Part shown: positions 1-64,000 of the stretch, piece by piece | Layout of the letters: each line of letters opens with the position of its first letter | Position numbering within the stretch: the stretch's first letter is position 1 | NCBI GenBank assembly: GCA_017416805.1 | Contig: JAFQBB010000051.1 | Span: 1 to 64,000 of the forward strand | Source of the DNA: Bacteroidaceae bacterium | Lineage (GTDB): Bacteria; Bacteroidota; Bacteroidia; Bacteroidales; Bacteroidaceae | DNA length: 64,000 bases | Direction of reading: 5' to 3' | Translations under genes and position numbers: made by a program | Notes under the pieces: generated by a model | Told to the model about the DNA's origin: nothing | The model's database searches: none | What the model saw: only the letters and a program-made list of their open reading frames with translations

Positions 1-504
1 GATGTCGCTATAACGCGTCTGATACACCTCCACAGGCATGTCGGTAGTCACTTTGATGCGGCCGGGCTTTTCGATGGGGCACTCTTTGTCACACACATAG
101 TCAGTGATGCTTCCTCCATGCAGAGTCAACAAATCAGCAGGTTTTCGTGTCTCCATGCTTATCATGGCCCATACCGAACGGGCATAACCGATAGGCTTGC
201 CCTCCTTGTTGAGGATGGCAAAGTTACGGTCGGTGAAGAGGCGATAGACATTCTCCACCCACGTCTCTATGTTGAACGGCTCGTACTGGCGGGGCATATC
301 CTCCAGTTCGATGGCCAGACGCGAGAGCACCCATGTATAGTGGTTCTCGTTCAATTCGGCAATGCCGAATCCACGGTCGGCAGCATGGAACCCAGCACAG
401 TTCAGCAAGTGGTTTCCCAGCACACCCATGGTCAGCCGTCCCGTAAAGTCCACGTGGAAAGGCTCGGCCACGAAATTGTATGTACCTATTTTATTGTCGG
501 GCAT
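1..504 (-). CDS. Acyl-ACP thioesterase (partial, C-terminus beyond window)
   Basis: The first 168 codons are present and the gene runs off the left edge, so the C-terminal half cannot be judged. The product would release free fatty acids from acyl carrier protein in the cytoplasm. The translation starts MPDNKIGTYNFVAEPFHVDF and continues with a hot-dog-fold pattern including NHLLNCAGFHAADRGFG and WVLSRLAIELEDMP, as in the acyl-ACP thioesterase family (Pfam Acyl-ACP_TE). The ATG at 504 overlaps the last 14 bases of ilvN, so the two are translationally linked in the ilv operon. Placement after ilvN is a recurring arrangement in Bacteroides; that it links branched-chain precursors to membrane fatty acids is inference. 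Confidence 0.87.
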   Translation of the reverse strand, partial: MPDNKIGTYNFVAEPFHVDFTGRLTMGVLGNHLLNCAGFHAADRGFGIAELNENHYTWVLSRLAIELEDMPRQYEPFNIETWVENVYRLFTDRNFAILNKEGKPIGYARSVWAMISMETRKPADLLTLHGGSITDYVCDKECPIEKPGRIKVTTDMPVEVYQTRYSDI

Positions 505-1054
505 ATTCCTTTTCCTTATTATATTTTTCTTCGCGGAAACTCAGATATTCATTCAATCGCTCGAAGCAGCTGGTAGAGATGGCCACACGTCCCGAGCGCA
601 CGAATTGCAACACGATACCGAACTGCTGGAGTTCTTCGTAGAGAGAGGTAATCTCCTCACTCATGCCGTTCTTCTCCACTATGCAGAAGGTCGGGTTCAC
701 TTCCACCACACGTGCCGCATGGCGACGGATGATTTTCGATGCTATGGGATTAGCCTGAAAACCTGGTGTAGCCAACTTATAGAGGGCAATCTCGTGCTGA
801 TAGATTTCATCATCGGTGAAATAGTTGGCCTGAAGGACATCAATCTTGCGCTCAATCTGCTTCACCACCTTCTTTATCTCATCCTCCGTACACCATGCAG
901 TGATAGTATATTTATGGATACCTTTAATGGATGATGCCGATACGTTCAGGCTCTCAATATTGATTTGCCGACGGGTGAATACGGCTGTCACTTGGTTCAA
1001 AAGTCCTGCGATATTCTCCGAGTGGACTATCAGTGTATATAATGTTTTATCCAT
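491..1054 (-). CDS. ilvN: Acetolactate synthase small (regulatory) subunit
   Basis: Regulatory subunit of acetohydroxyacid synthase, which stimulates IlvB and gives it valine feedback sensitivity. The 187-aa product has an N-terminal ACT domain (about residues 4-75; MDKTLYTLIVHSENIAGLLN, then NIESLNVSAS) and the small-subunit C-terminal domain. A longer frame opens at 1084 inside the end of ilvB. I chose the ATG at 1054 because the protein then begins directly with the ACT strand, as in the family. It lies 23 bp after ilvB and overlaps the thioesterase start, which supports one transcript. Confidence 0.93.
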   Translation of the reverse strand: MDKTLYTLIVHSENIAGLLNQVTAVFTRRQINIESLNVSASSIKGIHKYTITAWCTEDEIKKVVKQIERKIDVLQANYFTDDEIYQHEIALYKLATPGFQANPIASKIIRRHAARVVEVNPTFCIVEKNGMSEEITSLYEELQQFGIVLQFVRSGRVAISTSCFERLNEYLSFREEKYNKEKEYARQ

Positions 1055-1077
1055 ATATTCTCTTTTTATTTTAGCAC

Positions 1078-2772
1078 TCAACACTCCAATAACATCTTGT
1101 CAACCGTTCCTCCAGGAGGAGTCATAGGCATCACGTTGCCCTCTTCGATGACGCAGGCTTCAAGGAGGAAAGGTCCGTCGGTGTCGAGCATTTCGCGGAT
1201 AGCCTCACGCAGCTCCTCGCGCTCCGTCACACGGCGGGCAGGGATGTTGTAGGCGGCAGCTATCTGCATATAGTCGGGGTTCATCATCGGTGTAAAGGCA
1301 TAGCGGCGTCCGAAGAACATGGCCTGCCATTGGCGCACGTTGCCCAAGTAGTTGTTGTTCATCAGTATCATCTTCACCGGTGCCTGTTGCTCCATGATGG
1401 TACCCAGTTCCTGGATGTTCATCTGGAAACCACCGTCGCCCATGAAGACACACACCTTGCGGTCGGGGCGTCCGAAAGTGGCCCCGATGGCGGCAGGCAT
1501 GCCGAATCCCATCGTACCGAGTCCGCCCGAGGTGACGATGCTCCGTTCCTTGGTATATTTGAAGTAGCGGGCAGCCATCATCTGGTTCTGTCCCACATCG
1601 GTCACCAGGATGGCTTCGTGATGTGCTTCTTCGCTGACGGCACGCACCACCTCACCCATGTTCAGCGGTCCTTCCGTGGGGTGTATCTCGGGTTCTATGA
1701 CGCGCTTGTTCTCTATCTCCGTCTGTTCGGCAAAACTTTCAATCCATTCGGTGTGCTTGGCTTCGGCCACCAGGTCGGTCAGGGCCTTCAGCGTCAGTTT
1801 GCAATTGCCCAACACCTCCACATCCACCTTCACATTCTTGTTGAACTCTGAGGGGTCAATGTCCATGTGTATCACCTTCGCCTGCTTGGCATAGGTGGCC
1901 AAGTTGCCCGTCACGCGGTCGTCAAAGCGCATACCCACGGCGATGAGCACGTCGCACTCGTTGGTCTTCACGTTAGGGGCCAGATTACCGTGCATACCCA
2001 GCATACCCTTGTTCAGCGGATGGTCTGATGAAAGAGCCGAAAGGCCCAATAGCGTACATCCACATGGCAGGTCGGCCTTCTCCACCAAGGCGCGCAGTTC
2101 GGCTTGAGCACCGCCCAGCTCCACACCCTGTCCCACGAGCACCAGCGGACGCTTGGCCTCGTTGATGAGTGCGGCGGCCTCCTCGAGACAGCCCTCCTTC
2201 GGCAGGGGGTTGGGGTCGTAGCTACGGATGAAATCGACCGTAGCCGGTTCGTAATCCACCATCTCCACCTGTGCATTCTTGGTGAAGTCGAGCACTACGG
2301 GGCCCGGTCGTCCGTTCTTGGCCAAGAAGAAGGCACGGGCCACAGCCCAAGCAATGTCCTTGGCTGAGCGTATCTGATAGCTCCACTTGGTGATAGGCTG
2401 CGTGATGCTCACGAGGTCCACCTCTTGAAAGGCATCGGTACCCAGCATGCCTGTAGGCACCTGTCCGGCAATCACCACGATGGGTGTACTGTCAATCATG
2501 GCATCGGCAATGCCCGTCAGTGTGTTTGTTGCACCAGGTCCGCTGGTCACCAGGCACACCCCCACTTCGCCCGACACGCGGGCAAATCCCTGTGCGGCAT
2601 GGGTGGCGCCCTGTTCGTGGCGTACCAGTATGTGGTTCAACGTGTCGCGATGACCATAGAGGGCATCAAACGTGGGCATGATGCTACCGCCGGGATAGCC
2701 GAAGAGGGTCTTCACCCCCTGGTGCTCCAACGAGCGCATCAGCGCTTCTGCTCCTGTTATTTGTTGTTTCAT
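1078..2772 (-). CDS. ilvB: Acetolactate synthase large (catalytic) subunit
   Basis: Thiamine-diphosphate enzyme that condenses two pyruvates to acetolactate, or pyruvate with 2-oxobutyrate to acetohydroxybutyrate: the first committed step of Val/Leu/Ile synthesis. The 564 aa have the usual three-domain layout. The N-terminal domain has the FGYPGGSIMPTFDAL signature and catalytic Glu in RHEQGATHAAQG, the middle domain has the FAD-binding fold, and the C-terminal domain has the TPP motif GDGGFQMNIQEL...NNNYLG. Length is normal. It sits between ilvD upstream and ilvN downstream. Translation starts at MKQQITGAEALMRSLEHQG. Confidence 0.96.
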   Translation of the reverse strand: MKQQITGAEALMRSLEHQGVKTLFGYPGGSIMPTFDALYGHRDTLNHILVRHEQGATHAAQGFARVSGEVGVCLVTSGPGATNTLTGIADAMIDSTPIVVIAGQVPTGMLGTDAFQEVDLVSITQPITKWSYQIRSAKDIAWAVARAFFLAKNGRPGPVVLDFTKNAQVEMVDYEPATVDFIRSYDPNPLPKEGCLEEAAALINEAKRPLVLVGQGVELGGAQAELRALVEKADLPCGCTLLGLSALSSDHPLNKGMLGMHGNLAPNVKTNECDVLIAVGMRFDDRVTGNLATYAKQAKVIHMDIDPSEFNKNVKVDVEVLGNCKLTLKALTDLVAEAKHTEWIESFAEQTEIENKRVIEPEIHPTEGPLNMGEVVRAVSEEAHHEAILVTDVGQNQMMAARYFKYTKERSIVTSGGLGTMGFGMPAAIGATFGRPDRKVCVFMGDGGFQMNIQELGTIMEQQAPVKMILMNNNYLGNVRQWQAMFFGRRYAFTPMMNPDYMQIAAAYNIPARRVTEREELREAIREMLDTDGPFLLEACVIEEGNVMPMTPPGGTVDKMLLEC

Positions 2773-2963
2773 ATATGTTTTTTTTAGGAGTTAGAGAAGT
2801 TATCACTCGCTTTGCTCGTTAGAAGTTAAAGGAGTTATCGCAGGCTTGCCTGCTAGCCAAATGTATAGCAAAACTATTGTTTTTTTGCTTCGCTCAAGGG
2901 AACTTCTCCTAGGTCCAAAGGGCCGATAACTCCTTTAACTCCTGTATCTCCTTTATCTCCTTA
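2773..2963. repeat. ilvD-ilvB spacer with 17-bp inverted repeat
   Basis: Noncoding spacer inside the ilv operon. A perfect 17-bp inverted repeat (2824-2840 and 2924-2940; AGTTAAAGGAGTTATCG and its complement) surrounds low-complexity GGAGTTA / AACTCC-type sequence. No T-run follows either arm, so it does not look like a strong terminator. It may be a folded spacer that modulates or protects the mRNA, or simply one of the palindromic intergenic repeats common in this genome. Confidence 0.6.
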
Positions 2964-4766
2964 TTATTCTACTATTCTCACTCCACCCTTGTCGGCCGAG
3001 CTCACCATGCTGGCATAGGCGCGGAGGCTCTTGCTCACCACACGGTTGCGGGTCACGGGTGCCATGGGGCGCGCGGCCAACTCCTCGTCGCTCAGTTTCA
3101 CGTTGATGGTGCGATTCGGGATATCTATCTCTATGATGTCTCCATCCACTATCTTTCCGATGTTTCCACCGGCGGCGGCTTCCGGACTGATATGTCCGAT
3201 GCTCAATCCCGAGGTTCCCCCCGAGAAGCGTCCGTCGGTTATCAGAGCACACTCCTTGCCCAGGTGTTTCGATTTGATGTAGCTTGTGGGGTAAAGCATC
3301 TCCTGCATACCCGGTCCGCCCTTGGGACCTTCGTGGGTAATCACCACCACGTCGCCACTCACCACCTTGCCTCCCAAGATACCGTCGCAAGCAGCCTCTT
3401 GCGAGTCGAACACTTTGGCGGGGCCTGTAAACTTCCAGATGCTTTCGTCCACACCGGCGGTCTTCACCACACATCCGTCCTGTGCAATGTTACCCTTCAA
3501 CACGGCCAATCCACCATCCTTCGAGTAGGCATGGGCCAGGTCGCGGATACATCCCTCGGCACGGTCGGTATCCAACTCCTTGTAGTAAGTAGCTTGCGAA
3601 CCTAGTTTGATATTGAACTTGCGGGCGGGTGCACTGGTATAAATACGTTTCGCCTCGTCATCCAATTCTCCTTTATTTATGTCAAACTTCGCTATCGCCT
3701 CACCCAGCGTCATACCATCCACGCGGCACACGTCGGTGTCGAGCAGTCCGCCCTTGGAGAGTTCGGCCAGGATATTGAGGATACCACCGGCGCGATTCAC
3801 ATCCTCGATATGGTACTTCTGTGTGTTGGGTGCCACCTTGCAGAGGCAGGGCACACGGCGAGAAAGCATGTCGATGTCGTCCATCGTGAAGTCGACACCC
3901 GCCTCATTGGCAATGGCCAGCAGGTGGAGCACCGTGTTGGTGGAGCCTCCCATGGCAATGTCCAGTGTCATGGCATTGAGGAACGCCTCGCGCTTGGCGA
4001 TGCTCAGGGGGAGCACACTCTCGTCGCCCTCCTCGTAGTATCTGTAGGCATTCTTCACGATGAGTGCTGCTGCATCCTTGAAGAGACGGGTACGGTTCTC
4101 GTGCGTAGCCAGGATAGTACCGTTGCCAGGCAGGGCAAGGCCCAGAGCCTCGTTCAGGCAGTTCATCGAATTGGCCGTAAACATACCCGAGCAGCATCCG
4201 CATCCGGGGCAGGCGTGGTTCTCAATTTCGGCCACCTCGTCGTCGCTCACGCTCGTGTCGGCACTCTTGATCATGGCATCAATCAGGTCGAGGTGCTGTC
4301 CCTTCCATTCGCCGGCCTCCATCGGTCCGCCGCTCACAAACACCGTGGGGATGTTCAGCCTCATGGCAGCCATCAGCATACCCGGGGTAATCTTGTCGCA
4401 GTTCGAGATGCACACCAGTGCATCGGCCTTATGGGCGTTGCACATATACTCCACCGAGTCGGCAATAATGTCGCGGCTGGGCAGGGAGTAGAGCATACCG
4501 TCGTGTCCCATGGCGATGCCGTCGTCCACGGCAATGGTGTTGAACTCGGCGGCAAAGCATCCGAGCCGTTCAATCTCGGCCTTCACCAGCTGGCCTATCT
4601 CGTGCAAGTGGGTATGTCCGGGTACAAACTGGGTGAACGAATTGGCGATGGCAATGATGGGTTTTCCTATCATCTCGCGTTTCATGCCGTTGGCCACCCA
4701 GAGGGCACGTGCCCCTGCCATACGGCGTCCCTGTGTGCTGAATGCGCTACGCAATGGATGTTTCAT
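2964..4766 (-). CDS. ilvD: Dihydroxy-acid dehydratase
   Basis: Iron-sulfur dehydratase that converts 2,3-dihydroxy-3-methylbutanoate and -pentanoate to the 2-oxoacids in valine, leucine and isoleucine synthesis. The 600-aa product is of normal length. It shows the IlvD/Edd signatures [20 protein letters not shown] and [19 protein letters not shown] with the expected cluster cysteines, and the C-terminal signature [23 protein letters not shown]. It is the first structural gene of the operon and lies directly downstream of the attenuator at 4785-4815. The start [20 protein letters not shown] matches the family. Confidence 0.97.
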
Positions 4767-4784
4767 ATCATTCCTTTTTAACTC

Positions 4785-4815
4785 AAAAAGCCTCCCTCAC
4801 ATCTGTGAGAAAGGC
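4785..4815 (-). terminator. Intrinsic terminator of the ilv attenuator
   Basis: On the minus-strand transcript GCCTTTCTCAC (4815-4805), a 4-base loop AGAT and GTGAGGGAGGC (4800-4790) form an 11-bp stem with two G-U pairs, followed directly by five U (4789-4785). It lies 18 bp upstream of the ilvD start codon and about 60 bp after the leader peptide stop. This is the position expected of a conditional (attenuating) terminator. Confidence 0.88.
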
Positions 4816-4868
4816 CATCCGATTTACTCTTTATCTTTTATATCTTCGTACATTCCATATATATACAC

Positions 4869-4879
4869 GCCTTTCTCAC
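4869..4879 (-). promoter_or_regulatory. Antiterminator segment of the ilv attenuator
   Basis: The transcript segment GTGAGAAAGGC (4879-4869) is perfectly complementary over 11 nt to the 5' arm of the downstream terminator (4815-4805). It overlaps the stop codon of the leader peptide. A ribosome finishing the peptide would cover it and let the terminator form. A ribosome stalled at the Leu/Val codons upstream would leave it free to pair and prevent termination. Confidence 0.85.
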
Positions 4880-4974
4880 GCTCTTGATGTTTCCACCACG
4901 ACGTTGACTAGTAGTAGGCTGCTAATTCGTGCTATGTTTGTACTCAGAATCATATTTTCTCTTTGTTGTTTCAT
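4876..4974 (-). CDS. ilv operon leader peptide
   Basis: A 32-codon open frame between the promoter and ilvD. Its peptide contains the run S-S-L-L-L-V-N-V-V-V, with earlier Ile residues (IARIS and one more), so regulatory amino acids make up about a third of it. The codons are CTA CTA CTA GTC AAC GTC GTG GTG. The TGA stop lies inside the antiterminator segment. The ATG is 11 nt past the -7 element, so the 5' UTR is very short. Composition, position and the two mutually exclusive RNA structures mark it as a transcription-attenuation leader sensing Leu/Val (probably Ile) tRNA charging. It resembles the E. coli ilvGMEDA leader in logic only; the sequence is not similar. Confidence 0.88.
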   Translation of the reverse strand: MKQQRENMILSTNIARISSLLLVNVVVETSRA

Positions 4975-4984
4975 TTAACGACCG

Positions 4985-4992
4985 CAAAGGTA
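4985..4992 (-). promoter_or_regulatory. ilv operon promoter -7 element (TACCTTTG)
   Basis: TACCTTTG matches the Bacteroidetes -7 consensus TAnnTTTG on the minus strand. TTTG boxes lie upstream at spacings of 12 and 23, neither the ideal 19-21. It is the only good match ahead of the leader peptide. Confidence 0.75.
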
Positions 4993-5219
4993 AGTGTTTT
5001 CTTGCAAACAGCCAACAAATTCACGATATTTTTTCTGCTATATCTTTAAAATTGTAAGTCGAAGCAGGTTTTCGGCTACTTTTTGTCATGATGAGTGAGT
5101 TCTGGGTTCTGAGCCTTGAGTTCTGAGTGCCGCATGGCCAACTTAAATCCGCGTCATCTGCGTCATCTGCGTCTGAAAAATTAGTGCCGCATGGCCACTA
5201 GTCACTAGTCCCTAGTCCC
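4993..5219. other. Intergenic region between ilv leader and rlmH, short repeats
   Basis: No gene seen. It holds two copies of GTGCCGCATGGCCA (about 5128 and 5183), tandem TCATCTGCG units around 5155-5172, a GAGTTCTGAG direct repeat, and ACTAGTC/CCTAGTC repeats near 5197-5218. These resemble the low-complexity intergenic repeats elsewhere in the window. Confidence 0.6.
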
Positions 5220-5693
5220 TCACTCATGATGATACGGTTCCCCCCGTAATATCGTCATGGCGCGATAGATCTGCTCCACGAAGACGATGCGTATCATCTG
5301 GTGCGAGAAGGTCATCTTCGAGAGCGAGAGTTTCTCCTGTGCCGCCTGATAGATGCGGGGCGAGAATCCGTAGGGGCCACCGATGATGAACACCAGGCGC
5401 TTGCCCGTGGTGCTCAGCTTGCGCTCCATCCACGAGGCGAACTCCACCGAGCGGAACTCCCGTCCGTGCTCGTCCAGCAACACCACGGTGTCACCCGGCT
5501 GCAGGGCCTTCAGGATGAGGTCGGCCTCGCGCTCCTTCTGTTGCTCCTCGGTGAGGTTCTTGGTGTTCTTCAGTTCGGGGATTATTTCTACGTCGAAAGG
5601 AATGTAGTGCTTCGTGCGCTCCACATACTCATTGATGGCGGCTATATAATAAGGTTGTACCGTCCGCCCTACGGCCAATAGAATTGTCTTCAT
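5220..5693 (-). CDS. rlmH: 23S rRNA (pseudouridine-1915-N3)-methyltransferase RlmH
   Basis: SPOUT-class methyltransferase that uses SAM to methylate pseudouridine 1915 in helix 69 of 23S rRNA. The 157-aa length is typical. The C-terminal half carries the conserved IGGPYGF motif (IIGGPYGFSP), LSLSKMTFSHQMIRIVFVEQ and the terminal RAMTILRGEPYHHE that defines the family. The N-terminus MKTILLAVGRT is the usual first strand. It is monocistronic on the minus strand, with its own -7 element just upstream (5702-5709). Confidence 0.96.
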   Translation of the reverse strand: MKTILLAVGRTVQPYYIAAINEYVERTKHYIPFDVEIIPELKNTKNLTEEQQKEREADLILKALQPGDTVVLLDEHGREFRSVEFASWMERKLSTTGKRLVFIIGGPYGFSPRIYQAAQEKLSLSKMTFSHQMIRIVFVEQIYRAMTILRGEPYHHE

Positions 5694-5701
5694 CTTGGGT
5701 G

Positions 5702-5709
5702 CAAAGATA
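5702..5709 (-). promoter_or_regulatory. rlmH promoter -7 element (TATCTTTG)
   Basis: Exact TAnnTTTG match on the minus strand, 8 bp ahead of the rlmH ATG. The predicted mRNA would be nearly leaderless. No clear TTTG -33 box is visible. Confidence 0.65.
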
Positions 5710-5835
5710 ATGTTTTTTTATTGAAATATGTGGCATTATTTACACCTTGTTTAATCATTAATCTGAACATTACAAAAAACTTTCTGAAAATTCCTGTTGT
5801 TATTGCATAAAAAGAATCCTCAAAACCCTGCTTGA

Positions 5836-7299
5836 ATGACAACAAGAGCAATGATACTGGCTGGGGTCGCTCTGATGGGATACAACCTTGCCCAAGGACA
5901 ACCAGCACTGACTCGGGACAGCCTGTGCACACTGGCCGTACACTACAACAAACAACTGCTGATGGCCGAGGAACAGATGGACGCAGCACACTATGAACGG
6001 AAAGCGGCAAAGACGAATTTCCTGCCCAAACTGTCTGCCATGGGTACCTACATGTACAACCAGAAGGAGGTGTCGCTATTGAGTGACCGGCAGAAGGAGG
6101 AATTGAAGAGCATCGGGAGCCGTTTGGCCGGAACACTCTATGAGAGATTGGGTGAGCTGACAGGACAAAACACCCTGTTGGACAAATTGATACAGCCGCT
6201 GGTGTCTGTCGGCATAGCCTCTCCATTGGATGCTTTGGGACTTTCGTTGACCGAGGCGCTGAAAACCGACACCCGCAACATCTGGGCCGGCGGCGTCTCA
6301 CTGACACAACCCGTCTATATGGGTGGGAAGATACGCGCCTACTACAAGATTACCCGCTATGCCGAGCAACTGGCCTACACCCAATGGGAGGCCCGTCGCC
6401 AGGATGTCATACAGGAAGTCGATGCCACCTACTGGCTGGTGGTGTCGCTCTCAAAGCGGGAAGAACTGGCCGGAGATTTTGTGGAGCTGGTGCAGAATCT
6501 GGAAAACGATGTACGGAAAATGGCCGATGCCGGCATAGCGACACGCGCTGACGAGCTGGCCGTAAGGGTGAAAGTCAATGAGGCAAAAATGGCACTGACC
6601 CAAGCAAGCAACGGATTGAACATGAGCCGTATGCTGCTGTGCCAACTTTGTGGGCTCCCCTCCGACACCACCCTCCGGGTGGCCGATGAAATGACGGACG
6701 GCATCGCACTTGACCCCTCGGATGCCATAGGGCAGGCGGACATACAGACAACAAATCGGCCCGAACTGAAGAGTCTAGCCACCCTGCTTGAGATAACCCG
6801 CCAACAGGTGAACATCACCCGGGCTGCTTACCTGCCCACCATTGCACTGACGGGAAACTATCTGGCAAGCAACCCTTCATGCTTCAACGGGTTTGAACAC
6901 AAGTTGCGCGGAAGCTGGAACGTAGGGGTACAGGTAAGCATCCCGCTCTTCCAGTGGGGGGAAGGGACGTACAAGGTGAAAAAGAGCCGGACAGAGGTGA
7001 ATACCGCTAACCTGCGCCTGCAGGAAGCACGGGAAATGACAGAGTTGCAAGTGCACCAGTGCACCTACCAGCTGGATGAGGCTTACAAAAGGGTGGCACT
7101 GGCTGAAAGCAACCTGCCCAAAGCCGGAGAGAACCTGCGGTATGCCCAACTGGGATTCGCCGAAGGGGTGACCACCTACACCCAAGTCATGGAGGCCCAA
7201 ACCGCCTGGCTGGCGGCACAAGTCTCTCTGATTGACGCACAGATAAGTGTCAAGCTGGCCGAGTCGGAACTTCGGCGTGCATTGGGTACTTTGGAATAA
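5836..7299 (+). CDS. TolC-family outer membrane efflux protein
   Basis: Outer-membrane/periplasmic channel of a tripartite exporter. The 487 aa begin with a signal peptide (cleavage probably near residue 20, after AQGQ). The protein then shows the duplicated OEP pattern of long helices, with LTEALKTDTRNIWAGGVSLTQPVYMGGKI in the first half and GSWNVGVQVSIPLFQWGEGTYK in the second. Normal length for the family. It is the first gene of a four-gene plus-strand operon with an HlyD adaptor (37 bp later) and two ABC-2 permeases. Substrate unknown; small hydrophobic compounds or drugs are usual for such sets. Confidence 0.92.
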   Translation: MTTRAMILAGVALMGYNLAQGQPALTRDSLCTLAVHYNKQLLMAEEQMDAAHYERKAAKTNFLPKLSAMGTYMYNQKEVSLLSDRQKEELKSIGSRLAGTLYERLGELTGQNTLLDKLIQPLVSVGIASPLDALGLSLTEALKTDTRNIWAGGVSLTQPVYMGGKIRAYYKITRYAEQLAYTQWEARRQDVIQEVDATYWLVVSLSKREELAGDFVELVQNLENDVRKMADAGIATRADELAVRVKVNEAKMALTQASNGLNMSRMLLCQLCGLPSDTTLRVADEMTDGIALDPSDAIGQADIQTTNRPELKSLATLLEITRQQVNITRAAYLPTIALTGNYLASNPSCFNGFEHKLRGSWNVGVQVSIPLFQWGEGTYKVKKSRTEVNTANLRLQEAREMTELQVHQCTYQLDEAYKRVALAESNLPKAGENLRYAQLGFAEGVTTYTQVMEAQTAWLAAQVSLIDAQISVKLAESELRRALGTLE

Positions 7300-7335
7300 A
7301 AACGGATACAATGAACTTGAATAAAAATACAGGAT

Positions 7336-8334
7336 ATGGACAAAAAGAAAGAACAACACAGGAGCTGCATGTATGTATTGGGGCTGCTGGTATCATGTCT
7401 GCTTGGCGTGAGCCTCATAGGACTGCTTTTCCTCGGTTATCAGGAAGAATACATCGAAGGAGAAGCCGAAACCGACGAATACCGTGTGTCAAGCAAAGTC
7501 CCCGGACGTATTCTCGCCTACTATGTGAGCGAGGGAGACCGTGTGAAAGCCGGTGACACGCTGGTAAGGCTGACGGCACCGGACATCATGGCCAAATATT
7601 CCCAGGCGGAAGCCATACAATCGGCCGCAGAAGCCTTGAATGAAAAGAGCCATAGCCCTGCACGCATCGAAGTGTTGCAATCGGCCTATGAGATGTGGCA
7701 GAAGGCTTTGGCAGGACAGGTGATTGCTGAGAAGACTTTCAGCCGTATAGAACGCCTGTACCAGGAGGGGGTCATGAGTGCCCAGAAAAGGGATGAAGCC
7801 AAAGCAAATCTCGATGCCATGCTGGCCACCGAGAAGGCCGCGCGCTGGCAGTATGAAATGGCCCGGAAAGGGGCACAGGTCGAAGACAAGGAGATCACCG
7901 CCGCTCAGGTAAGACAGGCGCAGGGAGGGGTGGAGGAAGTGTTGTCATATGTGGACGAGATGATACTGACGGCCCCCATGGATGGTGAAGTGTCTGAAAT
8001 ATATCCGCTACGGGGCGAACTGGTGGGTAGCGGTGCGCCCATCATGAGCATAATGCTGACGGACGACCTGTGGGTCAGTTTCAATATGCGCGAAGATCAT
8101 CTGAAAGACTATCCCGTAGGCCGCTCTTTCCAGGCATATTCGCCCGCCCTAGAGATGAACATTCCCCTGCGCGTGACACACCTGAAAGACCGGGGGACGT
8201 ATGCCGCATGGAAAGCCACCAAGGTGACGGGGGATTTTGACCTGAAGACCTTCGAGGTGAAGGCTGTCCCTACCATACCGGTCAAGGGGCTGTGTCCGGG
8301 CATGAGTCTTGTCATCATCTCTACGGAAAAATAA
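7336..8334 (+). CDS. HlyD/EmrA-family periplasmic adaptor
   Basis: Membrane fusion protein that joins the inner-membrane permeases to the TolC channel. The 332 aa have one N-terminal membrane segment (about residues 14-36, VLGLLVSCLLGVSLIGLLFL). A split biotinyl-lipoyl domain follows, with first half VSSKVPGRILAYYVSEGDRV and second half TAPMDGEVSEIYPLRGELV, separated by a coiled-coil hairpin of about 120 residues. A beta-barrel domain follows. It is shorter than typical EmrA. It lies between the TolC gene and the permeases, consistent with one complex. Confidence 0.9.
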   Translation: MDKKKEQHRSCMYVLGLLVSCLLGVSLIGLLFLGYQEEYIEGEAETDEYRVSSKVPGRILAYYVSEGDRVKAGDTLVRLTAPDIMAKYSQAEAIQSAAEALNEKSHSPARIEVLQSAYEMWQKALAGQVIAEKTFSRIERLYQEGVMSAQKRDEAKANLDAMLATEKAARWQYEMARKGAQVEDKEITAAQVRQAQGGVEEVLSYVDEMILTAPMDGEVSEIYPLRGELVGSGAPIMSIMLTDDLWVSFNMREDHLKDYPVGRSFQAYSPALEMNIPLRVTHLKDRGTYAAWKATKVTGDFDLKTFEVKAVPTIPVKGLCPGMSLVIISTEK

Positions 8335-8358
8335 CAAAAAGACAAGGAGGGAAGAATC

Positions 8359-9522
8359 ATGATGCGCCTCATCGTACACACGGCTCGAAGGGAATGTCAG
8401 AGGATGATACACGACCCTATATACCTTGTCTGTATCCTCTGTCCGGCCATTGCCTGTTACCTGCTGTTCACCTCGCTGATGTCTGACGGATTACCCGTCA
8501 AGCTGCCCGCCGGCATGGTGGACAGGGACGGTTCGTCCATGTCGCGCAACATCACACGGGCGTTGGATGCCTACCAGTACACCGACATCGTGGGACATTA
8601 CCCGACCGCGCACAAAGCTTTCGAAACGATGCGGCAGGGACGGATATACGGATTCTACTACCTGCCGGAGGGAATGGAGGCAGACGCACTGGACGGACGC
8701 CAGCCGACCGTATCGTTCTACCTTAACTATGCTTACCTGATTGCAGGTTCGCTGCTGTATAAGGATATGCGTACCATGGCCGAACTGACCGATGCAAGTG
8801 TGGCCGAGGCACAACTCTCTGCCCGCGGAACCGAAGAGTGGCAGGTGAAGCCGGTGTTACAACCCATTGCCATCGACACACACCCGTTGGACAATCCTTG
8901 GCTGAACTACTCCGTCTATCTGAACAACACCCTGCTACCCGGAGTGCTGCTGCTGACGGTCATGCTGGTGACGGTATATTCCATAGGTACTGAGATGAAA
9001 TACCGCACCGCCGGCCAATGGCTGCAACAGAACGGGGGAAGAATCATACCTGCCCTGGCGGGAAAACTGCTCCCCCAGACCTTGCTGTTCAGCCTCATGG
9101 CCATGCTGTATGTCAGTGTACTCTACGGGTATCTCCATTTCCCGTTGAACGGAGGACTGCTCCCCATGATGTCGGCTTCCATTCTAGCGGTATCGGCCAC
9201 ACAGGCCTTCGGCGTATTCCTTTTCTGTCTGTTTCCCTGGATGAGGATGGCCATGAGTGCAGCCTCCTTATGGGGAGTACTGTCGTTCTCCATCTCGGGG
9301 TTCAGCTTTCCCGCCATGGCCATGAATCCGGCCCTACAGGCTCTGAACCATCTGTTTCCGCTCAGACACTATTTCCTCATTTATGCCGGAAGTGCCCTGA
9401 ATGGCGCTCCCTTCAGTGATGTACTTCCTTCCTTTTTAGCTCTCACCATTTTCCTGCTTCTGCCACTTCTCTTCCTCAAGAGACTGAAGCGGAAGCTGCT
9501 GACCTATGTATATATGGAATGA
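8359..9522 (+). CDS. ABC-2 type transporter permease (first)
   Basis: Inner-membrane permease of the ABC-2 (DrrB/YhhJ-like) type, 387 aa. One N-terminal membrane segment (CILCPAIACYLLFTSLM) is followed by a long extracytoplasmic domain (about residues 50-190), then five to six hydrophobic segments in the C-terminal half. An AAGGAGGG-type Shine-Dalgarno sequence sits at about 8344, unusual here, just before the tandem ATG codons at 8359/8362. The ATG at 9526 of the next permease follows its stop by 3 bp. No ATP-binding cassette gene is in the operon, so the energising subunit is either encoded elsewhere or absent. Confidence 0.88.
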   Translation: MMRLIVHTARRECQRMIHDPIYLVCILCPAIACYLLFTSLMSDGLPVKLPAGMVDRDGSSMSRNITRALDAYQYTDIVGHYPTAHKAFETMRQGRIYGFYYLPEGMEADALDGRQPTVSFYLNYAYLIAGSLLYKDMRTMAELTDASVAEAQLSARGTEEWQVKPVLQPIAIDTHPLDNPWLNYSVYLNNTLLPGVLLLTVMLVTVYSIGTEMKYRTAGQWLQQNGGRIIPALAGKLLPQTLLFSLMAMLYVSVLYGYLHFPLNGGLLPMMSASILAVSATQAFGVFLFCLFPWMRMAMSAASLWGVLSFSISGFSFPAMAMNPALQALNHLFPLRHYFLIYAGSALNGAPFSDVLPSFLALTIFLLLPLLFLKRLKRKLLTYVYME

Positions 9523-9525
9523 CGT

Positions 9526-10665
9526 ATGAAGACTCTGTTCAACTATTGCCAGTATGAGCTCCGGCGTATCCTGCACGACGAAGGGACACTGATATTCATG
9601 CTGCTGGTCCCGCTCGGATATCCTATTCTATACACGTTCATTTACACCGACGAAGTGGTGCGCCAGGTGCCTGCTGTGGCCGTTAACCTCTCAGACTCGT
9701 CCATGGGGAGGGAATTTCTTCGTCAGGTGGATGCAAGCCCCGACGTGGACATTATACTCGAAACGGGGAGTATGGACGAAGCCAAAAAAATGCTCAGGGC
9801 ACAAGAAGCCTATGGCATCATATACCTGCCCGGTGACTTCAACAAGCGGTTGCAACGTGGAGAACAGGCACACGTAAGCCTTTTCTGCGACATGAGTGGG
9901 TTGCTCTACTATAAAGCTCTGGCCGTCACATGTACAGACGTGTCGTTAAAGATGAATGGGAATATCCGCTTGCAGATGATGCCCGGCCTGACCGTCCGGC
10001 AGGAGGAGGTGACAAGCCTTCCGGTGAAATACGAAAGTATCGCGGCCTTCAATCCGCAGACAGGCTTCGCCAGTTTCCTTATTCCGGCCGTACTGGTACT
10101 CATCATCCAACAGACCTTGTTGCTGGGCACAGGATTGTTGGCCGGCACCGACCGCGATCGGGGCTTGTTCCCCTACCGGGAATCTACAGTCAGGATGTGG
10201 GGAAAGGGATTGGCTTGTCTGCTGCTTTATCTCCCGACGAGTGCCTATATGCTGATTGTCGTGCCCCACCTGTTCCACCTGCCCCAACTGGCGCATGCTT
10301 CCACTCTAGCCCTCTTCATGGTGCCTTATCTGCTGGCTTGTCTCTTCCTGGCCCTGACGATGGAGGTCTTCATCCCCAATCGCGAAGCATCCATGTTGGT
10401 CTTTGTCTGCACGTCCGTCCCTCTCCTTTTCCTTTCGGGAATTTCGTGGCCGGGGAGTGATATCCCGATGGGGTGGAAATTGTTCTCCTACCTGTATCCC
10501 TCCACATTCGGAATCAACGGATTTGTACGCATCAACACGATGGGGGCTTCGCTCGCTGATGTGCAGACAGAATTCATAGCCTTGTGGATACAGGCAATCA
10601 CCTACTATACAACGGCATGGGGAGTAAGAAAATATGGTAACTATTTGTTACACAGAAGTGCATAA
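9526..10665 (+). CDS. ABC-2 type transporter permease (second)
   Basis: Second ABC-2 permease, 379 aa, with the same layout as its upstream neighbour: an N-terminal membrane segment (LIFMLLVPLGYPILYTFIYT), a large periplasmic loop, and a C-terminal membrane domain from about residue 180. It includes LFLSGISWPGSDIPMGWKLFSYLYPST, typical of the family. The two permeases probably form a heterodimer. It is the last gene of the exporter operon; the next gene has its own promoter. Confidence 0.88.
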   Translation: MKTLFNYCQYELRRILHDEGTLIFMLLVPLGYPILYTFIYTDEVVRQVPAVAVNLSDSSMGREFLRQVDASPDVDIILETGSMDEAKKMLRAQEAYGIIYLPGDFNKRLQRGEQAHVSLFCDMSGLLYYKALAVTCTDVSLKMNGNIRLQMMPGLTVRQEEVTSLPVKYESIAAFNPQTGFASFLIPAVLVLIIQQTLLLGTGLLAGTDRDRGLFPYRESTVRMWGKGLACLLLYLPTSAYMLIVVPHLFHLPQLAHASTLALFMVPYLLACLFLALTMEVFIPNREASMLVFVCTSVPLLFLSGISWPGSDIPMGWKLFSYLYPSTFGINGFVRINTMGASLADVQTEFIALWIQAITYYTTAWGVRKYGNYLLHRSA

Positions 10666-10742
10666 TTGCGGATAATATTATAAATATTTGTTTTTAATTA
10701 AGTAAAAAAAATCCAAACGATAGTTTTATGACGAATTTGTTG

Positions 10743-10750
10743 TACTTTTG
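10743..10750 (+). promoter_or_regulatory. Promoter -7 element (TACTTTTG) ahead of the GH43 chimera
   Basis: Matches TAnnTTTG on the plus strand, 84 bp before the ATG at 10835. The surrounding AT-rich stretch has no perfect TTTG at -33. The promoter of the decayed gene appears to be intact. Confidence 0.6.
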
Positions 10751-10834
10751 CCGCGTCGGTTGTCATTTCTGTTGAAGTGGAGTTATACTGGTATTAAAGA
10801 CAAAACTTAAACCTTTTATCAGAGCCATTGAATC

Positions 10835-11632
10835 ATGTATCTAAGGAGTTTCATTGTAGCGTTAGTTTTTGCTGCCGTTCATTCGTTTGCCGTATTTGCC
10901 CAGCAGACGTCTGTGTTTGGAGATTTAGGGAATGGTATGTTCCGCAATCCTGTGTTGCCATCCGATTACAGCGACCCGGATGTTATCCGGGTGGGTGAGG
11001 ATTATTACGGAATAGCCTCTACTTTCTTCTTCTCGCCGGGCATGGTCGTTATCCATTCAAAAGATTTGGTTCATTGGGAAATCATCAATCATGTGGTGGA
11101 TGACATATCGTTTTTGAACCCCGAATTGGACTGGACGAAGATGAAGGGGTACTATAACGGTGTATGGGCCGGCTCATTGCGTTACCACCAAGGTACGTTC
11201 TATTGTCATTTTGCAACTCCGCGCGGAGGCTGGTTTGTCGCCACAACTACGGACATCCGTGGCAAATGGGAGGTACAAGCCATGAAAGATGCCAACGGCA
11301 GGGAACTGCGCGGGCGCGGATGGGATGATGTTTGCCCGCTATGGGACGATGACGGACAAGCCTATATCATAGCCAGCAATTTTGGGAAACACTGGTTCCC
11401 ACACATCTATAAAATGAGTTGGGACAAGACACTCTACGCTTTCGTCATAAGATGGGATGGGGCACCCTTCACCATTCAGGCTGCCAATGGGCAAGACATC
11501 AAGGATATCAGCCTGCTGACTGATGGCAGTCCTGTCACATTCAAGCAGACAGATAAAGGTGTGCGGATTGAGGCAAACATGACCGACGTCACCGACCCTG
11601 CCGTCGCATTCAGAATTAGGTTGAAGCACTGA
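10835..11632 (+). pseudogene. Chimeric remnant: GH43 N-terminus fused to GH29-like C-terminus
   Basis: An open frame of 265 codons that appears to be a deletion fusion. Residues 1-23 are a signal peptide. Residues about 35-195 match the first blades of a GH43 beta-xylosidase/arabinofuranosidase, with the catalytic-base region NPVLPSDYSDPDVIRVGEDY and WAGSLRYHQGTFYCHFA. The match breaks off at YKMSWD, before the part that carries the general-acid glutamate. It continues in frame with KTLYAFVIRWDG...ISLLTDG...VTFKQTDKG...AVAFRIRLKH, which reads like the C-terminal beta-sandwich of alpha-L-fucosidases (GH29). Signal peptide and promoter are present, but a working glycosidase is unlikely. The GH29 assignment is by pattern only. 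Confidence 0.7.
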
Positions 11633-11790
11633 TATATGCACAAGGCCGTATGCTGTCTGAATGGGAAGAGACTTTTTCATATCTACAGACAAGCAGCGGC
11701 CTTACCAATAAAAACAATATCGAACACTTGCAGACGATCTGTTATCCTGTTATGAAGAAGTTCTTACAGTTCATCTCTTCAGGTTTATAG
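11620..11790 (+). pseudogene. Possible 3' remnant of an unidentified gene
   Basis: Overlapping the end of the chimera in another frame, an open stretch of 56 codons runs from 11620 to a TAG at 11788-11790 without a start of its own. It reads like a helical protein end (RMLSEWEETFSYLQ; then TICYPVMKKFLQFI). It may be the surviving tail of a third gene lost in the same rearrangement. I do not recognise it. Confidence 0.3.
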
Positions 11791-11810
11791 TCAAAATGTT
11801 GTAATATGCT

Positions 11811-11859
11811 AATGTGCCAATATGCTAATGACGCGTTGTCATTAGCATATTGGCACATT
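11811..11859. repeat. Perfect 22-bp inverted repeat, possible bidirectional terminator
   Basis: Arms at 11811-11832 and 11838-11859 are perfectly complementary around the 5-base loop GCGTT. The arms consist of the AATGTGCCAATATGCTAAT repeat that recurs in this window. It lies between the end of the chimera (plus) and the end of the oxidoreductase operon (minus), where a hairpin would insulate converging transcripts. No long T-run follows. Confidence 0.75.
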
Positions 11860-11877
11860 GTTAAATTGGTTGGTACA

Positions 11878-12420
11878 TCAGCACATTTTTACAATCTCCA
11901 TGCCTTTACGGATTGCCTCCTCGTTCATGGGGATGAGGTGGTGATGACGTTCGGGAAGGGTCTTGCGTAGGGCTTTCACCACACTGTCGATGGTAACCAT
12001 TGGTTTCAATTTCAGCAATCCCCCGAGGACTATCATGTTGAAAGCTTTGGCATTTCCTATTTCTGCTGCTGCGTCCATAGCATCGATGCGATACACTTGG
12101 ATGTCCTTGCGGGTGGGAGGTTCAGCGATGCCATAACCATCGTACATCAAGATGCCGCCCGGTTTCACTTTGTTTTCAAACTTTTCCAATGATGGCTGAT
12201 TCAGAATGATGGCCACATCATATTGGCTGAGGATAGGCGATGAGATACGGTCGTCGCTCACGATAACGGTCACGTTGGCTGTACCGCCGCGCTGTTCGGG
12301 GCCGTAAGCAGGCATCCAACTCACTTCCTTGTCTTCCATCAATCCTGAGTAAGCTAAAATCTTACCCATAGAAAGTACACCTTGTCCGCCGAATCCGGCT
12401 ATAATGATTTCTTCTTTCAT
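11878..12420 (-). CDS. 2-oxoacid:ferredoxin oxidoreductase, gamma subunit
   Basis: Gamma subunit (180 aa) of a CoA-acylating 2-oxoacid:ferredoxin oxidoreductase of the VOR/KOR type. It has the family start MKEEIIIAGFGGQGVLSMGKIL, the AYGPEQRGGTANVTVIVSD signature and SQYDVAIILNQPSL. It is the last gene of the minus-strand operon. It is separated from the beta subunit by an inserted four-helix-bundle gene and AATATGCTAATRTGCCA-type repeats; in most genomes beta and gamma are adjacent. Confidence 0.92.
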   Translation of the reverse strand: MKEEIIIAGFGGQGVLSMGKILAYSGLMEDKEVSWMPAYGPEQRGGTANVTVIVSDDRISSPILSQYDVAIILNQPSLEKFENKVKPGGILMYDGYGIAEPPTRKDIQVYRIDAMDAAAEIGNAKAFNMIVLGGLLKLKPMVTIDSVVKALRKTLPERHHHLIPMNEEAIRKGMEIVKMC

Positions 12421-12514
12421 AATCTTTAAAAATATGCTAATATGCCAATTTGCTAATGTGCTAATGAATATTTGGCTTCGCCAATTGGGCGAATCAAAAA
12501 CTCTTATGTCTTAA
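12421..12514. repeat. Repeat-bearing spacer in the oxidoreductase operon
   Basis: Contains several CTAATRTGCCAAT / GTGCTAAT units (about 12431-12466), then a short palindrome TTGGCTTCGCCAA (about 12472-12484). It is the left flank of the inserted four-helix-bundle gene. The right flank (12893-12925) carries the same repeat family in the opposite reading. Confidence 0.65.
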
Positions 12515-12862
12515 TCAGGCATTGCTTTTGGCTGTGTTTATTATTTTATTTATTATTCTCTTGATGTCTTGCAAATTTTCCAAAATCTTTTCTTGAAAAG
12601 GATAGCTTTCTGCAAATTTGCACAGAAGTAACCAGTATTCGGTTTCATCGGCTTCTTTTGCTGCTATTTTAAGTTTGTGGATAAAATCTGCACGGCTTTC
12701 GGGATTTTGCGCTTCGTGTACATTTGCTCCAATGGATGTTCCACATCTCATCAACTGATTGGCTATAACAAACTTCTTTTTCTCCTCTAAAATAGAAGTG
12801 AACTTTATTATGTCAAGAGCGAATTGAAAACTCTTGTCCAATAAAATATTCCCCGTTTGCAT
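12515..12862 (-). CDS. Four-helix-bundle protein (23S rRNA intervening-sequence family)
   Basis: A 115-aa protein of the S23/four-helix-bundle family (TIGR02436-like), related to proteins encoded in 23S rRNA intervening sequences and to the Avd accessory protein of diversity-generating retroelements. Visible signatures are LDKSFQFALDIIKFT, IANQLMRCGTSIGANVHEAQ, SRADFIHKLKIAAKEADETEYWL and a C-terminal helix ending RIINKIINTAKS. Function of stand-alone members is unknown; RNA or nucleic-acid binding is suspected. It sits inside the oxidoreductase operon with repeats on both sides, and no reverse transcriptase is nearby, so it looks like an insertion that kept the operon frame and orientation. 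Confidence 0.88.
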   Translation of the reverse strand: MQTGNILLDKSFQFALDIIKFTSILEEKKKFVIANQLMRCGTSIGANVHEAQNPESRADFIHKLKIAAKEADETEYWLLLCKFAESYPFQEKILENLQDIKRIINKIINTAKSNA

Positions 12863-12892
12863 ACTTTGTTGATGTTTGATGCCGAATGGTGA

Positions 12893-12925
12893 TTAGCACA
12901 TTGGCACATTAGCACATTGGCACAT
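12893..12925. repeat. Tandem TTAGCACATTGGCACA repeat
   Basis: Two tandem units of TTAGCACATTGGCACA immediately after the beta-subunit stop and ahead of the inserted four-helix-bundle gene. They are the reverse complement of the TGTGCCAATGTGCTAA family found at 11811, 12431, 15425 and 57740. Confidence 0.7.
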
Positions 12926-12927
12926 TA

Positions 12928-13686
12928 CTACTTGTCTTTCAAATCTCCTAATTCATAAAACTTGAACATATTCTCTTCCATCCACTTATTGGACTTTTCG
13001 GGTGACATTTTCCAGCCTGAGTTACAGGTAGAAACTATCTCTACCAAGTTGGATCCTTTGCCAGCCATAGAATTCTCGAATGCTTTGCGGATAGCCTTTT
13101 TTGCTTTACGGATGGCGGCAACAGTGTGTACCGATTGGCGTGTAACGTAAGCTGTACCTTCCAACTGTGCAGCAATTTCTGTCATCTTCAAAGGATAGCC
13201 ATGCAAGGCCACATCGCGACCATAGGGACATGTAGCGGTTTTCATTCCCACAAGGGTTGTTGGGGCCATTTGTCCGCCAGTCATACCATAGATGGCATTG
13301 TTGATGAAGATGATGGTGATATTTTCACCACGGTTCAGTGCATGGATTGTTTCGGCCGTACCGATACAGGCCAAGTCACCATCTCCTTGGTAAGTGAATA
13401 CCAGGCGGTCGGGCCACAGACGTTTGATGGCTGTTGCCAGGCCAGGGGCACGTCCGTGGGCAGCCTCCTGCCAGTCGATGTCGATGTACTTGTAGGCAAA
13501 TACGGCACATCCTACGGGCGATACACCAATGGCTTTTTCTTCCATCTGCATCTCTTCGATGACTTCAGCGATGAGTTTATGTACCACACCATGGCTGCAT
13601 CCCGGGCAGTAGTGCATAGGCACGTCGTTCATCAGAGTCGGTTTCTTGTAAACCAGATTTTCCGGTTTGATAATATCTTCTTTCAT
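12928..13686 (-). CDS. 2-oxoacid:ferredoxin oxidoreductase, beta (TPP) subunit
   Basis: Beta subunit (252 aa) that holds thiamine diphosphate. It shows HYCPGCSHGVVHKLIAEVIE, the cluster/TPP region VSPVGCAVFAYKYIDID, and the TPP motif GDGDLACIG...NNAIYGMTGGQMAPTT. Length is as expected for KorB/VorA-type subunits. It works with the alpha, gamma and ferredoxin-like delta subunits of the same operon to oxidise a 2-oxoacid to acyl-CoA and reduce ferredoxin in the cytoplasm. The true substrate (branched-chain 2-oxoacids or 2-oxoglutarate) cannot be read from sequence. Confidence 0.93.
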   Translation of the reverse strand: MKEDIIKPENLVYKKPTLMNDVPMHYCPGCSHGVVHKLIAEVIEEMQMEEKAIGVSPVGCAVFAYKYIDIDWQEAAHGRAPGLATAIKRLWPDRLVFTYQGDGDLACIGTAETIHALNRGENITIIFINNAIYGMTGGQMAPTTLVGMKTATCPYGRDVALHGYPLKMTEIAAQLEGTAYVTRQSVHTVAAIRKAKKAIRKAFENSMAGKGSNLVEIVSTCNSGWKMSPEKSNKWMEENMFKFYELGDLKDK

Positions 13687-13724
13687 AATAATCTTTTATA
13701 TAAGTTGGTTTGCCAACTTGTTAA

Positions 13725-13892
13725 TTAAAATAGGAATCGGAGTAGAAACTCTACCAGTTTCACAAAAATGGAAGCCGAGCATACATAAAGGAAAACATGA
13801 CGGTCCTCCACACCATAGTAGCAGATAACCGAAGCTATGGCTCCGATGATGAACACTATGTTCAGTATGGTTCTTATCCGATAAGTATTCAT
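13725..13892 (-). CDS. Small two-segment membrane protein in the oxidoreductase operon
   Basis: A 55-codon gene between the alpha and beta subunits, same strand. The peptide starts MNTYRIRTILNIVFIIGAIA and has two hydrophobic stretches (about residues 9-25 and 33-55) separated by GVEDRH. The position within the operon and a clean start/stop make it likely to be real. Function unknown; it could anchor the oxidoreductase or a partner at the membrane, which is inference only. Confidence 0.75.
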   Translation of the reverse strand: MNTYRIRTILNIVFIIGAIASVICYYGVEDRHVFLYVCSASIFVKLVEFLLRFLF

Positions 13893-13972
13893 GTTCTTAG
13901 TTATTAATATTATGAGTTCTAAGTTCTGTTGTCCGAATAATCAATTCAGAATTTATAATTCAAAATTCAGAA

Positions 13973-15058
13973 TTACATTAATTTCTCTTTCAGTGCATTG
14001 ATTACCTCGTCGGGGTCTGGCACGATACCGCCCAAGCGTCCGAAGTGTTCTACGGGTACGCTGCAGTTCACTGCCAGCTTGATGTCTTCCACCATCTGTC
14101 CGGCATTGATTTCCACCGACAATATACCCTTCATCTGCTTGGCGCGTTCGGCTATTTGCTTGCTGGGGAAGGGCCACAGGGTGATGGGGCGAAGCAGTCC
14201 CACCTTGATACCTTGTTCGCGTGCATCGTCCATTGCTTTTTGGGCAATACGGGCACACGAACCGAAGGCGACGATGAGGTATTCTGCATCTTCGCAGTTG
14301 ATTTCCTCGTAGCGCACCTCGTTTTCTTCAATGAGACGGTATTTGGCCTGCAATTGGATGTTTCGTTTCTCCATCTCTGCAGGGTCAAGTTCCAATGAGG
14401 TGATAATGTTCGGCTGGCGTCCTTTAATGCGTCCGGTGGTAGCCCAAGGGCATTCTTTGACAATTTCCTCCTCTGTGCGACGAGGTTTGAAGGGAGGGAG
14501 TACCACTTTCTCCATCATCTGGCCGATGACACCATCGGACAGAATCATGGCCGGGTTACGGTATTTGAATGCCAGTTCGAATGAGAGGTCAACAAAGTCT
14601 GCCATCTCTTGCACTGAAGCCGGAGCCAGTACAATGAGTCGGTAATCGCCATGTCCACCGCCCTTTACTGTTTGGAAGTAGTCGGCCTGACTGGGTTGGA
14701 TGGTTCCGAGTCCAGGGCCTCCACGCATCACGTTTACAATGAGACAGGGCAGTTCGGCACCGGCAATGTAGGATACGCCTTCCTGCATGAGGCTCACGCC
14801 GGGGCTTGATGATGAGGTGAGTACTTTTTTCCCCGCGCCTGCTCCGCCATATACCATGTTGATAGAGGCCACTTCGCTTTCTGCCTGAAGCACCACCATG
14901 CCGGTGGTTTCCCAAGGCTTCTGTTCGGCCAATGTTTCCAATACTTCCGATTGGGGAGTGATGGGATAACCGAAGTAACCATCGGCACCGCAACGGATGG
15001 CGGCATGGGCGATAGCTTCGTTACCCTTCATCAATACAACTTCTTTTTCTGTTGCCAT
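13973..15058 (-). CDS. vorB: 2-oxoacid:ferredoxin oxidoreductase, alpha subunit (VorB-like)
   Basis: Alpha subunit, 361 aa. The N-terminal pyrimidine-binding domain shows MKGNEAIAHAAIRCGADGYFGYPITPQSEV and SEVASINMVYGGAGAGKKVLTSSSSPGVSLMQEG. The MRGGPGLGTIQPSQADYFQ stretch is followed by the C-terminal transketolase-like domain with LRPITLWPFPSKQI. This is the length and pattern usually named 3-methyl-2-oxobutanoate dehydrogenase subunit VorB in Bacteroides; 2-oxoglutarate oxidoreductases look very similar. It follows the ferredoxin gene by 87 bp, a spacer with ACTAGTAACTGGTAGCTGGT-type repeats. Confidence 0.9.
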   Translation of the reverse strand: MATEKEVVLMKGNEAIAHAAIRCGADGYFGYPITPQSEVLETLAEQKPWETTGMVVLQAESEVASINMVYGGAGAGKKVLTSSSSPGVSLMQEGVSYIAGAELPCLIVNVMRGGPGLGTIQPSQADYFQTVKGGGHGDYRLIVLAPASVQEMADFVDLSFELAFKYRNPAMILSDGVIGQMMEKVVLPPFKPRRTEEEIVKECPWATTGRIKGRQPNIITSLELDPAEMEKRNIQLQAKYRLIEENEVRYEEINCEDAEYLIVAFGSCARIAQKAMDDAREQGIKVGLLRPITLWPFPSKQIAERAKQMKGILSVEINAGQMVEDIKLAVNCSVPVEHFGRLGGIVPDPDEVINALKEKLM

Positions 15059-15145
15059 TATTTCAGTTTTTTTTAGTTCCTAAATTCTTGAGTTTTTAAG
15101 TTCGGACTATCCACTAGTAACTGGTAGCTGGTAACTAGTAGCTGT

Positions 15146-15373
15146 TCACTCCTTCACCTTATACACCGAGATACATCCGTCGGGGCATACGGTTGCGCAG
15201 GCAGCACAGCCTATGCAAGTGTCATCTTTCACTTCGCGGGCAAAGTGGTAACCCTTCTTGTTCACTTCCTTGGAAGTCAGTTCCAGTACGTCCAACGGGC
15301 ATGCCACCACACAGAGGTTGCATCCCTTGCACCGTTCGGTATCGACTACTGTAGCACCTTTAATTTTTGCCAT
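15146..15373 (-). CDS. 2x[4Fe-4S] ferredoxin-like delta subunit
   Basis: A 75-aa protein with two [4Fe-4S] motifs: CKGCNLCVVACP (about residues 15-26) and CIGCAACATVCPDGC (about 52-66). It is the delta subunit that passes electrons from the TPP centre to free ferredoxin. It precedes the alpha subunit in the same operon, as in many KOR/VOR clusters. Length and spacing are normal. Confidence 0.93.
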   Translation of the reverse strand: MAKIKGATVVDTERCKGCNLCVVACPLDVLELTSKEVNKKGYHFAREVKDDTCIGCAACATVCPDGCISVYKVKE

Positions 15374-15442
15374 GTTTCTAATATAATTATGAATTGTTAG
15401 TTATGAATTCTTGTTTGTTGGGCAAATCAGCACATTAGCACA

Positions 15443-15718
15443 TTACTGATTATACATATCCTTATTATAGAACTCTAAAATCTCCATCAGCATGCGGTGT
15501 GCTTCTGCGGCAGGACTTTCTGGATTCAGGCTGATGGCCTCCAAATAGTTGTTCAGTGCCAGTTGCCAATTGCACAATTTGCGGTAGGCATTGCCGCGCA
15601 AATAGTAGAGTTCGTCGTCCTTGCAGCTTTCTCCAATCAACCCGTCCAGTTGGCTGATGGCATCTTGCAGATTGCCATCGCTAATGAGTCTCTTTATATT
15701 TTCTTTTGTTTTTGTCAT
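15443..15718 (-). CDS. TPR-repeat protein at the head of the oxidoreductase operon
   Basis: A 91-aa protein with about two tetratricopeptide repeats (GNLQDAISQLDGLI, then DDELYYLRGNAYRKLCNWQLALNNYLEAISLNPESPAA), a scaffold for protein contacts. I place the start at the ATG at 15718 (MTKTKENIKR). A TTG four codons further upstream lies only 3 bp after the -7 element, probably before the transcription start. It is the first gene of the operon in Bacteroides-like order; its role with the oxidoreductase is unproven, but assembly is plausible. Confidence 0.85.
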   Translation of the reverse strand: MTKTKENIKRLISDGNLQDAISQLDGLIGESCKDDELYYLRGNAYRKLCNWQLALNNYLEAISLNPESPAAEAHRMLMEILEFYNKDMYNQ

Positions 15719-15727
15719 AGACGGCTG

Positions 15728-15735
15728 CAAAGTTA
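15728..15735 (-). promoter_or_regulatory. Promoter -7 element (TAACTTTG) of the oxidoreductase operon
   Basis: Exact TAnnTTTG on the minus strand, only 9 bp before the ATG of the TPR gene. The mRNA should have a 5' UTR of only a few bases. This also excludes the upstream TTG as start. Confidence 0.7.
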
Positions 15736-15798
15736 CATGATAATTCTTATATTCCTATCAAAAAGTGAAAAAAGTGGCAAAATGTTTGCCACTTTGTT

Positions 15799-16389
15799 TT
15801 ATTTCATAATGTTTTTAATAGCTTTTCGGTTGATGAATGTCTCCAGATTGGTAAAGATTTCCTCCACGCGGTCAATGGTCTTGCGTCTGAACTTGCCGCT
15901 CTTCTTGGCCAGCTTGGTTCCTTTCTTGTTGACAGCCCATTCGTCGGTTATCCATTCTTCGGCACTGTATTTCACGCCACCTTCGCGCTCTTCTTCATAC
16001 CAATAACGGATGTCATAGATGTTGGCCACGAACTTCTTGTCATAGCAGGTCAGCTTCAACTTGTAATACAGGCGTGTACGGTCGAGCGACAGGAATTTGT
16101 TGGTAAATACCAGCCACTCTTCGCCTCCGGCGGTCATTTCATAAGCCTCTTTGTTTGTAGAAATCATCTTGTGGTTCGGCATCTCCTCGACGGGAGCGAA
16201 CTGCTCGTTCATCCACTCCTGTACGGCTACGTAGATGTCACCGACATTCATGGGCACTTCAAATTCATGCGTAAAGATTACACGTCCGTTTTCCACAGGA
16301 ACAGCATTCTTTGCCAGGTACTTGGCGTCTTTCACTTGTGCCATGCTTATCAAGGGAAGCATAAGCAGCATCAGTAGGATTTTTTTCAT
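15799..16389 (-). CDS. Secreted DUF4468 protein with TBP-like fold
   Basis: A 196-aa exported protein: signal peptide MKKILLMLLMLPLISMAQ, then a DUF4468-type domain (about residues 35-120, including VIFTHEFEVPMNVGDIYVAVQEWMNEQF and EWLVFTNKFLSLDRTRLYYKLKL). Such proteins are widespread in Bacteroidetes and predicted to be periplasmic; the function is unknown. The C-terminal third is basic (KKGTKLAKKSGKFRRKTID). No lipobox. Apparently monocistronic. Confidence 0.82.
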   Translation of the reverse strand: MKKILLMLLMLPLISMAQVKDAKYLAKNAVPVENGRVIFTHEFEVPMNVGDIYVAVQEWMNEQFAPVEEMPNHKMISTNKEAYEMTAGGEEWLVFTNKFLSLDRTRLYYKLKLTCYDKKFVANIYDIRYWYEEEREGGVKYSAEEWITDEWAVNKKGTKLAKKSGKFRRKTIDRVEEIFTNLETFINRKAIKNIMK

Positions 16390-16756
16390 ATCAGTTTCTA
16401 TTTTCTCTTCGTTGTTCTAATATCAAGCAAATTAAACAATAATTTTTCATCCCTCCAAGCCTTCTCCTGTTTTTTATATGTTTTTAAAGGAAAGTCCTTC
16501 TGTCAGGCGCATGTCACACAATCAAAAAAAAGAGTTGTTGCATGGAAAATTCTTCTTCGGCAACAACTCTTTTCCCTTTTTGGGGGCAAATATTTTCCTT
16601 TTCTTTTCCGTATGTGGAAGTTTCTCACTACATTTGCCCTCGATTCCGTAAGGAAGAACATAGTGAAGTGAGTTATTAACAATTAAAACAGATTTTGCCG
16701 ATGAAGTAAGCGCGTAATTCAATGCGCACATTTTAAAATATATTGAAAAAGCGTTT
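16390..16756. other. Intergenic region left of the structured RNA
   Basis: No convincing gene; a 69-codon minus frame at 16522-16731 has low-complexity lysine-rich content and no promoter. Apart from the hairpin at 16528-16573, the stretch holds AT-rich DNA and a small GCGCGTAATTCAATGCGC palindrome near 16710-16727. Confidence 0.55.
16528..16573 (-). terminator. 14-bp hairpin with T-run
   Basis: AAAAGAGTTGTTGC (16528-16541) pairs perfectly with 16560-16573 around an 18-base loop. On the minus strand it is followed by seven T. It would stop minus-strand transcription about 140 bp before DUF4468. It could also act in the plus direction, where the flank is TTCCCTTTTT. Confidence 0.65.
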
Positions 16757-16764
16757 TAGCTTTG
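16757..16764 (+). promoter_or_regulatory. Promoter -7 element (TAGCTTTG) ahead of the structured RNA
   Basis: Exact TAnnTTTG on the plus strand. A start about 5-7 bases downstream would fall at about 16770, the first paired bases of the hairpin RNA. No clear TTTG at -33. Confidence 0.6.
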
Positions 16765-16768
16765 ATTC

Positions 16769-16918
16769 TTGTTCTTGAAACTTCGACACTTTCATGACAA
16801 CCAAGAGTAAGGCCGGAGACGCTCACGCTGTATGGCGTGGGCTTTACTCGTATATATTGGTTGTCAGGTAGTCGAAGACCTCAAGAACAATAATCGGGTT
16901 TTGTCCGCGCTTTTTTTT
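16769..16918 (+). ncRNA. Candidate structured noncoding RNA (nested hairpin)
   Basis: Four nested helices form one rod. P1 is 16769-16778 with 16881-16890 (TTGTTCTTGA/TCAAGAACAA). P2 is 16781-16787 with 16871-16877 (CTTCGAC/GTCGAAG). P3 is 16795-16804 with 16857-16866 (TGACAACCAA/TTGGTTGTCA). P4 is 16805-16814 with 16840-16849 (one G-U pair). The tip is a 5-bp CACGC/GCGTG helix (16824-16839). Altogether 42 base pairs in about 122 nt. A weak outer GATT/AATC pairing and an eight-T run at 16911-16918 follow. It has a promoter-like box in front and no open frame. It may be a small RNA, a leader of the PEGA gene at 17002, or a palindromic element; I cannot assign a known family. Confidence 0.65.
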
Positions 16919-17001
16919 GTGCGTATTTTTTAATTTCTAAGGACGATGGAGTGACCTGAAAAGCCAAAAGTGAGTAAGGGCTAATAACAAAATTTTAAGA
17001 A

Positions 17002-17670
17002 ATGAAGAAATATCTAGTACCGTTATTCACGGTTTTGTGTTTGTGTTTTTTAATGCCTAACGAGGTCGAAGCGAGAAAGATTAAGGTTGTAACAAAGCCA
17101 GAATTTGCTAAAATTCATGTTGATGGAAACTACGTTGGTGATGGGGTCTATTTTTTGAATTTTACAAGGAAAGATGAATTTTTTAATGTGAAGGTTGAAG
17201 CTCCGGGCTACGTGGAAAAAACATTGAGAATATATAAATATGATAAACGAAAATCCATTCCGATAGATCTTCTGGAGGATGAATCAATTGAAGCTTCAGT
17301 TGAATCGGAATTGGCAAACAAGTATTTTACGATAAATGTTCGGGAGGGTGTAGATGAGTCTATGGCTTGGAAACTGTTGACTCAAGTTATGCTTAACTAT
17401 TTTGACGAAATGAAAACGTCAGACAAGGCCTCAGGTTTTATGAATACTGCTTGGGAGGTTGATAAATTTCCCAAATCGGAAGTAAAGATTAGAACGATGG
17501 TTCAAATCAAAGAGATTACAAATGAAGGACTGGCTTATCAAGTTCGTATATCCACAGAAAAAGCTCCGTTGGATGCCCCAGGGGAGTATGGATATAAACC
17601 TTGGGAAAGAGTATTGAAACGTTACGAGCCATTAATTAACGAATTACAACAACGAATAGGAAAGAATTAA
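17002..17670 (+). CDS. Secreted PEGA-domain protein
   Basis: A 222-aa exported protein: signal peptide (MKKYLVPLFTVLCLCFLMPN, cleavage near EVEA-R), then a PEGA-like domain (about residues 28-92) with VVTKPEFAKIHVDGNYVGDGVYFLNF and VKVEAPGYVEKTLRIYKYDKRKSIPIDL. The C-terminal part (about 105-220) is alpha/beta and unrecognised. PEGA domains are common surface or periplasmic modules of unknown ligand. It is followed after 3 bp by another secreted protein, so the pair is an operon. The DNA is clearly more AT-rich than the ilv or efflux regions, which suggests later acquisition or low expression. Confidence 0.78.
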   Translation: MKKYLVPLFTVLCLCFLMPNEVEARKIKVVTKPEFAKIHVDGNYVGDGVYFLNFTRKDEFFNVKVEAPGYVEKTLRIYKYDKRKSIPIDLLEDESIEASVESELANKYFTINVREGVDESMAWKLLTQVMLNYFDEMKTSDKASGFMNTAWEVDKFPKSEVKIRTMVQIKEITNEGLAYQVRISTEKAPLDAPGEYGYKPWERVLKRYEPLINELQQRIGKN

Positions 17671-17673
17671 ATT

Positions 17674-18276
17674 ATGAAAACATTTTTGTTTTTGGCATTC
17701 AGTATTTTTATGCCAGTTTCAGTTTTTTCGCAAATTAAAATTACGGATACTTTTGATGGGACAGGTACTTTGGACTGGAGCGAATATGCAGACAAAGATG
17801 TTAGTGCCTTGATAAAGATGGGGATGCTTGATATGGAGGTGCACGAGGAGGGCTTTTACGTTAATTCTTGCACTGATTTGCCAATACTTCCTGAATATGA
17901 CTTTAAAGTTTCCGTAAAATTAATAATTCCTAAGTTTGACGAGGAAGAAACGTCTGCAATTCTTTTCGATATGGATGAACGTTTCAATCGATTAGCATTT
18001 ATATTCAAGGAGAATAAGTTTATAGCCTGTACGTATAATAAAGGGAAGTTTAATATTGAAGAAGGTGAAGAAATAAGAATTAAACTGCCGAAAAAGAAAA
18101 ATAGGGAAATAGAAGTTGTGATAGAGCGTAGGGGTGGGAAAATTATTATATCTTATGATAATATAGAAATTATGCGCTGGAAAAGACCAATACATTCTCC
18201 TTATTTAGGTTTTGTGACTTCGTCACATTTAAAAGTTGATGAGGTTATCGTAGAGCAAGAATATACAGGAGATTAG
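17674..18276 (+). CDS. Secreted beta-sandwich protein, function unknown
   Basis: A 200-aa exported protein (signal peptide MKTFLFLAFSIFMPVSVFSQ). The rest reads as an all-beta domain like the laminin-G / DUF1080 (concanavalin-like) group: ITDTFDGTGTLDWSEYADKD, FKVSVKLIIPKFDEEETSAILFD, IEVVIERRGGKIIISYDNIEIMRW and LGFVTSSHLKVDEVIVEQ. That assignment is by strand pattern only. It begins 3 bp after the PEGA gene and shares its AT-rich codon use, so the two are probably transferred and expressed together. Confidence 0.7.
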   Translation: MKTFLFLAFSIFMPVSVFSQIKITDTFDGTGTLDWSEYADKDVSALIKMGMLDMEVHEEGFYVNSCTDLPILPEYDFKVSVKLIIPKFDEEETSAILFDMDERFNRLAFIFKENKFIACTYNKGKFNIEEGEEIRIKLPKKKNREIEVVIERRGGKIIISYDNIEIMRWKRPIHSPYLGFVTSSHLKVDEVIVEQEYTGD

Positions 18277-18290
18277 TAGTGTATACCCGA

Positions 18291-18363
18291 GAGGAGAGTG
18301 TAAAATAAACCATATCTTACTACTATTATTGTAGCTTGACACAGTTTATTTTACACTCTCCTC
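18291..18363. repeat. 20-bp inverted repeats resembling insertion-sequence ends
   Basis: Perfect 20-bp arms at 18291-18310 and 18344-18363 (inner part GAGTGTAAAATAAAC) enclose 33 bp. The arms look like insertion-sequence terminal repeats facing each other, so this may be a small nonautonomous element or collapsed remnant. It also could serve as terminator after the secreted-protein pair, lying 15 bp past its stop. No transposase gene or clear target duplication is seen. Confidence 0.5.
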
Positions 18364-18588
18364 ATTTATGTAGCATTTTGTCACTCCGCGGCTCTTTGTT
18401 ATAAGGCAAATTCTTGAATAAATATGCAGAAGTTTCGTCTTTTTACGCAAGAATATGCAGAAAAGGGCGGTTTTAAGCCTTTTTGTTTTCATTGAAATAG
18501 TTATAAATGAGACTGAAAATGGAATAAATAGGAGGTGAAGATGGCTATATTTCTTGCAATGTTGCAACAACGTTCTATAGAAAAGAAA

Positions 18589-18691
18589 AAATGCGCCTTG
18601 CTTTTTTTCAAATGCAACTTACAGTTGGTGCAAATGTGACTTGCTTTTCAACATAAGCGAGCCGCATTTTGGAAAAAGTAAGGCGCATTTT
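18589..18691. repeat. AAATGCG(C/G)C repeat block with dyad symmetry
   Basis: Several related units (AAATGCGCCTTGC, AAATGCAACTTAC, AAATGTGACTTGC and, inverted, GCGAGCCGCATTT and GTAAGGCGCATTT) occur in about 100 bp, giving overall dyad symmetry. It looks like a degenerate dispersed intergenic element. Confidence 0.5.
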
Positions 18692-18859
18692 GATAAGTGT
18701 GCCTGACAAGCTATGATTTGTTCGCATTATCAGCAATCTTTGCGTCATCTGCAGATGAGAAATTCACGTCGGTATTTTTTTTAGAAGGCAATGCTTCCGG
18801 GTGAAATTCTCTGTATTGTATAGTAAATCAACGGAATAGATGGATTTTGAGCCAATAAA

Positions 18860-18907
18860 AATCGCGTATTTCCGCCCAACTCTTTTTTCGGACGGAAATA
18901 CGCGATT
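18860..18907. terminator. 15-bp perfect hairpin
   Basis: AATCGCGTATTTCCG (18860-18874) and its exact complement (18893-18907) flank an 18-base loop containing TCTTTTTTC. It lies downstream of lacZ on the minus strand, at about 180 bp from its stop. It lacks a clear T-run, so a terminator role is only plausible. Confidence 0.4.
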
Positions 18908-19083
18908 CTCGCGAGGCGAATATGCAGTTTGACAAAATGTCAAATAGAAGGTGTGTGGTGGGGGGATATAACATTAAGCACGGACTACATGAACTAACGG
19001 CCATTCAGAAAAAGAATAAATCCGTGTAATCCGTGTAATCCGTGCCTAAGAATGATTGTTCCTATGACTGGAAACCGTGTGCT

Positions 19084-22185
<3,102 letters not shown>

Positions 22186-22226
22186 TTATTATTTAGGTTT
22201 ACGTTTTCGTTAATATTAAGGCAGTA

Positions 22227-25046
22227 TTAATACCAATCAATATTGCTGCTGTAGCTGCTCCGTTTGTCATACTTGAGCGCATCGGCCAGCATGGAACTGT
22301 TGGCGCTGATACTGAAATTGTATGAGGTGTATGGCGCCAAGATAATTCCGCATGACATGGAGAAACAATGCAGGTCGCGGCTGATATTGCAGGTCGTGGC
22401 TGCAATCTTCTTGAAGTCAAAGTCATAACCTGAACTGAACGATATGTTCCATTTGTTGGAAGGCTTGATGCTTCCTGAAACATTCATGCGGTGGCTGAAC
22501 TTGAACGGGTAGCGCATGGTCCGGATATTGATGTCTGCCGAACGGTCTTCGGCGATAGTATAGTTCCAAGAAACATTGAGCGACCATGGGAGTTTGAACA
22601 CCATGTATCCATCAGAGTCAAGTGTCGCTTTTTCTTCTTTCTTCTCTCCATTGGAGGAGGTCGTAGGCCTATTGACAGGAGGAGTAGAAGAGGCGTCAGG
22701 ATTTGCTTCCTCATTTTCTTTGTCTGTTTTCTCCTTAGGACCAAACCACTTCTTGAAAGTTTCGTTGTTGAATGTATAAGAGAATCCATTGCTCATACCC
22801 TGGAAACGTCCGAAACGTCCGTAAGACCATTCGGTCCGGTCACCAACGATGACCTGTCCGTTTTCATTGAACTGATAGGCATAAGTTGCAAAAACAGCAT
22901 TGAGGTTGAATGTCTTGTTCTTGCCTAATTTGAGGCGGAGACGCAAACTGAGGTTACTCCATGGCTGTTTTTTAGCTGCAAGGTTATAGGAGATGCTTCC
23001 ACCAAAATCATCAATAATGCTGAGTTTGCGTACACCGGTAGTATCTTTGTCCGATTTGACCTTCATCTCTACATTGTTCGACATCGAAAAACTTACGCTA
23101 CCGGTCTTTCCCTTTCCTGGAACTCCAAATATGGCACCTTGGTATGGTGAATATTCTTGGGTTACCAATTCTCCATCAGCATCGTAATAGCTGAAGGAGT
23201 CGTAATAACCGTATTTATAAGCACCAAAATCGGGCGCCATAGAGAAACTTACCGAGGGGGTAAAGACATGGCGTACGGCTTCAATCTTGTCTCCAAATAT
23301 AGCGGGGGAAGGTTTATAGAAACCATATAATTTGGTGTTCATAGAGAGGCTCATGTCGTAATTATAGACACGGTTGAATCCGTAGATGGTATCTGTCATT
23401 ACGGCTTGGGCTGTTTCATCCCAATCCTTTTCCTGACGGTAGGTGTACCACCGTTCGGTGTAATTGAACGAGGCGGTCAGGTTGAGATACTTCAACAGGT
23501 TGAAGGTGGCACTGATAGGAATGCGGTGCTGCATACCATTGCTCCAATCCTTGATAAGACTGGAATGCATGATTTCATCTTCCTTGGTCTGTATGCTATT
23601 CTTCAGATAACCACTATAGCTGAGCGATATTTTCTCGTACCATTGTTCTTTTCCCAATCTTTTTTTGCGTTTGAACGGATAGAGTCGGCTTAGCGAGATG
23701 TTCAAATCGGGAAAAGACACGGCCAGGCTACTGTCGCGTACATTTTGGGCAATATTGAAAGTTCCCGAGAGGGTCAAACCGATGTTTGGGAAAGTGCGTG
23801 AATAGCTGACACTGGAAGTACGGGTGCTCTGACTGCTTAGTGCCAAATTGTATTGGCTGCTGAGGTTGCTCCGTTCGTAACTGCTGGTAGCATAATTCAC
23901 ACTGGCAGAAAAAGTACTGTTAGGACTGGCTTTGGCATCTTGCCGGTGAGTCCATTGTACCTTGAAATCTTTACTTACCGAATAGTCGGGCATGTTCTTT
24001 TCGCCCAATTTGGTGGTAAGTGTACTGATGTTGACGGCTCCAGAAAATTTATATCGTTTGTTATAGCTGCTACTGGCATTAAGTCCCCATGAACCTTTAG
24101 TGAATATTTCGCCTGTAAGTTTCAAATCCATATAATCACTGATGGCAAAATAATAACCTCCATCGCGCAGATAAAAACCACGTTCGGTTTCATCGCCGTA
24201 GGTAGGCATAATGAATCCTGAAGCATATTTTTCGTTACTGAAAGGGAAAAAGCCAAAAGGAATGGCTAAAGGCAAAGGTACGTCTTCAACAACAAGATAG
24301 GCAGGACCGAATACGATGTTCTTTCCTGGGCGAACCTTAGCACGTGTCAAAGCCATATAAAAGTGGGGATTCTCGTGCTGGTCACACGTGGTGTATTTGC
24401 TGGGGCCAAGGAAGAATTCGTTTTCTGAGCCTTTTTTAGCATCATTACTGGTGATGTAGCCTTCACCTTGTTGGGTGACCACATTGCTGATATATCCTTT
24501 ACGCGAACCGAAGTTGTAGCTCATGGTGTCACTTTCGTAAGGAGTCTCCCCATCTTTGAATACAGGACGCCCAAATTCTGCTCCGGTTGAATCTGTTACT
24601 CCGTGGGCATAAACGGTCTTGGTGTCGATATCAACCATTATTTGCTCAGCGGTCAGGCCTATGTTCTGATAATCTACTTGGCTGTTTTTGTATAGATATG
24701 CCTTGGATGTTGCCATAATCCACACGAGTGAATCTTCGGCTTGATAAGCTACGGGAGCATCGAGTACATCTTTCTTTTCTTTTGCAGAAACAGAATCAGC
24801 AGTTATAGAGTCTCCCAATTCTACGGTTATAGAGTCGGCAGAAAATTGTATAGAATCTTTTTCCGTAAGAAAATCAGAAGGTATAGAGTCTGTTCGTGTC
24901 GCTTCGATAGAGTCTTGTTCGGCACGTAAAGTTGCATATAGTTTGCCATAATCCTTGTGCGCATATACTTCCTCTCCCGATAACAAAATCAGAAGTAATA
25001 AAAGCGACAGAATGGGCAGAAATATATTCTTGCTATATAGAGTCAT
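22227..25046 (-). CDS. LptD-like LPS assembly outer membrane protein
   Basis: A 939-aa outer-membrane protein of the OstA/LptD superfamily, as found in Bacteroidetes, predicted to insert lipopolysaccharide at the cell surface. N-terminal signal region LPILSLLLLLILLSGEEVYA is followed by a Ser/Asp-rich linker with repeated DSI/DSIT motifs. The OstA-like periplasmic jelly roll is about residues 110-250 (VDYQNIGLTAEQIMVDIDTKTVYAHGV; ESDTMSYNFGSRKGYISNV). The beta barrel runs from about 300 to the end, with LAIPFGFFPFSNEKYASGFIMPTYGDE. It has its own -7 box at 25074-25081. Symbol left empty because identity with lptD is inferred from layout. Confidence 0.85.
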   Translation of the reverse strand: MTLYSKNIFLPILSLLLLLILLSGEEVYAHKDYGKLYATLRAEQDSIEATRTDSIPSDFLTEKDSIQFSADSITVELGDSITADSVSAKEKKDVLDAPVAYQAEDSLVWIMATSKAYLYKNSQVDYQNIGLTAEQIMVDIDTKTVYAHGVTDSTGAEFGRPVFKDGETPYESDTMSYNFGSRKGYISNVVTQQGEGYITSNDAKKGSENEFFLGPSKYTTCDQHENPHFYMALTRAKVRPGKNIVFGPAYLVVEDVPLPLAIPFGFFPFSNEKYASGFIMPTYGDETERGFYLRDGGYYFAISDYMDLKLTGEIFTKGSWGLNASSSYNKRYKFSGAVNISTLTTKLGEKNMPDYSVSKDFKVQWTHRQDAKASPNSTFSASVNYATSSYERSNLSSQYNLALSSQSTRTSSVSYSRTFPNIGLTLSGTFNIAQNVRDSSLAVSFPDLNISLSRLYPFKRKKRLGKEQWYEKISLSYSGYLKNSIQTKEDEIMHSSLIKDWSNGMQHRIPISATFNLLKYLNLTASFNYTERWYTYRQEKDWDETAQAVMTDTIYGFNRVYNYDMSLSMNTKLYGFYKPSPAIFGDKIEAVRHVFTPSVSFSMAPDFGAYKYGYYDSFSYYDADGELVTQEYSPYQGAIFGVPGKGKTGSVSFSMSNNVEMKVKSDKDTTGVRKLSIIDDFGGSISYNLAAKKQPWSNLSLRLRLKLGKNKTFNLNAVFATYAYQFNENGQVIVGDRTEWSYGRFGRFQGMSNGFSYTFNNETFKKWFGPKEKTDKENEEANPDASSTPPVNRPTTSSNGEKKEEKATLDSDGYMVFKLPWSLNVSWNYTIAEDRSADINIRTMRYPFKFSHRMNVSGSIKPSNKWNISFSSGYDFDFKKIAATTCNISRDLHCFSMSCGIILAPYTSYNFSISANSSMLADALKYDKRSSYSSNIDWY

Positions 25047-25073
25047 TATTGGCTTGTTACACTATTTGAGTGG

Positions 25074-25081
25074 CAAAAGTA
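25074..25081 (-). promoter_or_regulatory. LptD gene promoter -7 element (TACTTTTG)
   Basis: TAnnTTTG match on the minus strand, 27 bp ahead of the ATG at 25046. Confidence 0.6.
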
Positions 25082-25151
25082 CATATAATTCGGGATATAG
25101 CACCGTATCATCCGTTAAAATTATGAATTATTTGCCATCAGTCTGCATAAA

Positions 25152-25688
25152 TTAAAGAAACATCTTGCACCAATGTTCAAAACGGGCTACTCCTTCATTG
25201 CCGAAACGGGAAAGGCTTTTTAATGCTTTTTCAATACTTTTTTCCTTGTCCAGCTTGGTTTTGGAGAAAAACTTGTCTGCAAAACAGATGACTTGTTCTT
25301 CCATGCTGACTGGAAGCATATCTCTATGGGGTATTGGAAGTTCTTGACGTTTGATTTCCTCTAATGAAAGTCCGGCTCCAGTGTGACGTTCACAGACAAG
25401 TGCATGACGTGGATAGCCTTCAGAACGTAACAAATCGGCTCCTAAGTATCCGTGACAAATGTAAGGATGTTTGCCATTGCAGTGTATGCCATCAGCATCG
25501 GTCAAGAATATTCCGATGTCGTGGAGTAAGGCTGCCTCTTCAAGAAACTGGATGTCCAATTCCAATTCGGGGTGTCTGTGAGCTATTTGGATGGCTTTGT
25601 CGGCTACGCAACGACTATGTGTCAGCAAAATGTGTTTCAGTTCATCATTTCCTGTGTAATATTTGTCTATAATGGCAAGTGCATTCAT
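25152..25688 (-). CDS. HD-domain phosphohydrolase
   Basis: A 178-aa cytoplasmic protein of the HD superfamily. Metal ligands are visible: His24 (LTHSRCVADKA), His56-Asp57 (EEAALLHDIGIF), later His residues in CNGKHPYICHGYLGADLLRSEG and CERHTGAGLSLEEI. Members of this uncharacterised branch (HDIG-like) are usually nucleotide phosphohydrolases; the substrate is unknown. The start is 9 bp after the stop of the family-10-like glycosidase gene, so both are on one transcript. Confidence 0.88.
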   Translation of the reverse strand: MNALAIIDKYYTGNDELKHILLTHSRCVADKAIQIAHRHPELELDIQFLEEAALLHDIGIFLTDADGIHCNGKHPYICHGYLGADLLRSEGYPRHALVCERHTGAGLSLEEIKRQELPIPHRDMLPVSMEEQVICFADKFFSKTKLDKEKSIEKALKSLSRFGNEGVARFEHWCKMFL

Positions 25689-25697
25689 TGTCTCGTA

Positions 25698-27473
25698 TCA
25701 TTTCTTAGTAAAAAATCCAACTTTTCGTATTTCGCCTCCATTTGTCGTTGTATTTACAATGTATATACCAGCAGGCAGAGCTTTAATGTTCAGTTTCCGA
25801 TTAAAAGGTAAGTCTGCAATCGGACGTCCGGCAATATTTGTAACGATGACTCTTTCTTCACCGGTGATGTGTTGGGGCAGGCAGACAATATCTTCTTCAA
25901 TAGTCAGGCGTTGTGGTGAATATTGATGTACTGGAGTCGGTGTTGTATTGACAGGCTTGTCAGGATAGCTCAATTGTACAGCATCGCTTTCATTACCACA
26001 ACGGTCGGTAGCCGTAACGGCATAGTGTATGGCTTTGCCTCGGGCTATAAAATGGTGGTGAAGATAACTGCAATCCTTAAGTCGGATCGCAACGAGGTTT
26101 TCCGGGTTTTCTGTATCAACAGGATATGTTGTTGAAGCATACACATTATAGTGTACTCCACCATCTGTATTATCTGTTGACGGTTGCCAATGAAGGTGAG
26201 ATGCCGAACCTTTTCGAGAAAGAGTTACTGCTGTTGGTTTGGAAGGTGGTACATTGTCAATCCATGGCATAGGGGGGATTGTGGCAAGAGTGCGGTAATA
26301 CCGTTCTTGTACACAATTATACAAACCACTTGTATTTTCCGTGAGGAAACGTGAACGGAAATAAGCTTCTCCATTGCAGTTGCTCCAACGGATGAAATTC
26401 AATTGCCTTTCTACTTCATCCAATGTCCAGTCTCCCTCAGACGGATGTAAAAAATAGATACCTAATCCAGGAACAACAATGCGTCCGTTACTTTGTTCCT
26501 TCCAATCAAGTACGAAAGGGTAGAAATCGTTGTTCCTGTAGTAAAGCATGGGGAATATCATGTCGTGTATTCCTTCATGCATCCATAATTGTGCTTCTTG
26601 GTGAACGGCATGGTATGCATTCCATCCGCGTGAAGGATATCGCTGGGTGTCGCGGTATTTGCCTAATGGGGCACTGCTTACTTTTACCCAAGGTTTCAGC
26701 TGCTTTACTTCTGCATGAATTGTTCTTACTATTTCTGTAATGTTATTTCGTCTCCATTGGGCAAGATTGTCGAAGCCTCGTCCGTATTTTCGATAATTAG
26801 AAGCGTCAGGAAAACGTTTGGGCCGGTCAGGGTATCGGATATAGTCAAGATGTATACCGTCAATGTCGTAATTTGTTACCAATTCTTTGACTATCTCTTT
26901 CAAGTAGTTTTTAGTTTCAGGATGTCCAGGATTCAGATACCAGTTGTTTCGAAAACGTGTGCATATTTTAGGAATCCGTTTAGTGATGGATTGTGCTCCC
27001 ATATCTTTATGTACCTCGACACTCCCTAACGGAATTGTTACCATCCATGCATGTATTTCCATGCCGCGTTTGTGACATTCCTCAATGGCAAAAGCTAATG
27101 GGTCATAACCGGGTGAACAGCCTGCCTCACCGCTGAAAGACTCGCACCAGGTTTCAATGCGTGATGGGTAAATCAAATTGCCTCTGACTCTTGTCTGAAG
27201 GATAACGGTGTTGATGCGGGCTTCTTGCAACTTGTCCAATATGTCAGTAAGTTCTTTTTTCTGTTTGACAATGTTTTCTTCTGATGTGGCACGGGTTGTA
27301 GGCCAATCAAGTCCTTTTATCGTGGTGAGCCATACTGCTCGTACTTCTTGCTTTTTAGGGATAAATAAAGGTGCAAAAGGTTGTACGGCTTGGACAAACA
27401 GACAGTTTGCCCATAGAATAGCCATGATGAAAAAAGAATGTAGTAGTTGTTTTTTTATTGATGCTTGTTTCAT
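25698..27473 (-). CDS. Family-10-like glycosyl hydrolase (GHL10/DUF187) with Por-type tail
   Basis: A 591-aa exported enzyme. Signal peptide about residues 1-30. The GHL10 (DUF187) TIM barrel is about 38-390, starting EVRAVWLTTIKGLDWPT and with NYDIDGIHLDYIRYPDRP and PMLYYRNND. A fibronectin-III-like domain (about 405-500, PPSKPTAVTLSRKGSASHLHWQP) follows. The last 60 residues (VTNIAGRPIADLPFNRKLNI, LPAGIYIVNT) resemble Por/T9SS type A sorting tails. Substrate is unproven; related proteins are thought to act on cell-wall or glycan polymers. Its promoter box lies at 27495-27502. Confidence 0.87.
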   Translation of the reverse strand: MKQASIKKQLLHSFFIMAILWANCLFVQAVQPFAPLFIPKKQEVRAVWLTTIKGLDWPTTRATSEENIVKQKKELTDILDKLQEARINTVILQTRVRGNLIYPSRIETWCESFSGEAGCSPGYDPLAFAIEECHKRGMEIHAWMVTIPLGSVEVHKDMGAQSITKRIPKICTRFRNNWYLNPGHPETKNYLKEIVKELVTNYDIDGIHLDYIRYPDRPKRFPDASNYRKYGRGFDNLAQWRRNNITEIVRTIHAEVKQLKPWVKVSSAPLGKYRDTQRYPSRGWNAYHAVHQEAQLWMHEGIHDMIFPMLYYRNNDFYPFVLDWKEQSNGRIVVPGLGIYFLHPSEGDWTLDEVERQLNFIRWSNCNGEAYFRSRFLTENTSGLYNCVQERYYRTLATIPPMPWIDNVPPSKPTAVTLSRKGSASHLHWQPSTDNTDGGVHYNVYASTTYPVDTENPENLVAIRLKDCSYLHHHFIARGKAIHYAVTATDRCGNESDAVQLSYPDKPVNTTPTPVHQYSPQRLTIEEDIVCLPQHITGEERVIVTNIAGRPIADLPFNRKLNIKALPAGIYIVNTTTNGGEIRKVGFFTKK

Positions 27474-27494
27474 TTGTTTTTTTCATTTTCGCCA

Positions 27495-27502
27495 CAAAGT
27501 TA
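27495..27502 (-). promoter_or_regulatory. Promoter -7 element (TAACTTTG) of the glycosidase-HD operon
   Basis: Exact TAnnTTTG on the minus strand, 21 bp ahead of the ATG at 27473. Confidence 0.65.
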
Positions 27503-27566
27503 CATATTTCTGACTAATTATTCTAAATAAATAGGAATCAATGCTGCTTGTTTTCTATTAATTCGT

Positions 27567-27574
27567 TATTTTTG
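27567..27574 (+). promoter_or_regulatory. Promoter -7 element (TATTTTTG) of the CstA gene
   Basis: TAnnTTTG match on the plus strand, 38 bp ahead of the ATG at 27613. It is arranged divergently from the glycosidase promoter about 70 bp away. Confidence 0.6.
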
Positions 27575-27612
27575 CATCAGTTTTTAACAGTATTAAAAAG
27601 TCCAAGTTAGAT

Positions 27613-29040
27613 ATGGTAACATTTACTTTAGCTTTATTGCTTCTGGTAGGTGGATATTTTCTTTACGGTCGTTATGTAGAAAGGGTGTTCTCTCCCGATG
27701 CCTCTCGTCTGACACCGGCTATCACTCAAGCTGACGGTGTGGATTTTATCCGTATGCCTAATTGGAAAATTTTCATGATTCAATTCCTGAACATAGCAGG
27801 GTTAGGACCTATTTTTGGTGCCATTATGGGAGCCCAGTTTGGCACGGCCTCTTATTTGTGGATTGTGTTAGGTACTATTTTTGCCGGTGCTGTCCACGAC
27901 TATTTTTCAGGGATGCTATCCATTCGTCATGGTGGTGAAAGTTTGCCTGAAATCATTGGCCGTTTTTTGGGCGGACGTACAAAAAATATTTTCTGTGTCT
28001 TCGCGATGATTCTAATGGTTCTTGTTGGTGCTGTCTTTGTCTCAGGACCGGCAGAATTGTTGGCTGGCATGACTCCAGCTGTCCTTGATGCATTCTTTTG
28101 GATAATTGTTATATTCCTATATTATGTGTTGGCTACTTTGATGCCGGTCGATAAGATTATCGGGCGCTTCTATCCAATTTTTGCAATAGCCTTGTTGTTT
28201 ATGGCCCTCGGCATTCTGTTTATGCTTTATGTCAAATTGCCAGATTTGCCTGAAATGTGGGAAGGTTTTGGAACTAAATACGATGCGAATCCTATATTCC
28301 CCATGATGTTCATCTCCATTGCTTGTGGTGCTATCAGTGGCTTTCATGCCACTCAATCGCCTTTGATGGCTCGTTGTATGGGAAATGAAAAACACGGTCG
28401 TCCCATTTTTTATGGAGCAATGGTTGCCGAGGGTGTGGTTGCACTTATATGGGCTGCTGCCGCTACATGGTTCTTTCAGGAAAATGGAATCATTGATCAA
28501 GTGACTGGGAAGGCTTTTTCGGGTGCAGCAGTAGCTACGCGTATATCCAATGATTGGTTAGGGACTTTTGGAGGAATTCTTGCCATATTGGGAATTGTTG
28601 CCGCTCCGATTACCAGTGGCGATACAGCATTGCGTTCTGCTCGTCTGATAATGGCGGATTTTCTTCACCTTGAACAGAAGAGTATTCGTAATCGTCTGAT
28701 AATTTGTATTCCTTTATTTATTGTGACTATAGCTATTTTGATATATAGTTTGACTGATGCCAATGGCTTCAAAATTATTTGGAGATATTTCGCATGGTGT
28801 AATCAGACAATGGCGGTATTCACTCTGTGGGCTATTACCGTTTACTTGACACTGAAACGGAAGAATCTGTACATTACTTTGTTGCCAGCTTTGTTGATGA
28901 CTTGTGTGTGCTCCACTTATATATGTATAGCTCCAGAAGGATTGTCATTGTCTCATGCATGGGGTTATGCCATAGGTGGAATTTGTACTTTGGTAGGTTT
29001 GGTATGGTTCCTTTGTTGGAAAAGGAAACAGCATTTGTAA
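27613..29040 (+). CDS. CstA-family (carbon starvation) membrane transporter, short form
   Basis: A 475-aa integral membrane protein of the CstA family, which takes up pyruvate or peptides in other bacteria. Signatures: RMPNWKIFMIQFLNIAGLGPIFGAIMGAQFG, AGAVHDYFSGMLSIRHGGESLPEIIG, GAISGFHATQSPLMARC and APITSGDTALRSARLI. About 12 hydrophobic segments. It is much shorter than E. coli CstA (about 700 aa), as is usual for the Bacteroidetes form. It heads a plus-strand group with a small membrane protein, a beta-barrel protein and an M48 lipoprotein. Confidence 0.92.
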   Translation: MVTFTLALLLLVGGYFLYGRYVERVFSPDASRLTPAITQADGVDFIRMPNWKIFMIQFLNIAGLGPIFGAIMGAQFGTASYLWIVLGTIFAGAVHDYFSGMLSIRHGGESLPEIIGRFLGGRTKNIFCVFAMILMVLVGAVFVSGPAELLAGMTPAVLDAFFWIIVIFLYYVLATLMPVDKIIGRFYPIFAIALLFMALGILFMLYVKLPDLPEMWEGFGTKYDANPIFPMMFISIACGAISGFHATQSPLMARCMGNEKHGRPIFYGAMVAEGVVALIWAAAATWFFQENGIIDQVTGKAFSGAAVATRISNDWLGTFGGILAILGIVAAPITSGDTALRSARLIMADFLHLEQKSIRNRLIICIPLFIVTIAILIYSLTDANGFKIIWRYFAWCNQTMAVFTLWAITVYLTLKRKNLYITLLPALLMTCVCSTYICIAPEGLSLSHAWGYAIGGICTLVGLVWFLCWKRKQHL

Positions 29041-29090
29041 TGTGTTAGTGAATTTGTACGTTAAATACATTGGTAAGTAGTAAAAGTAGT

Positions 29091-29312
29091 ATGAAGCGGT
29101 ATAGAAAATCGGTTGTTATGCCATTGGCTCTATTTATATATACCACGATAATGGCGGTTTATTTTATTCCTCGTAACGAAGAGATGAGCGATACAAAGAA
29201 ATGGCTTACCGTTGGTGCATCTTACGCAATCATTGCTCTTTTGTGGTGGGTTCTCCGCAAAAAGGAACAGATGCTGGCGCGAAGGGAACAAACAGATGAT
29301 AAAAGTAAATAA
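29091..29312 (+). CDS. Small two-segment membrane protein
   Basis: A 73-aa protein with two hydrophobic segments (about residues 9-23, VVMPLALFIYTTIMA, and 40-56, VGASYAIIALLWWVL) and a basic, charged tail (RKKEQMLARREQ). I chose the ATG at 29091 (MKRYRKS) rather than an upstream in-frame start at 29070, because a basic N-terminus before the first segment is typical. It lies 50 bp after the CstA gene and 27 bp before the next gene. Function unknown; it may assist the transporter. Confidence 0.75.
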   Translation: MKRYRKSVVMPLALFIYTTIMAVYFIPRNEEMSDTKKWLTVGASYAIIALLWWVLRKKEQMLARREQTDDKSK

Positions 29313-29339
29313 ATAAAAAAATAAGAATAAGGAATTGAT

Positions 29340-29843
29340 ATGAAAAAGATTATCTCTTGCCTTGTGTTGCTTGTTTTTGCAACATTGGCACATGCACAAT
29401 TTGAACAGAATAAATGGTATTTTAATACGGCTATAACCGATATGGGACTTTCATACAGTGGAGCAGAGGATTTGCGTATGGGGCTTCAAGTTACAACAGG
29501 TGCATTCCTTTTTGACGATGTGGCTTTGTTGCTTACGGGTGAGGGTGTGTATCATAAGCGTGGAGAGCGGAGCGCGGCTTTCGGTGTGAGCGGACGTTAT
29601 TATTTCAGTCAGAACGGTATATATTTAGGTACAGGAATCAAGTTCAAACATTATGAATACGAAGAGGGGGCAGGTTTGAAGAATGAAAAATTCAATGATG
29701 GCTTATGGTCGTTCGAGGCTGGATATGCTTTCTTCCTCAGTCGTACGGTTACGGTAGAGCCTGCAGTATATTACGACCTCAGCTTTAAGGATAAGGATTA
29801 TAGCAAAATAGGTTTCAAGGTAGGTTTCGGACTTTATTTCTAA
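29340..29843 (+). CDS. Small outer membrane beta-barrel protein
   Basis: A 167-aa exported protein: signal peptide MKKIISCLVLLVFATLAHAQ, then alternating-polarity strands ending in an aromatic residue (KIGFKVGFGLYF), typical of an eight-strand OmpX/OmpA-like barrel inserted by BAM. Motifs include SGRYYFSQNGIYLGTGIKF and VTVEPAVYYDLSF. Specific function unknown. It is 12 bp ahead of the M48 lipoprotein gene, so they are probably co-expressed. Confidence 0.82.
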   Translation: MKKIISCLVLLVFATLAHAQFEQNKWYFNTAITDMGLSYSGAEDLRMGLQVTTGAFLFDDVALLLTGEGVYHKRGERSAAFGVSGRYYFSQNGIYLGTGIKFKHYEYEEGAGLKNEKFNDGLWSFEAGYAFFLSRTVTVEPAVYYDLSFKDKDYSKIGFKVGFGLYF

Positions 29844-29855
29844 TTTAATAGGGAA

Positions 29856-30710
29856 ATGAAAATAAGGTTGTCAATTCTTTTAGGGGGGCTTCTTTTATGG
29901 GTGGCATGTGGAACTGTACCTATAACGGGGCGTCAACAGGTTTTGTTGGTTAGCGATCAAGAAGTCCTTTCGGCGAGTCTTGCCCAGTATCGCGATTACA
30001 TGAGTACTGCTCCCCGTTCATCTGACTATAGCCGTTCGGCAATGGTGACAAGGGTTGGGCAACGTATAGCTTTGGCTACCGAACAATATCTTCGCCAGAA
30101 TGGTTTAGCCTCTGAAATCAGCAATTTTGCATGGGAATTCAATTTGGTCAATGATGATCAGGTGAATGCATTCTGTATGCCAGGTGGCAAGATTGTAGTT
30201 TATGAAGGGTTACTGAAACTTGTTGAATCGGAAGACGAATTGGCGGTAGTGGTAGGCCATGAGGTGGCTCATGCTGTAGCCAAGCATAGCAATGAACGTA
30301 TGAGTCAGCAAATGTTGACACAATATGGTGGACAGATACTTGGTGCTGCCGTTTCAGAGAAAAGTGCTCTCGTTCAAGGGTTGGCTGCCCAACTTTATGG
30401 ATTGGGTTCCCAATATGGAGTCACCCTACCTTTTTCTCGTAAGCATGAAAGCGAGGCTGATTATATGGGACTCGTTCTGATGACGATAGCCGGATATAAT
30501 CCTGATGTAGCCATAGGTTTTTGGCAAAAGATGTCAGCAGATGGAGGCTCTGTTCCTGAATTTATGAGTACTCATCCAAGTGATGCTACACGCATCAAGG
30601 ATATTCGTAAAGAACTTCCTCTGATAAAGAAGAAATATCAGCAAACAAAAAATGTACAGAAGAATGTCACTCCTAAAGCTGCTTATGAATGGCATTTTAA
30701 AACCAAATAA
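29856..30710 (+). CDS. M48-family metalloprotease lipoprotein
   Basis: A 284-aa zinc protease of the M48C (LoiP/Oma1-like) type, expected to act in the periplasm in envelope quality control. The lipobox LWVAC puts the lipid on Cys18. The zinc motif HEVAH is at residues 135-139, and the third ligand is the Glu in HESEADYMG. THPSDATRI near the end is also typical of the family. It is the last gene of the CstA group. Confidence 0.94.
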   Translation: MKIRLSILLGGLLLWVACGTVPITGRQQVLLVSDQEVLSASLAQYRDYMSTAPRSSDYSRSAMVTRVGQRIALATEQYLRQNGLASEISNFAWEFNLVNDDQVNAFCMPGGKIVVYEGLLKLVESEDELAVVVGHEVAHAVAKHSNERMSQQMLTQYGGQILGAAVSEKSALVQGLAAQLYGLGSQYGVTLPFSRKHESEADYMGLVLMTIAGYNPDVAIGFWQKMSADGGSVPEFMSTHPSDATRIKDIRKELPLIKKKYQQTKNVQKNVTPKAAYEWHFKTK

Positions 30711-30860
30711 TTTAGATATTAGTTTAGTCTTTGCTGAATTGTAACTTGGAGATTACAATAATATAGGCATTCCCTTTTTCTTTCATAAAAAGTCTGTGAT
30801 GTGGATATTATTTTGGGATAAAAACAGTCTGTAGTGTTCGTCCGTTATTCTAATAAAGAG

Positions 30861-30868
30861 TAAATTTG
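30861..30868 (+). promoter_or_regulatory. Aldolase promoter -7 element (TAAATTTG)
   Basis: Exact TAnnTTTG on the plus strand, 47 bp ahead of the aldolase ATG. The rest of 30711-30915 is AT-rich without other signals. Confidence 0.65.
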
Positions 30869-30915
30869 CACAGAGTTTTTAAGAAGGATATTCATTTATA
30901 TTAAAATTATAGAAT

Positions 30916-31917
30916 ATGGTAAATTACAAAGAACTTGGCCTTGTGAACACTAAAGAAATGTTTGCACGTGCCATTAAGGGTGGATATGCAATCCCCGCAT
31001 TCAACTTCAACAACATGGAGCAGATGCAAGCCATTATCAAGGCTGCTGTTGAAACTAAGTCTCCCGTTATCTTGCAAGTTTCTCGTGGTGCTCGTGATTA
31101 TGCTAACGCCACATTGCTTCGTTACATGGCTCAGGGTGCCGTAGAGTATGCAAAAGAACTCGGTTGCGAAAAGCCCGAAATCGTACTTCACCTTGACCAC
31201 GGTGATTCTTTTGAAACTTGTAAGAGCTGTATTGATTCAGGTTTCTCTTCTGTGATGATTGATGGTTCTCATCTTCCTTATGAAGAAAACGTAGCTTTGA
31301 CAAAGAAGGTTGTAGATTATGCTCACCAGTTTGATGTGACAGTTGAGGGTGAGTTGGGCGTATTGGCAGGTGTTGAGGACGAAGTTTCTTCTGACCACCA
31401 CACCTACACCAACCCCGAAGAAGTTATTGATTTCGCTACTCGTACAGGTTGTGATTCTTTGGCTATTTCTATCGGTACTTCTCATGGAGCTTATAAGTTT
31501 ACTCCTGAACAGTGTCATATAGATCCTGCTACAGGCCGTATGGTTCCTCCTCCTTTGGCATTCGAAGTTTTGGATGCTGTTATGGAGAAATTGCCTGGAT
31601 TCCCCATTGTGCTCCACGGTTCATCTTCAGTTCCTCAAGAAGAAGTTGAGACTATCAACAAGTTTGGTGGTGCTCTGAAAGCTGCTATTGGTATTCCTGA
31701 AGAAGAACTCCGTAAGGCTGCCAAGAGTGCTGTTTGTAAAATCAATATTGACTCAGACTCTCGTTTGGCTATGACTGCTGCTGTTCGTCAAGTATTGGCT
31801 GAAAAACCTGCAGAGTTTGACCCCCGTAAGTACCTCGGTCCTGCCCGTACAAACATGGAGAAGATGTACAAACACAAGATTATCAACGTTCTTGGTTCTG
31901 ATAACAAATTGGCTTAA
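30916..31917 (+). CDS. fba: Class II fructose-bisphosphate aldolase
   Basis: Zinc-dependent aldolase that interconverts fructose 1,6-bisphosphate with glyceraldehyde 3-phosphate and dihydroxyacetone phosphate. The 333 aa show the class II signatures AIPAFNFNNMEQMQAII, IVLHLDHGDSFETCKSC (zinc-binding His, catalytic Asp), VEGELGVLAGVED and IVLHGSSSVPQEEV. Normal length. It is monocistronic with its own promoter and a strong terminator at 31973-32010. Codon use is highly biased, as expected for an abundant glycolytic enzyme. Confidence 0.96.
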   Translation: MVNYKELGLVNTKEMFARAIKGGYAIPAFNFNNMEQMQAIIKAAVETKSPVILQVSRGARDYANATLLRYMAQGAVEYAKELGCEKPEIVLHLDHGDSFETCKSCIDSGFSSVMIDGSHLPYEENVALTKKVVDYAHQFDVTVEGELGVLAGVEDEVSSDHHTYTNPEEVIDFATRTGCDSLAISIGTSHGAYKFTPEQCHIDPATGRMVPPPLAFEVLDAVMEKLPGFPIVLHGSSSVPQEEVETINKFGGALKAAIGIPEEELRKAAKSAVCKINIDSDSRLAMTAAVRQVLAEKPAEFDPRKYLGPARTNMEKMYKHKIINVLGSDNKLA

Positions 31918-31972
31918 TTCCCAATTGGAAGAATTCAGAGCTTGAAATCTTAAGTAATACAATAATAAGAAA

Positions 31973-32010
31973 AGGGGTAGTGCAATTTCCTTGCATAACC
32001 CCTCTTTTTA
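31973..32010 (+). terminator. Intrinsic terminator after the aldolase gene
   Basis: AGGGGTAGTGCAA (31973-31985) and TTGCATAACCCCT (31991-32003) form a stem with one mismatch and one G-U around loop TTTCC, followed by CTTTTTATT. Confidence 0.8.
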
Positions 32011-32046
32011 TTCAGTCCATAAGTCCTTAATAAAGAAAGAAAAGAG

Positions 32047-32205
32047 ATGTCAGTTTGGAGAGTTATTTTATCTATTATCTTTCCTCCTCTTGCAGTATAT
32101 GACCAAGGTTGTGGATCTATCCTCATAGTATTTATCCTTACCTGCTTAGGTTGGGTTCCAGGAGTGATAGGCGCTTTGGTTATCCTTAATAAGGGAGGGA
32201 ATTGA
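32047..32205 (+). CDS. YqaE/Pmp3-family membrane protein
   Basis: A 52-aa protein of the YqaE/PMP3 (UPF0057) family. It has two membrane helices; the signatures VILSIIFPPLAVYDQGCGSI and LTCLGWVPGVIGALVIL match the family closely. In other organisms members respond to osmotic, salt or cold stress and influence membrane potential; the molecular role is not settled. It starts 37 bp past the aldolase terminator and ends before a hairpin at 32221-32266. An AAAGAGA stretch just before the ATG is a weak ribosome site. Confidence 0.88.
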   Translation: MSVWRVILSIIFPPLAVYDQGCGSILIVFILTCLGWVPGVIGALVILNKGGN

Positions 32206-32220
32206 TGAACTATAGAAAAT

Positions 32221-32266
32221 CCCCGCAACCTTTTTTGTCGTTTCTTTCAACGGATAGGTTGCGGGG
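32221..32266. terminator. Bidirectional terminator hairpin
   Basis: CCCCGCAACC (32221-32230) pairs with GGTTGCGGGG (32257-32266) around a 26-base loop. It lies between the convergent YqaE (plus) and lipoprotein (minus) genes. On the plus strand TGTTTCTTCTT follows. Confidence 0.6.
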
Positions 32267-32313
32267 ATGTTTCTTCTTCTTAGTTTTGCATTTCTTTGCT
32301 AATCCAGCTGTGG

Positions 32314-32871
32314 TCAGTGCTGTTTCTCCCAGCCTGTCGTGTTGTCTGCAAATCTGTTGACGCTGTTGCCATTGTCATATGTGAATACGACCTGTCCGGT
32401 TGCATTGAAAACAATGACACCATAATTCTTTGACGTTCTATCACCGTCCCAAAGAATCACGATTTCATTTCTTTTTGTGGTCCAAGTGAAATTGCTGTTT
32501 CCAGAACTTGTATGGTTTCCAGAGAAAGTAATATTCCACCTGTAATTTCCTGTCCCATTACTGTCGAATACTATTTTGTCGCTTTGGGCAATCAACTCTT
32601 CCGCGTCAAAACCTTGTTCGCGCAGAATTTCGTACTCAGTCATAACACCTGCAGGATACCATGTGCCAACAAAGAATGAGGAACTTAGTGACTGGCTGCT
32701 GTTATTGTCTTCTTTCTCATTGCTGTTTCCTGTGCCATCAGAGTTCTTGTCCGATGGTTTCTCTATTGGCTTTTCAAAAGGCTCATCATCATCATCTCCG
32801 CAAGAAACGAACGAGATTGAGCATAATATTCCTAGTACAGCTAATATTGAATGAAAAAATTTCATATTCAT
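32314..32871 (-). CDS. Lipoprotein with acidic surface-export signal
   Basis: A 185-aa lipoprotein of unknown function. The signal peptide ends in lipobox FVSC; the mature protein begins CGDDDDE, which matches the acid-rich export signal used by Bacteroidetes to place lipoproteins on the cell surface. A low-complexity Ser/Asn/Glu linker (about residues 30-65) is followed by an all-beta domain (FFVGTWYPAGVMTEYEIL; WNITFSGN; TYDNGNSVNRF) like small lipocalin-type Bacteroides domains. It is 17 bp upstream of the Nfn gene on the same strand only in the sense of coordinates: it is transcribed after it and may be read through. Confidence 0.78.
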   Translation of the reverse strand: MNMKFFHSILAVLGILCSISFVSCGDDDDEPFEKPIEKPSDKNSDGTGNSNEKEDNNSSQSLSSSFFVGTWYPAGVMTEYEILREQGFDAEELIAQSDKIVFDSNGTGNYRWNITFSGNHTSSGNSNFTWTTKRNEIVILWDGDRTSKNYGVIVFNATGQVVFTYDNGNSVNRFADNTTGWEKQH

Positions 32872-32888
32872 GTTTCCTTGTTATATAA

Positions 32889-35240
32889 TTATTTGCTCAA
32901 TTGTTCGTGCATATTCTGTGCAGCCCGACGTCCGTCACCCATAGCAAGGATTACTGTTGCACCACCACGGACAATATCTCCACCGGCATAAATGGTTGGG
33001 ATATTACTTTGCATTTGTTCGTTTACAGCGATAGTGTTCTTGCGACCCAATTCCAAACCTTTTACTGAAGTAGGAACGATGGGATTTGGTGATACGCCTA
33101 CAGCAACAACTGCCATATCTATGTCAAGGGTTACAGTAGCACCAGGGATAGCTACAGGGCTACGACGACCGCTTGCATCAGGTTCACCGAGTTCCATCTT
33201 TTGCAAAACTACTTGTTTAACAGCTCCCTTCTCATCGGCAATGTATTCGATAGGGTTGTGTAAGGTCAGGAACTCAATACCTTCTTCTTTGGCATGTTTG
33301 ACCTCTTCCAAACGGGCAGGCATTTCTGCTTCGCTACGACGATAAACAATATAAACCTTCTCTGCTCCAAGGCGTTTGGCTGTACGGCATGAGTCCATAG
33401 CTGTATTACCGCCACCTACAACAATGACATTCTTCGCAGGATTGATAGGGGTATCTGTGTCTGGATTCGAAGCGTCCATCAAGTTTACGCGGGTCAGGTA
33501 CTCGTTAGAGGACATGATGTTTACACTGTTTTCACCCGGTATGTTCATGAAGTTGGGCAGTCCGGCACCGCTGGCGATGAAAATACCTTTATAACCCTCT
33601 TGCTGCAATTCTTCCACGCTGATGGTCTTTCCTATGATACAATCTTTCACAAATTTCACACCCATCTTTTCAAGGTTGTTGATTTCTACATCTACAATCT
33701 TGTTTGGCAAGCGGAATTCGGGGATACCGTATTTCAATACGCCGCCAATCTCATGAAGTGCTTCGAATACTGTGACATCGTAACCATATTTCACCATGTC
33801 GCCAGCAAAACTTAATCCGGCAGGACCTGAACCTACTACCGCAATTTTTATGCCGTTGGGCTTTGCTAATTCAGGGAGTACAATGTTGCCGCTTTCACGC
33901 TCATAGTCAGCGACGAAACGTTCAAGATTACCGATAGCTACAGCCTGTTTGCCCATTTTCAGGTGTATGCATTGACTTTCGCATTGCTTTTCTTGCGGAC
34001 ACACACGGCCACAAACAGCAGGCAGTGCAGAAGTGTGTTTCAATACACGTGCTGCTTCAAGGAATTCGCCTCGTTCTACGTTCTTGATGAATGAAGGGAT
34101 GTTGATGCTTACAGGACATCCTTGCATACAAGTCGGGTTGGCACAATCCAAACAGCGTTTGGCTTCTGTCATAGCTTGCTCTTGAGTGTATCCGGTGTTA
34201 ACTTCTTCAGTGCGTGTCGTGGCTCGATATACGGGATCTAATTCATTCATGGGACACCGCTCAATAGAAGTGCGGTCCTTTGGCTTCATGGTTTTGCGCA
34301 AATCTTCTCGCCAAGAGGCATTACGGTCAAGGAGAACTTCCATAGGTGATTGGCAGTTCTTCTCACTGCAGGGTTTACAAGGCTCTTGTTTGGCTTCAAT
34401 TTGCGGCTCAATCTTACATACATGTTCTTCCAAGTGGCTCATTTCTTCTATTTCCACTTGCTTGAATGAACCCATGCGTTTGAACATCTCATCGAAATCT
34501 ACTTGATGTCCGTCAAATTCCGGACCATCTACGCAGACAAACTTGGTCTTTCCACCAACTGTGATACGACAAGCACCACACATACCTGTACCATCCACCA
34601 TAATGGTATTAAGAGATACGTCTGTAGGAATTTCATATTTCTTAGTCAGAAGACAGCAGAATTTCATCATGATGGCAGGTCCGATAGCAAAGCATTTGTC
34701 AACCTTTTCACGTTTGATGACACTTTCTATACCTTCAGTAACGAGCCCTTTTGTACCATAAGAGCCGTCATCTGTCATGATGATGACTTCATCAGATGAT
34801 GCGCGCACTTCGCTTTCAAGGATAATCAAATCCTTGCTACGTCCGGCAAGAACTGATATGACGCGATTACCAGCAGCTTTAAGTGCTTGGATAATGGGGA
34901 GCATAGGAGCAACACCTACACCACCTCCGGCACACACTACTGTACCGTAATTCTGTATATGAGTGGCTTGTCCGAGTGGTCCTACTACGTCCATTACGTA
35001 ATCGCCAACCCCTAAATTACACAATTTGGTTGACGATAAACCTACAGTTTGTACAACTAATGTAATAGTACCTTTTTCAATGTCAGCACCGGCAATGGTT
35101 AGTGGCATACGTTCGCCTTTCTCATCTACACGTACGATGACAAAGTGTCCGGCTTTACGTGAACGGGCAATAAGGGGGGCTTCAATCTCCAGTTTGAATA
35201 CTTTTTCGGAGAATTGTTCTTTGCTGATAATTTTATTCAT
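32889..35240 (-). CDS. NfnA-NfnB fusion: ferredoxin-NADP reductase / glutamate-synthase-like protein
   Basis: A 783-aa fusion of two flavoproteins that are separate in NADH-dependent ferredoxin:NADP oxidoreductase. Residues about 1-280 match NfnA/dihydroorotate-dehydrogenase electron-transfer subunit (FAD/NAD domains; 2Fe-2S cysteines in GMCGACRITVGGKTKFVC). Residues about 320-783 match NfnB/GltD: [4Fe-4S] cysteines in CLDCANPTCMQGCP and CGRVCPQEKQCESQC, and nucleotide motifs VVGSGPAGLSFAG and VVGGGNTAMDS. It could bifurcate electrons between NADPH, NAD and ferredoxin, or aid glutamate synthesis. I use the ATG at 35240 because an upstream ATG at 35300 falls in the promoter box. Confidence 0.9.
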   Translation of the reverse strand: MNKIISKEQFSEKVFKLEIEAPLIARSRKAGHFVIVRVDEKGERMPLTIAGADIEKGTITLVVQTVGLSSTKLCNLGVGDYVMDVVGPLGQATHIQNYGTVVCAGGGVGVAPMLPIIQALKAAGNRVISVLAGRSKDLIILESEVRASSDEVIIMTDDGSYGTKGLVTEGIESVIKREKVDKCFAIGPAIMMKFCCLLTKKYEIPTDVSLNTIMVDGTGMCGACRITVGGKTKFVCVDGPEFDGHQVDFDEMFKRMGSFKQVEIEEMSHLEEHVCKIEPQIEAKQEPCKPCSEKNCQSPMEVLLDRNASWREDLRKTMKPKDRTSIERCPMNELDPVYRATTRTEEVNTGYTQEQAMTEAKRCLDCANPTCMQGCPVSINIPSFIKNVERGEFLEAARVLKHTSALPAVCGRVCPQEKQCESQCIHLKMGKQAVAIGNLERFVADYERESGNIVLPELAKPNGIKIAVVGSGPAGLSFAGDMVKYGYDVTVFEALHEIGGVLKYGIPEFRLPNKIVDVEINNLEKMGVKFVKDCIIGKTISVEELQQEGYKGIFIASGAGLPNFMNIPGENSVNIMSSNEYLTRVNLMDASNPDTDTPINPAKNVIVVGGGNTAMDSCRTAKRLGAEKVYIVYRRSEAEMPARLEEVKHAKEEGIEFLTLHNPIEYIADEKGAVKQVVLQKMELGEPDASGRRSPVAIPGATVTLDIDMAVVAVGVSPNPIVPTSVKGLELGRKNTIAVNEQMQSNIPTIYAGGDIVRGGATVILAMGDGRRAAQNMHEQLSK

Positions 35241-35297
35241 TATTCTGTGATTTTGTTTTAATATCCCTGTTTTTGCTTTCAAAATGAAAGCCGGGTG

Positions 35298-35305
35298 CAA
35301 AGGTA
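35298..35305 (-). promoter_or_regulatory. Promoter -7 element (TACCTTTG) of the Nfn fusion gene
   Basis: Exact TAnnTTTG on the minus strand, 57 bp ahead of the ATG at 35240. It overlaps the alternative ATG at 35300 and so rules that start out. Confidence 0.7.
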
Positions 35306-35362
35306 CAGTTTATTTTTGAAAAGAAAGAAGGATGTAATGAAAAGTTGTAAGAAAACTCATTC

Positions 35363-36661
35363 TTAACAACGTCCAGTCTTGTGGGTCATAATATCTAATA
35401 CCAAGCGGTCTGTTTCATTCATGCCTTGTGAACCGATACGGGTAAGGTTGCGGATGCATTGGTCCACGTCTTCGTCAATGATACCTTCAAAAGCTGTTAC
35501 ACATTTTTGTTGCATAGCTAATAAGGCTGAAAATACTGCTGTTGCCACACCACTGGTCACTTTCATCGCACAGCTTGGTTTGGCTCCATCGCATATCATA
35601 CCGGTAATGTTTGCTATCATGTTTTTTACGGCATAGGCTACTTGTTCGTATCTGCCCCCCATCAGGTAAGTGATGCCGCAACTGCTTCCTGTTGCTGCCA
35701 CTACGCAACCACAAAGTGCAGAAAGGCGTCCCAAACTTTGCTTGATATAGATTACTGTAAGATGGCTCAGGATGAGAGCGCGCACCAATTGCTCTTCGCT
35801 TTTGTGTGTTTCTTCGGCATAGATGACTACAGGCATGGTTGCGCTGATGCCTTGATTACCACTGCCTGAATTACTCATTACAGGTATCATGGCGCCAGCC
35901 ATACGGGCATCGCAAGCACCGCTTGTATAGGCTAATATGTGGGCAAATATGCTATCTCCTACTACGGGAGTATCCATAGGTTCGCGGATAGCGCGACCTA
36001 ATCCATGTCCATAATCCATTTTGAATGATTCTTCGGCTGCGGCTTTGTTCAGTCTGCGTGCTTCAAGGATGAAGTCTATTTCTTCCAAAGGTGTAGTAGT
36101 GGCAAAGTCAAATACTTTACGTAGGGTCAGAATCGTGTCCTGTGTTTCTTCGTTACAGATTGTTGATGGTCTTCTGTTGTCAAGCAGTATATCGTCTTCG
36201 CTACGCAGATAGATAAAATTCGTATGTCCGGTCGCGATGATGGCTTCTGCCTGATGACCTTCAGCTTCGCAAAGGGCTTCGATATAGAGTTTTTCGCTGA
36301 TATTTTCTTTTAAGGCTATGTGTATGCGTCCTTCGTCCATATAACGTTTTCCACGCTCTACAGCTTCAGGGGTACAATCACGAAGGACCTCCAACTGGTA
36401 TTCAGACTTTCCTATGAGCGAACCCAAAGCTATGGCTATGGGCAGACCTATCATACCTGTGCCGGGTATGCCTACTCCCATTGCATTTTTCAGAATATTG
36501 GCACTCAGTTGCAGAGAAATCTTTTCAGGGGTACGACCTAACAGCTCTGTAGCTTTTGCTACACAGAGGGCTACGGCAATAGGTTCTGTGCATCCGATGG
36601 CAGGTACCACTTCGCGCTTTATCAGAGCGATGATGCTTTGGCGTTCGTCTTTTGTTAGCAT
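35363..36661 (-). CDS. L-cysteine desulfidase / serine dehydratase alpha family protein (UPF0597)
   Basis: A 432-aa cytoplasmic protein of the CyuA/YhaM (UPF0597) family. Characterised members hold an oxygen-sensitive [4Fe-4S] cluster and break L-cysteine down to pyruvate, sulfide and ammonia. Signatures: VVPAIGCTEPIAVALCVAKA near the start, IPVMSNSGSGNQGISATMPV, and the cysteine-rich ALCGCVVAATGSSCGITYLM and MICDGAKPSCAMKV. Normal length. Apparently a single-gene unit between the Nfn fusion and dsbD. Substrate (Cys or Ser) cannot be told from sequence alone. Confidence 0.9.
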   Translation of the reverse strand: MLTKDERQSIIALIKREVVPAIGCTEPIAVALCVAKATELLGRTPEKISLQLSANILKNAMGVGIPGTGMIGLPIAIALGSLIGKSEYQLEVLRDCTPEAVERGKRYMDEGRIHIALKENISEKLYIEALCEAEGHQAEAIIATGHTNFIYLRSEDDILLDNRRPSTICNEETQDTILTLRKVFDFATTTPLEEIDFILEARRLNKAAAEESFKMDYGHGLGRAIREPMDTPVVGDSIFAHILAYTSGACDARMAGAMIPVMSNSGSGNQGISATMPVVIYAEETHKSEEQLVRALILSHLTVIYIKQSLGRLSALCGCVVAATGSSCGITYLMGGRYEQVAYAVKNMIANITGMICDGAKPSCAMKVTSGVATAVFSALLAMQQKCVTAFEGIIDEDVDQCIRNLTRIGSQGMNETDRLVLDIMTHKTGRC

Positions 36662-36676
36662 GTCACGATAAATTTT

Positions 36677-36762
36677 GGCACGGATTACACGGATTACACG
36701 GTTCTTTTTAAGTTCATTCTTTTTGCATTATTTTGTTCCGTATATTCTGTGTAATCCGTGCC
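36677..36762. repeat. Inverted GGCACGGATTACAC repeat
   Basis: Perfect 14-bp arms at 36677-36690 and 36749-36762, with an extra tandem copy of CGGATTACA in the left arm. It lies between dsbD and the UPF0597 gene and belongs to the same family as 19021-19046; the palindrome at 42207-42249 (TTAGGCACGAA arms) is a looser match. Confidence 0.65.
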
Positions 36763-36772
36763 TGAAAAAAGC

Positions 36773-38791
36773 TTACTTCTTATAATTCTTCAATCCAGTC
36801 TTCAAGAAGTCGATGTACTTGTTTACATCTTCATCATAAGAATAGGGAGAGTTTAAAGGCATACCTTCATTATCTACCAATACATAGAAAGGTTGGGCAT
36901 TGGCTCCAAACTTCACACGTTGCAAGTAGCTCCATTTGTCGCCAATAGTACGTAAGGTACGTTCTTTGCCGTTTTCTGTTACAGTAATGTGTTCAGGCAA
37001 TGCGGCCTTCTCGTCCACATAAAGTGAAATCAGTACGTAATCGTTGTCGATAATCTGCTTTACGTTCTGGTCAATCCATACGGCATTCTCCATCTTACGG
37101 CAGTTTACGCAACCGTGTCCGGTGAAGTCAAGTAATACGGGCTTTCCTGCTTTCTTGGCATAAGCCATACCTTCTTCATAGTCGAGGAAATGGGTCTGCA
37201 TCTCGTTCTTGTTCAATACGAAGTCCTGAGTCGTAGCGGGTGGTGCAAAAGCACTGATGGCGCGCAAGGGAGCACCCCACAAACCTGGTACCATATATAC
37301 GGCAAAAGCTAATGAGATAAGTGCCAGGAAGAAACGGGTTACACCGACTTTGTCATCCTCTTCTTCATCGTGCGGGAACTTGATTTTGCCCAACAGGTAG
37401 AAACCGAGCAAAGCGAAAATCATAATCCAGAGCGAAAGGAATGTCTCGCGGTCAAGGATGTGCCAACCGTATGCAAGGTCTGCTACCGAGAGGAATTTCA
37501 AGGCGAAGGCCAATTCCAAGAAACCGAGAGTTACTTTGATGACATTCATCCAATTTCCGCTTTTAGGCATAGACTTCAACCATGAAGGGAACATGGCAAA
37601 GAGGGTGAAGGGAAGAGCCAAAGCGATGGCAAAACCTAACATACCTATGGCAGGGCCAATTATGTTGCCCGAGGTGGATATTTCTACCAAAAGGAATCCG
37701 ATGATAGGACCTGTACAAGAGAATGAAACCAATGTAAGGGTGAATGCCATCAGGAAGATGCTGAGGAAACCGGTGGTCTGTTCGGCCTTGCTATCTACTG
37801 CATTGCTCCATGATGAAGGCAATGTGATTTCAAACGCACCGAAGAACGAAGCGGCAAACACTACCAGCATCAAGAAGAAGAGTATGTTGAAGATGGCATT
37901 GGTTGAAAGTGCGTTCAGTGCGCTGGCACCGAAGATAAGTGTCACGGCCAAACCGAGGATAACGTAGATTACTACGATGGATGCACCATAGAGCCATGCG
38001 TCACGAATACCTTTCTTCTTGTCGTCTTTCGAACGTTTCAAGAAGAAACTTACAGTCATAGGTATGATAGGCCATACACAAGGAGTGAAGAGCGCTACCA
38101 AACCTCCTAACAGTCCTGTGATGAATATTACCCAAAGCGATTGGTTAGCCGTACTGTTTTCTTCGGCTTGTCCGAATGCATTCATTTCGTCAATGACGGG
38201 AGTCCAAAGAGTGTTGGTTGTTGTCTCATTTGTTGCCGGTGCGCTTGTTGTTGAAGTTTCAGCTACAGGCAATGGCTCTGTCTGAGCTTGTGTGGCAGTT
38301 CCTGCTTTTGTGGTGCTTGCAGGTGCTCCACCTTTCACTTCGCCTGTATAGTTGAACTCTACATCGGTGGGAGGCAAGCAGTTCTCATCGTTGCAGGCAC
38401 CGTATTGCAAGTATCCTTTCAATGTGTATGCTCCACCTGTGAACTTTACTTTTTGTACAAAACTTCCTTTGCCCTCGAAATAGCGGAGTGTCATTTCGAA
38501 CATGTTGTCGAAGTGTTCTACCACTTTTCCTTGTGGAGTAAGTTTGCCTACCAGTTCGGCACCTTCCATTTTGTCGAAGTTGATGGTGGCTGATACGGGA
38601 CCATCTTCAGGCAAATCTGTAGAGTAAAGATGCCAGCCTGCATCGATAGTGGCATTGAATACCAGTTCTGCTTCCGTGTCGGAAATCTTTTTTAACTCAG
38701 TCCGGAACTTTATGGGTTCCTGTATTTGCGCCAAAAGGGGCAGCATGCCGATGAGCGCAAACAAACACGTCATTGCGAATGTCTTTTTCAT
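36773..38791 (-). CDS. dsbD: Thiol:disulfide interchange protein DsbD
   Basis: A 672-aa inner-membrane protein that moves reducing power from cytoplasmic thioredoxin to periplasmic proteins. Signal peptide about residues 1-21; N-terminal DsbD-alpha domain about 25-150 with Cys pair region YGACNDENCLPP. The eight-segment DsbD-beta membrane domain (about 215-500) includes LVALFTPCVWPIIPMTVSFF and SFSCTGPIIG. The C-terminal thioredoxin domain carries CVNC (Cys561, Cys564). All three redox pairs are present. Monocistronic, with a promoter at 38844-38851. Confidence 0.95.
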   Translation of the reverse strand: MKKTFAMTCLFALIGMLPLLAQIQEPIKFRTELKKISDTEAELVFNATIDAGWHLYSTDLPEDGPVSATINFDKMEGAELVGKLTPQGKVVEHFDNMFEMTLRYFEGKGSFVQKVKFTGGAYTLKGYLQYGACNDENCLPPTDVEFNYTGEVKGGAPASTTKAGTATQAQTEPLPVAETSTTSAPATNETTTNTLWTPVIDEMNAFGQAEENSTANQSLWVIFITGLLGGLVALFTPCVWPIIPMTVSFFLKRSKDDKKKGIRDAWLYGASIVVIYVILGLAVTLIFGASALNALSTNAIFNILFFLMLVVFAASFFGAFEITLPSSWSNAVDSKAEQTTGFLSIFLMAFTLTLVSFSCTGPIIGFLLVEISTSGNIIGPAIGMLGFAIALALPFTLFAMFPSWLKSMPKSGNWMNVIKVTLGFLELAFALKFLSVADLAYGWHILDRETFLSLWIMIFALLGFYLLGKIKFPHDEEEDDKVGVTRFFLALISLAFAVYMVPGLWGAPLRAISAFAPPATTQDFVLNKNEMQTHFLDYEEGMAYAKKAGKPVLLDFTGHGCVNCRKMENAVWIDQNVKQIIDNDYVLISLYVDEKAALPEHITVTENGKERTLRTIGDKWSYLQRVKFGANAQPFYVLVDNEGMPLNSPYSYDEDVNKYIDFLKTGLKNYKK

Positions 38792-38843
38792 TATTGGTTA
38801 TTATGTGAAATTATTGTGTTTTGCGTTTTTACATAATTCTGTG

Positions 38844-38851
38844 CAAAGGTA
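38844..38851 (-). promoter_or_regulatory. dsbD promoter -7 element (TACCTTTG)
   Basis: Exact TAnnTTTG on the minus strand, 52 bp ahead of the dsbD ATG. Confidence 0.65.
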
Positions 38852-38882
38852 GTTCATTTTCTTGACTTTTCCTACTTTTGGC

Positions 38883-38918
38883 AAAAAAAAAGAGGCATGC
38901 CTCTGTGAGACATGCCTC
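38883..38918 (-). terminator. Intrinsic terminator after pgk
   Basis: On the minus strand GAGGCATG (38918-38911) pairs with CATGCCTC (38899-38892) around an 11-base loop, followed by nine T (38891-38883). It is 26 bp past the pgk stop. Confidence 0.82.
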
Positions 38919-38944
38919 CAATAGTATGAACTTGTTTTGAAATA

Positions 38945-40195
38945 TTATCCCTTGATAGCTGCAATTCCCGGAAGAACTTTACCTTCGATAGCTTCAAGCA
39001 AAGCACCACCACCAGTTGAGATGTAAGAAACCTGGTCGGCCATACCGAACTTGTTGATGCAAGCTACAGAGTCTCCACCACCAATGAGTGAGAATGCTCC
39101 GTTGGCAGTAGCCTTAGCGATAGCTTCGGCAATAGCGCGGCTACCTGCTGTGAAGTTATCCATTTCGAATACACCTGCAGGACCATTCCACAAGATTGTC
39201 TTGGCGGGTTCGATAGCAGCTGCAAATGCTTTACGGCTTTCGGGGCCTGCATCCAAACCTTCGTAACCTGCAGGGATTTGGCCTGAAGGGCAAATCAGAG
39301 TATTGCAATCGTTCTTGAAGTCATCACCGGCAACACAGTCTGTAGCCAATACCAGGTTTACACCTTTGGCTTTGGCCTGTTCCATGATGCTGAGTGCGAG
39401 GTCAAGTTTGTCGTTTTCGCAAATAGACTGGCCTACTTCACCACCCATAGCTTTTGCGAAAGTGTAGGTCATACCACCGCAAAGGATGAGATTATCTACC
39501 TTGTCCATCAAGTTTTCGATGATGCCAATCTTGGTAGAAACTTTTGAACCACCCATGATAGCGGTGAAAGGACGTTTGATGTTGCTCAGGATGTTGTCAA
39601 CGGCTGTTACTTCCTTCTCCATCAAATAGCCGAGCATTTTGTGGTCTGCATCGAAATAGTCGGCAATGACAGCTGTAGAAGCATGTTTGCGGTGGGCAGT
39701 ACCGAAAGCATCGTTCACGTAGCAGTCGGCATAGCTTGCAAGAGTCTTTGCAAATTCCTTTTGGCTTGCTTTCATAGCCTTCTTTGCCTCTTCGTATGCG
39801 GGGTCTTCCTTGTCAATACCTACAGGCTTTCCTTCTTCCTCACCATAGAAGCGGAGGTTCTCAAGCAACAATGCTTCACCGGGTTGCAACGCTGCAGCAG
39901 CATCAGCAGCCTTAGCGCAATCGGGTGCAAACTTAACGGCTACACCTAATTTCTCTGATACAGCGTCAACAATCTGGCTCAAAGAGTATTTGGCATTCAC
40001 TTTGCCTTTGGGCTTACCCATGTGTGACATGATGATAACACTACCACCGTCTGCCAAGATCTTCTTCAATGTGGGCAGAGCACCGCGAATACGGGTGTCG
40101 TCAGTGATTTTACCATTTTCGTCCAGAGGTACGTTGAAGTCAACACGGACGATAGCCTTCTTTCCGGCAAAGTTGAAATTGTCAATTGTCTGCAT
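38945..40195 (-). CDS. pgk: Phosphoglycerate kinase
   Basis: Glycolytic enzyme that transfers phosphate from 1,3-bisphosphoglycerate to ADP. The 416 aa have the standard two-lobe layout: [21 protein letters not shown] (substrate Asn/Asp/Arg), [41 protein letters not shown] and the nucleotide-binding [14 protein letters not shown] with [14 protein letters not shown] near the end. Single-gene unit with its own promoter and terminator. Confidence 0.97.
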
Positions 40196-40255
40196 AATCG
40201 TTTAAATAATTTGATTAATTATGGTGTTTTATACAAAAAATTCTTTTTACCTCTG

Positions 40256-40263
40256 CAAAGGTA
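40256..40263 (-). promoter_or_regulatory. pgk promoter -7 element (TACCTTTG)
   Basis: Exact TAnnTTTG on the minus strand, 60 bp ahead of the pgk ATG. Confidence 0.65.
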
Positions 40264-40319
40264 GTCTTTTCTTTTTTAAGGCGGAAAGAAAAAACTTTCA
40301 AAAAGTCAACGCTTTCTTG

Positions 40320-40994
40320 TTATTTGGACGCTTTTTGTTTTATTCTTTGGATTGGGGTTGCCTTTTTGTAATGTTTGCATAGCAAACGGATACCGCAATC
40401 TTCACATTTGGGATGTAGTGCGGTGCAAGTGTATCGCCCATGAAGGATGAGCCAATGGTGGGCTGTCGCAATGATACCTTTAGGAAAGTGTCTGGTCAGT
40501 TCTTTTTCTACTGATAAGGGAGTTGTATGTTTGTCGCTGACAAGACCTATGCGATGGCTTACGCGGAATACGTGTGTATCAACTGGCATGGCATCGCGTC
40601 CCCAAATGACTGCTTGCATGACGTTAGCCGTCTTACGTCCTACGCCGGGTAACTTTATTAAATCGTTCAGATTGTCAGGAACTTCACCATTAAAGTCTTT
40701 CATGAGCATTTGTGCCATTCCTACCAAATGCTTTGCCTTGTTGTTAGGGTAGGAGACGCTACGTATATAGCTGAAAATCACTTCAGGAGTACTGGCCGCT
40801 AAAGCTTCAGGGGTAGGGTAGTCATGAAAAAGTTGTGGGGTAACGAGGTTTACCCGTTTGTCAGTGCATTGGGCTGAAAGGATAACGGCTACCAATAGTT
40901 GGAAAGGAGTCTCGTAATTTAACTCTGTTTCAGCTACGGGCATGGTTTCTTGGAAGTAAGCGGTTACTTGCTTGTATAATTCTTGCTTGTTCAT
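40320..40994 (-). CDS. nth: Endonuclease III
   Basis: DNA glycosylase/AP lyase that removes oxidised pyrimidines. The 224 aa show the helix-hairpin-helix LIKLPGVGRKTANVM with catalytic Lys121, and Asp139 in MPVDTHVFRVSHR. The C-terminal [4Fe-4S] loop has Cys190, Cys197, Cys200 and Cys206 (C-x6-C-x2-C-x5-C). It starts 6 bp after the MFS transporter gene, which is transcribed first, so the two are probably one operon. Confidence 0.97.
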   Translation of the reverse strand: MNKQELYKQVTAYFQETMPVAETELNYETPFQLLVAVILSAQCTDKRVNLVTPQLFHDYPTPEALAASTPEVIFSYIRSVSYPNNKAKHLVGMAQMLMKDFNGEVPDNLNDLIKLPGVGRKTANVMQAVIWGRDAMPVDTHVFRVSHRIGLVSDKHTTPLSVEKELTRHFPKGIIATAHHWLILHGRYTCTALHPKCEDCGIRLLCKHYKKATPIQRIKQKASK

Positions 40995-41000
40995 AAGCGT

Positions 41001-42197
41001 CTATCTGAGTTTGTTTTTATGATAGTGAGGGGCTACTTTTAAATTGAAATATAACATAGAAATCACAGTCAGACAGGCACCAAAAAGATAGGCTTTATTG
41101 AAGGTGCTGATTTGGGCTATATATCCTCCTGTCAACATGCCTATGCCAATGCCTACATCCCATGATGTCAGATAGGTGGAAGTTGCAGTACCCCGTTGGT
41201 TGTTAGGAGCTAAGTTGACAAATAAGGTATTGTAAGCAGGAAACATTATACCGAATCCTATTCCAAGTCCTAATGCAATGATAAAGAACAGCCAGGTACA
41301 AACCATATGGTTCCATATAATGAGGTTTGAGCAGAAGGCTAACAAGAAAAAACAGCTGGTTATCAGATAAAATCCAATGGAGATAACTTGTGTGACATAT
41401 CCTTTGTCGACCCATTTCCCGGAGAAAATGCGTGACACCGCCATACCAATGGCCATCCATGTAAAGAAAAAGCCGGTTTCGGCCTTTATACCTATTTGTT
41501 GGGCGTACATGGCCACATAATTGGTGGTCATGCCATAGGGAACGGAAAGAAGTAAAAGTGCGATACCGGCAGGTATTCCTTTTATCAATAGGAAACGGTC
41601 AAGGGATAGGGGAGGGCGTTTGATTGTTGATTTGTATGAGGTTTTCACGGATGATGCAGATAGCAGGCCAATGATTGAGGCACTTAGAGCACATGCAAAG
41701 ATTATGTTGAATGGGCAATGGTTGTTATGCATAAATAATCCAACCATAGGGCCGATGGACATTGCCAAGTTGTTTGTGAGGCCAAAGTAACCCAATCCTT
41801 CACCTCTGCGTGCAGAGGGCATAATGTCAATAACGATTGTGTTTCCTCCTACGGTGACAGTACCAAATGCTAATCCGTGTACAAAGCGTAGAGCAATAAA
41901 TAGGGTTAAGGTTCCGGCTAATATGTAACCGAGGAACATGGCTGTAAAGACAAGATATGCTATCAGGTAGAGAGGCTTGCGGGCAAAGGTGTCGAGCAAA
42001 TAGCCTGAAAAAGGACGCATGCAGAGGGCTGCTACTGTGTAACAACAGAGAATAAATCCTATGGAGGAAGGCGTACATCCGAAAGTCTCGGTCAAGTAAA
42101 ATGGCAATACAGGGATAAGTAGCCAAAAGCCAAAAAATAACATGAAATTGGCTACTAACATACATCCGTATCCGGGAGTGAACAGCTTCTCTTTCAT
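41001..42197 (-). CDS. Major facilitator superfamily transporter
   Basis: A 398-aa inner-membrane transporter with about 12 hydrophobic segments. It shows MFS features: LIPVLPFYLTETFG in segment 1, the loop motif RPFSGYLLDTFARKPLYL between segments 2 and 3, and VSRIFSGKWVDKG mid-protein. Drug or sugar efflux are both possible; the substrate is unknown. It has its own -7 box at 42259-42266 and leads into nth. Confidence 0.9.
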   Translation of the reverse strand: MKEKLFTPGYGCMLVANFMLFFGFWLLIPVLPFYLTETFGCTPSSIGFILCCYTVAALCMRPFSGYLLDTFARKPLYLIAYLVFTAMFLGYILAGTLTLFIALRFVHGLAFGTVTVGGNTIVIDIMPSARRGEGLGYFGLTNNLAMSIGPMVGLFMHNNHCPFNIIFACALSASIIGLLSASSVKTSYKSTIKRPPLSLDRFLLIKGIPAGIALLLLSVPYGMTTNYVAMYAQQIGIKAETGFFFTWMAIGMAVSRIFSGKWVDKGYVTQVISIGFYLITSCFFLLAFCSNLIIWNHMVCTWLFFIIALGLGIGFGIMFPAYNTLFVNLAPNNQRGTATSTYLTSWDVGIGIGMLTGGYIAQISTFNKAYLFGACLTVISMLYFNLKVAPHYHKNKLR

Positions 42198-42206
42198 ATT
42201 TTGTAG

Positions 42207-42249
42207 TTAGGCACGAAAATCACAGTTCATCCGTGAAATTCGTGCCTAA
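42207..42249. repeat. Palindrome TTAGGCACGAA in the 5' region of the MFS gene
   Basis: Arms TTAGGCACGAA (42207-42217) and TTCGTGCCTAA (42239-42249), with an inner TCAC/GTGA pairing, lie between the -7 box and the ATG of the MFS gene. They would fold in its 5' leader; probably part of the GGCACG... repeat family. Confidence 0.6.
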
Positions 42250-42258
42250 TATAAGTTG

Positions 42259-42266
42259 CAAAGTTA
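42259..42266 (-). promoter_or_regulatory. Promoter -7 element (TAACTTTG) of the MFS-nth operon
   Basis: Exact TAnnTTTG on the minus strand, 10 bp past the pheS stop, so the MFS gene need not depend on pheS transcription. Confidence 0.65.
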
Positions 42267-42275
42267 ATAAGAATA

Positions 42276-43313
42276 TCAGTTTGCTGATTCAAATTCTTTC
42301 AGGAAGCGGATGTCGTTTTCTGAGAACATACGCAAATCCTTGACCTGATACTTCAAGTTGGTTATACGCTCTACACCAAGGCCGAATGCATATCCGCTAT
42401 AAACTTTACTATCGATACCGCTTGCTTCCAATACGTTGGGATCTACCATACCGCAACCGAGAATCTCTACCCAACCGGTATGTTTGCAGAAGGCACATCC
42501 TTTGCCACCGCAGATATTACAGCTGATGTCCATTTCGGCTGAGGGTTCTGTAAAGGGGAAATATGAGGGACGTAAGCGAATTTTTGTATCGTTGCCGAAC
42601 ATTTCCTTTGCAAAGAGCAGAAGCACTTGTTTCAAGTCGGTGAACGATACGTTCTTGTCGATGTAAAGTCCTTCTATCTGGTGGAAAAAACAGTGTGCGC
42701 GATAGCTGATGGCTTCGTTTCTATATACGCGACCCGGACAAAGTATGCGGATGGGTGGTTCGGGGATATTCTCCATGCCACGTACTTGTACGCTACTTGT
42801 ATGGGTGCGCAGGATAATGTTTTTTGTTACATCTTCATTGTTTTGCTCGATAAAGAATGTGTCTTGCATATCGCGTGCAGGATGGTCTGCCGCAAAGTTG
42901 AGTTTGGTGAATACATGCAAATCGTCTTCAACCTCGGGGCCTTCTGCAATGCTGAATCCTAAACGGGCAAAGATGTCTATGATTTCATTCTTGACAATGG
43001 AAAGCGGATGGCGCGTACCTAAACCGATAGGGTAGGCTGTGCGTGTCAAGTCCAACTCATTTGTTCCGTTATCTTGGTTGGCAAAGTTCTCTTTCAGTTC
43101 GTTGATGCGTTCCTGAGCTTTGTTCTTCAGTTCGTTCAACTTCATTCCTACCTCTTTTTTCTGTTCGGCAGGTACGTTGCGGAAGTCTGCCATCAGTTCG
43201 TTGATAGCACCTTTCTTGCTCAGGTATTTGATGCGTAGTGCCTCTAAAGCTTCAGCACTGTCGGCTTGCATATTCTCTACTTCGGCGAGTAGATTGGCTA
43301 TTTTTTCAATCAT
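42276..43313 (-). CDS. pheS: Phenylalanyl-tRNA synthetase alpha subunit
   Basis: Class II aminoacyl-tRNA synthetase subunit that charges tRNA-Phe with its beta partner (pheT is not in this window). The 345 aa have an N-terminal coiled coil (about residues 1-85) and the class II catalytic core: TRTAYPIGLGTRHPLSIV, LNFAADHPARDMQDTFFIE, motif 2 in GRVYRNEAISYRAHCFFHQIEG and motif 3 in GYAFGLGVERITNLKY. I start it at the ATG at 43313; an ATG at 43355 overlaps the promoter box. Divergent from murB. Confidence 0.96.
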   Translation of the reverse strand: MIEKIANLLAEVENMQADSAEALEALRIKYLSKKGAINELMADFRNVPAEQKKEVGMKLNELKNKAQERINELKENFANQDNGTNELDLTRTAYPIGLGTRHPLSIVKNEIIDIFARLGFSIAEGPEVEDDLHVFTKLNFAADHPARDMQDTFFIEQNNEDVTKNIILRTHTSSVQVRGMENIPEPPIRILCPGRVYRNEAISYRAHCFFHQIEGLYIDKNVSFTDLKQVLLLFAKEMFGNDTKIRLRPSYFPFTEPSAEMDISCNICGGKGCAFCKHTGWVEILGCGMVDPNVLEASGIDSKVYSGYAFGLGVERITNLKYQVKDLRMFSENDIRFLKEFESAN

Positions 43314-43352
43314 ATCTGGATGTTGTTTGTCCTTAATTTTGCAAAAACGCCG

Positions 43353-43360
43353 CAAAGTTA
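43353..43360 (-). promoter_or_regulatory. pheS promoter -7 element (TAACTTTG)
   Basis: Exact TAnnTTTG on the minus strand, 39 bp ahead of the ATG at 43313. It is 23 bp from the divergent murB box. Confidence 0.65.
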
Positions 43361-43383
43361 ACCATTAAAACCGAAAAAAGAGT

Positions 43384-43391
43384 TACTTTTG
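43384..43391 (+). promoter_or_regulatory. murB promoter -7 element (TACTTTTG)
   Basis: TAnnTTTG on the plus strand, 41 bp ahead of the murB ATG; divergent to the pheS promoter. Confidence 0.62.
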
Positions 43392-43432
43392 CCGATAATT
43401 TTAAATGAAACACCTATACTTGTTCGTACAAT

Positions 43433-44467
43433 ATGATACATGCATACACAGATTATCCGTTGAGCCAACTGCATACATTCGGTATGGAGGTTTGTGCAGA
43501 CCGTTATGTAGAGTATGAAACCGTTGGGGAACTCCGCTTGCTTTTGGCGAGGTTGAAAAGTGAATGGGCTGACAAGCCATGGTTTCATATGGGAGGTGGC
43601 AGTAACCTGTTGTTTGCTTCTTCGCGTTACGAAGGTACTGTTCTTCATTCCGCCATCAAAGGTCATGAACTGGTAGCCGAGGATGAGGCTACGGTCTGTT
43701 TGCGCGTAGGTGCAGGTGTTGTGTGGGATGACCTTGTCGGATACACAGTGTCCAAAGGTTGGGGTGGTATGGAGAACCTCTCTTTGATACCGGGCGAGGT
43801 TGGTGCCAGTGCCGTACAGAATATTGGTGCGTATGGTGTTGAGGTCAAGGATTTGATTGTAGCTGTCCATACACTTGATGTGGATAGTGGCAAGGAACGG
43901 GTCTTTACGAATGAAGCATGTGAGTATGCCTATCGTCATAGCATTTTCAAGACAGAACTGAAAGGCCGTTATGTAGTGACACATGTTACTTACCGCTTGC
44001 AGAAGTCACCATGTTTCAAGTTGGAATATGGTAATATCCGAGCCCAGCTTGAACTGATGGGAGGCGAGGTCTCTTTGGAGAGTGTGCGAAGTGCCGTCAT
44101 AGCTATTCGTGAAAGCAAATTGCCAGACCCGAAGAAGTTGGGCAATGCAGGCAGTTTCTTTATGAATCCGGTTGTTTCGCGTAGTCTGATGGAGGCTATC
44201 CGTCTTCGTTTTCCCGACATTCCATATTATGAGGTCGATGCTGACAACGTGAAGATACCTGCCGGATGGATGATTGAACAATGTGGATGGAAAGGACGTT
44301 CTTTAGGACGTGCTGCTGTACATGACAAACAAGCTCTTGTCCTTGTAAACTTGGGTGGAGCTTCAGGTGCTGATGTAATGGCTCTTAGCGATGCTGTTCG
44401 TCATTCGGTAAAAGAAACATTTGGAGTGGAAATATATCCCGAAGTCAATGTGGTGACAAGCAAATGA
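43433..44467 (+). CDS. murB: UDP-N-acetylenolpyruvoylglucosamine reductase
   Basis: FAD enzyme that reduces UDP-GlcNAc-enolpyruvate with NADPH to UDP-MurNAc in peptidoglycan synthesis. The 344-aa length fits the type I form. Motifs: [10 protein letters not shown] (FAD), [27 protein letters not shown] split across the flavin site, YRHSIFK, and the catalytic serine in [12 protein letters not shown] with [14 protein letters not shown]. First gene of a plus-strand pair with the downstream hydrolase. Confidence 0.96.
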
Positions 44468-44530
44468 AGAGTGAAGAATGAAAAGACTCTGCGTCTCTGC
44501 GTTCTAAGAAAAAGAGTGCGCTATCCGCTA
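44468..44530. repeat. Dispersed intergenic repeat (GAAGAATGA...CTCTGCGTCTCTGCG)
   Basis: GAGTGAAGAATGAAAAG, then ACTCTGCGTCTCTGCGTTCT, then AAGAAAAAGAGTGCGC. The same modules recur at 56578-56665 (inverted) and 60519-60580. It lies between murB and the PhnP-like gene. Confidence 0.65.
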
Positions 44531-44553
44531 ATCACATGTAAATGTAATCAAAT

Positions 44554-45315
44554 ATGAAAGTAACCATACTTGGAAGTGGTACATCTACGGGAGTACCCCA
44601 AATAGGATGCCAATGCAAAGTCTGCACTTCAAACGACCCTCGTGATTGTCGGCTTCGTGCTTCGGCTATGGTCGAAGCGGATGGAGTACGCATCTTGTTG
44701 GATTGTGGTCCTGACTTCAGGGAACAGATGATACGCTATGATGACTTCCGTCCTATTGATGGTGTATTGCTTACCCATGAGCATTATGACCATGTGGGGG
44801 GTGTGGATGATTTGCGGCCTTATTGTGCTTTTGGCGACATTACGCTTTATGGCGATGCGCTTACCGTCAGTGATATCCGTAACCGTATGCCATATTGTTT
44901 CCGCACGAATCCGTATCCGGGGGTTCCTCGTATAGCTTTGGAGGAGGTTCGTCCGCACGAACCTATATATATAAAAGGTATAGAGGTCATCCCGTTGCAA
45001 GTCATGCATGGACGCCTTCCTATTTTAGGCTATCGCATAGGAGGATTGGTCTATATTACCGACCTCAAGACGTTGCCTGACGAGGAATGGGAGTATTTGA
45101 AGGGTGTTGATTGCTTGGTCATCAATGCGCTGCGTATCGAACCGCATGATACTCACCAAAGTCTTTCGGATGCGTTGGTAATGGCTGGAAAGGTTGGTGC
45201 AAAGCAGACTTGGTTCATTCACATGAGTCATCAGATTGGGCTTCATGCCGAAGTGGAGCAACTTTTGCCCGAAAGCATACATTTGGCTTACGATGGCGCA
45301 TGTTTCCATGTCTGA
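44554..45315 (+). CDS. PhnP/RNase Z-like metallo-beta-lactamase-fold hydrolase
   Basis: A 253-aa cytoplasmic hydrolase of the metallo-beta-lactamase fold. Begins MKVTILGSGTSTGVPQIGC, as in PhnP-like cyclic phosphodiesterases, with extra cysteines CQCKVC (residues 19-24) that bind a structural zinc in that group. Active-site metal motif THEHYDH at residues 74-80; further ligands in VMHGRLPILGYRIG and FIHMSHQIGLH. The substrate may be a cyclic nucleotide-like phosphodiester; no phosphonate genes are nearby, so a phosphonate role is not supported. Confidence 0.9.
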   Translation: MKVTILGSGTSTGVPQIGCQCKVCTSNDPRDCRLRASAMVEADGVRILLDCGPDFREQMIRYDDFRPIDGVLLTHEHYDHVGGVDDLRPYCAFGDITLYGDALTVSDIRNRMPYCFRTNPYPGVPRIALEEVRPHEPIYIKGIEVIPLQVMHGRLPILGYRIGGLVYITDLKTLPDEEWEYLKGVDCLVINALRIEPHDTHQSLSDALVMAGKVGAKQTWFIHMSHQIGLHAEVEQLLPESIHLAYDGACFHV

Positions 45316-45622
45316 AAGTTATTGGTTGTTTCTGACGAAAGCGGTAACAATATTTACACCCCGATACACCCCATACTTCAAGCGCATTCATACTAGGAAT
45401 GAATCACATTCATCCTATGAATGAACCACGTTCATCCTATGAATGAATCACGTTCATCCTATGAATGAATCACATTCAAGTACCGACTCTTTCCGTTAAA
45501 CTCGGTGCTTTTATGGCGCATTGATATCCGATTTATAAGTAAAGAGTTGTTTTGAAAAACTGAAGGAACAATATTTTTTTTAATCGGACACCAATATTTC
45601 TCTTTTAAGAGAAACAAACGTT
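45316..45622. other. Intergenic region with 22-bp tandem array
   Basis: Noncoding. It holds the tandem array at 45397-45480. The rest is AT-rich with no gene or clear promoter. Confidence 0.6.
45397..45480. repeat. 3.8 copies of a 22-bp tandem repeat, GAATGAAYCACRTTCA core
   Basis: Units start at 45397, 45419, 45441 and 45463 (last one cut short). Each holds the imperfect palindrome GAATGAAYCACRTTCA followed by TCCTAT. The units differ at only two positions (C/T and A/G). The spacers are not unique, which excludes a CRISPR array. An array with the same 22-bp period and GAATGAA...CATTCA core lies at 55848-55911. Confidence 0.85.
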
Positions 45623-47263
45623 TCAGACATTTTCCTGTTCGTCTCCGCTGTTTTCGAGCAGTTTTGTGTGGTCTGTGTCTATGAATATGGTGTCGTCAAG
45701 TTCGGCTATGGGTTTCTTCTTCTTGTTTTCTTTGGCACCGGCTTTGATGAGGTTTCGTGCGGCGGTAATGATGCTTGGTCCGCCATCGGAGGTTGTGATT
45801 TTCAGACGTGCCATTTTCTTTACGGTGTCGTTCATGCTTGATTCCACATCCATGAAGCGTTGTCCGAAGTCCTGTACCCGTTCTACAATGGTGTTTGCGG
45901 CATCTATCATGGTTTGTTGGTTGTTGAGCTGGCGCACTTGTGTCCACATCATTTCCAATACGCGGAGGTTCATGTACATGGTTTGTGGTCCGAGTATCAT
46001 GACTCCTTCATCGTATGCTTCGCGCCAAAGTGTGGAGTCGTTGAGAAGTGCAAGGTTCAATGCTCCTTCGATGGGTACGTACATGATGGCAAAGTTCAAC
46101 CGGTTGTATCCCGATGGGAGGTATTTGGTGTATTCCTTCTTGGCAAGCCGTTTTACTTGGGCGCGTACGCTTTGCAGGTGTGCTTGAAGGTGATGGGTCT
46201 TTTCTTCACCTTCTTCACAGTTCATGTAGCGCTCGTAGTCGGTGAGCGACATTTTGGCATCTACCACTACGTGACGGTTGTTCGGGAAGTGAAGGATGAA
46301 GTCTGGTATCATACCTTTTCCTTCGTCTCCCTTGTGGGCTTTTCCGTATTGGTCGCGCAAGGTTTCTTGTGTGTCGAACTGTTCGCCTTCTTTCAGTTCA
46401 AGGTCTTCGAGGAGTTGTTTCAGTTTCAGTTCGCCGAAGTTTCCTTGTACCTTCACTTCGCCTGTAAGTGCACGGGTCAACCGGTCTGCCGTTTCGCCAA
46501 GTGCAATGCTTTTCTCCATGTTTACCTTGATGGTAGCATCCAGTCGGGTCAAGGCTTCGCTCTGTTGCTCCTTGTTCTTGTTGAAAGCCTCTTGCATGTC
46601 TTTCAGGCTTTTCTGCAAGGGGTCAATAATCTTTGATACCTGCTCTTTGTTCCGTTCGCCAAGTTCTTCTTGTCGGGCTTTGAGGACAGATTCCGAGGTT
46701 GTCTTCATCTGTTCTTTGATGAGTGTGAGTTGCGCTTCGACCTGTTTCTTGTTCATTTCGCGCAGAGCTTCCAATTGTTTTTCGGATGCTTCTTTCACTT
46801 GGGCCAGCTGTTTGTCAAATGATTCTTTCAGTGTGCGTGTTTGAGTATCGTGTGCAACTTTTGTTTCTGCAGACTGCTTTTCATAGTTGGCTTTTTGTTC
46901 GGAAAGTTGCTTTTCGTAAGCATTCTTCAGTTCTTCCTTCTCTTTTTCGTGGCGTACCTTATCGGCTTCGTTGCGTTTGTCTGTCTCTTGGCGATATTCT
47001 TCCCATTGTTTGGAGAGGTTTTCAGCATTAGCGCGTTGTACGTCGCGTTCTGCGGTAAGTGTACGCACTTCGTTTATATAGTTGTTTATAGTCCTTTCTT
47101 GTTCACCGTTTTTGGCGTTGAGTTCCGTCATTCTGTTTTCCATGGCAAGGAGTTTTTCCTTGTCTGCCAGGTTTCCGTTCCCACTGTTTTTCTTCCCGAT
47201 GAAATAACCGATGACGGCCATTGCCATCATGCCTGCTATTGCTATGATTAGATATGTTTCCAT
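45623..47263 (-). CDS. rmuC: DNA recombination protein RmuC
   Basis: A 546-aa RmuC-family protein; members limit DNA inversions and have a predicted nuclease-like core. One N-terminal membrane segment (LIIAIAGMMAMAVIGYFIG) is followed by a long coiled coil (about residues 35-230, rich in Glu/Lys/Gln). The RmuC domain is about 245-500: VQGNFGELKLKQLLEDLELKEG, GKGMIPDFILHFPNNRHVVVDAKMSL, VPIEGALNLAL. It follows the CotH gene by 33 bp on the same strand. Confidence 0.94.
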   Translation of the reverse strand: METYLIIAIAGMMAMAVIGYFIGKKNSGNGNLADKEKLLAMENRMTELNAKNGEQERTINNYINEVRTLTAERDVQRANAENLSKQWEEYRQETDKRNEADKVRHEKEKEELKNAYEKQLSEQKANYEKQSAETKVAHDTQTRTLKESFDKQLAQVKEASEKQLEALREMNKKQVEAQLTLIKEQMKTTSESVLKARQEELGERNKEQVSKIIDPLQKSLKDMQEAFNKNKEQQSEALTRLDATIKVNMEKSIALGETADRLTRALTGEVKVQGNFGELKLKQLLEDLELKEGEQFDTQETLRDQYGKAHKGDEGKGMIPDFILHFPNNRHVVVDAKMSLTDYERYMNCEEGEEKTHHLQAHLQSVRAQVKRLAKKEYTKYLPSGYNRLNFAIMYVPIEGALNLALLNDSTLWREAYDEGVMILGPQTMYMNLRVLEMMWTQVRQLNNQQTMIDAANTIVERVQDFGQRFMDVESSMNDTVKKMARLKITTSDGGPSIITAARNLIKAGAKENKKKKPIAELDDTIFIDTDHTKLLENSGDEQENV

Positions 47264-47296
47264 GATTACATTCTTTAATTATTCATTCTTCACTCT

Positions 47297-50200
47297 TCAT
47301 TCCTTCCTCACCTTCCTCTTGTTCACGATGTATATACCTTTTTCAAGTCCTTCGAGTGACATTGCTTTTCTTCGTACAAGGCGTCCTTGCAGGTCGTATA
47401 TGTCTGCAGGCCAAGCGGTGTGTTGGAGGTTGTCAGAGAGGGTTTCTATGCCGTTTGCGCTTACTTGTATGTTAGTCTGTGCATCGGTAAAGTTTACTTC
47501 TTCTCCGTTGCTTTTCACGAAGCTTATTTGGCTTGCTTTTATGGGATAGGTACCTTCTTTTACGGTAGAGTTTGCAGTCAGTGAGAGGTCAAAGAGTGTG
47601 CCTTCCGTTCCGTTTATGGTCAAGTTATGGGGCGAATAGCCTATGATGCGATATACGTTACCGTCAATGTGCTTGCCCACGAAGATGTGGGTTTCTTGGG
47701 TTCGTCCGCTAAGGTTGAGGCTTGTTTCTCCTTCGTTGGCAACAATGCCTTCGGGCAGTGTGAGGTCCATAGTGCAGGCTACGTAAGGATGCTGGTTCTT
47801 CATCGATGCAGAGACTTTCCATTCGCTTCCTTCGGTGGTTTCGGTTGCGGTCAGCGAGAGTGGTGTTTCGTTCTCATAGGCGGTCATATCCCAATCGTTC
47901 CAGTTTGTCAGACTTGAGGTTTCGATGCCTTCCATGCTTGTCATCTTGCTGCATATCCAAGCCAAATCGTTTGTTGAGACATCTCCATCGTTGTCTATGT
48001 CGGCTTGCTCCTCGTTGAAGTTTGCAGGGTTTTCTTCGAGCAGGTATGAAAGTAGGGTCTGTATGTCCCCGTTATCAAGAATTCCGTCGTTGTTTGTATC
48101 GCCAAAAGTGTAAGGTATCGGAGTTCCGTCATCGTAAGCCGTAAGGTTTCCCATAAGGTAGTTTGCACGTTGTTCAAGCCATTGTTTCATGCGTTTGGCG
48201 TTGGCTTCGTATCCGTTTCCGTCGCTCCATACGGTGGTGTTGTTCGCGAACGAGGTTCTTGCATAGTTGTAATAGTCGTCCACATAGTCGAGCAATTCCT
48301 GCAAATGGTTTTCCATAAACTCTTTCCAAAGGCGGTAGTACAGGCATTTTACCCAAGGACTTGATTTCCAAAGGGTGGAGAAGAATCGGCTACCGGGTCG
48401 GGAGGTGTCGTAATTGGCAAAGATATCGTTTGTTGCACCCGTAGAACAGTAGTTGCGGTTGCTTTCATACCCATAAGCCCAGTCAAAGTCCCAAACGGGT
48501 CCGAAGGTATAGGTGGTGTTCATGTAGTTCAAGTTCTCGCGGTATAGGAATACACTCTTCGGATGTCCCAGCTCTGCATTCAGTACGAGTTCGTTAACCA
48601 GCATGAACCGCACCAGTTTGTCCAAGTCAACCAACCGTTCGAAGTGTGAGTTCTGCTTTACGGAGGTCTCGAACGCGTTGAAGTCCGATTGTATCTGTTC
48701 AAAGGTGAGCAGCGTTTCACCTTCCGCGAGGTCAGGTTCTTTGATGTTTACGGGCAATGCGTAGTTGGCCGACTTGAACTTGTAGGTTTCATCATAGTAT
48801 TTGTCCAGTTCCAAGAAAGCGGCTTGCGATTCGTCTTCAAGCTCCACACTGTTGTTTGCCAATCCGGTCTTTTGTGTGAAAAGGTAGCTTCCCAAGTATT
48901 TGCCGTTCATGTAAAGATCTACAGGCATTACATCGTTTGCAGCCGCAGCTTCTACCATACGTGCTATCTTCATGGCTATGGGGTTTGTCATCATCGAACC
49001 CGTTTGTGCTTGTGCCAGAAGGTTCCAGTTCTTACCCTTTTTCCATCCGAAAGGTTTCACGGACTTGGCAAACTTCAACCGGTAAGGTTTCTTGTCAAAG
49101 TCGCGCCAACTGGTGTTACCGCGTCCTTTTATCTGTACCGAATCCTTGAAGTCGGGCCATACGCCTTCTCCTTGGATGGTAATCAATGCGTTGAGGTAAT
49201 AGTCCTTGCTTGTCACCATTTCTCCACCATCAATGTCAATATCAATACGAGGAACGGAATTAGCTCTTTCCGTAAGCCAATCAACATCAACCACAAGTTC
49301 GCTACCCATAGGCACCATACTGTATGCATACGTGGCAGGTTTCAGCAGTGTCGGTTCTTCCGTCTTTCCCGTTACCTCAAAAAGCTCCAGTTCGGCAAGG
49401 CAGAGATAGTTCTTGTAGCCTACGCTTGTAGCCGTAAGGCGCAAGTGTGCATAATCCTTATCCATAGTGATTACGGGCGAAGTGTAGTCAACCCCCTGAC
49501 CCGTTACCGCAAGTCCGCCAGCTTCGTTGAGTGTGCTTACTTCAAGCCAAGAACTTCCGTCAGCCGAAGCTTCAATCTTCCACTCCTTTATGTTGTAACG
49601 GTCTGTGTTCGGACGGCTTACGTATCGGAACTGCATTTCTTTGATAGCCTTCTTCAAGTCGACCTGCACATAAACCTGCTTCGTAAGGTCAACTTCATAC
49701 ACCGCATCCTTTGACCAGGTGGAATGAAAGAACGTGGAAGTGTTTCCGTCAAGCATCATCTCCAACCCTTCACCCTCAATGCTTGTAGGTGCATTGGTCG
49801 AAAGCATATCGGCCGTCAAGGTTACCTTTTCGGTAGTAATGCCCGTTTCACTCCAAACCTCGTCAGCGACCTTTCGGTAAGCAAGCCTTCGGTGTTCAGG
49901 CAAAGCTACCGTATAAGTGACCCTTCCGTCAAAACGCAAACGCGAAACACCGCTTTCCATCTCCTTTCCATCCACATAAGCCTTGGCATCAACATGGTCA
50001 AGCATGAAAGTCGGAGTCAGGTACCTACCGATAGAAGCAACCTCAGCCTTTGCCACATTTCCGTCAATGGTAGCATCAATGTCGTCCGTAAGCTCATCAT
50101 TCAAATCCTCCAAGAAAGAGAGCATCGTCATTTGTGGAAACACAGGCTGCAACGAGTCTATATCCTTTACCTCCTCCTTGTCCCAAACAAGCGTACTGTC

Positions 50201-50371
50201 GTTAATCAGCGTCAGGCTGTAAACATCGCCTTCCGTCACAACCTCCTTTACCATCTCCTTCGGATAGCCCCATACGCGACCATCTGTGAAATGTACATAA
50301 TACCTCTCTTCTGCCCTTACAGCAACAGAAACCAATATGAAGAAAAGAAGACCAAAAACGTTACGCATCAT
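47297..50371 (-). CDS. Large secreted CotH-kinase / dockerin protein with Por-type tail
   Basis: A 1024-aa exported multidomain protein. Signal peptide about residues 1-20. A discoidin-like (F5/8 type C) domain is about 190-335. The CotH-type protein kinase fold is about 400-720, with SVQIKGRGNTSWRDFDKKPYRLKF, QKTGLANNSVELED and GPVWDFDWAYGYE. A dockerin-like pair of calcium loops is about 755-815 (GDTNNDGILDNGDIQTLL; ADIDNDGDVSTNDLAWI). A cohesin-like beta domain follows, and the tail IYDLQGRLVRRKAMSLEG with KGIYIVNKRKVRKE is Por/T9SS-like. Partner unknown. Confidence 0.85.
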   Translation of the reverse strand: MMRNVFGLLFFILVSVAVRAEERYYVHFTDGRVWGYPKEMVKEVVTEGDVYSLTLINDSTLVWDKEEVKDIDSLQPVFPQMTMLSFLEDLNDELTDDIDATIDGNVAKAEVASIGRYLTPTFMLDHVDAKAYVDGKEMESGVSRLRFDGRVTYTVALPEHRRLAYRKVADEVWSETGITTEKVTLTADMLSTNAPTSIEGEGLEMMLDGNTSTFFHSTWSKDAVYEVDLTKQVYVQVDLKKAIKEMQFRYVSRPNTDRYNIKEWKIEASADGSSWLEVSTLNEAGGLAVTGQGVDYTSPVITMDKDYAHLRLTATSVGYKNYLCLAELELFEVTGKTEEPTLLKPATYAYSMVPMGSELVVDVDWLTERANSVPRIDIDIDGGEMVTSKDYYLNALITIQGEGVWPDFKDSVQIKGRGNTSWRDFDKKPYRLKFAKSVKPFGWKKGKNWNLLAQAQTGSMMTNPIAMKIARMVEAAAANDVMPVDLYMNGKYLGSYLFTQKTGLANNSVELEDESQAAFLELDKYYDETYKFKSANYALPVNIKEPDLAEGETLLTFEQIQSDFNAFETSVKQNSHFERLVDLDKLVRFMLVNELVLNAELGHPKSVFLYRENLNYMNTTYTFGPVWDFDWAYGYESNRNYCSTGATNDIFANYDTSRPGSRFFSTLWKSSPWVKCLYYRLWKEFMENHLQELLDYVDDYYNYARTSFANNTTVWSDGNGYEANAKRMKQWLEQRANYLMGNLTAYDDGTPIPYTFGDTNNDGILDNGDIQTLLSYLLEENPANFNEEQADIDNDGDVSTNDLAWICSKMTSMEGIETSSLTNWNDWDMTAYENETPLSLTATETTEGSEWKVSASMKNQHPYVACTMDLTLPEGIVANEGETSLNLSGRTQETHIFVGKHIDGNVYRIIGYSPHNLTINGTEGTLFDLSLTANSTVKEGTYPIKASQISFVKSNGEEVNFTDAQTNIQVSANGIETLSDNLQHTAWPADIYDLQGRLVRRKAMSLEGLEKGIYIVNKRKVRKE

Positions 50372-50413
50372 GTTTTCAGAATGGAATTAAGAAACTTTTT
50401 TTTATTTCGCCGC

Positions 50414-50421
50414 CAAAGGTA
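50414..50421 (-). promoter_or_regulatory. CotH gene promoter -7 element (TACCTTTG)
   Basis: Exact TAnnTTTG on the minus strand, 42 bp ahead of the ATG at 50371. A TTG lies about 19 bp upstream of it. Confidence 0.65.
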
Positions 50422-50493
50422 GTGTAATTCTCCCAAACAACAATCCGTTATCCTCTATTATTTTTCTATCTTGCAGGTATAAACGGAAAAAAC

Positions 50494-50545
50494 AGACTTC
50501 CCCCACCTTCCGTTCGCTTTAAAGTGGTGAGACAGGAGGTGGGGG
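50494..50545 (-). terminator. Terminator after the DUF4160/DUF2442 pair
   Basis: CCCCCACCT (50500-50508) pairs with AGGTGGGGG (50537-50545). On the minus strand the hairpin is followed by AAGTCTGTTTTTTCC. It is 45 bp past the DUF2442 stop. Confidence 0.6.
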
Positions 50546-50589
50546 GAGGTTTTCAAGTTTTGTATTACGAAATACTGAGGTTCAGATTG

Positions 50590-50841
50590 TTATAAGATTA
50601 TCCCCTTGTGCAATTGTTCAACAGGAAAGACCAAATCCCAGTTCTTTCCCCATACTATATTACCGTTTTCAATAGTAAAACGGCGGAACTTTCGGGCATC
50701 AAGATACTTGTTGTATTGCGGATGCGGATGCCGGCGGATAAATTCACCCACATCTACCGTCTGTACCGTATTGTCATTGAATGTCAGGCTGACCGTCAGG
50801 TTACCCATGTCGGTTGCATCAGTTATATACAATTTGTCCAT
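50590..50841 (-). CDS. DUF2442 protein
   Basis: An 83-aa DUF2442 protein (MDKLYITDATDMGNLTVSLTFND; DVGEFIRRHP; RKFRRFTIENGNIVWGKNWDL). I chose the ATG at 50841 because a strong AGGAGG lies 6 bases before it (50848-50853), rare in this genome. A longer frame from 50916 would read back through the neighbour. DUF2442 genes often pair with DUF4160 genes in toxin-antitoxin-like cassettes; which one would be toxic is not established. Confidence 0.85.
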   Translation of the reverse strand: MDKLYITDATDMGNLTVSLTFNDNTVQTVDVGEFIRRHPHPQYNKYLDARKFRRFTIENGNIVWGKNWDLVFPVEQLHKGIIL

Positions 50842-50852
50842 ACCGTTTCCTC

Positions 50853-51155
50853 CTATATCCTTTTCTTTATATTCGTACTTCTTATAGATTGTTTCAAGAC
50901 AAAAAACTTCACCCATTTGTCAATGATGTTCTTTTGGTATTTACGGATAAACTCTTCAGCCGTACGCTTATCCTTTTCAGGCAGTGGTTCAGCCCCTTTC
51001 TTCTCTCGCACGCGCACTTCTACCAATTCACCATCCATCATGATAAGTTCAAAAACACTTTCTCTCGCTCCATGCAGCACATGAACATGTATAGGTTCGT
51101 GCTCATTAGAGTAGAAATAGAAGATAAATCCAAAATACTCAAAAATCTTCGGCAT
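50853..51155 (-). CDS. DUF4160 protein
   Basis: A 100-aa DUF4160 protein: MPKIFEYFGFIFYFYSNEHEPIHVHVLHG near the start, with conserved His residues in HEPIHVHV, then ELVEVRVREKK and a C-terminal helix. It precedes DUF2442; its TAG stop is embedded in the AGGAGG ribosome site of the next gene, so the two are translationally coupled. This is the order usual for the pair. The promoter is the best consensus match in the window. Function unknown; toxin-antitoxin-like by association. Confidence 0.85.
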   Translation of the reverse strand: MPKIFEYFGFIFYFYSNEHEPIHVHVLHGARESVFELIMMDGELVEVRVREKKGAEPLPEKDKRTAEEFIRKYQKNIIDKWVKFFVLKQSIRSTNIKKRI

Positions 51156-51192
51156 AGAAACTGTTTTTTTACATCAGAATCCATTATCACCG

Positions 51193-51224
51193 CAAAGATA
51201 CGTGCTTTCTCCATCTTTTCCAAA
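51193..51224 (-). promoter_or_regulatory. Full promoter TTTG-N20-TATCTTTG of the DUF4160/DUF2442 pair
   Basis: On the minus strand a TTTG (51224-51221), 20 bases, then TATCTTTG (51200-51193): the full Bacteroidetes promoter consensus with ideal spacing, 38 bp ahead of the ATG at 51155. Confidence 0.82.
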
Positions 51225-51429
51225 GAAATCACCCTTTTTGTTTGCAATGGCGAGATTGAAAGCCAAAAAACTTCCTCATCATGCAAGGCCAAGTGGTGCA
51301 AGTGGTGGTGTCAGAGTGGTAAAAGAGAGAAAAATCCCCCGCCACTTTCTTTTATGTCCTTGCCGTATAAGCGTTGAACTTTGGAGTTGTGGAGGGGGAT
51401 GAGTGAACAAAAACTTATTTATTTAACAG

Positions 51430-51447
51430 CTTAACAACTTAACACTT
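51430..51447. repeat. Left inverted repeat of the DUF3987 module
   Basis: CTTAACAACTTAACACTT. Its near-exact inverted counterpart lies at 55161-55179 (one base longer). It overlaps the final codons of the DUF3987 gene. Confidence 0.5.
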
Positions 51448-54070
51448 TTGCATATTTTCCGTTGCCGATGTTTTTCACAAGTCCCTGCTTTTGCCATTGG
51501 TGAACCATTCCTCTGATTTGTCCGTCGGCACTTTTGTTTCCTTTGGATGCAGCGGCTTCTTTGAGGGTGAATTCTTGCGGAAGTTTTTCAAACACCGAAT
51601 CGTTCTTGCCTCTCTTCGTTCGTCCGCTGGGAAGATAATCTTCGCTATGGTATGAACGTTCAATACGGTTGCGGAAGTAGTAGAGCATTGTTTCCGTAAG
51701 GTATTCATTCAGCACATCGTACAAATCCATCATCTTCTTGTTCTGCACCTTTTTCATGTACATAGCCGTAGATTCTGGGTTGGCTTTCAAGTACTCTTCT
51801 GCCGTTTGTGCACCGTTAGCCCAATCGGGTTTCTGCTTGGCCTTATCGATGTTTTCATCGAGATAGGCAGCATACATGCAAGCTGTGAGAGCACACACCA
51901 TACGCATGGCTATGACAGGTATTCTCATACGGGTACGAGCTGCTACACGGTCGTCGTTTTTCACACATACCACACGGAATTTCTCCATTTGCTCCATTGC
52001 ATGCTCTTCCAGCTTTGGCAACTGCACATCGCCTTGCATCAGCGTAAGCAAGCGTCCCAACTTCTCCAGCGGTGCACTCTCTTTTTCACCAAATACACGG
52101 CTTACAACAAGAGGTTCAAACGTGTTGTCGGGCATAGGTGCAATGGCTATGCGCGAAAGTTCACCATCCGTTGTATTGGGATAAGCTCTGAGAAGTGCAT
52201 CAGGTGTGCCGCATTGGGTAAGATTCCATCGGACATGTGGGATGAACAACCGCGATGCGGCATCACTCTTGTAAGCCTGTTCATACGAACTTCCGTCGAA
52301 AGCGCAGCGCCTGAGAGCTGATGTATCTGCAAAGGCTTTTTTCCCGTTACCAGTCATGATGTCTGCTTCTTCGGAGAAAGTGTAACACATCTCTCCATTC
52401 GCAGCATGTAGCATGTCCAGCACTTGTGCCATCGAGTGTTGTGCGGGTATTGCTCTTTCGGGAAGCAAGTCAAACACCGGCACATTCTTTGAGTTGCGTT
52501 TCCGCTCTTTCTCCTTGCGGTTCTGGTTGTTGGTTTCAAGGTTAGCCCTGCTTTCGGCATAGAACTGCTTCATCAAAGCATTGATGATATATACGAATTT
52601 CCGTTTGCCGCTACCGGCTTCGCCTACGATGAAGGATTGCAGGTTCAGTGTGTTTATGTCATCGAATATCCGCAACCTTACGTGTGTGAGCAAAACACCT
52701 AAGGCTGGAGTCAAAGCTACCAATGCCGGTATGTGCAAATCTTTTTTCAACCATTTGAGTGCAGTATCAATGCCTAAGCCTATCTTCTTTGGCAGACGAC
52801 GGGAATATTGCAATGTGCTATCTTCTTCCACATCTTCCGTCTCCTGCTCTTGTTCGGTTTCCTCGGCTTGCTCTGCTTTCAAGGCTTCCAGCACATTGGT
52901 CAGTTTCAGCGGTTGATACGTTGCAGGCTGGCGCAAAGCATTGTCGATGCACATCATCTTTTCTTCTTGCGAAAAACCATCGTAGTTGGGGATGGCCTTG
53001 TTCAAGAGTTCGCGATTGAAGCCTAAGATGTGGCGCAATGCACAAGCCAGTTCAAAAGTCTTTGTATTCCGGTCTCCTTCGGTAGGACATTCGCCATCGT
53101 TGTTCAACTCCCAGTACTTCTCTACAATCTCCTTTATCGTGAAGCCCTTGTACATGATTCCGTCAGCTGATTCTTCGGTTGGAGGCATGGGCAGCTCTTC
53201 TTGTACAGCGTTGTCGTTTTTGCTTGGTTGAGTGTGACTTGCATAGCTCCGTTCTTTCTTTTCCTTGAACATCGCATCCTGTCCGTCGCAGTTGGGTGTG
53301 TTTTCATCCAGTTCTTCGTCAGGTACGCGACACCATTCGGGACTGCTGTAGATAACCTCACTTTTAGGCGAAAGGTATATCATCCGTTCGGGCGAAGTGC
53401 ACGAATCATCGTAAGGGATACCCATCACCCGGCAATACTCCTGTTGAGCTTCAGCGATGGTCATACCTCGCGGTATGCGGATGTCGATATGCAGTTTCTT
53501 CCGTGCTGAGTATTCCATGTGCAGCAAGTGACCTTTCCACGGTCCCTCCTGCTTGTCAATCTCGTAGGCACGCTCGATAGCCATCTCCACAAATTCGATG
53601 TCATCCACATCCACCACGGTCTGACGGGTAAAGCTCCGTCGCATGATAGCTTCTTGTTTCCGCTCGTTCTCTTTAGCTTCCCAATAGTGAGGCATGCGGA
53701 AAGGCAGCAGACCCTTCAGTGCTTCATTGCCTGCTCTGATTTCTTCGAACATCTGTGCCAACCAATGCGAGCTGATAATCTTTTCATACTCTTCTAATGT
53801 ACACGTGTACACCTTTCCACGGTTAGGCTTACGCTTCGGTTCGCTCAGTGCGATGCGGTAAGTGGATGGCTCGTTTTCAAGGATACTCTTTACAACGGAA
53901 TCGCACACAGGTATCTTTTTCTCTTCCATACAATCTTCCTTTATTTTATTATTAATACTTTTCTCTACTGCTTCATCCACTGCTGCTTCTTCTACTGCTG
54001 TGTGAAGTGCGTTCTCATTTTCGTCGTAAAGGCCGGCGAAGAGGTCTAATTCTTTATAAACTTTTATCAT
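51431..54070 (-). CDS. DUF3987 / BT4734-like putative primase-helicase protein
   Basis: An 879-aa cytoplasmic protein with the architecture common in Bacteroidales mobile islands. An acidic N-terminus is followed by a BT4734/VirE-N-like domain (about residues 120-260: RQTVVDVDDIEF, KKLHIDIRIPRGMTIAEAQ), a helical linker (about 310-400), and a DUF3987 ATPase-like domain (about 430-800). The P-loop-like GEAGSGKR is at residues 483-490, with Arg where Ser/Thr is usual. The C-terminal helix-turn-helix-like part reads EFTLKEAAASKGNKSADGQI. DNA replication or mobilisation is inferred from relatives. No clear promoter. Its last codons lie in an inverted repeat. Confidence 0.82.
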   Translation of the reverse strand: MIKVYKELDLFAGLYDENENALHTAVEEAAVDEAVEKSINNKIKEDCMEEKKIPVCDSVVKSILENEPSTYRIALSEPKRKPNRGKVYTCTLEEYEKIISSHWLAQMFEEIRAGNEALKGLLPFRMPHYWEAKENERKQEAIMRRSFTRQTVVDVDDIEFVEMAIERAYEIDKQEGPWKGHLLHMEYSARKKLHIDIRIPRGMTIAEAQQEYCRVMGIPYDDSCTSPERMIYLSPKSEVIYSSPEWCRVPDEELDENTPNCDGQDAMFKEKKERSYASHTQPSKNDNAVQEELPMPPTEESADGIMYKGFTIKEIVEKYWELNNDGECPTEGDRNTKTFELACALRHILGFNRELLNKAIPNYDGFSQEEKMMCIDNALRQPATYQPLKLTNVLEALKAEQAEETEQEQETEDVEEDSTLQYSRRLPKKIGLGIDTALKWLKKDLHIPALVALTPALGVLLTHVRLRIFDDINTLNLQSFIVGEAGSGKRKFVYIINALMKQFYAESRANLETNNQNRKEKERKRNSKNVPVFDLLPERAIPAQHSMAQVLDMLHAANGEMCYTFSEEADIMTGNGKKAFADTSALRRCAFDGSSYEQAYKSDAASRLFIPHVRWNLTQCGTPDALLRAYPNTTDGELSRIAIAPMPDNTFEPLVVSRVFGEKESAPLEKLGRLLTLMQGDVQLPKLEEHAMEQMEKFRVVCVKNDDRVAARTRMRIPVIAMRMVCALTACMYAAYLDENIDKAKQKPDWANGAQTAEEYLKANPESTAMYMKKVQNKKMMDLYDVLNEYLTETMLYYFRNRIERSYHSEDYLPSGRTKRGKNDSVFEKLPQEFTLKEAAASKGNKSADGQIRGMVHQWQKQGLVKNIGNGKYAKVLSC

Positions 54071-54160
54071 ATTATTTTTTTGTTCCCGTTTCTAAACACA
54101 CATGCGACGTTGCAGTGTTCCGTCGGGACTTATACCGCAAATTTTCAAAAAAAAAGCGCA

Positions 54161-54200
54161 GAGAAAAAAAGAAAGAAAGTTGCGGGGACTTTCTTTCTTT
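54161..54200 (-). terminator. Intrinsic terminator after the 269-aa gene
   Basis: AAAGAAAGAAAGT (minus strand, 54200-54188) pairs with 54180-54168 around loop CCCCGCA, followed by a T-run (54170-54164). It separates the 269-aa gene from the DUF3987 gene, so these are not one simple operon. Confidence 0.78.
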
Positions 54201-54252
54201 TACATGATTGTTTTTCAGATATTTATAGACGATATAAAATAAAACTTTCTTT

Positions 54253-55062
54253 TTACGGAAGAAAGGTATCTACGATTTCTTTTATTGAACGTTCCAGTTT
54301 TGGGTCCTTAGGCAACTTACCCAATTGGGCACGAATAGAAGAATTTTCGTCTCCTTCAAGAGCTATGGTCAACTTTGTTGCATTCTCAGAAAGCACTTCT
54401 TTGTTAGTCATCAGGTGCAATATATTTCCCACTAAATTACGATTGAAGGTTGTATTCTTCTGCCGTCCCTTATCATGAATCACGGCCTTTACTTCGGGAA
54501 TTTCCAACACCTTTTCCCACAATTCTTGATAATGGCCTTTCCAATTTTCGGAAACATAGGTGGGGTGAAGTTTCATTACGTATTGGATGATAGCTTCGGG
54601 TGAATGGGTTATAGTATCTTTCGCATCTTCATTTCGTGAAAATGCTCCCATCGTGTTTTTTGCATGTTTTTCCGCTTGTTTCCCTACAAGGTTGTGCAAC
54701 TTGCTTTTCCATTCTTTCAAATGCGTCCTTTGTTGCGCAGTCTCTTCTCGGATATCTTTGACTCTTCGTATGAAGTTTTCTACAGAGTTGGCGATGCGCT
54801 TTTCTTCTTCTGGTGTCAGACAATCTCTACCCCTGCCAATCTTCTTTTTTAGGATTACTTCCCTCCTCCAGAGTGTGTAATATTCCATCATCATACCAAT
54901 TGCAATATCGCACACATTGTCATCGTCTATTCCTACGATGATGCGCTCCATGAGCCTTTCATTGAAATTCCAAGTCACTTCGCCCCAGTTTGTCCTTTCC
55001 AAACAAGTGGGGTCGTTGTTTATCTTTACCAGCAGTAGTTGTAATTTCTCTGTCACTGTCAT
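54253..55062 (-). CDS. Unrecognised 269-aa protein of the accessory island
   Basis: I do not recognise this protein. It is largely helical and charged, with no signal peptide or membrane segment. Notable parts are RTNWGEVTWNFNERLMERIIVGI, a basic KKKIGRGRDCLTPEEEKRIANS, a Lys/Glu-rich helix (about residues 95-145), and HPTYVSENWKGHYQELWEKVLEIPEV near residue 175. The C-terminal half (KNTTFNRNLVGNILHLMTN) could bind nucleic acid. Start at 55062 (MTVTEKLQ), because a frame extending to 55089 would begin at the predicted transcription start. It has its own promoter and terminator. Confidence 0.72.
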   Translation of the reverse strand: MTVTEKLQLLLVKINNDPTCLERTNWGEVTWNFNERLMERIIVGIDDDNVCDIAIGMMMEYYTLWRREVILKKKIGRGRDCLTPEEEKRIANSVENFIRRVKDIREETAQQRTHLKEWKSKLHNLVGKQAEKHAKNTMGAFSRNEDAKDTITHSPEAIIQYVMKLHPTYVSENWKGHYQELWEKVLEIPEVKAVIHDKGRQKNTTFNRNLVGNILHLMTNKEVLSENATKLTIALEGDENSSIRAQLGKLPKDPKLERSIKEIVDTFLP

Positions 55063-55093
55063 AGTGTCTTCTCGTTTTTTTCTGTTCAATTCG

Positions 55094-55101
55094 CAAAGTT
55101 A
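55094..55101 (-). promoter_or_regulatory. Promoter -7 element (TAACTTTG) of the 269-aa gene
   Basis: Exact TAnnTTTG on the minus strand, 31 bp ahead of the ATG at 55062. Confidence 0.65.
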
Positions 55102-55441
55102 GATAAAAGCTACTGTATTGCAAAAGAAAAAATGAAAAAGTTAGTGACATGCTGGGAGGAAAGTGTTAAGTGTGTTAAGTGTTAAATGTTAAGTTTTCAT
55201 TTCTTGCATGTAGTACAGTGTATATGCATCCTTTGGGATTTATAGTATATTAATATATTATAATGAATTATATTTACATATATTTATTACATATTCTATA
55301 CAGACTTCCCTTGATGAAGTGCGGAATGGGTAAACTAAACATTTAACAATTTAACAAAATAACGAGTCGCACACAAAAAGGGGGAGAGGTGTTGTGTGTC
55401 CTCCCCAATTCTGTTTTCTTTAACCCTCAACCTTCTCTCCC
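55102..55441. other. AT-rich intergenic region with TTAAGTG/TTAAC repeats
   Basis: No gene seen. AAGTGTTAAGTGTGTTAAG (55161-55179) is the inverted partner of 51430-51447. A second cluster of CATTTAACAATTTAAC lies near 55340-55355. The middle (about 55245-55295) is almost pure A/T. A weak GGGGAG...CTCCCC pairing lies near 55381-55408, ahead of the DUF4248 stop. Confidence 0.55.
55161..55179. repeat. Right inverted repeat of the DUF3987 module
   Basis: Reverse complement CTTAACACACTTAACACTT, differing from 51430-51447 by one inserted base. Together they bracket the DUF3987 and 269-aa genes. Confidence 0.5.
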
Positions 55442-55654
55442 TTACGGCTCTCCAAGCGCCTCGAAGATGATTTCCACTTGACGGGGTGTAAAGGTTCGTT
55501 GCTTGCTGTCGTAGCCGGTTTTTGTGAGGTCGGCAAGAAGGGTGGGGTGACGGGCCATCCAGGCAGCGAGCTGCTTGCGGGCTGCGGAGGGTGAAAGATG
55601 GGGGTTGTAGAGTTCGGCCAATTGGCCTCTACCGATGGTTTTGCATGTATTCAT
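55442..55654 (-). CDS. DUF4248 protein
   Basis: A 70-aa DUF4248 protein (TIGRGQLAELYNPHLSPSAARKQLAAWM; TFTPRQVEIIFEALGEP). The pattern resembles a small helix-turn-helix DNA-binding domain. DUF4248 genes commonly sit beside HU-like genes, often with an amidase, in Bacteroidales accessory loci; here it is divergent from the HU-like gene and no amidase is present. Regulation of the neighbouring HU gene is possible but unproven. It has a full consensus promoter (55690-55721). Confidence 0.85.
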   Translation of the reverse strand: MNTCKTIGRGQLAELYNPHLSPSAARKQLAAWMARHPTLLADLTKTGYDSKQRTFTPRQVEIIFEALGEP

Positions 55655-55689
55655 AGTGATGTATCCTTTTTTGTTTGCAATCTTTTCTA

Positions 55690-55721
55690 CAAAGATACGG
55701 AATATTTACCATATTTGCAAA
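55690..55721 (-). promoter_or_regulatory. Full promoter TTTG-N20-TATCTTTG of DUF4248
   Basis: On the minus strand TTTG (55721-55718), 20 bases, then TATCTTTG (55697-55690). Same boxes and spacing as the DUF4160 promoter. It is 35 bp ahead of the DUF4248 ATG. Confidence 0.8.
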
Positions 55722-55722
55722 T

Positions 55723-55736
55723 TTATTGCGCAATAA
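55723..55736. promoter_or_regulatory. 14-bp perfect palindrome, possible operator
   Basis: TTATTGCGCAATAA lies 2 bp upstream of the -33 TTTG of the DUF4248 promoter and about 45 bp upstream of the HU-like gene's box. Position suits a repressor or activator site acting on both genes. Confidence 0.45.
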
Positions 55737-55847
55737 TGTGCACCATTGGGAAGTACGACGAATGGGGTCGGGGAAATGTAGTATCTTTACGGTGTCAGAA
55801 GAATGCATAGTGCGCGCAGTGTGTTGTATGACAACAGGAAACGGCTA

Positions 55848-55911
55848 CATTCATTCATGGAATGAACGGCATTCAGTCGGTGAATGAACAGCATTCATTC
55901 ATGGAATGAAC
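55848..55911. repeat. 22-bp-period array, GAATGAAC...CATTCA
   Basis: Three 20-bp units start at 55848, 55870 and 55892, so the period is 22 bp. The first and third are identical (CATTCATTCATGGAATGAAC) and the middle one differs inside. Read as GAATGAACnnCATTCA it shares its core and period with the array at 45397-45480. It lies 68 bp ahead of the HU-like start. Confidence 0.8.
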
Positions 55912-55979
55912 AAAAGGGGTCTGGAAATGTAAAAAAATGTTTATTTGTTTAACTAAAAAAAGAAAGGAGATTTCAGATT

Positions 55980-56480
55980 ATGGCATTTTACAAGGTAAGA
56001 TTGCAGAAGAAGAGCGGGCTTTACTATCCGCAGTCTATTACGGTGGGCAAGCAGGTTAGTACGAAGCAGTTGGGCAAGGCTTTGAGCGACCGCAGTACGG
56101 TGACGTTGGCTGACACGTTGGCTGTACTTAGTGAATTGGGAACGGTGATGAGCACCTTTATGGCACAGGGACGAAGTGTACAATTGGATGGATTGGGCAG
56201 TTTCCGCTACACCATCAATGCGACGAAACAAGGTGTGGAGAAGGAAGAGGACGTAAGCCCTAACCAAATCAAGAGCATCCGCGTAAGGTTCGTACCCGAA
56301 ATGACGCGCAATGCAGACAAGACGGTTGCAACGCGTTCCATGCAACCCACAGCAGTTGATTGGTTTCTTTGGGGTAAGGAAGTTGATAAGGCTTCTGCCG
56401 AAGGTGATGAAGGTGGTTCGGACGGTACTGAAGGTGGTCAGGGTAATGGTGATGCTGGCGATGAAGGTAATCCGCTGTAA
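55980..56480 (+). CDS. HU-family (HU-HIG) DNA-binding protein
   Basis: A 166-aa nucleoid-type protein. Begins MAFYKVRLQKKSGLYYPQSITVGK; the HU/IHF-like domain is about residues 1-125, with TLADTLAVLSELGTVMSTFMAQGRSVQLDGLGSFRYTI split across its helices and arm, and KSIRVRFVPEMTRN. The tail (about 135-166) is a low-complexity Gly/Asp/Glu stretch. It belongs to the long Bacteroidetes HU-HIG form, and the usual amidase partner is missing. Its leader carries the 22-bp-period array. A strong terminator follows. Confidence 0.9.
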   Translation: MAFYKVRLQKKSGLYYPQSITVGKQVSTKQLGKALSDRSTVTLADTLAVLSELGTVMSTFMAQGRSVQLDGLGSFRYTINATKQGVEKEEDVSPNQIKSIRVRFVPEMTRNADKTVATRSMQPTAVDWFLWGKEVDKASAEGDEGGSDGTEGGQGNGDAGDEGNPL

Positions 56481-56520
56481 GTCAGGTTGCAGTTGATGAG
56501 GCTTTTTGCTGATGGAAAGA

Positions 56521-56560
56521 GGAGGGGCATTTTCTTTACGGAGAATGACCCCTCTTTTTT
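56521..56560 (+). terminator. Intrinsic terminator after the HU-like gene
   Basis: GAGGGGCATT (56521-56530) pairs with AATGACCCCTC (56543-56553, one bulged A), followed by seven T. Confidence 0.82.
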
Positions 56561-56577
56561 TGAGTGATTAGGGGATT

Positions 56578-56665
56578 GCGCACTCTTTTTTAAGAACGCG
56601 GAGACGCAGAGTTTTGCTTTCATTCTTTCATTCTTTCATTCTTCATTCTTCACTCTTCGTTCTTC
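56578..56665. repeat. Dispersed intergenic repeat, inverted copy
   Basis: GCGCACTCTTTTTTAAGAACGCGGAGACGCAGAG is broken here into GAACGCGGAGACGCAGAG and a run of ATTCTTTC/ATTCTTCA/CACTCTTC units. It is the reverse complement of modules at 44468-44530 and 60519-60580. Confidence 0.65.
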
Positions 56666-56747
56666 ACTCTTCACTCAAAACAGCTTCTCTGCGTTTTTTT
56701 AAAGAAAAAACTTCCGTCTCATGGATGCGCGTATCAATATTATTTCG

Positions 56748-56755
56748 TACCTTTA
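56748..56755 (+). promoter_or_regulatory. Probable pyrB promoter -7 element (TACCTTTA)
   Basis: One mismatch to TAnnTTTG on the plus strand, 44 bp ahead of the pyrB ATG. Confidence 0.5.
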
Positions 56756-56799
56756 CAGCCAAATAAGAAAACGGAACAGAACGAATATACCTAAATAGT

Positions 56800-57744
56800 A
56801 TGGAAAACAGAAGTTTAGTTACCATTGCAGACCATTCGAAGGAGAAAATCATGTACCTTCTCGAGATGGCTCGTCTTTTTGAAGAAAATCCTAACCGCAA
56901 GATTCTTGACGGACGGGTTGTGGCTACGTTGTTTTTTGAACCTTCTACGCGTACCCGACTGAGTTTTGAAACTGCTGCAAACAGGCTTGGCGCACGTGTC
57001 ATAGGGTTTACAGACCCGAAGGTGACAAGTTCTTCGAAGGGTGAAACGCTGAAGGATACCATCATGATGGTGAGCAACTATGCCGACATTATTGTCATGC
57101 GTCACTATCTTGAAGGTGCTGCACGCTATGCAAGCGAAGTTGCACCCGTACCTATCATCAATGCAGGCGATGGAGCCAACCAGCATCCTTCGCAGACTAT
57201 GCTTGACCTTTACTCCATCTACAAGACGCAAGGTACGCTTGAGAACCTCAACATCTACCTTGTAGGCGACTTGAAGTATGGACGTACGGTACACTCTCTG
57301 CTTATGGCTATGCGTCATTTCAACCCTACCTTCCACTTCATAGCTCCCGAAGAGTTGAAGATGCCCGAAGAATACAAGGCTTACTGCCGCGCGCAAGGTA
57401 TCCGCTACGAGGAACATACGGAGTTTGACGAACATGTGATAGCCGAAGCTGACATACTCTATATGACACGTGTGCAACGCGAACGCTTTACAGACCTTAT
57501 GGAATATGAACGCGTGAAAGATGTCTATATCCTCAAGAACAGCATGCTGGAAGGTACACGGCCAAACCTCCGCATACTTCATCCGCTGCCTCGTGTCAAC
57601 GAGATTGCTTACGATGTGGACAACAACGAAAAGGCTTATTACTTCCAACAGGCTCACAACGGACTTTTTGCCCGCCAAGCACTCATCTGCGACTGTTTGG
57701 GCATAACTATTGATGAAGTGAGAGAGGATAAATTAATGTGCTAA
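56800..57744 (+). CDS. pyrB: Aspartate carbamoyltransferase catalytic subunit
   Basis: Catalyses carbamoyl phosphate + aspartate to N-carbamoylaspartate, the first step of the pyrimidine ring pathway. The 314 aa show the carbamoyl-phosphate motif [20 protein letters not shown], the swinging loop [26 protein letters not shown] and the C-terminal [14 protein letters not shown]. Normal length. It is followed by pyrI, so the enzyme should be the allosteric dodecamer of the E. coli type. Confidence 0.97.
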
Positions 57745-57810
57745 TGTGCTAATTTGCCAATGTGCTAATTTGCTAATGTGCTGATTTGCCAATGTGCTGA
57801 TTTGCCAATG
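57745..57810. repeat. Tandem GTGCTAATKTGCCA repeats between pyrB and pyrI
   Basis: About six units of the form (AAT/GAT)GTGCTAAT or TTTGCCAAT in 66 bp. Same family as in the oxidoreductase operon (11811, 12431, 12893, 15425). They sit in an operon spacer and would be transcribed. Confidence 0.7.
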
Positions 57811-57876
57811 TTGCACTTTCCCACTAAACCCATCACTCCCATCAAACCCATAAAATCCCATCAAAAAGAAAAGACC

Positions 57877-58335
57877 ATGGACAAGAAAGAACTACAAGTA
57901 GCCGCTCTTGAAAACGGCACAGTCATTGACCACATACCTGCCGAGAAAGTATTTACCGTAGTCTCACTGCTCGGACTGCAGGACATGAAAACCCCCATTA
58001 CCATAGGTGCAAACCTTGAAAGCAAGAAGTTGGGACGGAAAGGCATCATCAAGGTTGCCGACCGCTTCTTTACCGACGAGGAGATAAGCCGCCTTTCGGT
58101 AGTGGCATCAAGCGTAAAGCTCAACATCATCCGGAACTACGAGGTGGTAGAGAAGAAAACCGTCAATATGCCTGACGAATTGCGAGGCATCGTCCGTTGT
58201 GCAAACCCAAAATGCATAACAAACAACGAACCCGGCATGGATACCCTCTTTCACGTAGTGGATAAGGAACAAGGCCGACTCAAATGCCACTATTGCGAAA
58301 AGACCCAACAGATTGAAAACGTGAAATTGGTATAG
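57877..58335 (+). CDS. pyrI: Aspartate carbamoyltransferase regulatory subunit
   Basis: Regulatory chain that binds CTP/ATP and gives PyrB allosteric control. The 152 aa begin [23 protein letters not shown] used this ATG (57877), since longer frames back to 57778 run through repeat DNA. The nucleotide domain is about residues 1-100; the zinc domain has four cysteines in CANPKC and CHYC near the end. Second gene of the pyr operon, 132 bp after pyrB. Confidence 0.96.
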
Positions 58336-58423
58336 TAGCGACGAGCTACAAGCTACGAGTTACGAGTGCCATCCGGATGAAAACTCGTCACTTGTAGCTA
58401 TTCACTAATCACTAAAAAAACAC

Positions 58424-58990
58424 ATGAAACAAGATTGGAAACCCGGGACAATGATATATCCCCTTCCTGCTGCACTTGTAACGTGTGGCAGCAATCCCGA
58501 AGAATACAACATACTTACCGTAGCATGGACAGGTACCATCTGTTCAGAACCAGCCATGTGCTACATCAGTGTCCGGCCGGAACGACATTCATACCCCATC
58601 TTGAAACGGAACATGGAGTTTGTCATCAACCTCACCACCAAAGACATGGCTTTTGCTACCGATTGGTGTGGAGTACGTTCGGGACGCGACTATAACAAGT
58701 TCAGCGAAATGAACCTTACACCCGGACAAGCAAAATGCGTGAAAGCACCCATCATTGAAGAGTCGCCCCTGTGCATAGAATGTCGCGTAAAGGAAGTCAT
58801 CTCGCTCGGTTCGCACGACATGTTTATAGCCGAAGTGCTCAACGTGAAAGCAGACGAAAAATACCTTGACAGTGAAACTGGAAGGTTTGACCTCGCAGCA
58901 AGCGGACTTATGGCTTACGTTCATGGCGGATACTACGAACTCGGAAAGAAAATAGGCAAATTCGGCTGGTCGGTAGAAAAGAAGAAATGA
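58424..58990 (+). CDS. Flavin reductase family protein
   Basis: A 188-aa flavoprotein of the FMN-binding split-barrel (DIM6/NTAB, flavin reductase) family. Signatures: GTMIYPLPAALVTCG, YNILTVAWTGTICSEPAMCYISVRPERHSY, FVINLTTKDMAFATDWCGVRSG and HDMFIAEVLNVKADE. Its role may be flavin or quinone reduction, with electrons from NAD(P)H; not specified by context. Its stop overlaps the start of the next gene by 4 bases (ATGA). Confidence 0.9.
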   Translation: MKQDWKPGTMIYPLPAALVTCGSNPEEYNILTVAWTGTICSEPAMCYISVRPERHSYPILKRNMEFVINLTTKDMAFATDWCGVRSGRDYNKFSEMNLTPGQAKCVKAPIIEESPLCIECRVKEVISLGSHDMFIAEVLNVKADEKYLDSETGRFDLAASGLMAYVHGGYYELGKKIGKFGWSVEKKK

Positions 58991-60504
58991 AAGGACGCAA
59001 AAAGAGATACATCATAGCCGTTACAGCCGTCATTGCACTCCTGATAGCTGCATTCATCGGTTGGACATACCTGCAACTGCACCAACAACAGAAACAGGTT
59101 GATGTTGACCTTTATACCCTTGTGCCGGCCAGCAGTGAAGCCATCATCGAAGTGCAAGACCTCAAAGCGCTTCACGAGAACATCACCCATTCATGTCTTG
59201 AACGTCAGCATTTCAAAACCTTGGAAGTTTCGGTGTTGGCAACATTCATCCTCGATAACCTCGGACAACTCTCCACCATCTGTCAGGACGGAAACTCAAA
59301 CCGCCTCCTTCTGAGCTTTCACCAACCCCATACCACACACGACCAAGTCATCTATGGTATGACCGGAAGTGAAGGAACGCGTTTCATCGGAACGCTCCTT
59401 GACCACTACTTTCCAAACAGCGGACAAGCAAAAAGCATAAAATACCGCGAAGAAGAAATCCGCATCTATCCCATAGGACGAAACTTCCTTGCCTGTTGGA
59501 TAAAAGACGGAACATTCGTCATCAGCCTTCAGAAACGCCTTATAGAGAAAGTCATTGATGCTACGAAAGACAGCAAACATGCCTTGACAGAAAGCACACT
59601 TGCAACACTCCGAAAGCAACGTAAAAGCCGCGAACCGCTCACACTCTACCTCCATACATCAGACGAAAACAAATGGGAAGAGACAGCCATCAGAATGAAC
59701 CGTGAAGCCATATTCCTCTCTGCAAGCAACAACAGCAACAGCAGTAACGATACCTCATACCACGAACCAACGTTTGCAGCCACCACAGAAAGCCTGAACG
59801 AACACCTCCTTCCCGGACACATACAAATGATTTGTCAGACAGGATTCAAGACAAAAAGAGACGAAACACCCTTAGGCAGACTCCTTGATGAACAAGGATG
59901 CCGCCAACTGACATACATCATGTTCAGCCCAAAAGAAAACAATCATACACGACACCAGATACTGATGGCCGACATACCCCTTACGAACATGGACGAAACC
60001 AACGTAAACATACGGTATGGAATAGGCGCAAAAAGACAACCCAGCATATGGACTGCCGAACGTGCATATCCCGTATGGCAATACAAGAACCTCTCCAAGG
60101 AAATGATGCAACATTTTGCACAACCTTTGCCTGACACCATCTGCTACCTTACACTATGTGAAGACAAAATCCTCATTGCACCCATGCGCGAAACACTTCA
60201 CGAATACATCATGGAGACTGCCGCAAAGAAAGACGCAGACAACCCACCTTATGACCACAACCGTAAGCACTACTTCCGCATATTGGAACATCTTGCCGAA
60301 GACGCATCCTCGACATTCATTACCGATATGGCAGACCTGATGTGTGACACCCTTACCTTCAACCATGCAGACAACAGGCTGCTCAACCCCTTCTTCATCA
60401 AAAACCAGCCATTCTTCCGCCATTTCATATACGCCAGACAGACAATCCATTCAAACGGCACAACAAACGTCAATCAGGTGATGATTTGTAATGAAGATTT
60501 ATGA
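58987..60504 (+). CDS. Membrane-anchored protein of unknown function (DUF3352-like layout)
   Basis: A 505-aa protein with one N-terminal membrane anchor (residues about 9-30, IIAVTAVIALLIAAFIGWTYL) and a long extracytoplasmic part. No domain is recognised with confidence; VPASSEAIIEVQDLKAL, FVISLQKRLIEKVID and the repeated beta-alpha pattern recall DUF3352-type envelope proteins. It overlaps the flavin reductase gene by 4 bp, so the two are translationally coupled. Two gene copies of the pattern (residues about 35-220 and 270-480) suggest an internal duplication. Confidence 0.75.
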   Translation: MKGRKKRYIIAVTAVIALLIAAFIGWTYLQLHQQQKQVDVDLYTLVPASSEAIIEVQDLKALHENITHSCLERQHFKTLEVSVLATFILDNLGQLSTICQDGNSNRLLLSFHQPHTTHDQVIYGMTGSEGTRFIGTLLDHYFPNSGQAKSIKYREEEIRIYPIGRNFLACWIKDGTFVISLQKRLIEKVIDATKDSKHALTESTLATLRKQRKSREPLTLYLHTSDENKWEETAIRMNREAIFLSASNNSNSSNDTSYHEPTFAATTESLNEHLLPGHIQMICQTGFKTKRDETPLGRLLDEQGCRQLTYIMFSPKENNHTRHQILMADIPLTNMDETNVNIRYGIGAKRQPSIWTAERAYPVWQYKNLSKEMMQHFAQPLPDTICYLTLCEDKILIAPMRETLHEYIMETAAKKDADNPPYDHNRKHYFRILEHLAEDASSTFITDMADLMCDTLTFNHADNRLLNPFFIKNQPFFRHFIYARQTIHSNGTTNVNQVMICNEDL

Positions 60505-60754
60505 TTTATGAATTATGAGTGAAAGAATGAAGAATGAAGAGTGAAAGCAAAACTCTGCGTCTCTGCGTTCTTAGAAAAAAAGGAAATTGTAATGCACTAA
60601 ATTGTGCCTTGTAAATAATAAAACCTAAATTATAGCTAAAACCTTCATTTGTTCCATAGGTTTTGCGTACCTTTGCACGAATAAGTGTCAAAGCCTCCAT
60701 TTTTCCTGTCAAGGTGGCCGACAATAAATTAAGGTAAAAATAACACTCTTCTTT
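60505..60754. repeat. Dispersed intergenic repeat and PBP promoter region
   Basis: GAGTGAAAGAATGAAGAATG and AAAACTCTGCGTCTCTGCG (60519-60580) repeat the modules at 44468 and, inverted, 56578. The rest is AT-rich up to the promoter box at 60668-60675. Confidence 0.65.
60668..60675 (+). promoter_or_regulatory. Promoter -7 element (TACCTTTG) of the penicillin-binding protein
   Basis: Exact TAnnTTTG on the plus strand, with a TTTG 16 bp upstream (60648-60651), 79 bp ahead of the ATG. Confidence 0.65.
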
Positions 60755-63076
60755 ATGAGAAAGAAATTCATCTATACCCTTTGGACTCTTTTCCTGCTTG
60801 GCGTAGGCAGTGTATGTTTCCTCTTTTTTGCCATTGCAAAAGGTTGGATAGGCTATATGCCGCCCATAGAAGAATTGGAAAACCCTAACTACAAGTTCGC
60901 TTCGCAAATTATTTCTGCCGATGGTGAAACTATGGGTACGTGGTCCTATCAGAAGAACAACCGCGTTTACGTCAGCTACCAGCAATTGCCCCAAAACCTT
61001 ATAGATGCATTGATTGCTACCGAAGACGTACGCTTTCGCGAACATTCTGGTATAGACTTCCGCGCTTTTATGCGCGCTCTTGTAAAACGTGGAATTATGG
61101 GCGAAAAGAATGCAGGAGGTGGAAGTACCATTACACAACAGCTTGCCAAACAGCTCTATTCAGACGTGGCAGGAAGCACACTTGAACGACTTTTCCAAAA
61201 ACCTATTGAGTGGGTCATTGCCGTAAACCTGGAGAAATACTATTCGAAAGAAGAAATCCTCTCCATGTATCTCAACTACTTTGACTTCAATTACAATGCA
61301 ATCGGAATCAAGACCGCCTCGAACACCTATTTCGGTAAAGACCCTTGGGAGTTGAAGACAGAAGAGAGTGCCATGCTTGTAGGCATGTGCAAGAATCCTT
61401 CACTTTACAATCCCCGCCGATTCAAGAAAAATGCACTTGACAGGCGTAACACAGTACTTCACCAGATGGCAAAAGCCGGTTTCCTGACTGTCGGAGAACG
61501 CGATTCTTTGCAAGCATTACCCATCACCTTGAAGTTCCGTCGTGCTGACCATAAAGAGGGTATAGCCACATACTTGCGTATGTATCTGCGCGACCGCCTT
61601 ATGGCTAAGAAACCCGTGCGCAGCCATTATCCCGAATGGCAAAAACAGAAGTTCTATGAAGACTCGCTTTCGTGGGAAACAGACCCTCTGTTCGGATGGT
61701 GCAACAAGAACTTCAAGAAAGACGGAAAACCTTACAACGTCTATACCGACGGACTGAAAGTATATACAACCATCAACAGCCGTATGCAGCGCTATGCCGA
61801 AGAAGCTGTCGATGAACACGTGAAGAAATACCTCCAACCTGCCTTCTTCAAAGAAAAGAAAGGACGCCGTACGGCACCCTTTACCAACAAACTTACACCC
61901 GAAGAGGTTGAAACAATCCTTGTGCGTACCATGAGACAGAGCGAACGTTACCGACTCATGCGTAAAGCCGGACATACGCAAGAAGAAATACGCAAAGCCT
62001 TTGACGAACCGCATGAAATGAGCGTTTTCACTTACGACCGAGGTGAAGTGGATACCATCATGTCATCAATGGACTCTATCCGTTACTACAAGCACTTCCT
62101 GCGTTGCGGATTCATGTCGATGGAACCCTCTACCGGACATGTGAAAGCATACGTCGGAGGACCTGACTTCACACATTTCCAATACGACATGGCTATGGTA
62201 GGACGTCGTCAGGTAGGTTCTACCATCAAACCATACCTCTATACACTTGCTATGGAGAACGGCTTCACACCTTGCGATGAGACAAGAAACGTGGAACAAA
62301 CCATCATAACCGAAGACGGAAAACCATGGAGTCCGCGAAACACTAACCGAAACAGATATGGTGAAATGGTAACCTTGAAATGGGGATTGGCACAATCCAA
62401 CAACTGGATATCGGCCTACCTTATGAGCAAACTCAACCCTTATGCTTTCAAGACATTGCTCCACAACTTCGGTATCCGTAACCTTGACATACAGCCTACA
62501 CCCGCACTTTGCCTCGGACCTTGTGAAATCTCTGTTGGCGAAATGGTAAGTGCATATACCGCTTTTGCAAACAAAGGAATACGTGCCAAAGCCATGTTTG
62601 TGACACATATTGAAGATAACGATGGAAACCTTTTGGCTACATTTACTCCCGAAATGGAAGAGGTGATAAGCGAAGAAAGCTCTTACAAGATGCTCGACAT
62701 GCTTCGTGCCGTCATCAATGAAGGTACTGGCGGACGCATACGCGCACGTTATAACATTACGGCTGACATGGGAGGTAAAACCGGAACAACAAACAACAAT
62801 AGCGATGGTTGGTTCATGGGCTTTACACCTTCGCTCGTAAGCGGATGTTGGGTTGGAGGCGAAGACCGCGACATACACTTCGATGGCATGTATTACGGTC
62901 AAGGTGCATCTATGGCACTGCCCATTTGGGGACTTTATATGAACAAGGTATATGCTGACAAGTCTCTTGGATATACGCAAGAAGAGACTTTCCGCATACC
63001 CGAAGACTATGACCCGTGCAAAGGCATCACCGAAGTTGAAGAACATTTGCAGGAGCTGGAAGAACTCTTCCAGTGA
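60755..63076 (+). CDS. Class A penicillin-binding protein 1A
   Basis: A 773-aa bifunctional peptidoglycan synthase. N-terminal membrane anchor (about residues 8-29, LWTLFLLGVGSVCFLFFAIA). The GT51 glycosyltransferase domain is about 55-230, with catalytic Glu90 in ATEDVRFREHSG and GGGSTITQQLAKQLY. The transpeptidase domain is about 400-745, with Ser489-Thr-Ile-Lys492, SNN-like motif in QSNNWIS and Lys675-Thr-Gly-Thr. It polymerises glycan and cross-links peptides on the outer face of the inner membrane. Monocistronic. Confidence 0.95.
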   Translation: MRKKFIYTLWTLFLLGVGSVCFLFFAIAKGWIGYMPPIEELENPNYKFASQIISADGETMGTWSYQKNNRVYVSYQQLPQNLIDALIATEDVRFREHSGIDFRAFMRALVKRGIMGEKNAGGGSTITQQLAKQLYSDVAGSTLERLFQKPIEWVIAVNLEKYYSKEEILSMYLNYFDFNYNAIGIKTASNTYFGKDPWELKTEESAMLVGMCKNPSLYNPRRFKKNALDRRNTVLHQMAKAGFLTVGERDSLQALPITLKFRRADHKEGIATYLRMYLRDRLMAKKPVRSHYPEWQKQKFYEDSLSWETDPLFGWCNKNFKKDGKPYNVYTDGLKVYTTINSRMQRYAEEAVDEHVKKYLQPAFFKEKKGRRTAPFTNKLTPEEVETILVRTMRQSERYRLMRKAGHTQEEIRKAFDEPHEMSVFTYDRGEVDTIMSSMDSIRYYKHFLRCGFMSMEPSTGHVKAYVGGPDFTHFQYDMAMVGRRQVGSTIKPYLYTLAMENGFTPCDETRNVEQTIITEDGKPWSPRNTNRNRYGEMVTLKWGLAQSNNWISAYLMSKLNPYAFKTLLHNFGIRNLDIQPTPALCLGPCEISVGEMVSAYTAFANKGIRAKAMFVTHIEDNDGNLLATFTPEMEEVISEESSYKMLDMLRAVINEGTGGRIRARYNITADMGGKTGTTNNNSDGWFMGFTPSLVSGCWVGGEDRDIHFDGMYYGQGASMALPIWGLYMNKVYADKSLGYTQEETFRIPEDYDPCKGITEVEEHLQELEELFQ

Positions 63077-63084
63077 TTCCTTTT

Positions 63085-63498
63085 TTAGCTCATCACCGTA
63101 GCTACAATGCGGCGTGAACCTCCATCATCGCGAAACTCGCACAGATAGATTCCTTGCCACGTACCAAGGTTCAGACGGCCGCGACTGACAGGTATGGTAA
63201 TGCTTACTCCCGTAAGGCTGCTTTTTGCATGAGCAGGCATATCATCATCACCCTCGAAAGTGTGGCAGTAATAAGGTTCGCGTTCACGTACAAGATGGTT
63301 GTAGATTGATTCCATATCGCGACGTACGTCAGGGTCAGCATTCTCGTTGATGGACAGTGCGCAACTTGTGTGTTTTACGAACAAGTTCAGCAATCCTTTT
63401 TCAGGAAGCGGATGTGGCAAATGTCGGACTATTTCTTCCGTTATCAGATGAAACCCGCGTGTACGAGGTCTTAACGTAAATTCTACTTGTTCAGTCAT
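63085..63498 (-). CDS. YjbQ-family protein
   Basis: A 137-aa protein of the YjbQ/UPF0047 family, also called secondary thiamine-phosphate synthase. Signatures: GLLNLFVKHTSCALSINENADPDVRRD, MPAHAKSSLTGVSITIPV and LNLGTWQGIYLCEFRDDGGSR (conserved His and Asp residues bind metal). Normal length. It starts 3 bp after the stop of the hydrolase gene upstream, so the two form one minus-strand operon. In vivo role uncertain. Confidence 0.94.
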   Translation of the reverse strand: MTEQVEFTLRPRTRGFHLITEEIVRHLPHPLPEKGLLNLFVKHTSCALSINENADPDVRRDMESIYNHLVREREPYYCHTFEGDDDMPAHAKSSLTGVSITIPVSRGRLNLGTWQGIYLCEFRDDGGSRRIVATVMS

Positions 63499-63501
63499 CT
63501 C

Positions 63502-64000
63502 TTATCTCAAGTAATAATTGTATTCTTTCTCATGTCCGATGGTTGTCGGTTCTCCGTGTCCGGGATAGACAACAGTATTGTCGGGTAACACAAGCAGTTT
63601 GTTGCATATACCGTCAATCAATGTACCGTAATCGCCTCCAGGCAAGTCGGTTCTTCCTATACTGCCTTGGAACAATACATCGCCCACGAACATGCAACCA
63701 TCTTTCTCCGAATAAAACACAAGGCTTCCTTTTGAATGACCCGGCACATGGATGGACTTCAAGCAGCTTCTTCCTATGGCCACTTCATCACCTTCCTCCA
63801 AATAAGCGCCTATAGGAACAGGTTGGTCGGGAAAAGCAAGACCAAACATGCGTGTACGCTTTGGTGCATCCATCAGCCAGTCTTCGTCATCGCGATGTGC
63901 GCAAGTCTTCAAACCGTATTGCCTGTACACATAGCCGTTTCCAAAAATATGGTCAAAATGGAGATGGGTGTTCAACAAGTGTTTTACCGTCAGCCCTTTC
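63502..64000 (-). CDS. Glyoxalase II-like metallo-hydrolase (partial, N-terminus beyond window)
   Basis: The last 165 codons of a metallo-beta-lactamase-fold hydrolase. The frame is open to the right edge, reading KGLTVKHLLNTHLHFDHIFG; a start inside this stretch would cut into the fold, so the gene begins outside the window. Zinc ligands: HLHFDH, His in VPGHSKGSL, Asp in VGDVLF and the last His in PGHGEPTTIGHE. It is probably a glyoxalase II-like thioester hydrolase; substrate not known. In operon with the YjbQ gene downstream. Confidence 0.9.
   Translation of the reverse strand, partial: KGLTVKHLLNTHLHFDHIFGNGYVYRQYGLKTCAHRDDEDWLMDAPKRTRMFGLAFPDQPVPIGAYLEEGDEVAIGRSCLKSIHVPGHSKGSLVFYSEKDGCMFVGDVLFQGSIGRTDLPGGDYGTLIDGICNKLLVLPDNTVVYPGHGEPTTIGHEKEYNYYLR

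Follow-up and report, generated by a model that had tools for sequence, protein, structure and literature searches.

The window analysed here is a stretch of 64,000 nucleotides of contig JAFQBB010000051.1 from a Bacteroidaceae bacterium. Its minus strand carries the operon ilvD-ilvB-ilvN, of which the first gene is ilvD, encoding dihydroxy-acid dehydratase (2964..4766; NCBIfam NF009103 and TIGR00110 above cut-off). It is followed by ilvB and ilvN, encoding the large and the small subunit of acetolactate synthase (1078..2772 and 491..1084; TIGR00118 and TIGR00119, both above cut-off). Upstream of ilvD, at 4785..4992 on the same strand, lies a putative attenuator region in which a promoter, a leader ORF, an antiterminator and a terminator follow one another in that order. 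Between the end of the terminator's T run and the ilvD ATG (4766) lie 18 nt, and rlmH ends at 5220, upstream of the ilv promoter. In the spacer that separates rlmH from this promoter, two copies of the 14-mer GGCCATGCGGCACT can be seen by eye (5196-5183 and 5139-5126), with other short repeats around them. On the opposite strand, at 5836-9522 (+), three genes resemble TolC, an HlyD/EmrA-type adaptor and an ABC-2 permease by NCBIfam matches below the cut-offs; this trio is likely to be an efflux cluster.

The -7 promoter element TACCTTTG (4985..4992, minus strand) matches the Bacteroides consensus TAnnTTTG quoted in a passage of PMC7366714. The element is unchanged across seven aligned leaders, and its position leads us to expect a transcription start at about 4983-4979. 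The initial annotation had read a 32-codon leader peptide with S-S-L-L-L-V-N-V-V-V from an ATG at 4974, on an mRNA starting a few bases before that codon and hence almost without a 5' UTR. An ORF from 4974 and the Leu/Val run are both present. However, the ATG at 4974 is missing in all six same-clade relatives aligned, which do keep both the -7 element and the peptide; the aligned leaders share an ATG start at 4953, shifted one codon downstream in four of these relatives. A survey of distances bears on the same question. Of 66 distinct leaders, 59 carry TAnnTTTG ahead of their start, and in all 59 at least 18 nt separate the end of the element from the start, the starts in this survey being the detector's choice with the shortest ATG-led form preferred. 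In the window, this distance is 31 nt for 4953 versus 10 nt for 4974.

Because the ATG is absent in relatives and the promoter would lie so close, the 4974 start is improbable, and near-leaderless initiation was rejected on the strength of the seven-leader alignment and these distances. The leader is most likely MILSTNIARISSLLLVNVVVETSRA, of 25 codons plus TGA (4876..4953, minus strand; stop codon 4878-4876), rather than the 32-codon form, and its 5' UTR would be about 26-30 nt given a transcription start at 4983-4979. With the transcription start placed from sequence, the leader begins farther downstream than the limit of about 10 nt for a leaderless start. According to a passage of PMC7366714, the most frequent 5' UTR length in B. 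thetaiotaomicron is 23 nt, with about 3.7% of 5' UTRs shorter than 10 nt. Of 65 leader starts, just two have a Shine-Dalgarno-like motif within 18 nt, where shuffled letters would give 5.2; the 20-nt stretches ahead of these starts contain 52% A. Translation initiation in Bacteroidota is largely independent of Shine-Dalgarno pairing.

Within the leader ORF, the control codons Leu-Leu-Leu-Val-Asn-Val-Val-Val occupy 4894..4917 on the minus strand (CTA CTA CTA GTC AAC GTC GTG GTG). All three Leu codons of the run are the rare CTA, which makes up 3% of Leu codons in the 27 window ORFs of at least 300 aa (antisense ORFs included). The control run of the E. coli leu leader likewise contains rare Leu codons. 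Taken together, the conserved start, frame and codon run indirectly suggest that the leader is translated.

The antiterminator GTGAGAAAGGC (4869..4879, minus strand) overlaps the leader TGA and is a perfect Watson-Crick complement, over 11 nt, of the arm GCCTTTCTCAC (4805..4815, minus strand). This same arm is the 5' arm of the terminator, which is completed on that strand by a loop (4801..4804), the 3' arm GTGAGGGAGGC (4790..4800) and a T5 run (4785..4789). As both structures use the arm 4815-4805, they are mutually exclusive. Folding of the two states gave -16.8 kcal/mol (z -2.3) for a truncated antiterminator form and -18.9 kcal/mol (z -3.5) for the terminator, compared with -49.6 kcal/mol (z -3.2) for the entire leader. 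When the 80-nt region was shuffled 2000 times, the energy of the antiterminator:arm duplex (-20.8 kcal/mol) was never reached. An ORF equally rich in Ile, Leu and Val arose in 6 of 2000 shuffles, and the full detector described below, in which every part is required, was passed by none of 2000 shuffles. Thus, the structural claims of the initial annotation stand: an antiterminator that overlaps the stop codon and pairs over 11 nt with the terminator's 5' arm, an 11-bp terminator with U5 ending 18 bp before ilvD, and a full set of parts that are visible and mutually consistent.

Terminators often separate a gene from the operon that follows it, and the hairpin alone would fit a simpler reading in which it merely terminates upstream transcripts, for example those of rlmH, while the small ORF and the complementarity owe their existence to chance or drift. 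A simple terminator scan of window positions 1-12000, in which 10 sites are expected by chance, found three terminator-like sites, the strongest of which is the ilv terminator. The conserved -7 element between rlmH and the hairpin argues against this simpler reading, as does the company that the terminator keeps at other ilvD genes.

The upstream DNA of 115 ilvD genes was examined: 35 loci of the same genus or family (window included) and 80 named loci, with a few genomes shared by the two sets. We used a detector that requires a terminator, an Ile/Leu/Val-rich ORF and an antiterminator. It was positive at 73 of the 115 upstreams, among them the window's own, whereas shuffled controls gave 2 positives in 1150. 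Positives account for 34 of the 35 loci of the genus or family, in which the family loci are the best-scoring among 264 matching genomes of 299 and are hence biased to close kin, and for 39 of the 67 named Bacteroidota loci (assigned by record title). The 13 named loci from other phyla (Desulfobulbaceae and kin, spirochaetes, Fibrobacter and Akkermansiaceae) gave no detection. Bacteroides, Phocaeicola, Paludibacter, Alistipes, Odoribacter, Marinifilum and Prolixibacteraceae are represented among the positives.

The switch is not universal, since 42 of the 115 upstreams failed the detector, 28 of the named Bacteroidota loci among them. Many of these 28 belong to Prevotellaceae and other Bacteroidaceae, several from the rumen, and control of ilvD may differ at such loci. 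The misses include L048, L050, L053, L054, L057, L061-L064, L066, L067, L069 and L070, at which IlvD is 75-83% identical to that of the window. A few loci counted as misses, such as L036 and L112, look attenuator-like by eye.

Leader peptides vary widely between the detected loci, with richness in Ile, Leu and Val retained. Many relatives carry Ile codons within the control run, as in the mixed Ile/Leu/Val run NLAVLHIIRVVV. Within Bacteroidaceae the control run is conserved at the DNA level (CGTCGTGGT); distant relatives keep the Ile/Leu/Val-rich peptide and the three arms, the remaining sequence being different. The anatomy first described in the window is present at 73 of 115 ilvD upstreams, its own among them, and the loss of peptide codons or paired arms in relatives, named by the initial annotation as grounds for abandoning attenuation, was not what we found. 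An exact pattern search within the genus gave a single match in each of 9 of 15 genomes, always at the ilvD leader; as a finder of attenuators elsewhere it was superseded by a covariance model.

The 73 detector matches were reduced to 66 distinct leaders by removal of duplicates, and 56 relatives were placed in an alignment (A1), ten of the distinct leaders, the window's included, being excluded for long gaps or odd arms. In the terminator core, 98.8% of pair cells hold standard pairs and five pairs show double changes (0 of 500 shuffles for each), while the number of further pair types was reached by 70 of 500 shuffles. The antiterminator core is 92.2% paired with three double-changed pairs, a number reached in 6 of 500 shuffles. 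The covariation score of this core was reached by 1 of 500 shuffles and also by a control slid by +2 columns (0.116 versus 0.114). Column-wise covariation of the antiterminator is therefore modest.

Stronger evidence comes from the energies of permuted partners. Across the 66 distinct loci the antiterminator binds its own arm at -18.1 kcal/mol, compared with -15.3 kcal/mol for permuted partners, and for 22 hand-picked diverse loci the values are -17.7 and -12.3 kcal/mol; none of 5000 permutations reached the observed value in either set, although the permutations ignore kinship, and relatedness inflates both this and the covariation tests. At the median locus 15% of foreign arms outbind the own arm, as a conserved core would produce. 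There is no preference for the own arm at L065 and little at L074. This fit between cognate arms, together with the leader ORF and antiterminator that accompany the terminator at so many ilvD genes, leaves a mere terminator of upstream transcripts with a negligible share of probability in our judgement.

The spacing of the parts is compatible with control by a ribosome. The distance from the first base of the last Ile, Leu or Val codon to the first paired base of the antiterminator has a median of 13 nt over 66 loci, half of which fall within 9-15 nt around it, and in the window it is 17 nt. At 4 of the 66 loci, where the fit is poorer, the antiterminator paired by the program starts less than 4 nt from that codon. 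The reach of a ribosome beyond the codon in its A site is about 12 nt. If stalled at the last Val codon (4896), a ribosome would leave 4879 free, and if it stood at the stop codon (4878), it would cover the entire 4879-4869 segment. The ilv leader revealed no hairpin that would compete for the antiterminator; a ribosome positioned on the stop codon would be enough to mask the antiterminator. In attenuators of the E. coli type, a pausing hairpin synchronises ribosome and polymerase. A weakly supported candidate for a pausing hairpin lies in the control run (UGGUG-GAAA-CAUCA, 4898-4885), with 78.3% of cells paired over the 56 relatives. None of 500 shuffles reached this pairing, and 386 of 500 reached its number of double-changed pairs.

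Given the observed anatomy, exclusivity, conservation and spacing, we are highly confident that ilvD-ilvB-ilvN are under the control of a ribosome-mediated transcription attenuator. The proposal of ilv attenuation originally made for this locus is well supported by the comparative evidence of 73 of 115 upstreams, cognate arms, covariation and spacing. We infer the steps of leader translation, stalling on uncharged tRNA, read-through and amino acid sensing from the sequence, as follows. Transcription would begin just past the TAnnTTTG promoter, and a ribosome would load on the 25-codon leader. When charged Leu- and Val-tRNA (and probably Ile-tRNA) are plentiful, this ribosome would reach the stop codon and cover 4879-4869; the free arm 4815-4805 would then form the terminator, and RNA polymerase would stop at 4789-4785. 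When such tRNA is short, the ribosome would stall in the Leu/Val run, upstream of a free 4879-4869 segment, which would pair with 4815-4805 and allow the polymerase to continue into ilvD. Ile is probably sensed besides Leu and Val, since relatives mix all three codons in the control run.

Termination would release a leader of about 200 nt, and this could itself be the product, as a small RNA or a trans-acting peptide, with attenuation secondary; a trans role of the leader peptide peTrpL in Sinorhizobium is reported in a passage of PMC7298713. However, the peptide sequence varies so widely among the detected leaders, with Ile/Leu/Val content alone kept, and an antiterminator would be so purposeless in such a scheme, that we consider it extremely improbable. 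A role in trans added to attenuation would still be compatible with these data.

Further candidate leaders precede other operons of this genome. RF01692 (Bacteroid-trp) gave one genomic match, before trpB (L118; gene named by eye), with a leader peptide, MRTLSNTYWWWRRLQLQQS, that contains WWW. The hisG gene (L128) is preceded by the leader candidate MTQTFIHHHHHLPVD with HHHHH and then a terminator. An Ile/Leu-rich candidate, MNQTFNIINLLSIIILLSHIVGSECYAVC, followed by a CCTTTCTCAC terminator, precedes leuA (L129, read at the best of three leuA-family matches). Such a leader is present at all four operons inspected (ilv, his, leu and trp), with the antiterminator scored for ilv alone. The leader codons fit the amino acid of the operon for his, trp and leu. 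Only the trp leader of the four matched an Rfam family.

To survey the phylum, we used a covariance model (R1) made from the 56 relatives without the window but with its close kin L004 and L007. R1 recovered the window leader at E 3.1e-13 and the leuA leader of the same genome at E 6.3e-6, and it matched in 53 of 61 relatives at E <= 1. At E <= 0.01 matches were obtained in 178 of 392 sampled phylum genomes; we decided against counting all of these as attenuators, because a weak match may be no more than an ordinary terminator and some positions were hit on both strands. Thirty phylum loci, one per genome, were read (L132-L161). The next ORF of at least 100 aa is ilvD at 13 loci (one of them the window), ilvE at eight, trpE at three, leuA and thrA at two each and ilvN at one, with one unassigned (L142). 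Nine of the proteins were checked against NCBIfam and the other genes were named by N-terminal likeness. Matches above cut-off were obtained for ilvD, ilvE (three), leuA and trpE, and one below cut-off for ilvN; the two thrA proteins, truncated where the locus ends, matched aspartate kinase above and bifunctional ThrA below cut-off.

A Trp run occurs in the leader before every trpE (3 of the 30 loci), the thrA leaders read TTTTISTTTTIS and TIITTIITT, and leaders of ilv and leu genes are rich in Ile, Leu and Val. At six loci (L138, L140, L141, L145, L147 and L160), called from leader peptides and terminators, tandem Ile/Val-rich leaders, each with its own terminator, occupy about 330 nt ahead of ilvE or ilvN in distant Bacteroidota. 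The two tandem units of L138 are near copies. At L142 (about 1500-2100) a typical Ile/Val-rich attenuator is followed by small ORFs and no biosynthetic gene; the second of these resembles, by eye, a Doc-type toxin partner.

These leaders also bear on whether the ilv leader senses a signal other than tRNA, as a riboswitch, a T-box or a protein-bound attenuator would, its conserved sequence being coding by chance. The conservation of CGTCGTGGT within Bacteroidaceae, and the small hairpin weakly supported there (78.3% paired), would suit such a sensor. However, no Rfam family, riboswitch and T-box classes included, matched the window at its gathering score, and RF01692 does not match the ilv leader (window, L002). 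Furthermore, distant relatives keep the Ile/Leu/Val-rich peptide and the three arms while other sequence has diverged, and the codons of other leaders track their operon (His, Trp, Thr/Ile). We therefore think a non-tRNA sensor very unlikely and retain ribosome-mediated attenuation as the preferred reading.

More broadly, the balance tips slightly towards attenuation as a general, perhaps the main, control of amino acid operons in Bacteroidota (ilv, leu, his, trp and thr), often with a CCTTTCTC-type terminator core, with leader starts devoid of Shine-Dalgarno-like motifs and, in some lineages, with tandem units before ilvE or ilvN.

The ilv leader resembles those of E. coli ilvGMEDA and leuABCD in its Ile/Leu/Val leader, its mutually exclusive antiterminator and intrinsic terminator and its branched-chain operon. 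It differs in its Bacteroides-type promoter, in the stop codon placed inside the antiterminator and in the lack of a detected competitor hairpin, and compared by description the two show no apparent sequence relation. Two surveys, Vitreschak 2004 and Lopatovskaya 2010, reportedly predict attenuators for branched-chain, His, Thr and Trp operons, and the abstract of the former is said to name Bacteroidetes/Chlorobi.

The initial annotation called attenuation of this sort best known in Proteobacteria, which is fair, but leader-peptide attenuation is not new to Bacteroidota. Already on record is RF01692, described by Rfam as a 'Bacteroidete tryptophan peptide leader RNA' and present in Table 1 of PMC2864571; it is likewise a peptide-leader element of this phylum, with a copy before trpB in this genome, but it has Trp codons, serves a different operon and does not match the ilv leader. 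In Flavobacterium psychrophilum, a member of another class or family by lineage, 'strong clues' of leader-peptide attenuation upstream of amino acid operons are reported in PMC9723704, the inferred mechanism being the same; the word 'ilv' is absent from the main text of that paper. A passage of PMC7366714 describes B. thetaiotaomicron sORFs as 'reminiscent of leader peptides'. Corynebacterium ilvBNC is also a branched-chain operon with a regulatory leader, but belongs to the Actinobacteria; of the two papers on it (PMC11857589, PMC10272879), passages of one describe a conserved uORF and of the other hairpins, and one is titled as a three-hairpin model. In the open-access literature searched, we found no description of this ilvD leader and no paper that joins leader peptide, attenuation, Bacteroides and ilvD. 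Term searches of the available text of PMC13323073 and PMC10931766 returned nothing on attenuation or coupling in Bacteroidota.

The mechanism is textbook, and similar switches elsewhere in Bacteroidota are little documented. In this genome, four operons (ilv, leu, his and trp) gain a concrete regulatory annotation. Attenuation requires that a ribosome start promptly on the nascent leader and stay close to RNA polymerase; in Bacillus subtilis, according to a passage of PMC13323073, ribosomes are outrun by polymerases. The window leader offers a compact reporter for testing such coupling. Many leader-peptide attenuators across Bacteroidota would argue for transcription-translation coupling there, and if attenuation is indeed general in the phylum, these bacteria must couple translation closely to transcription.
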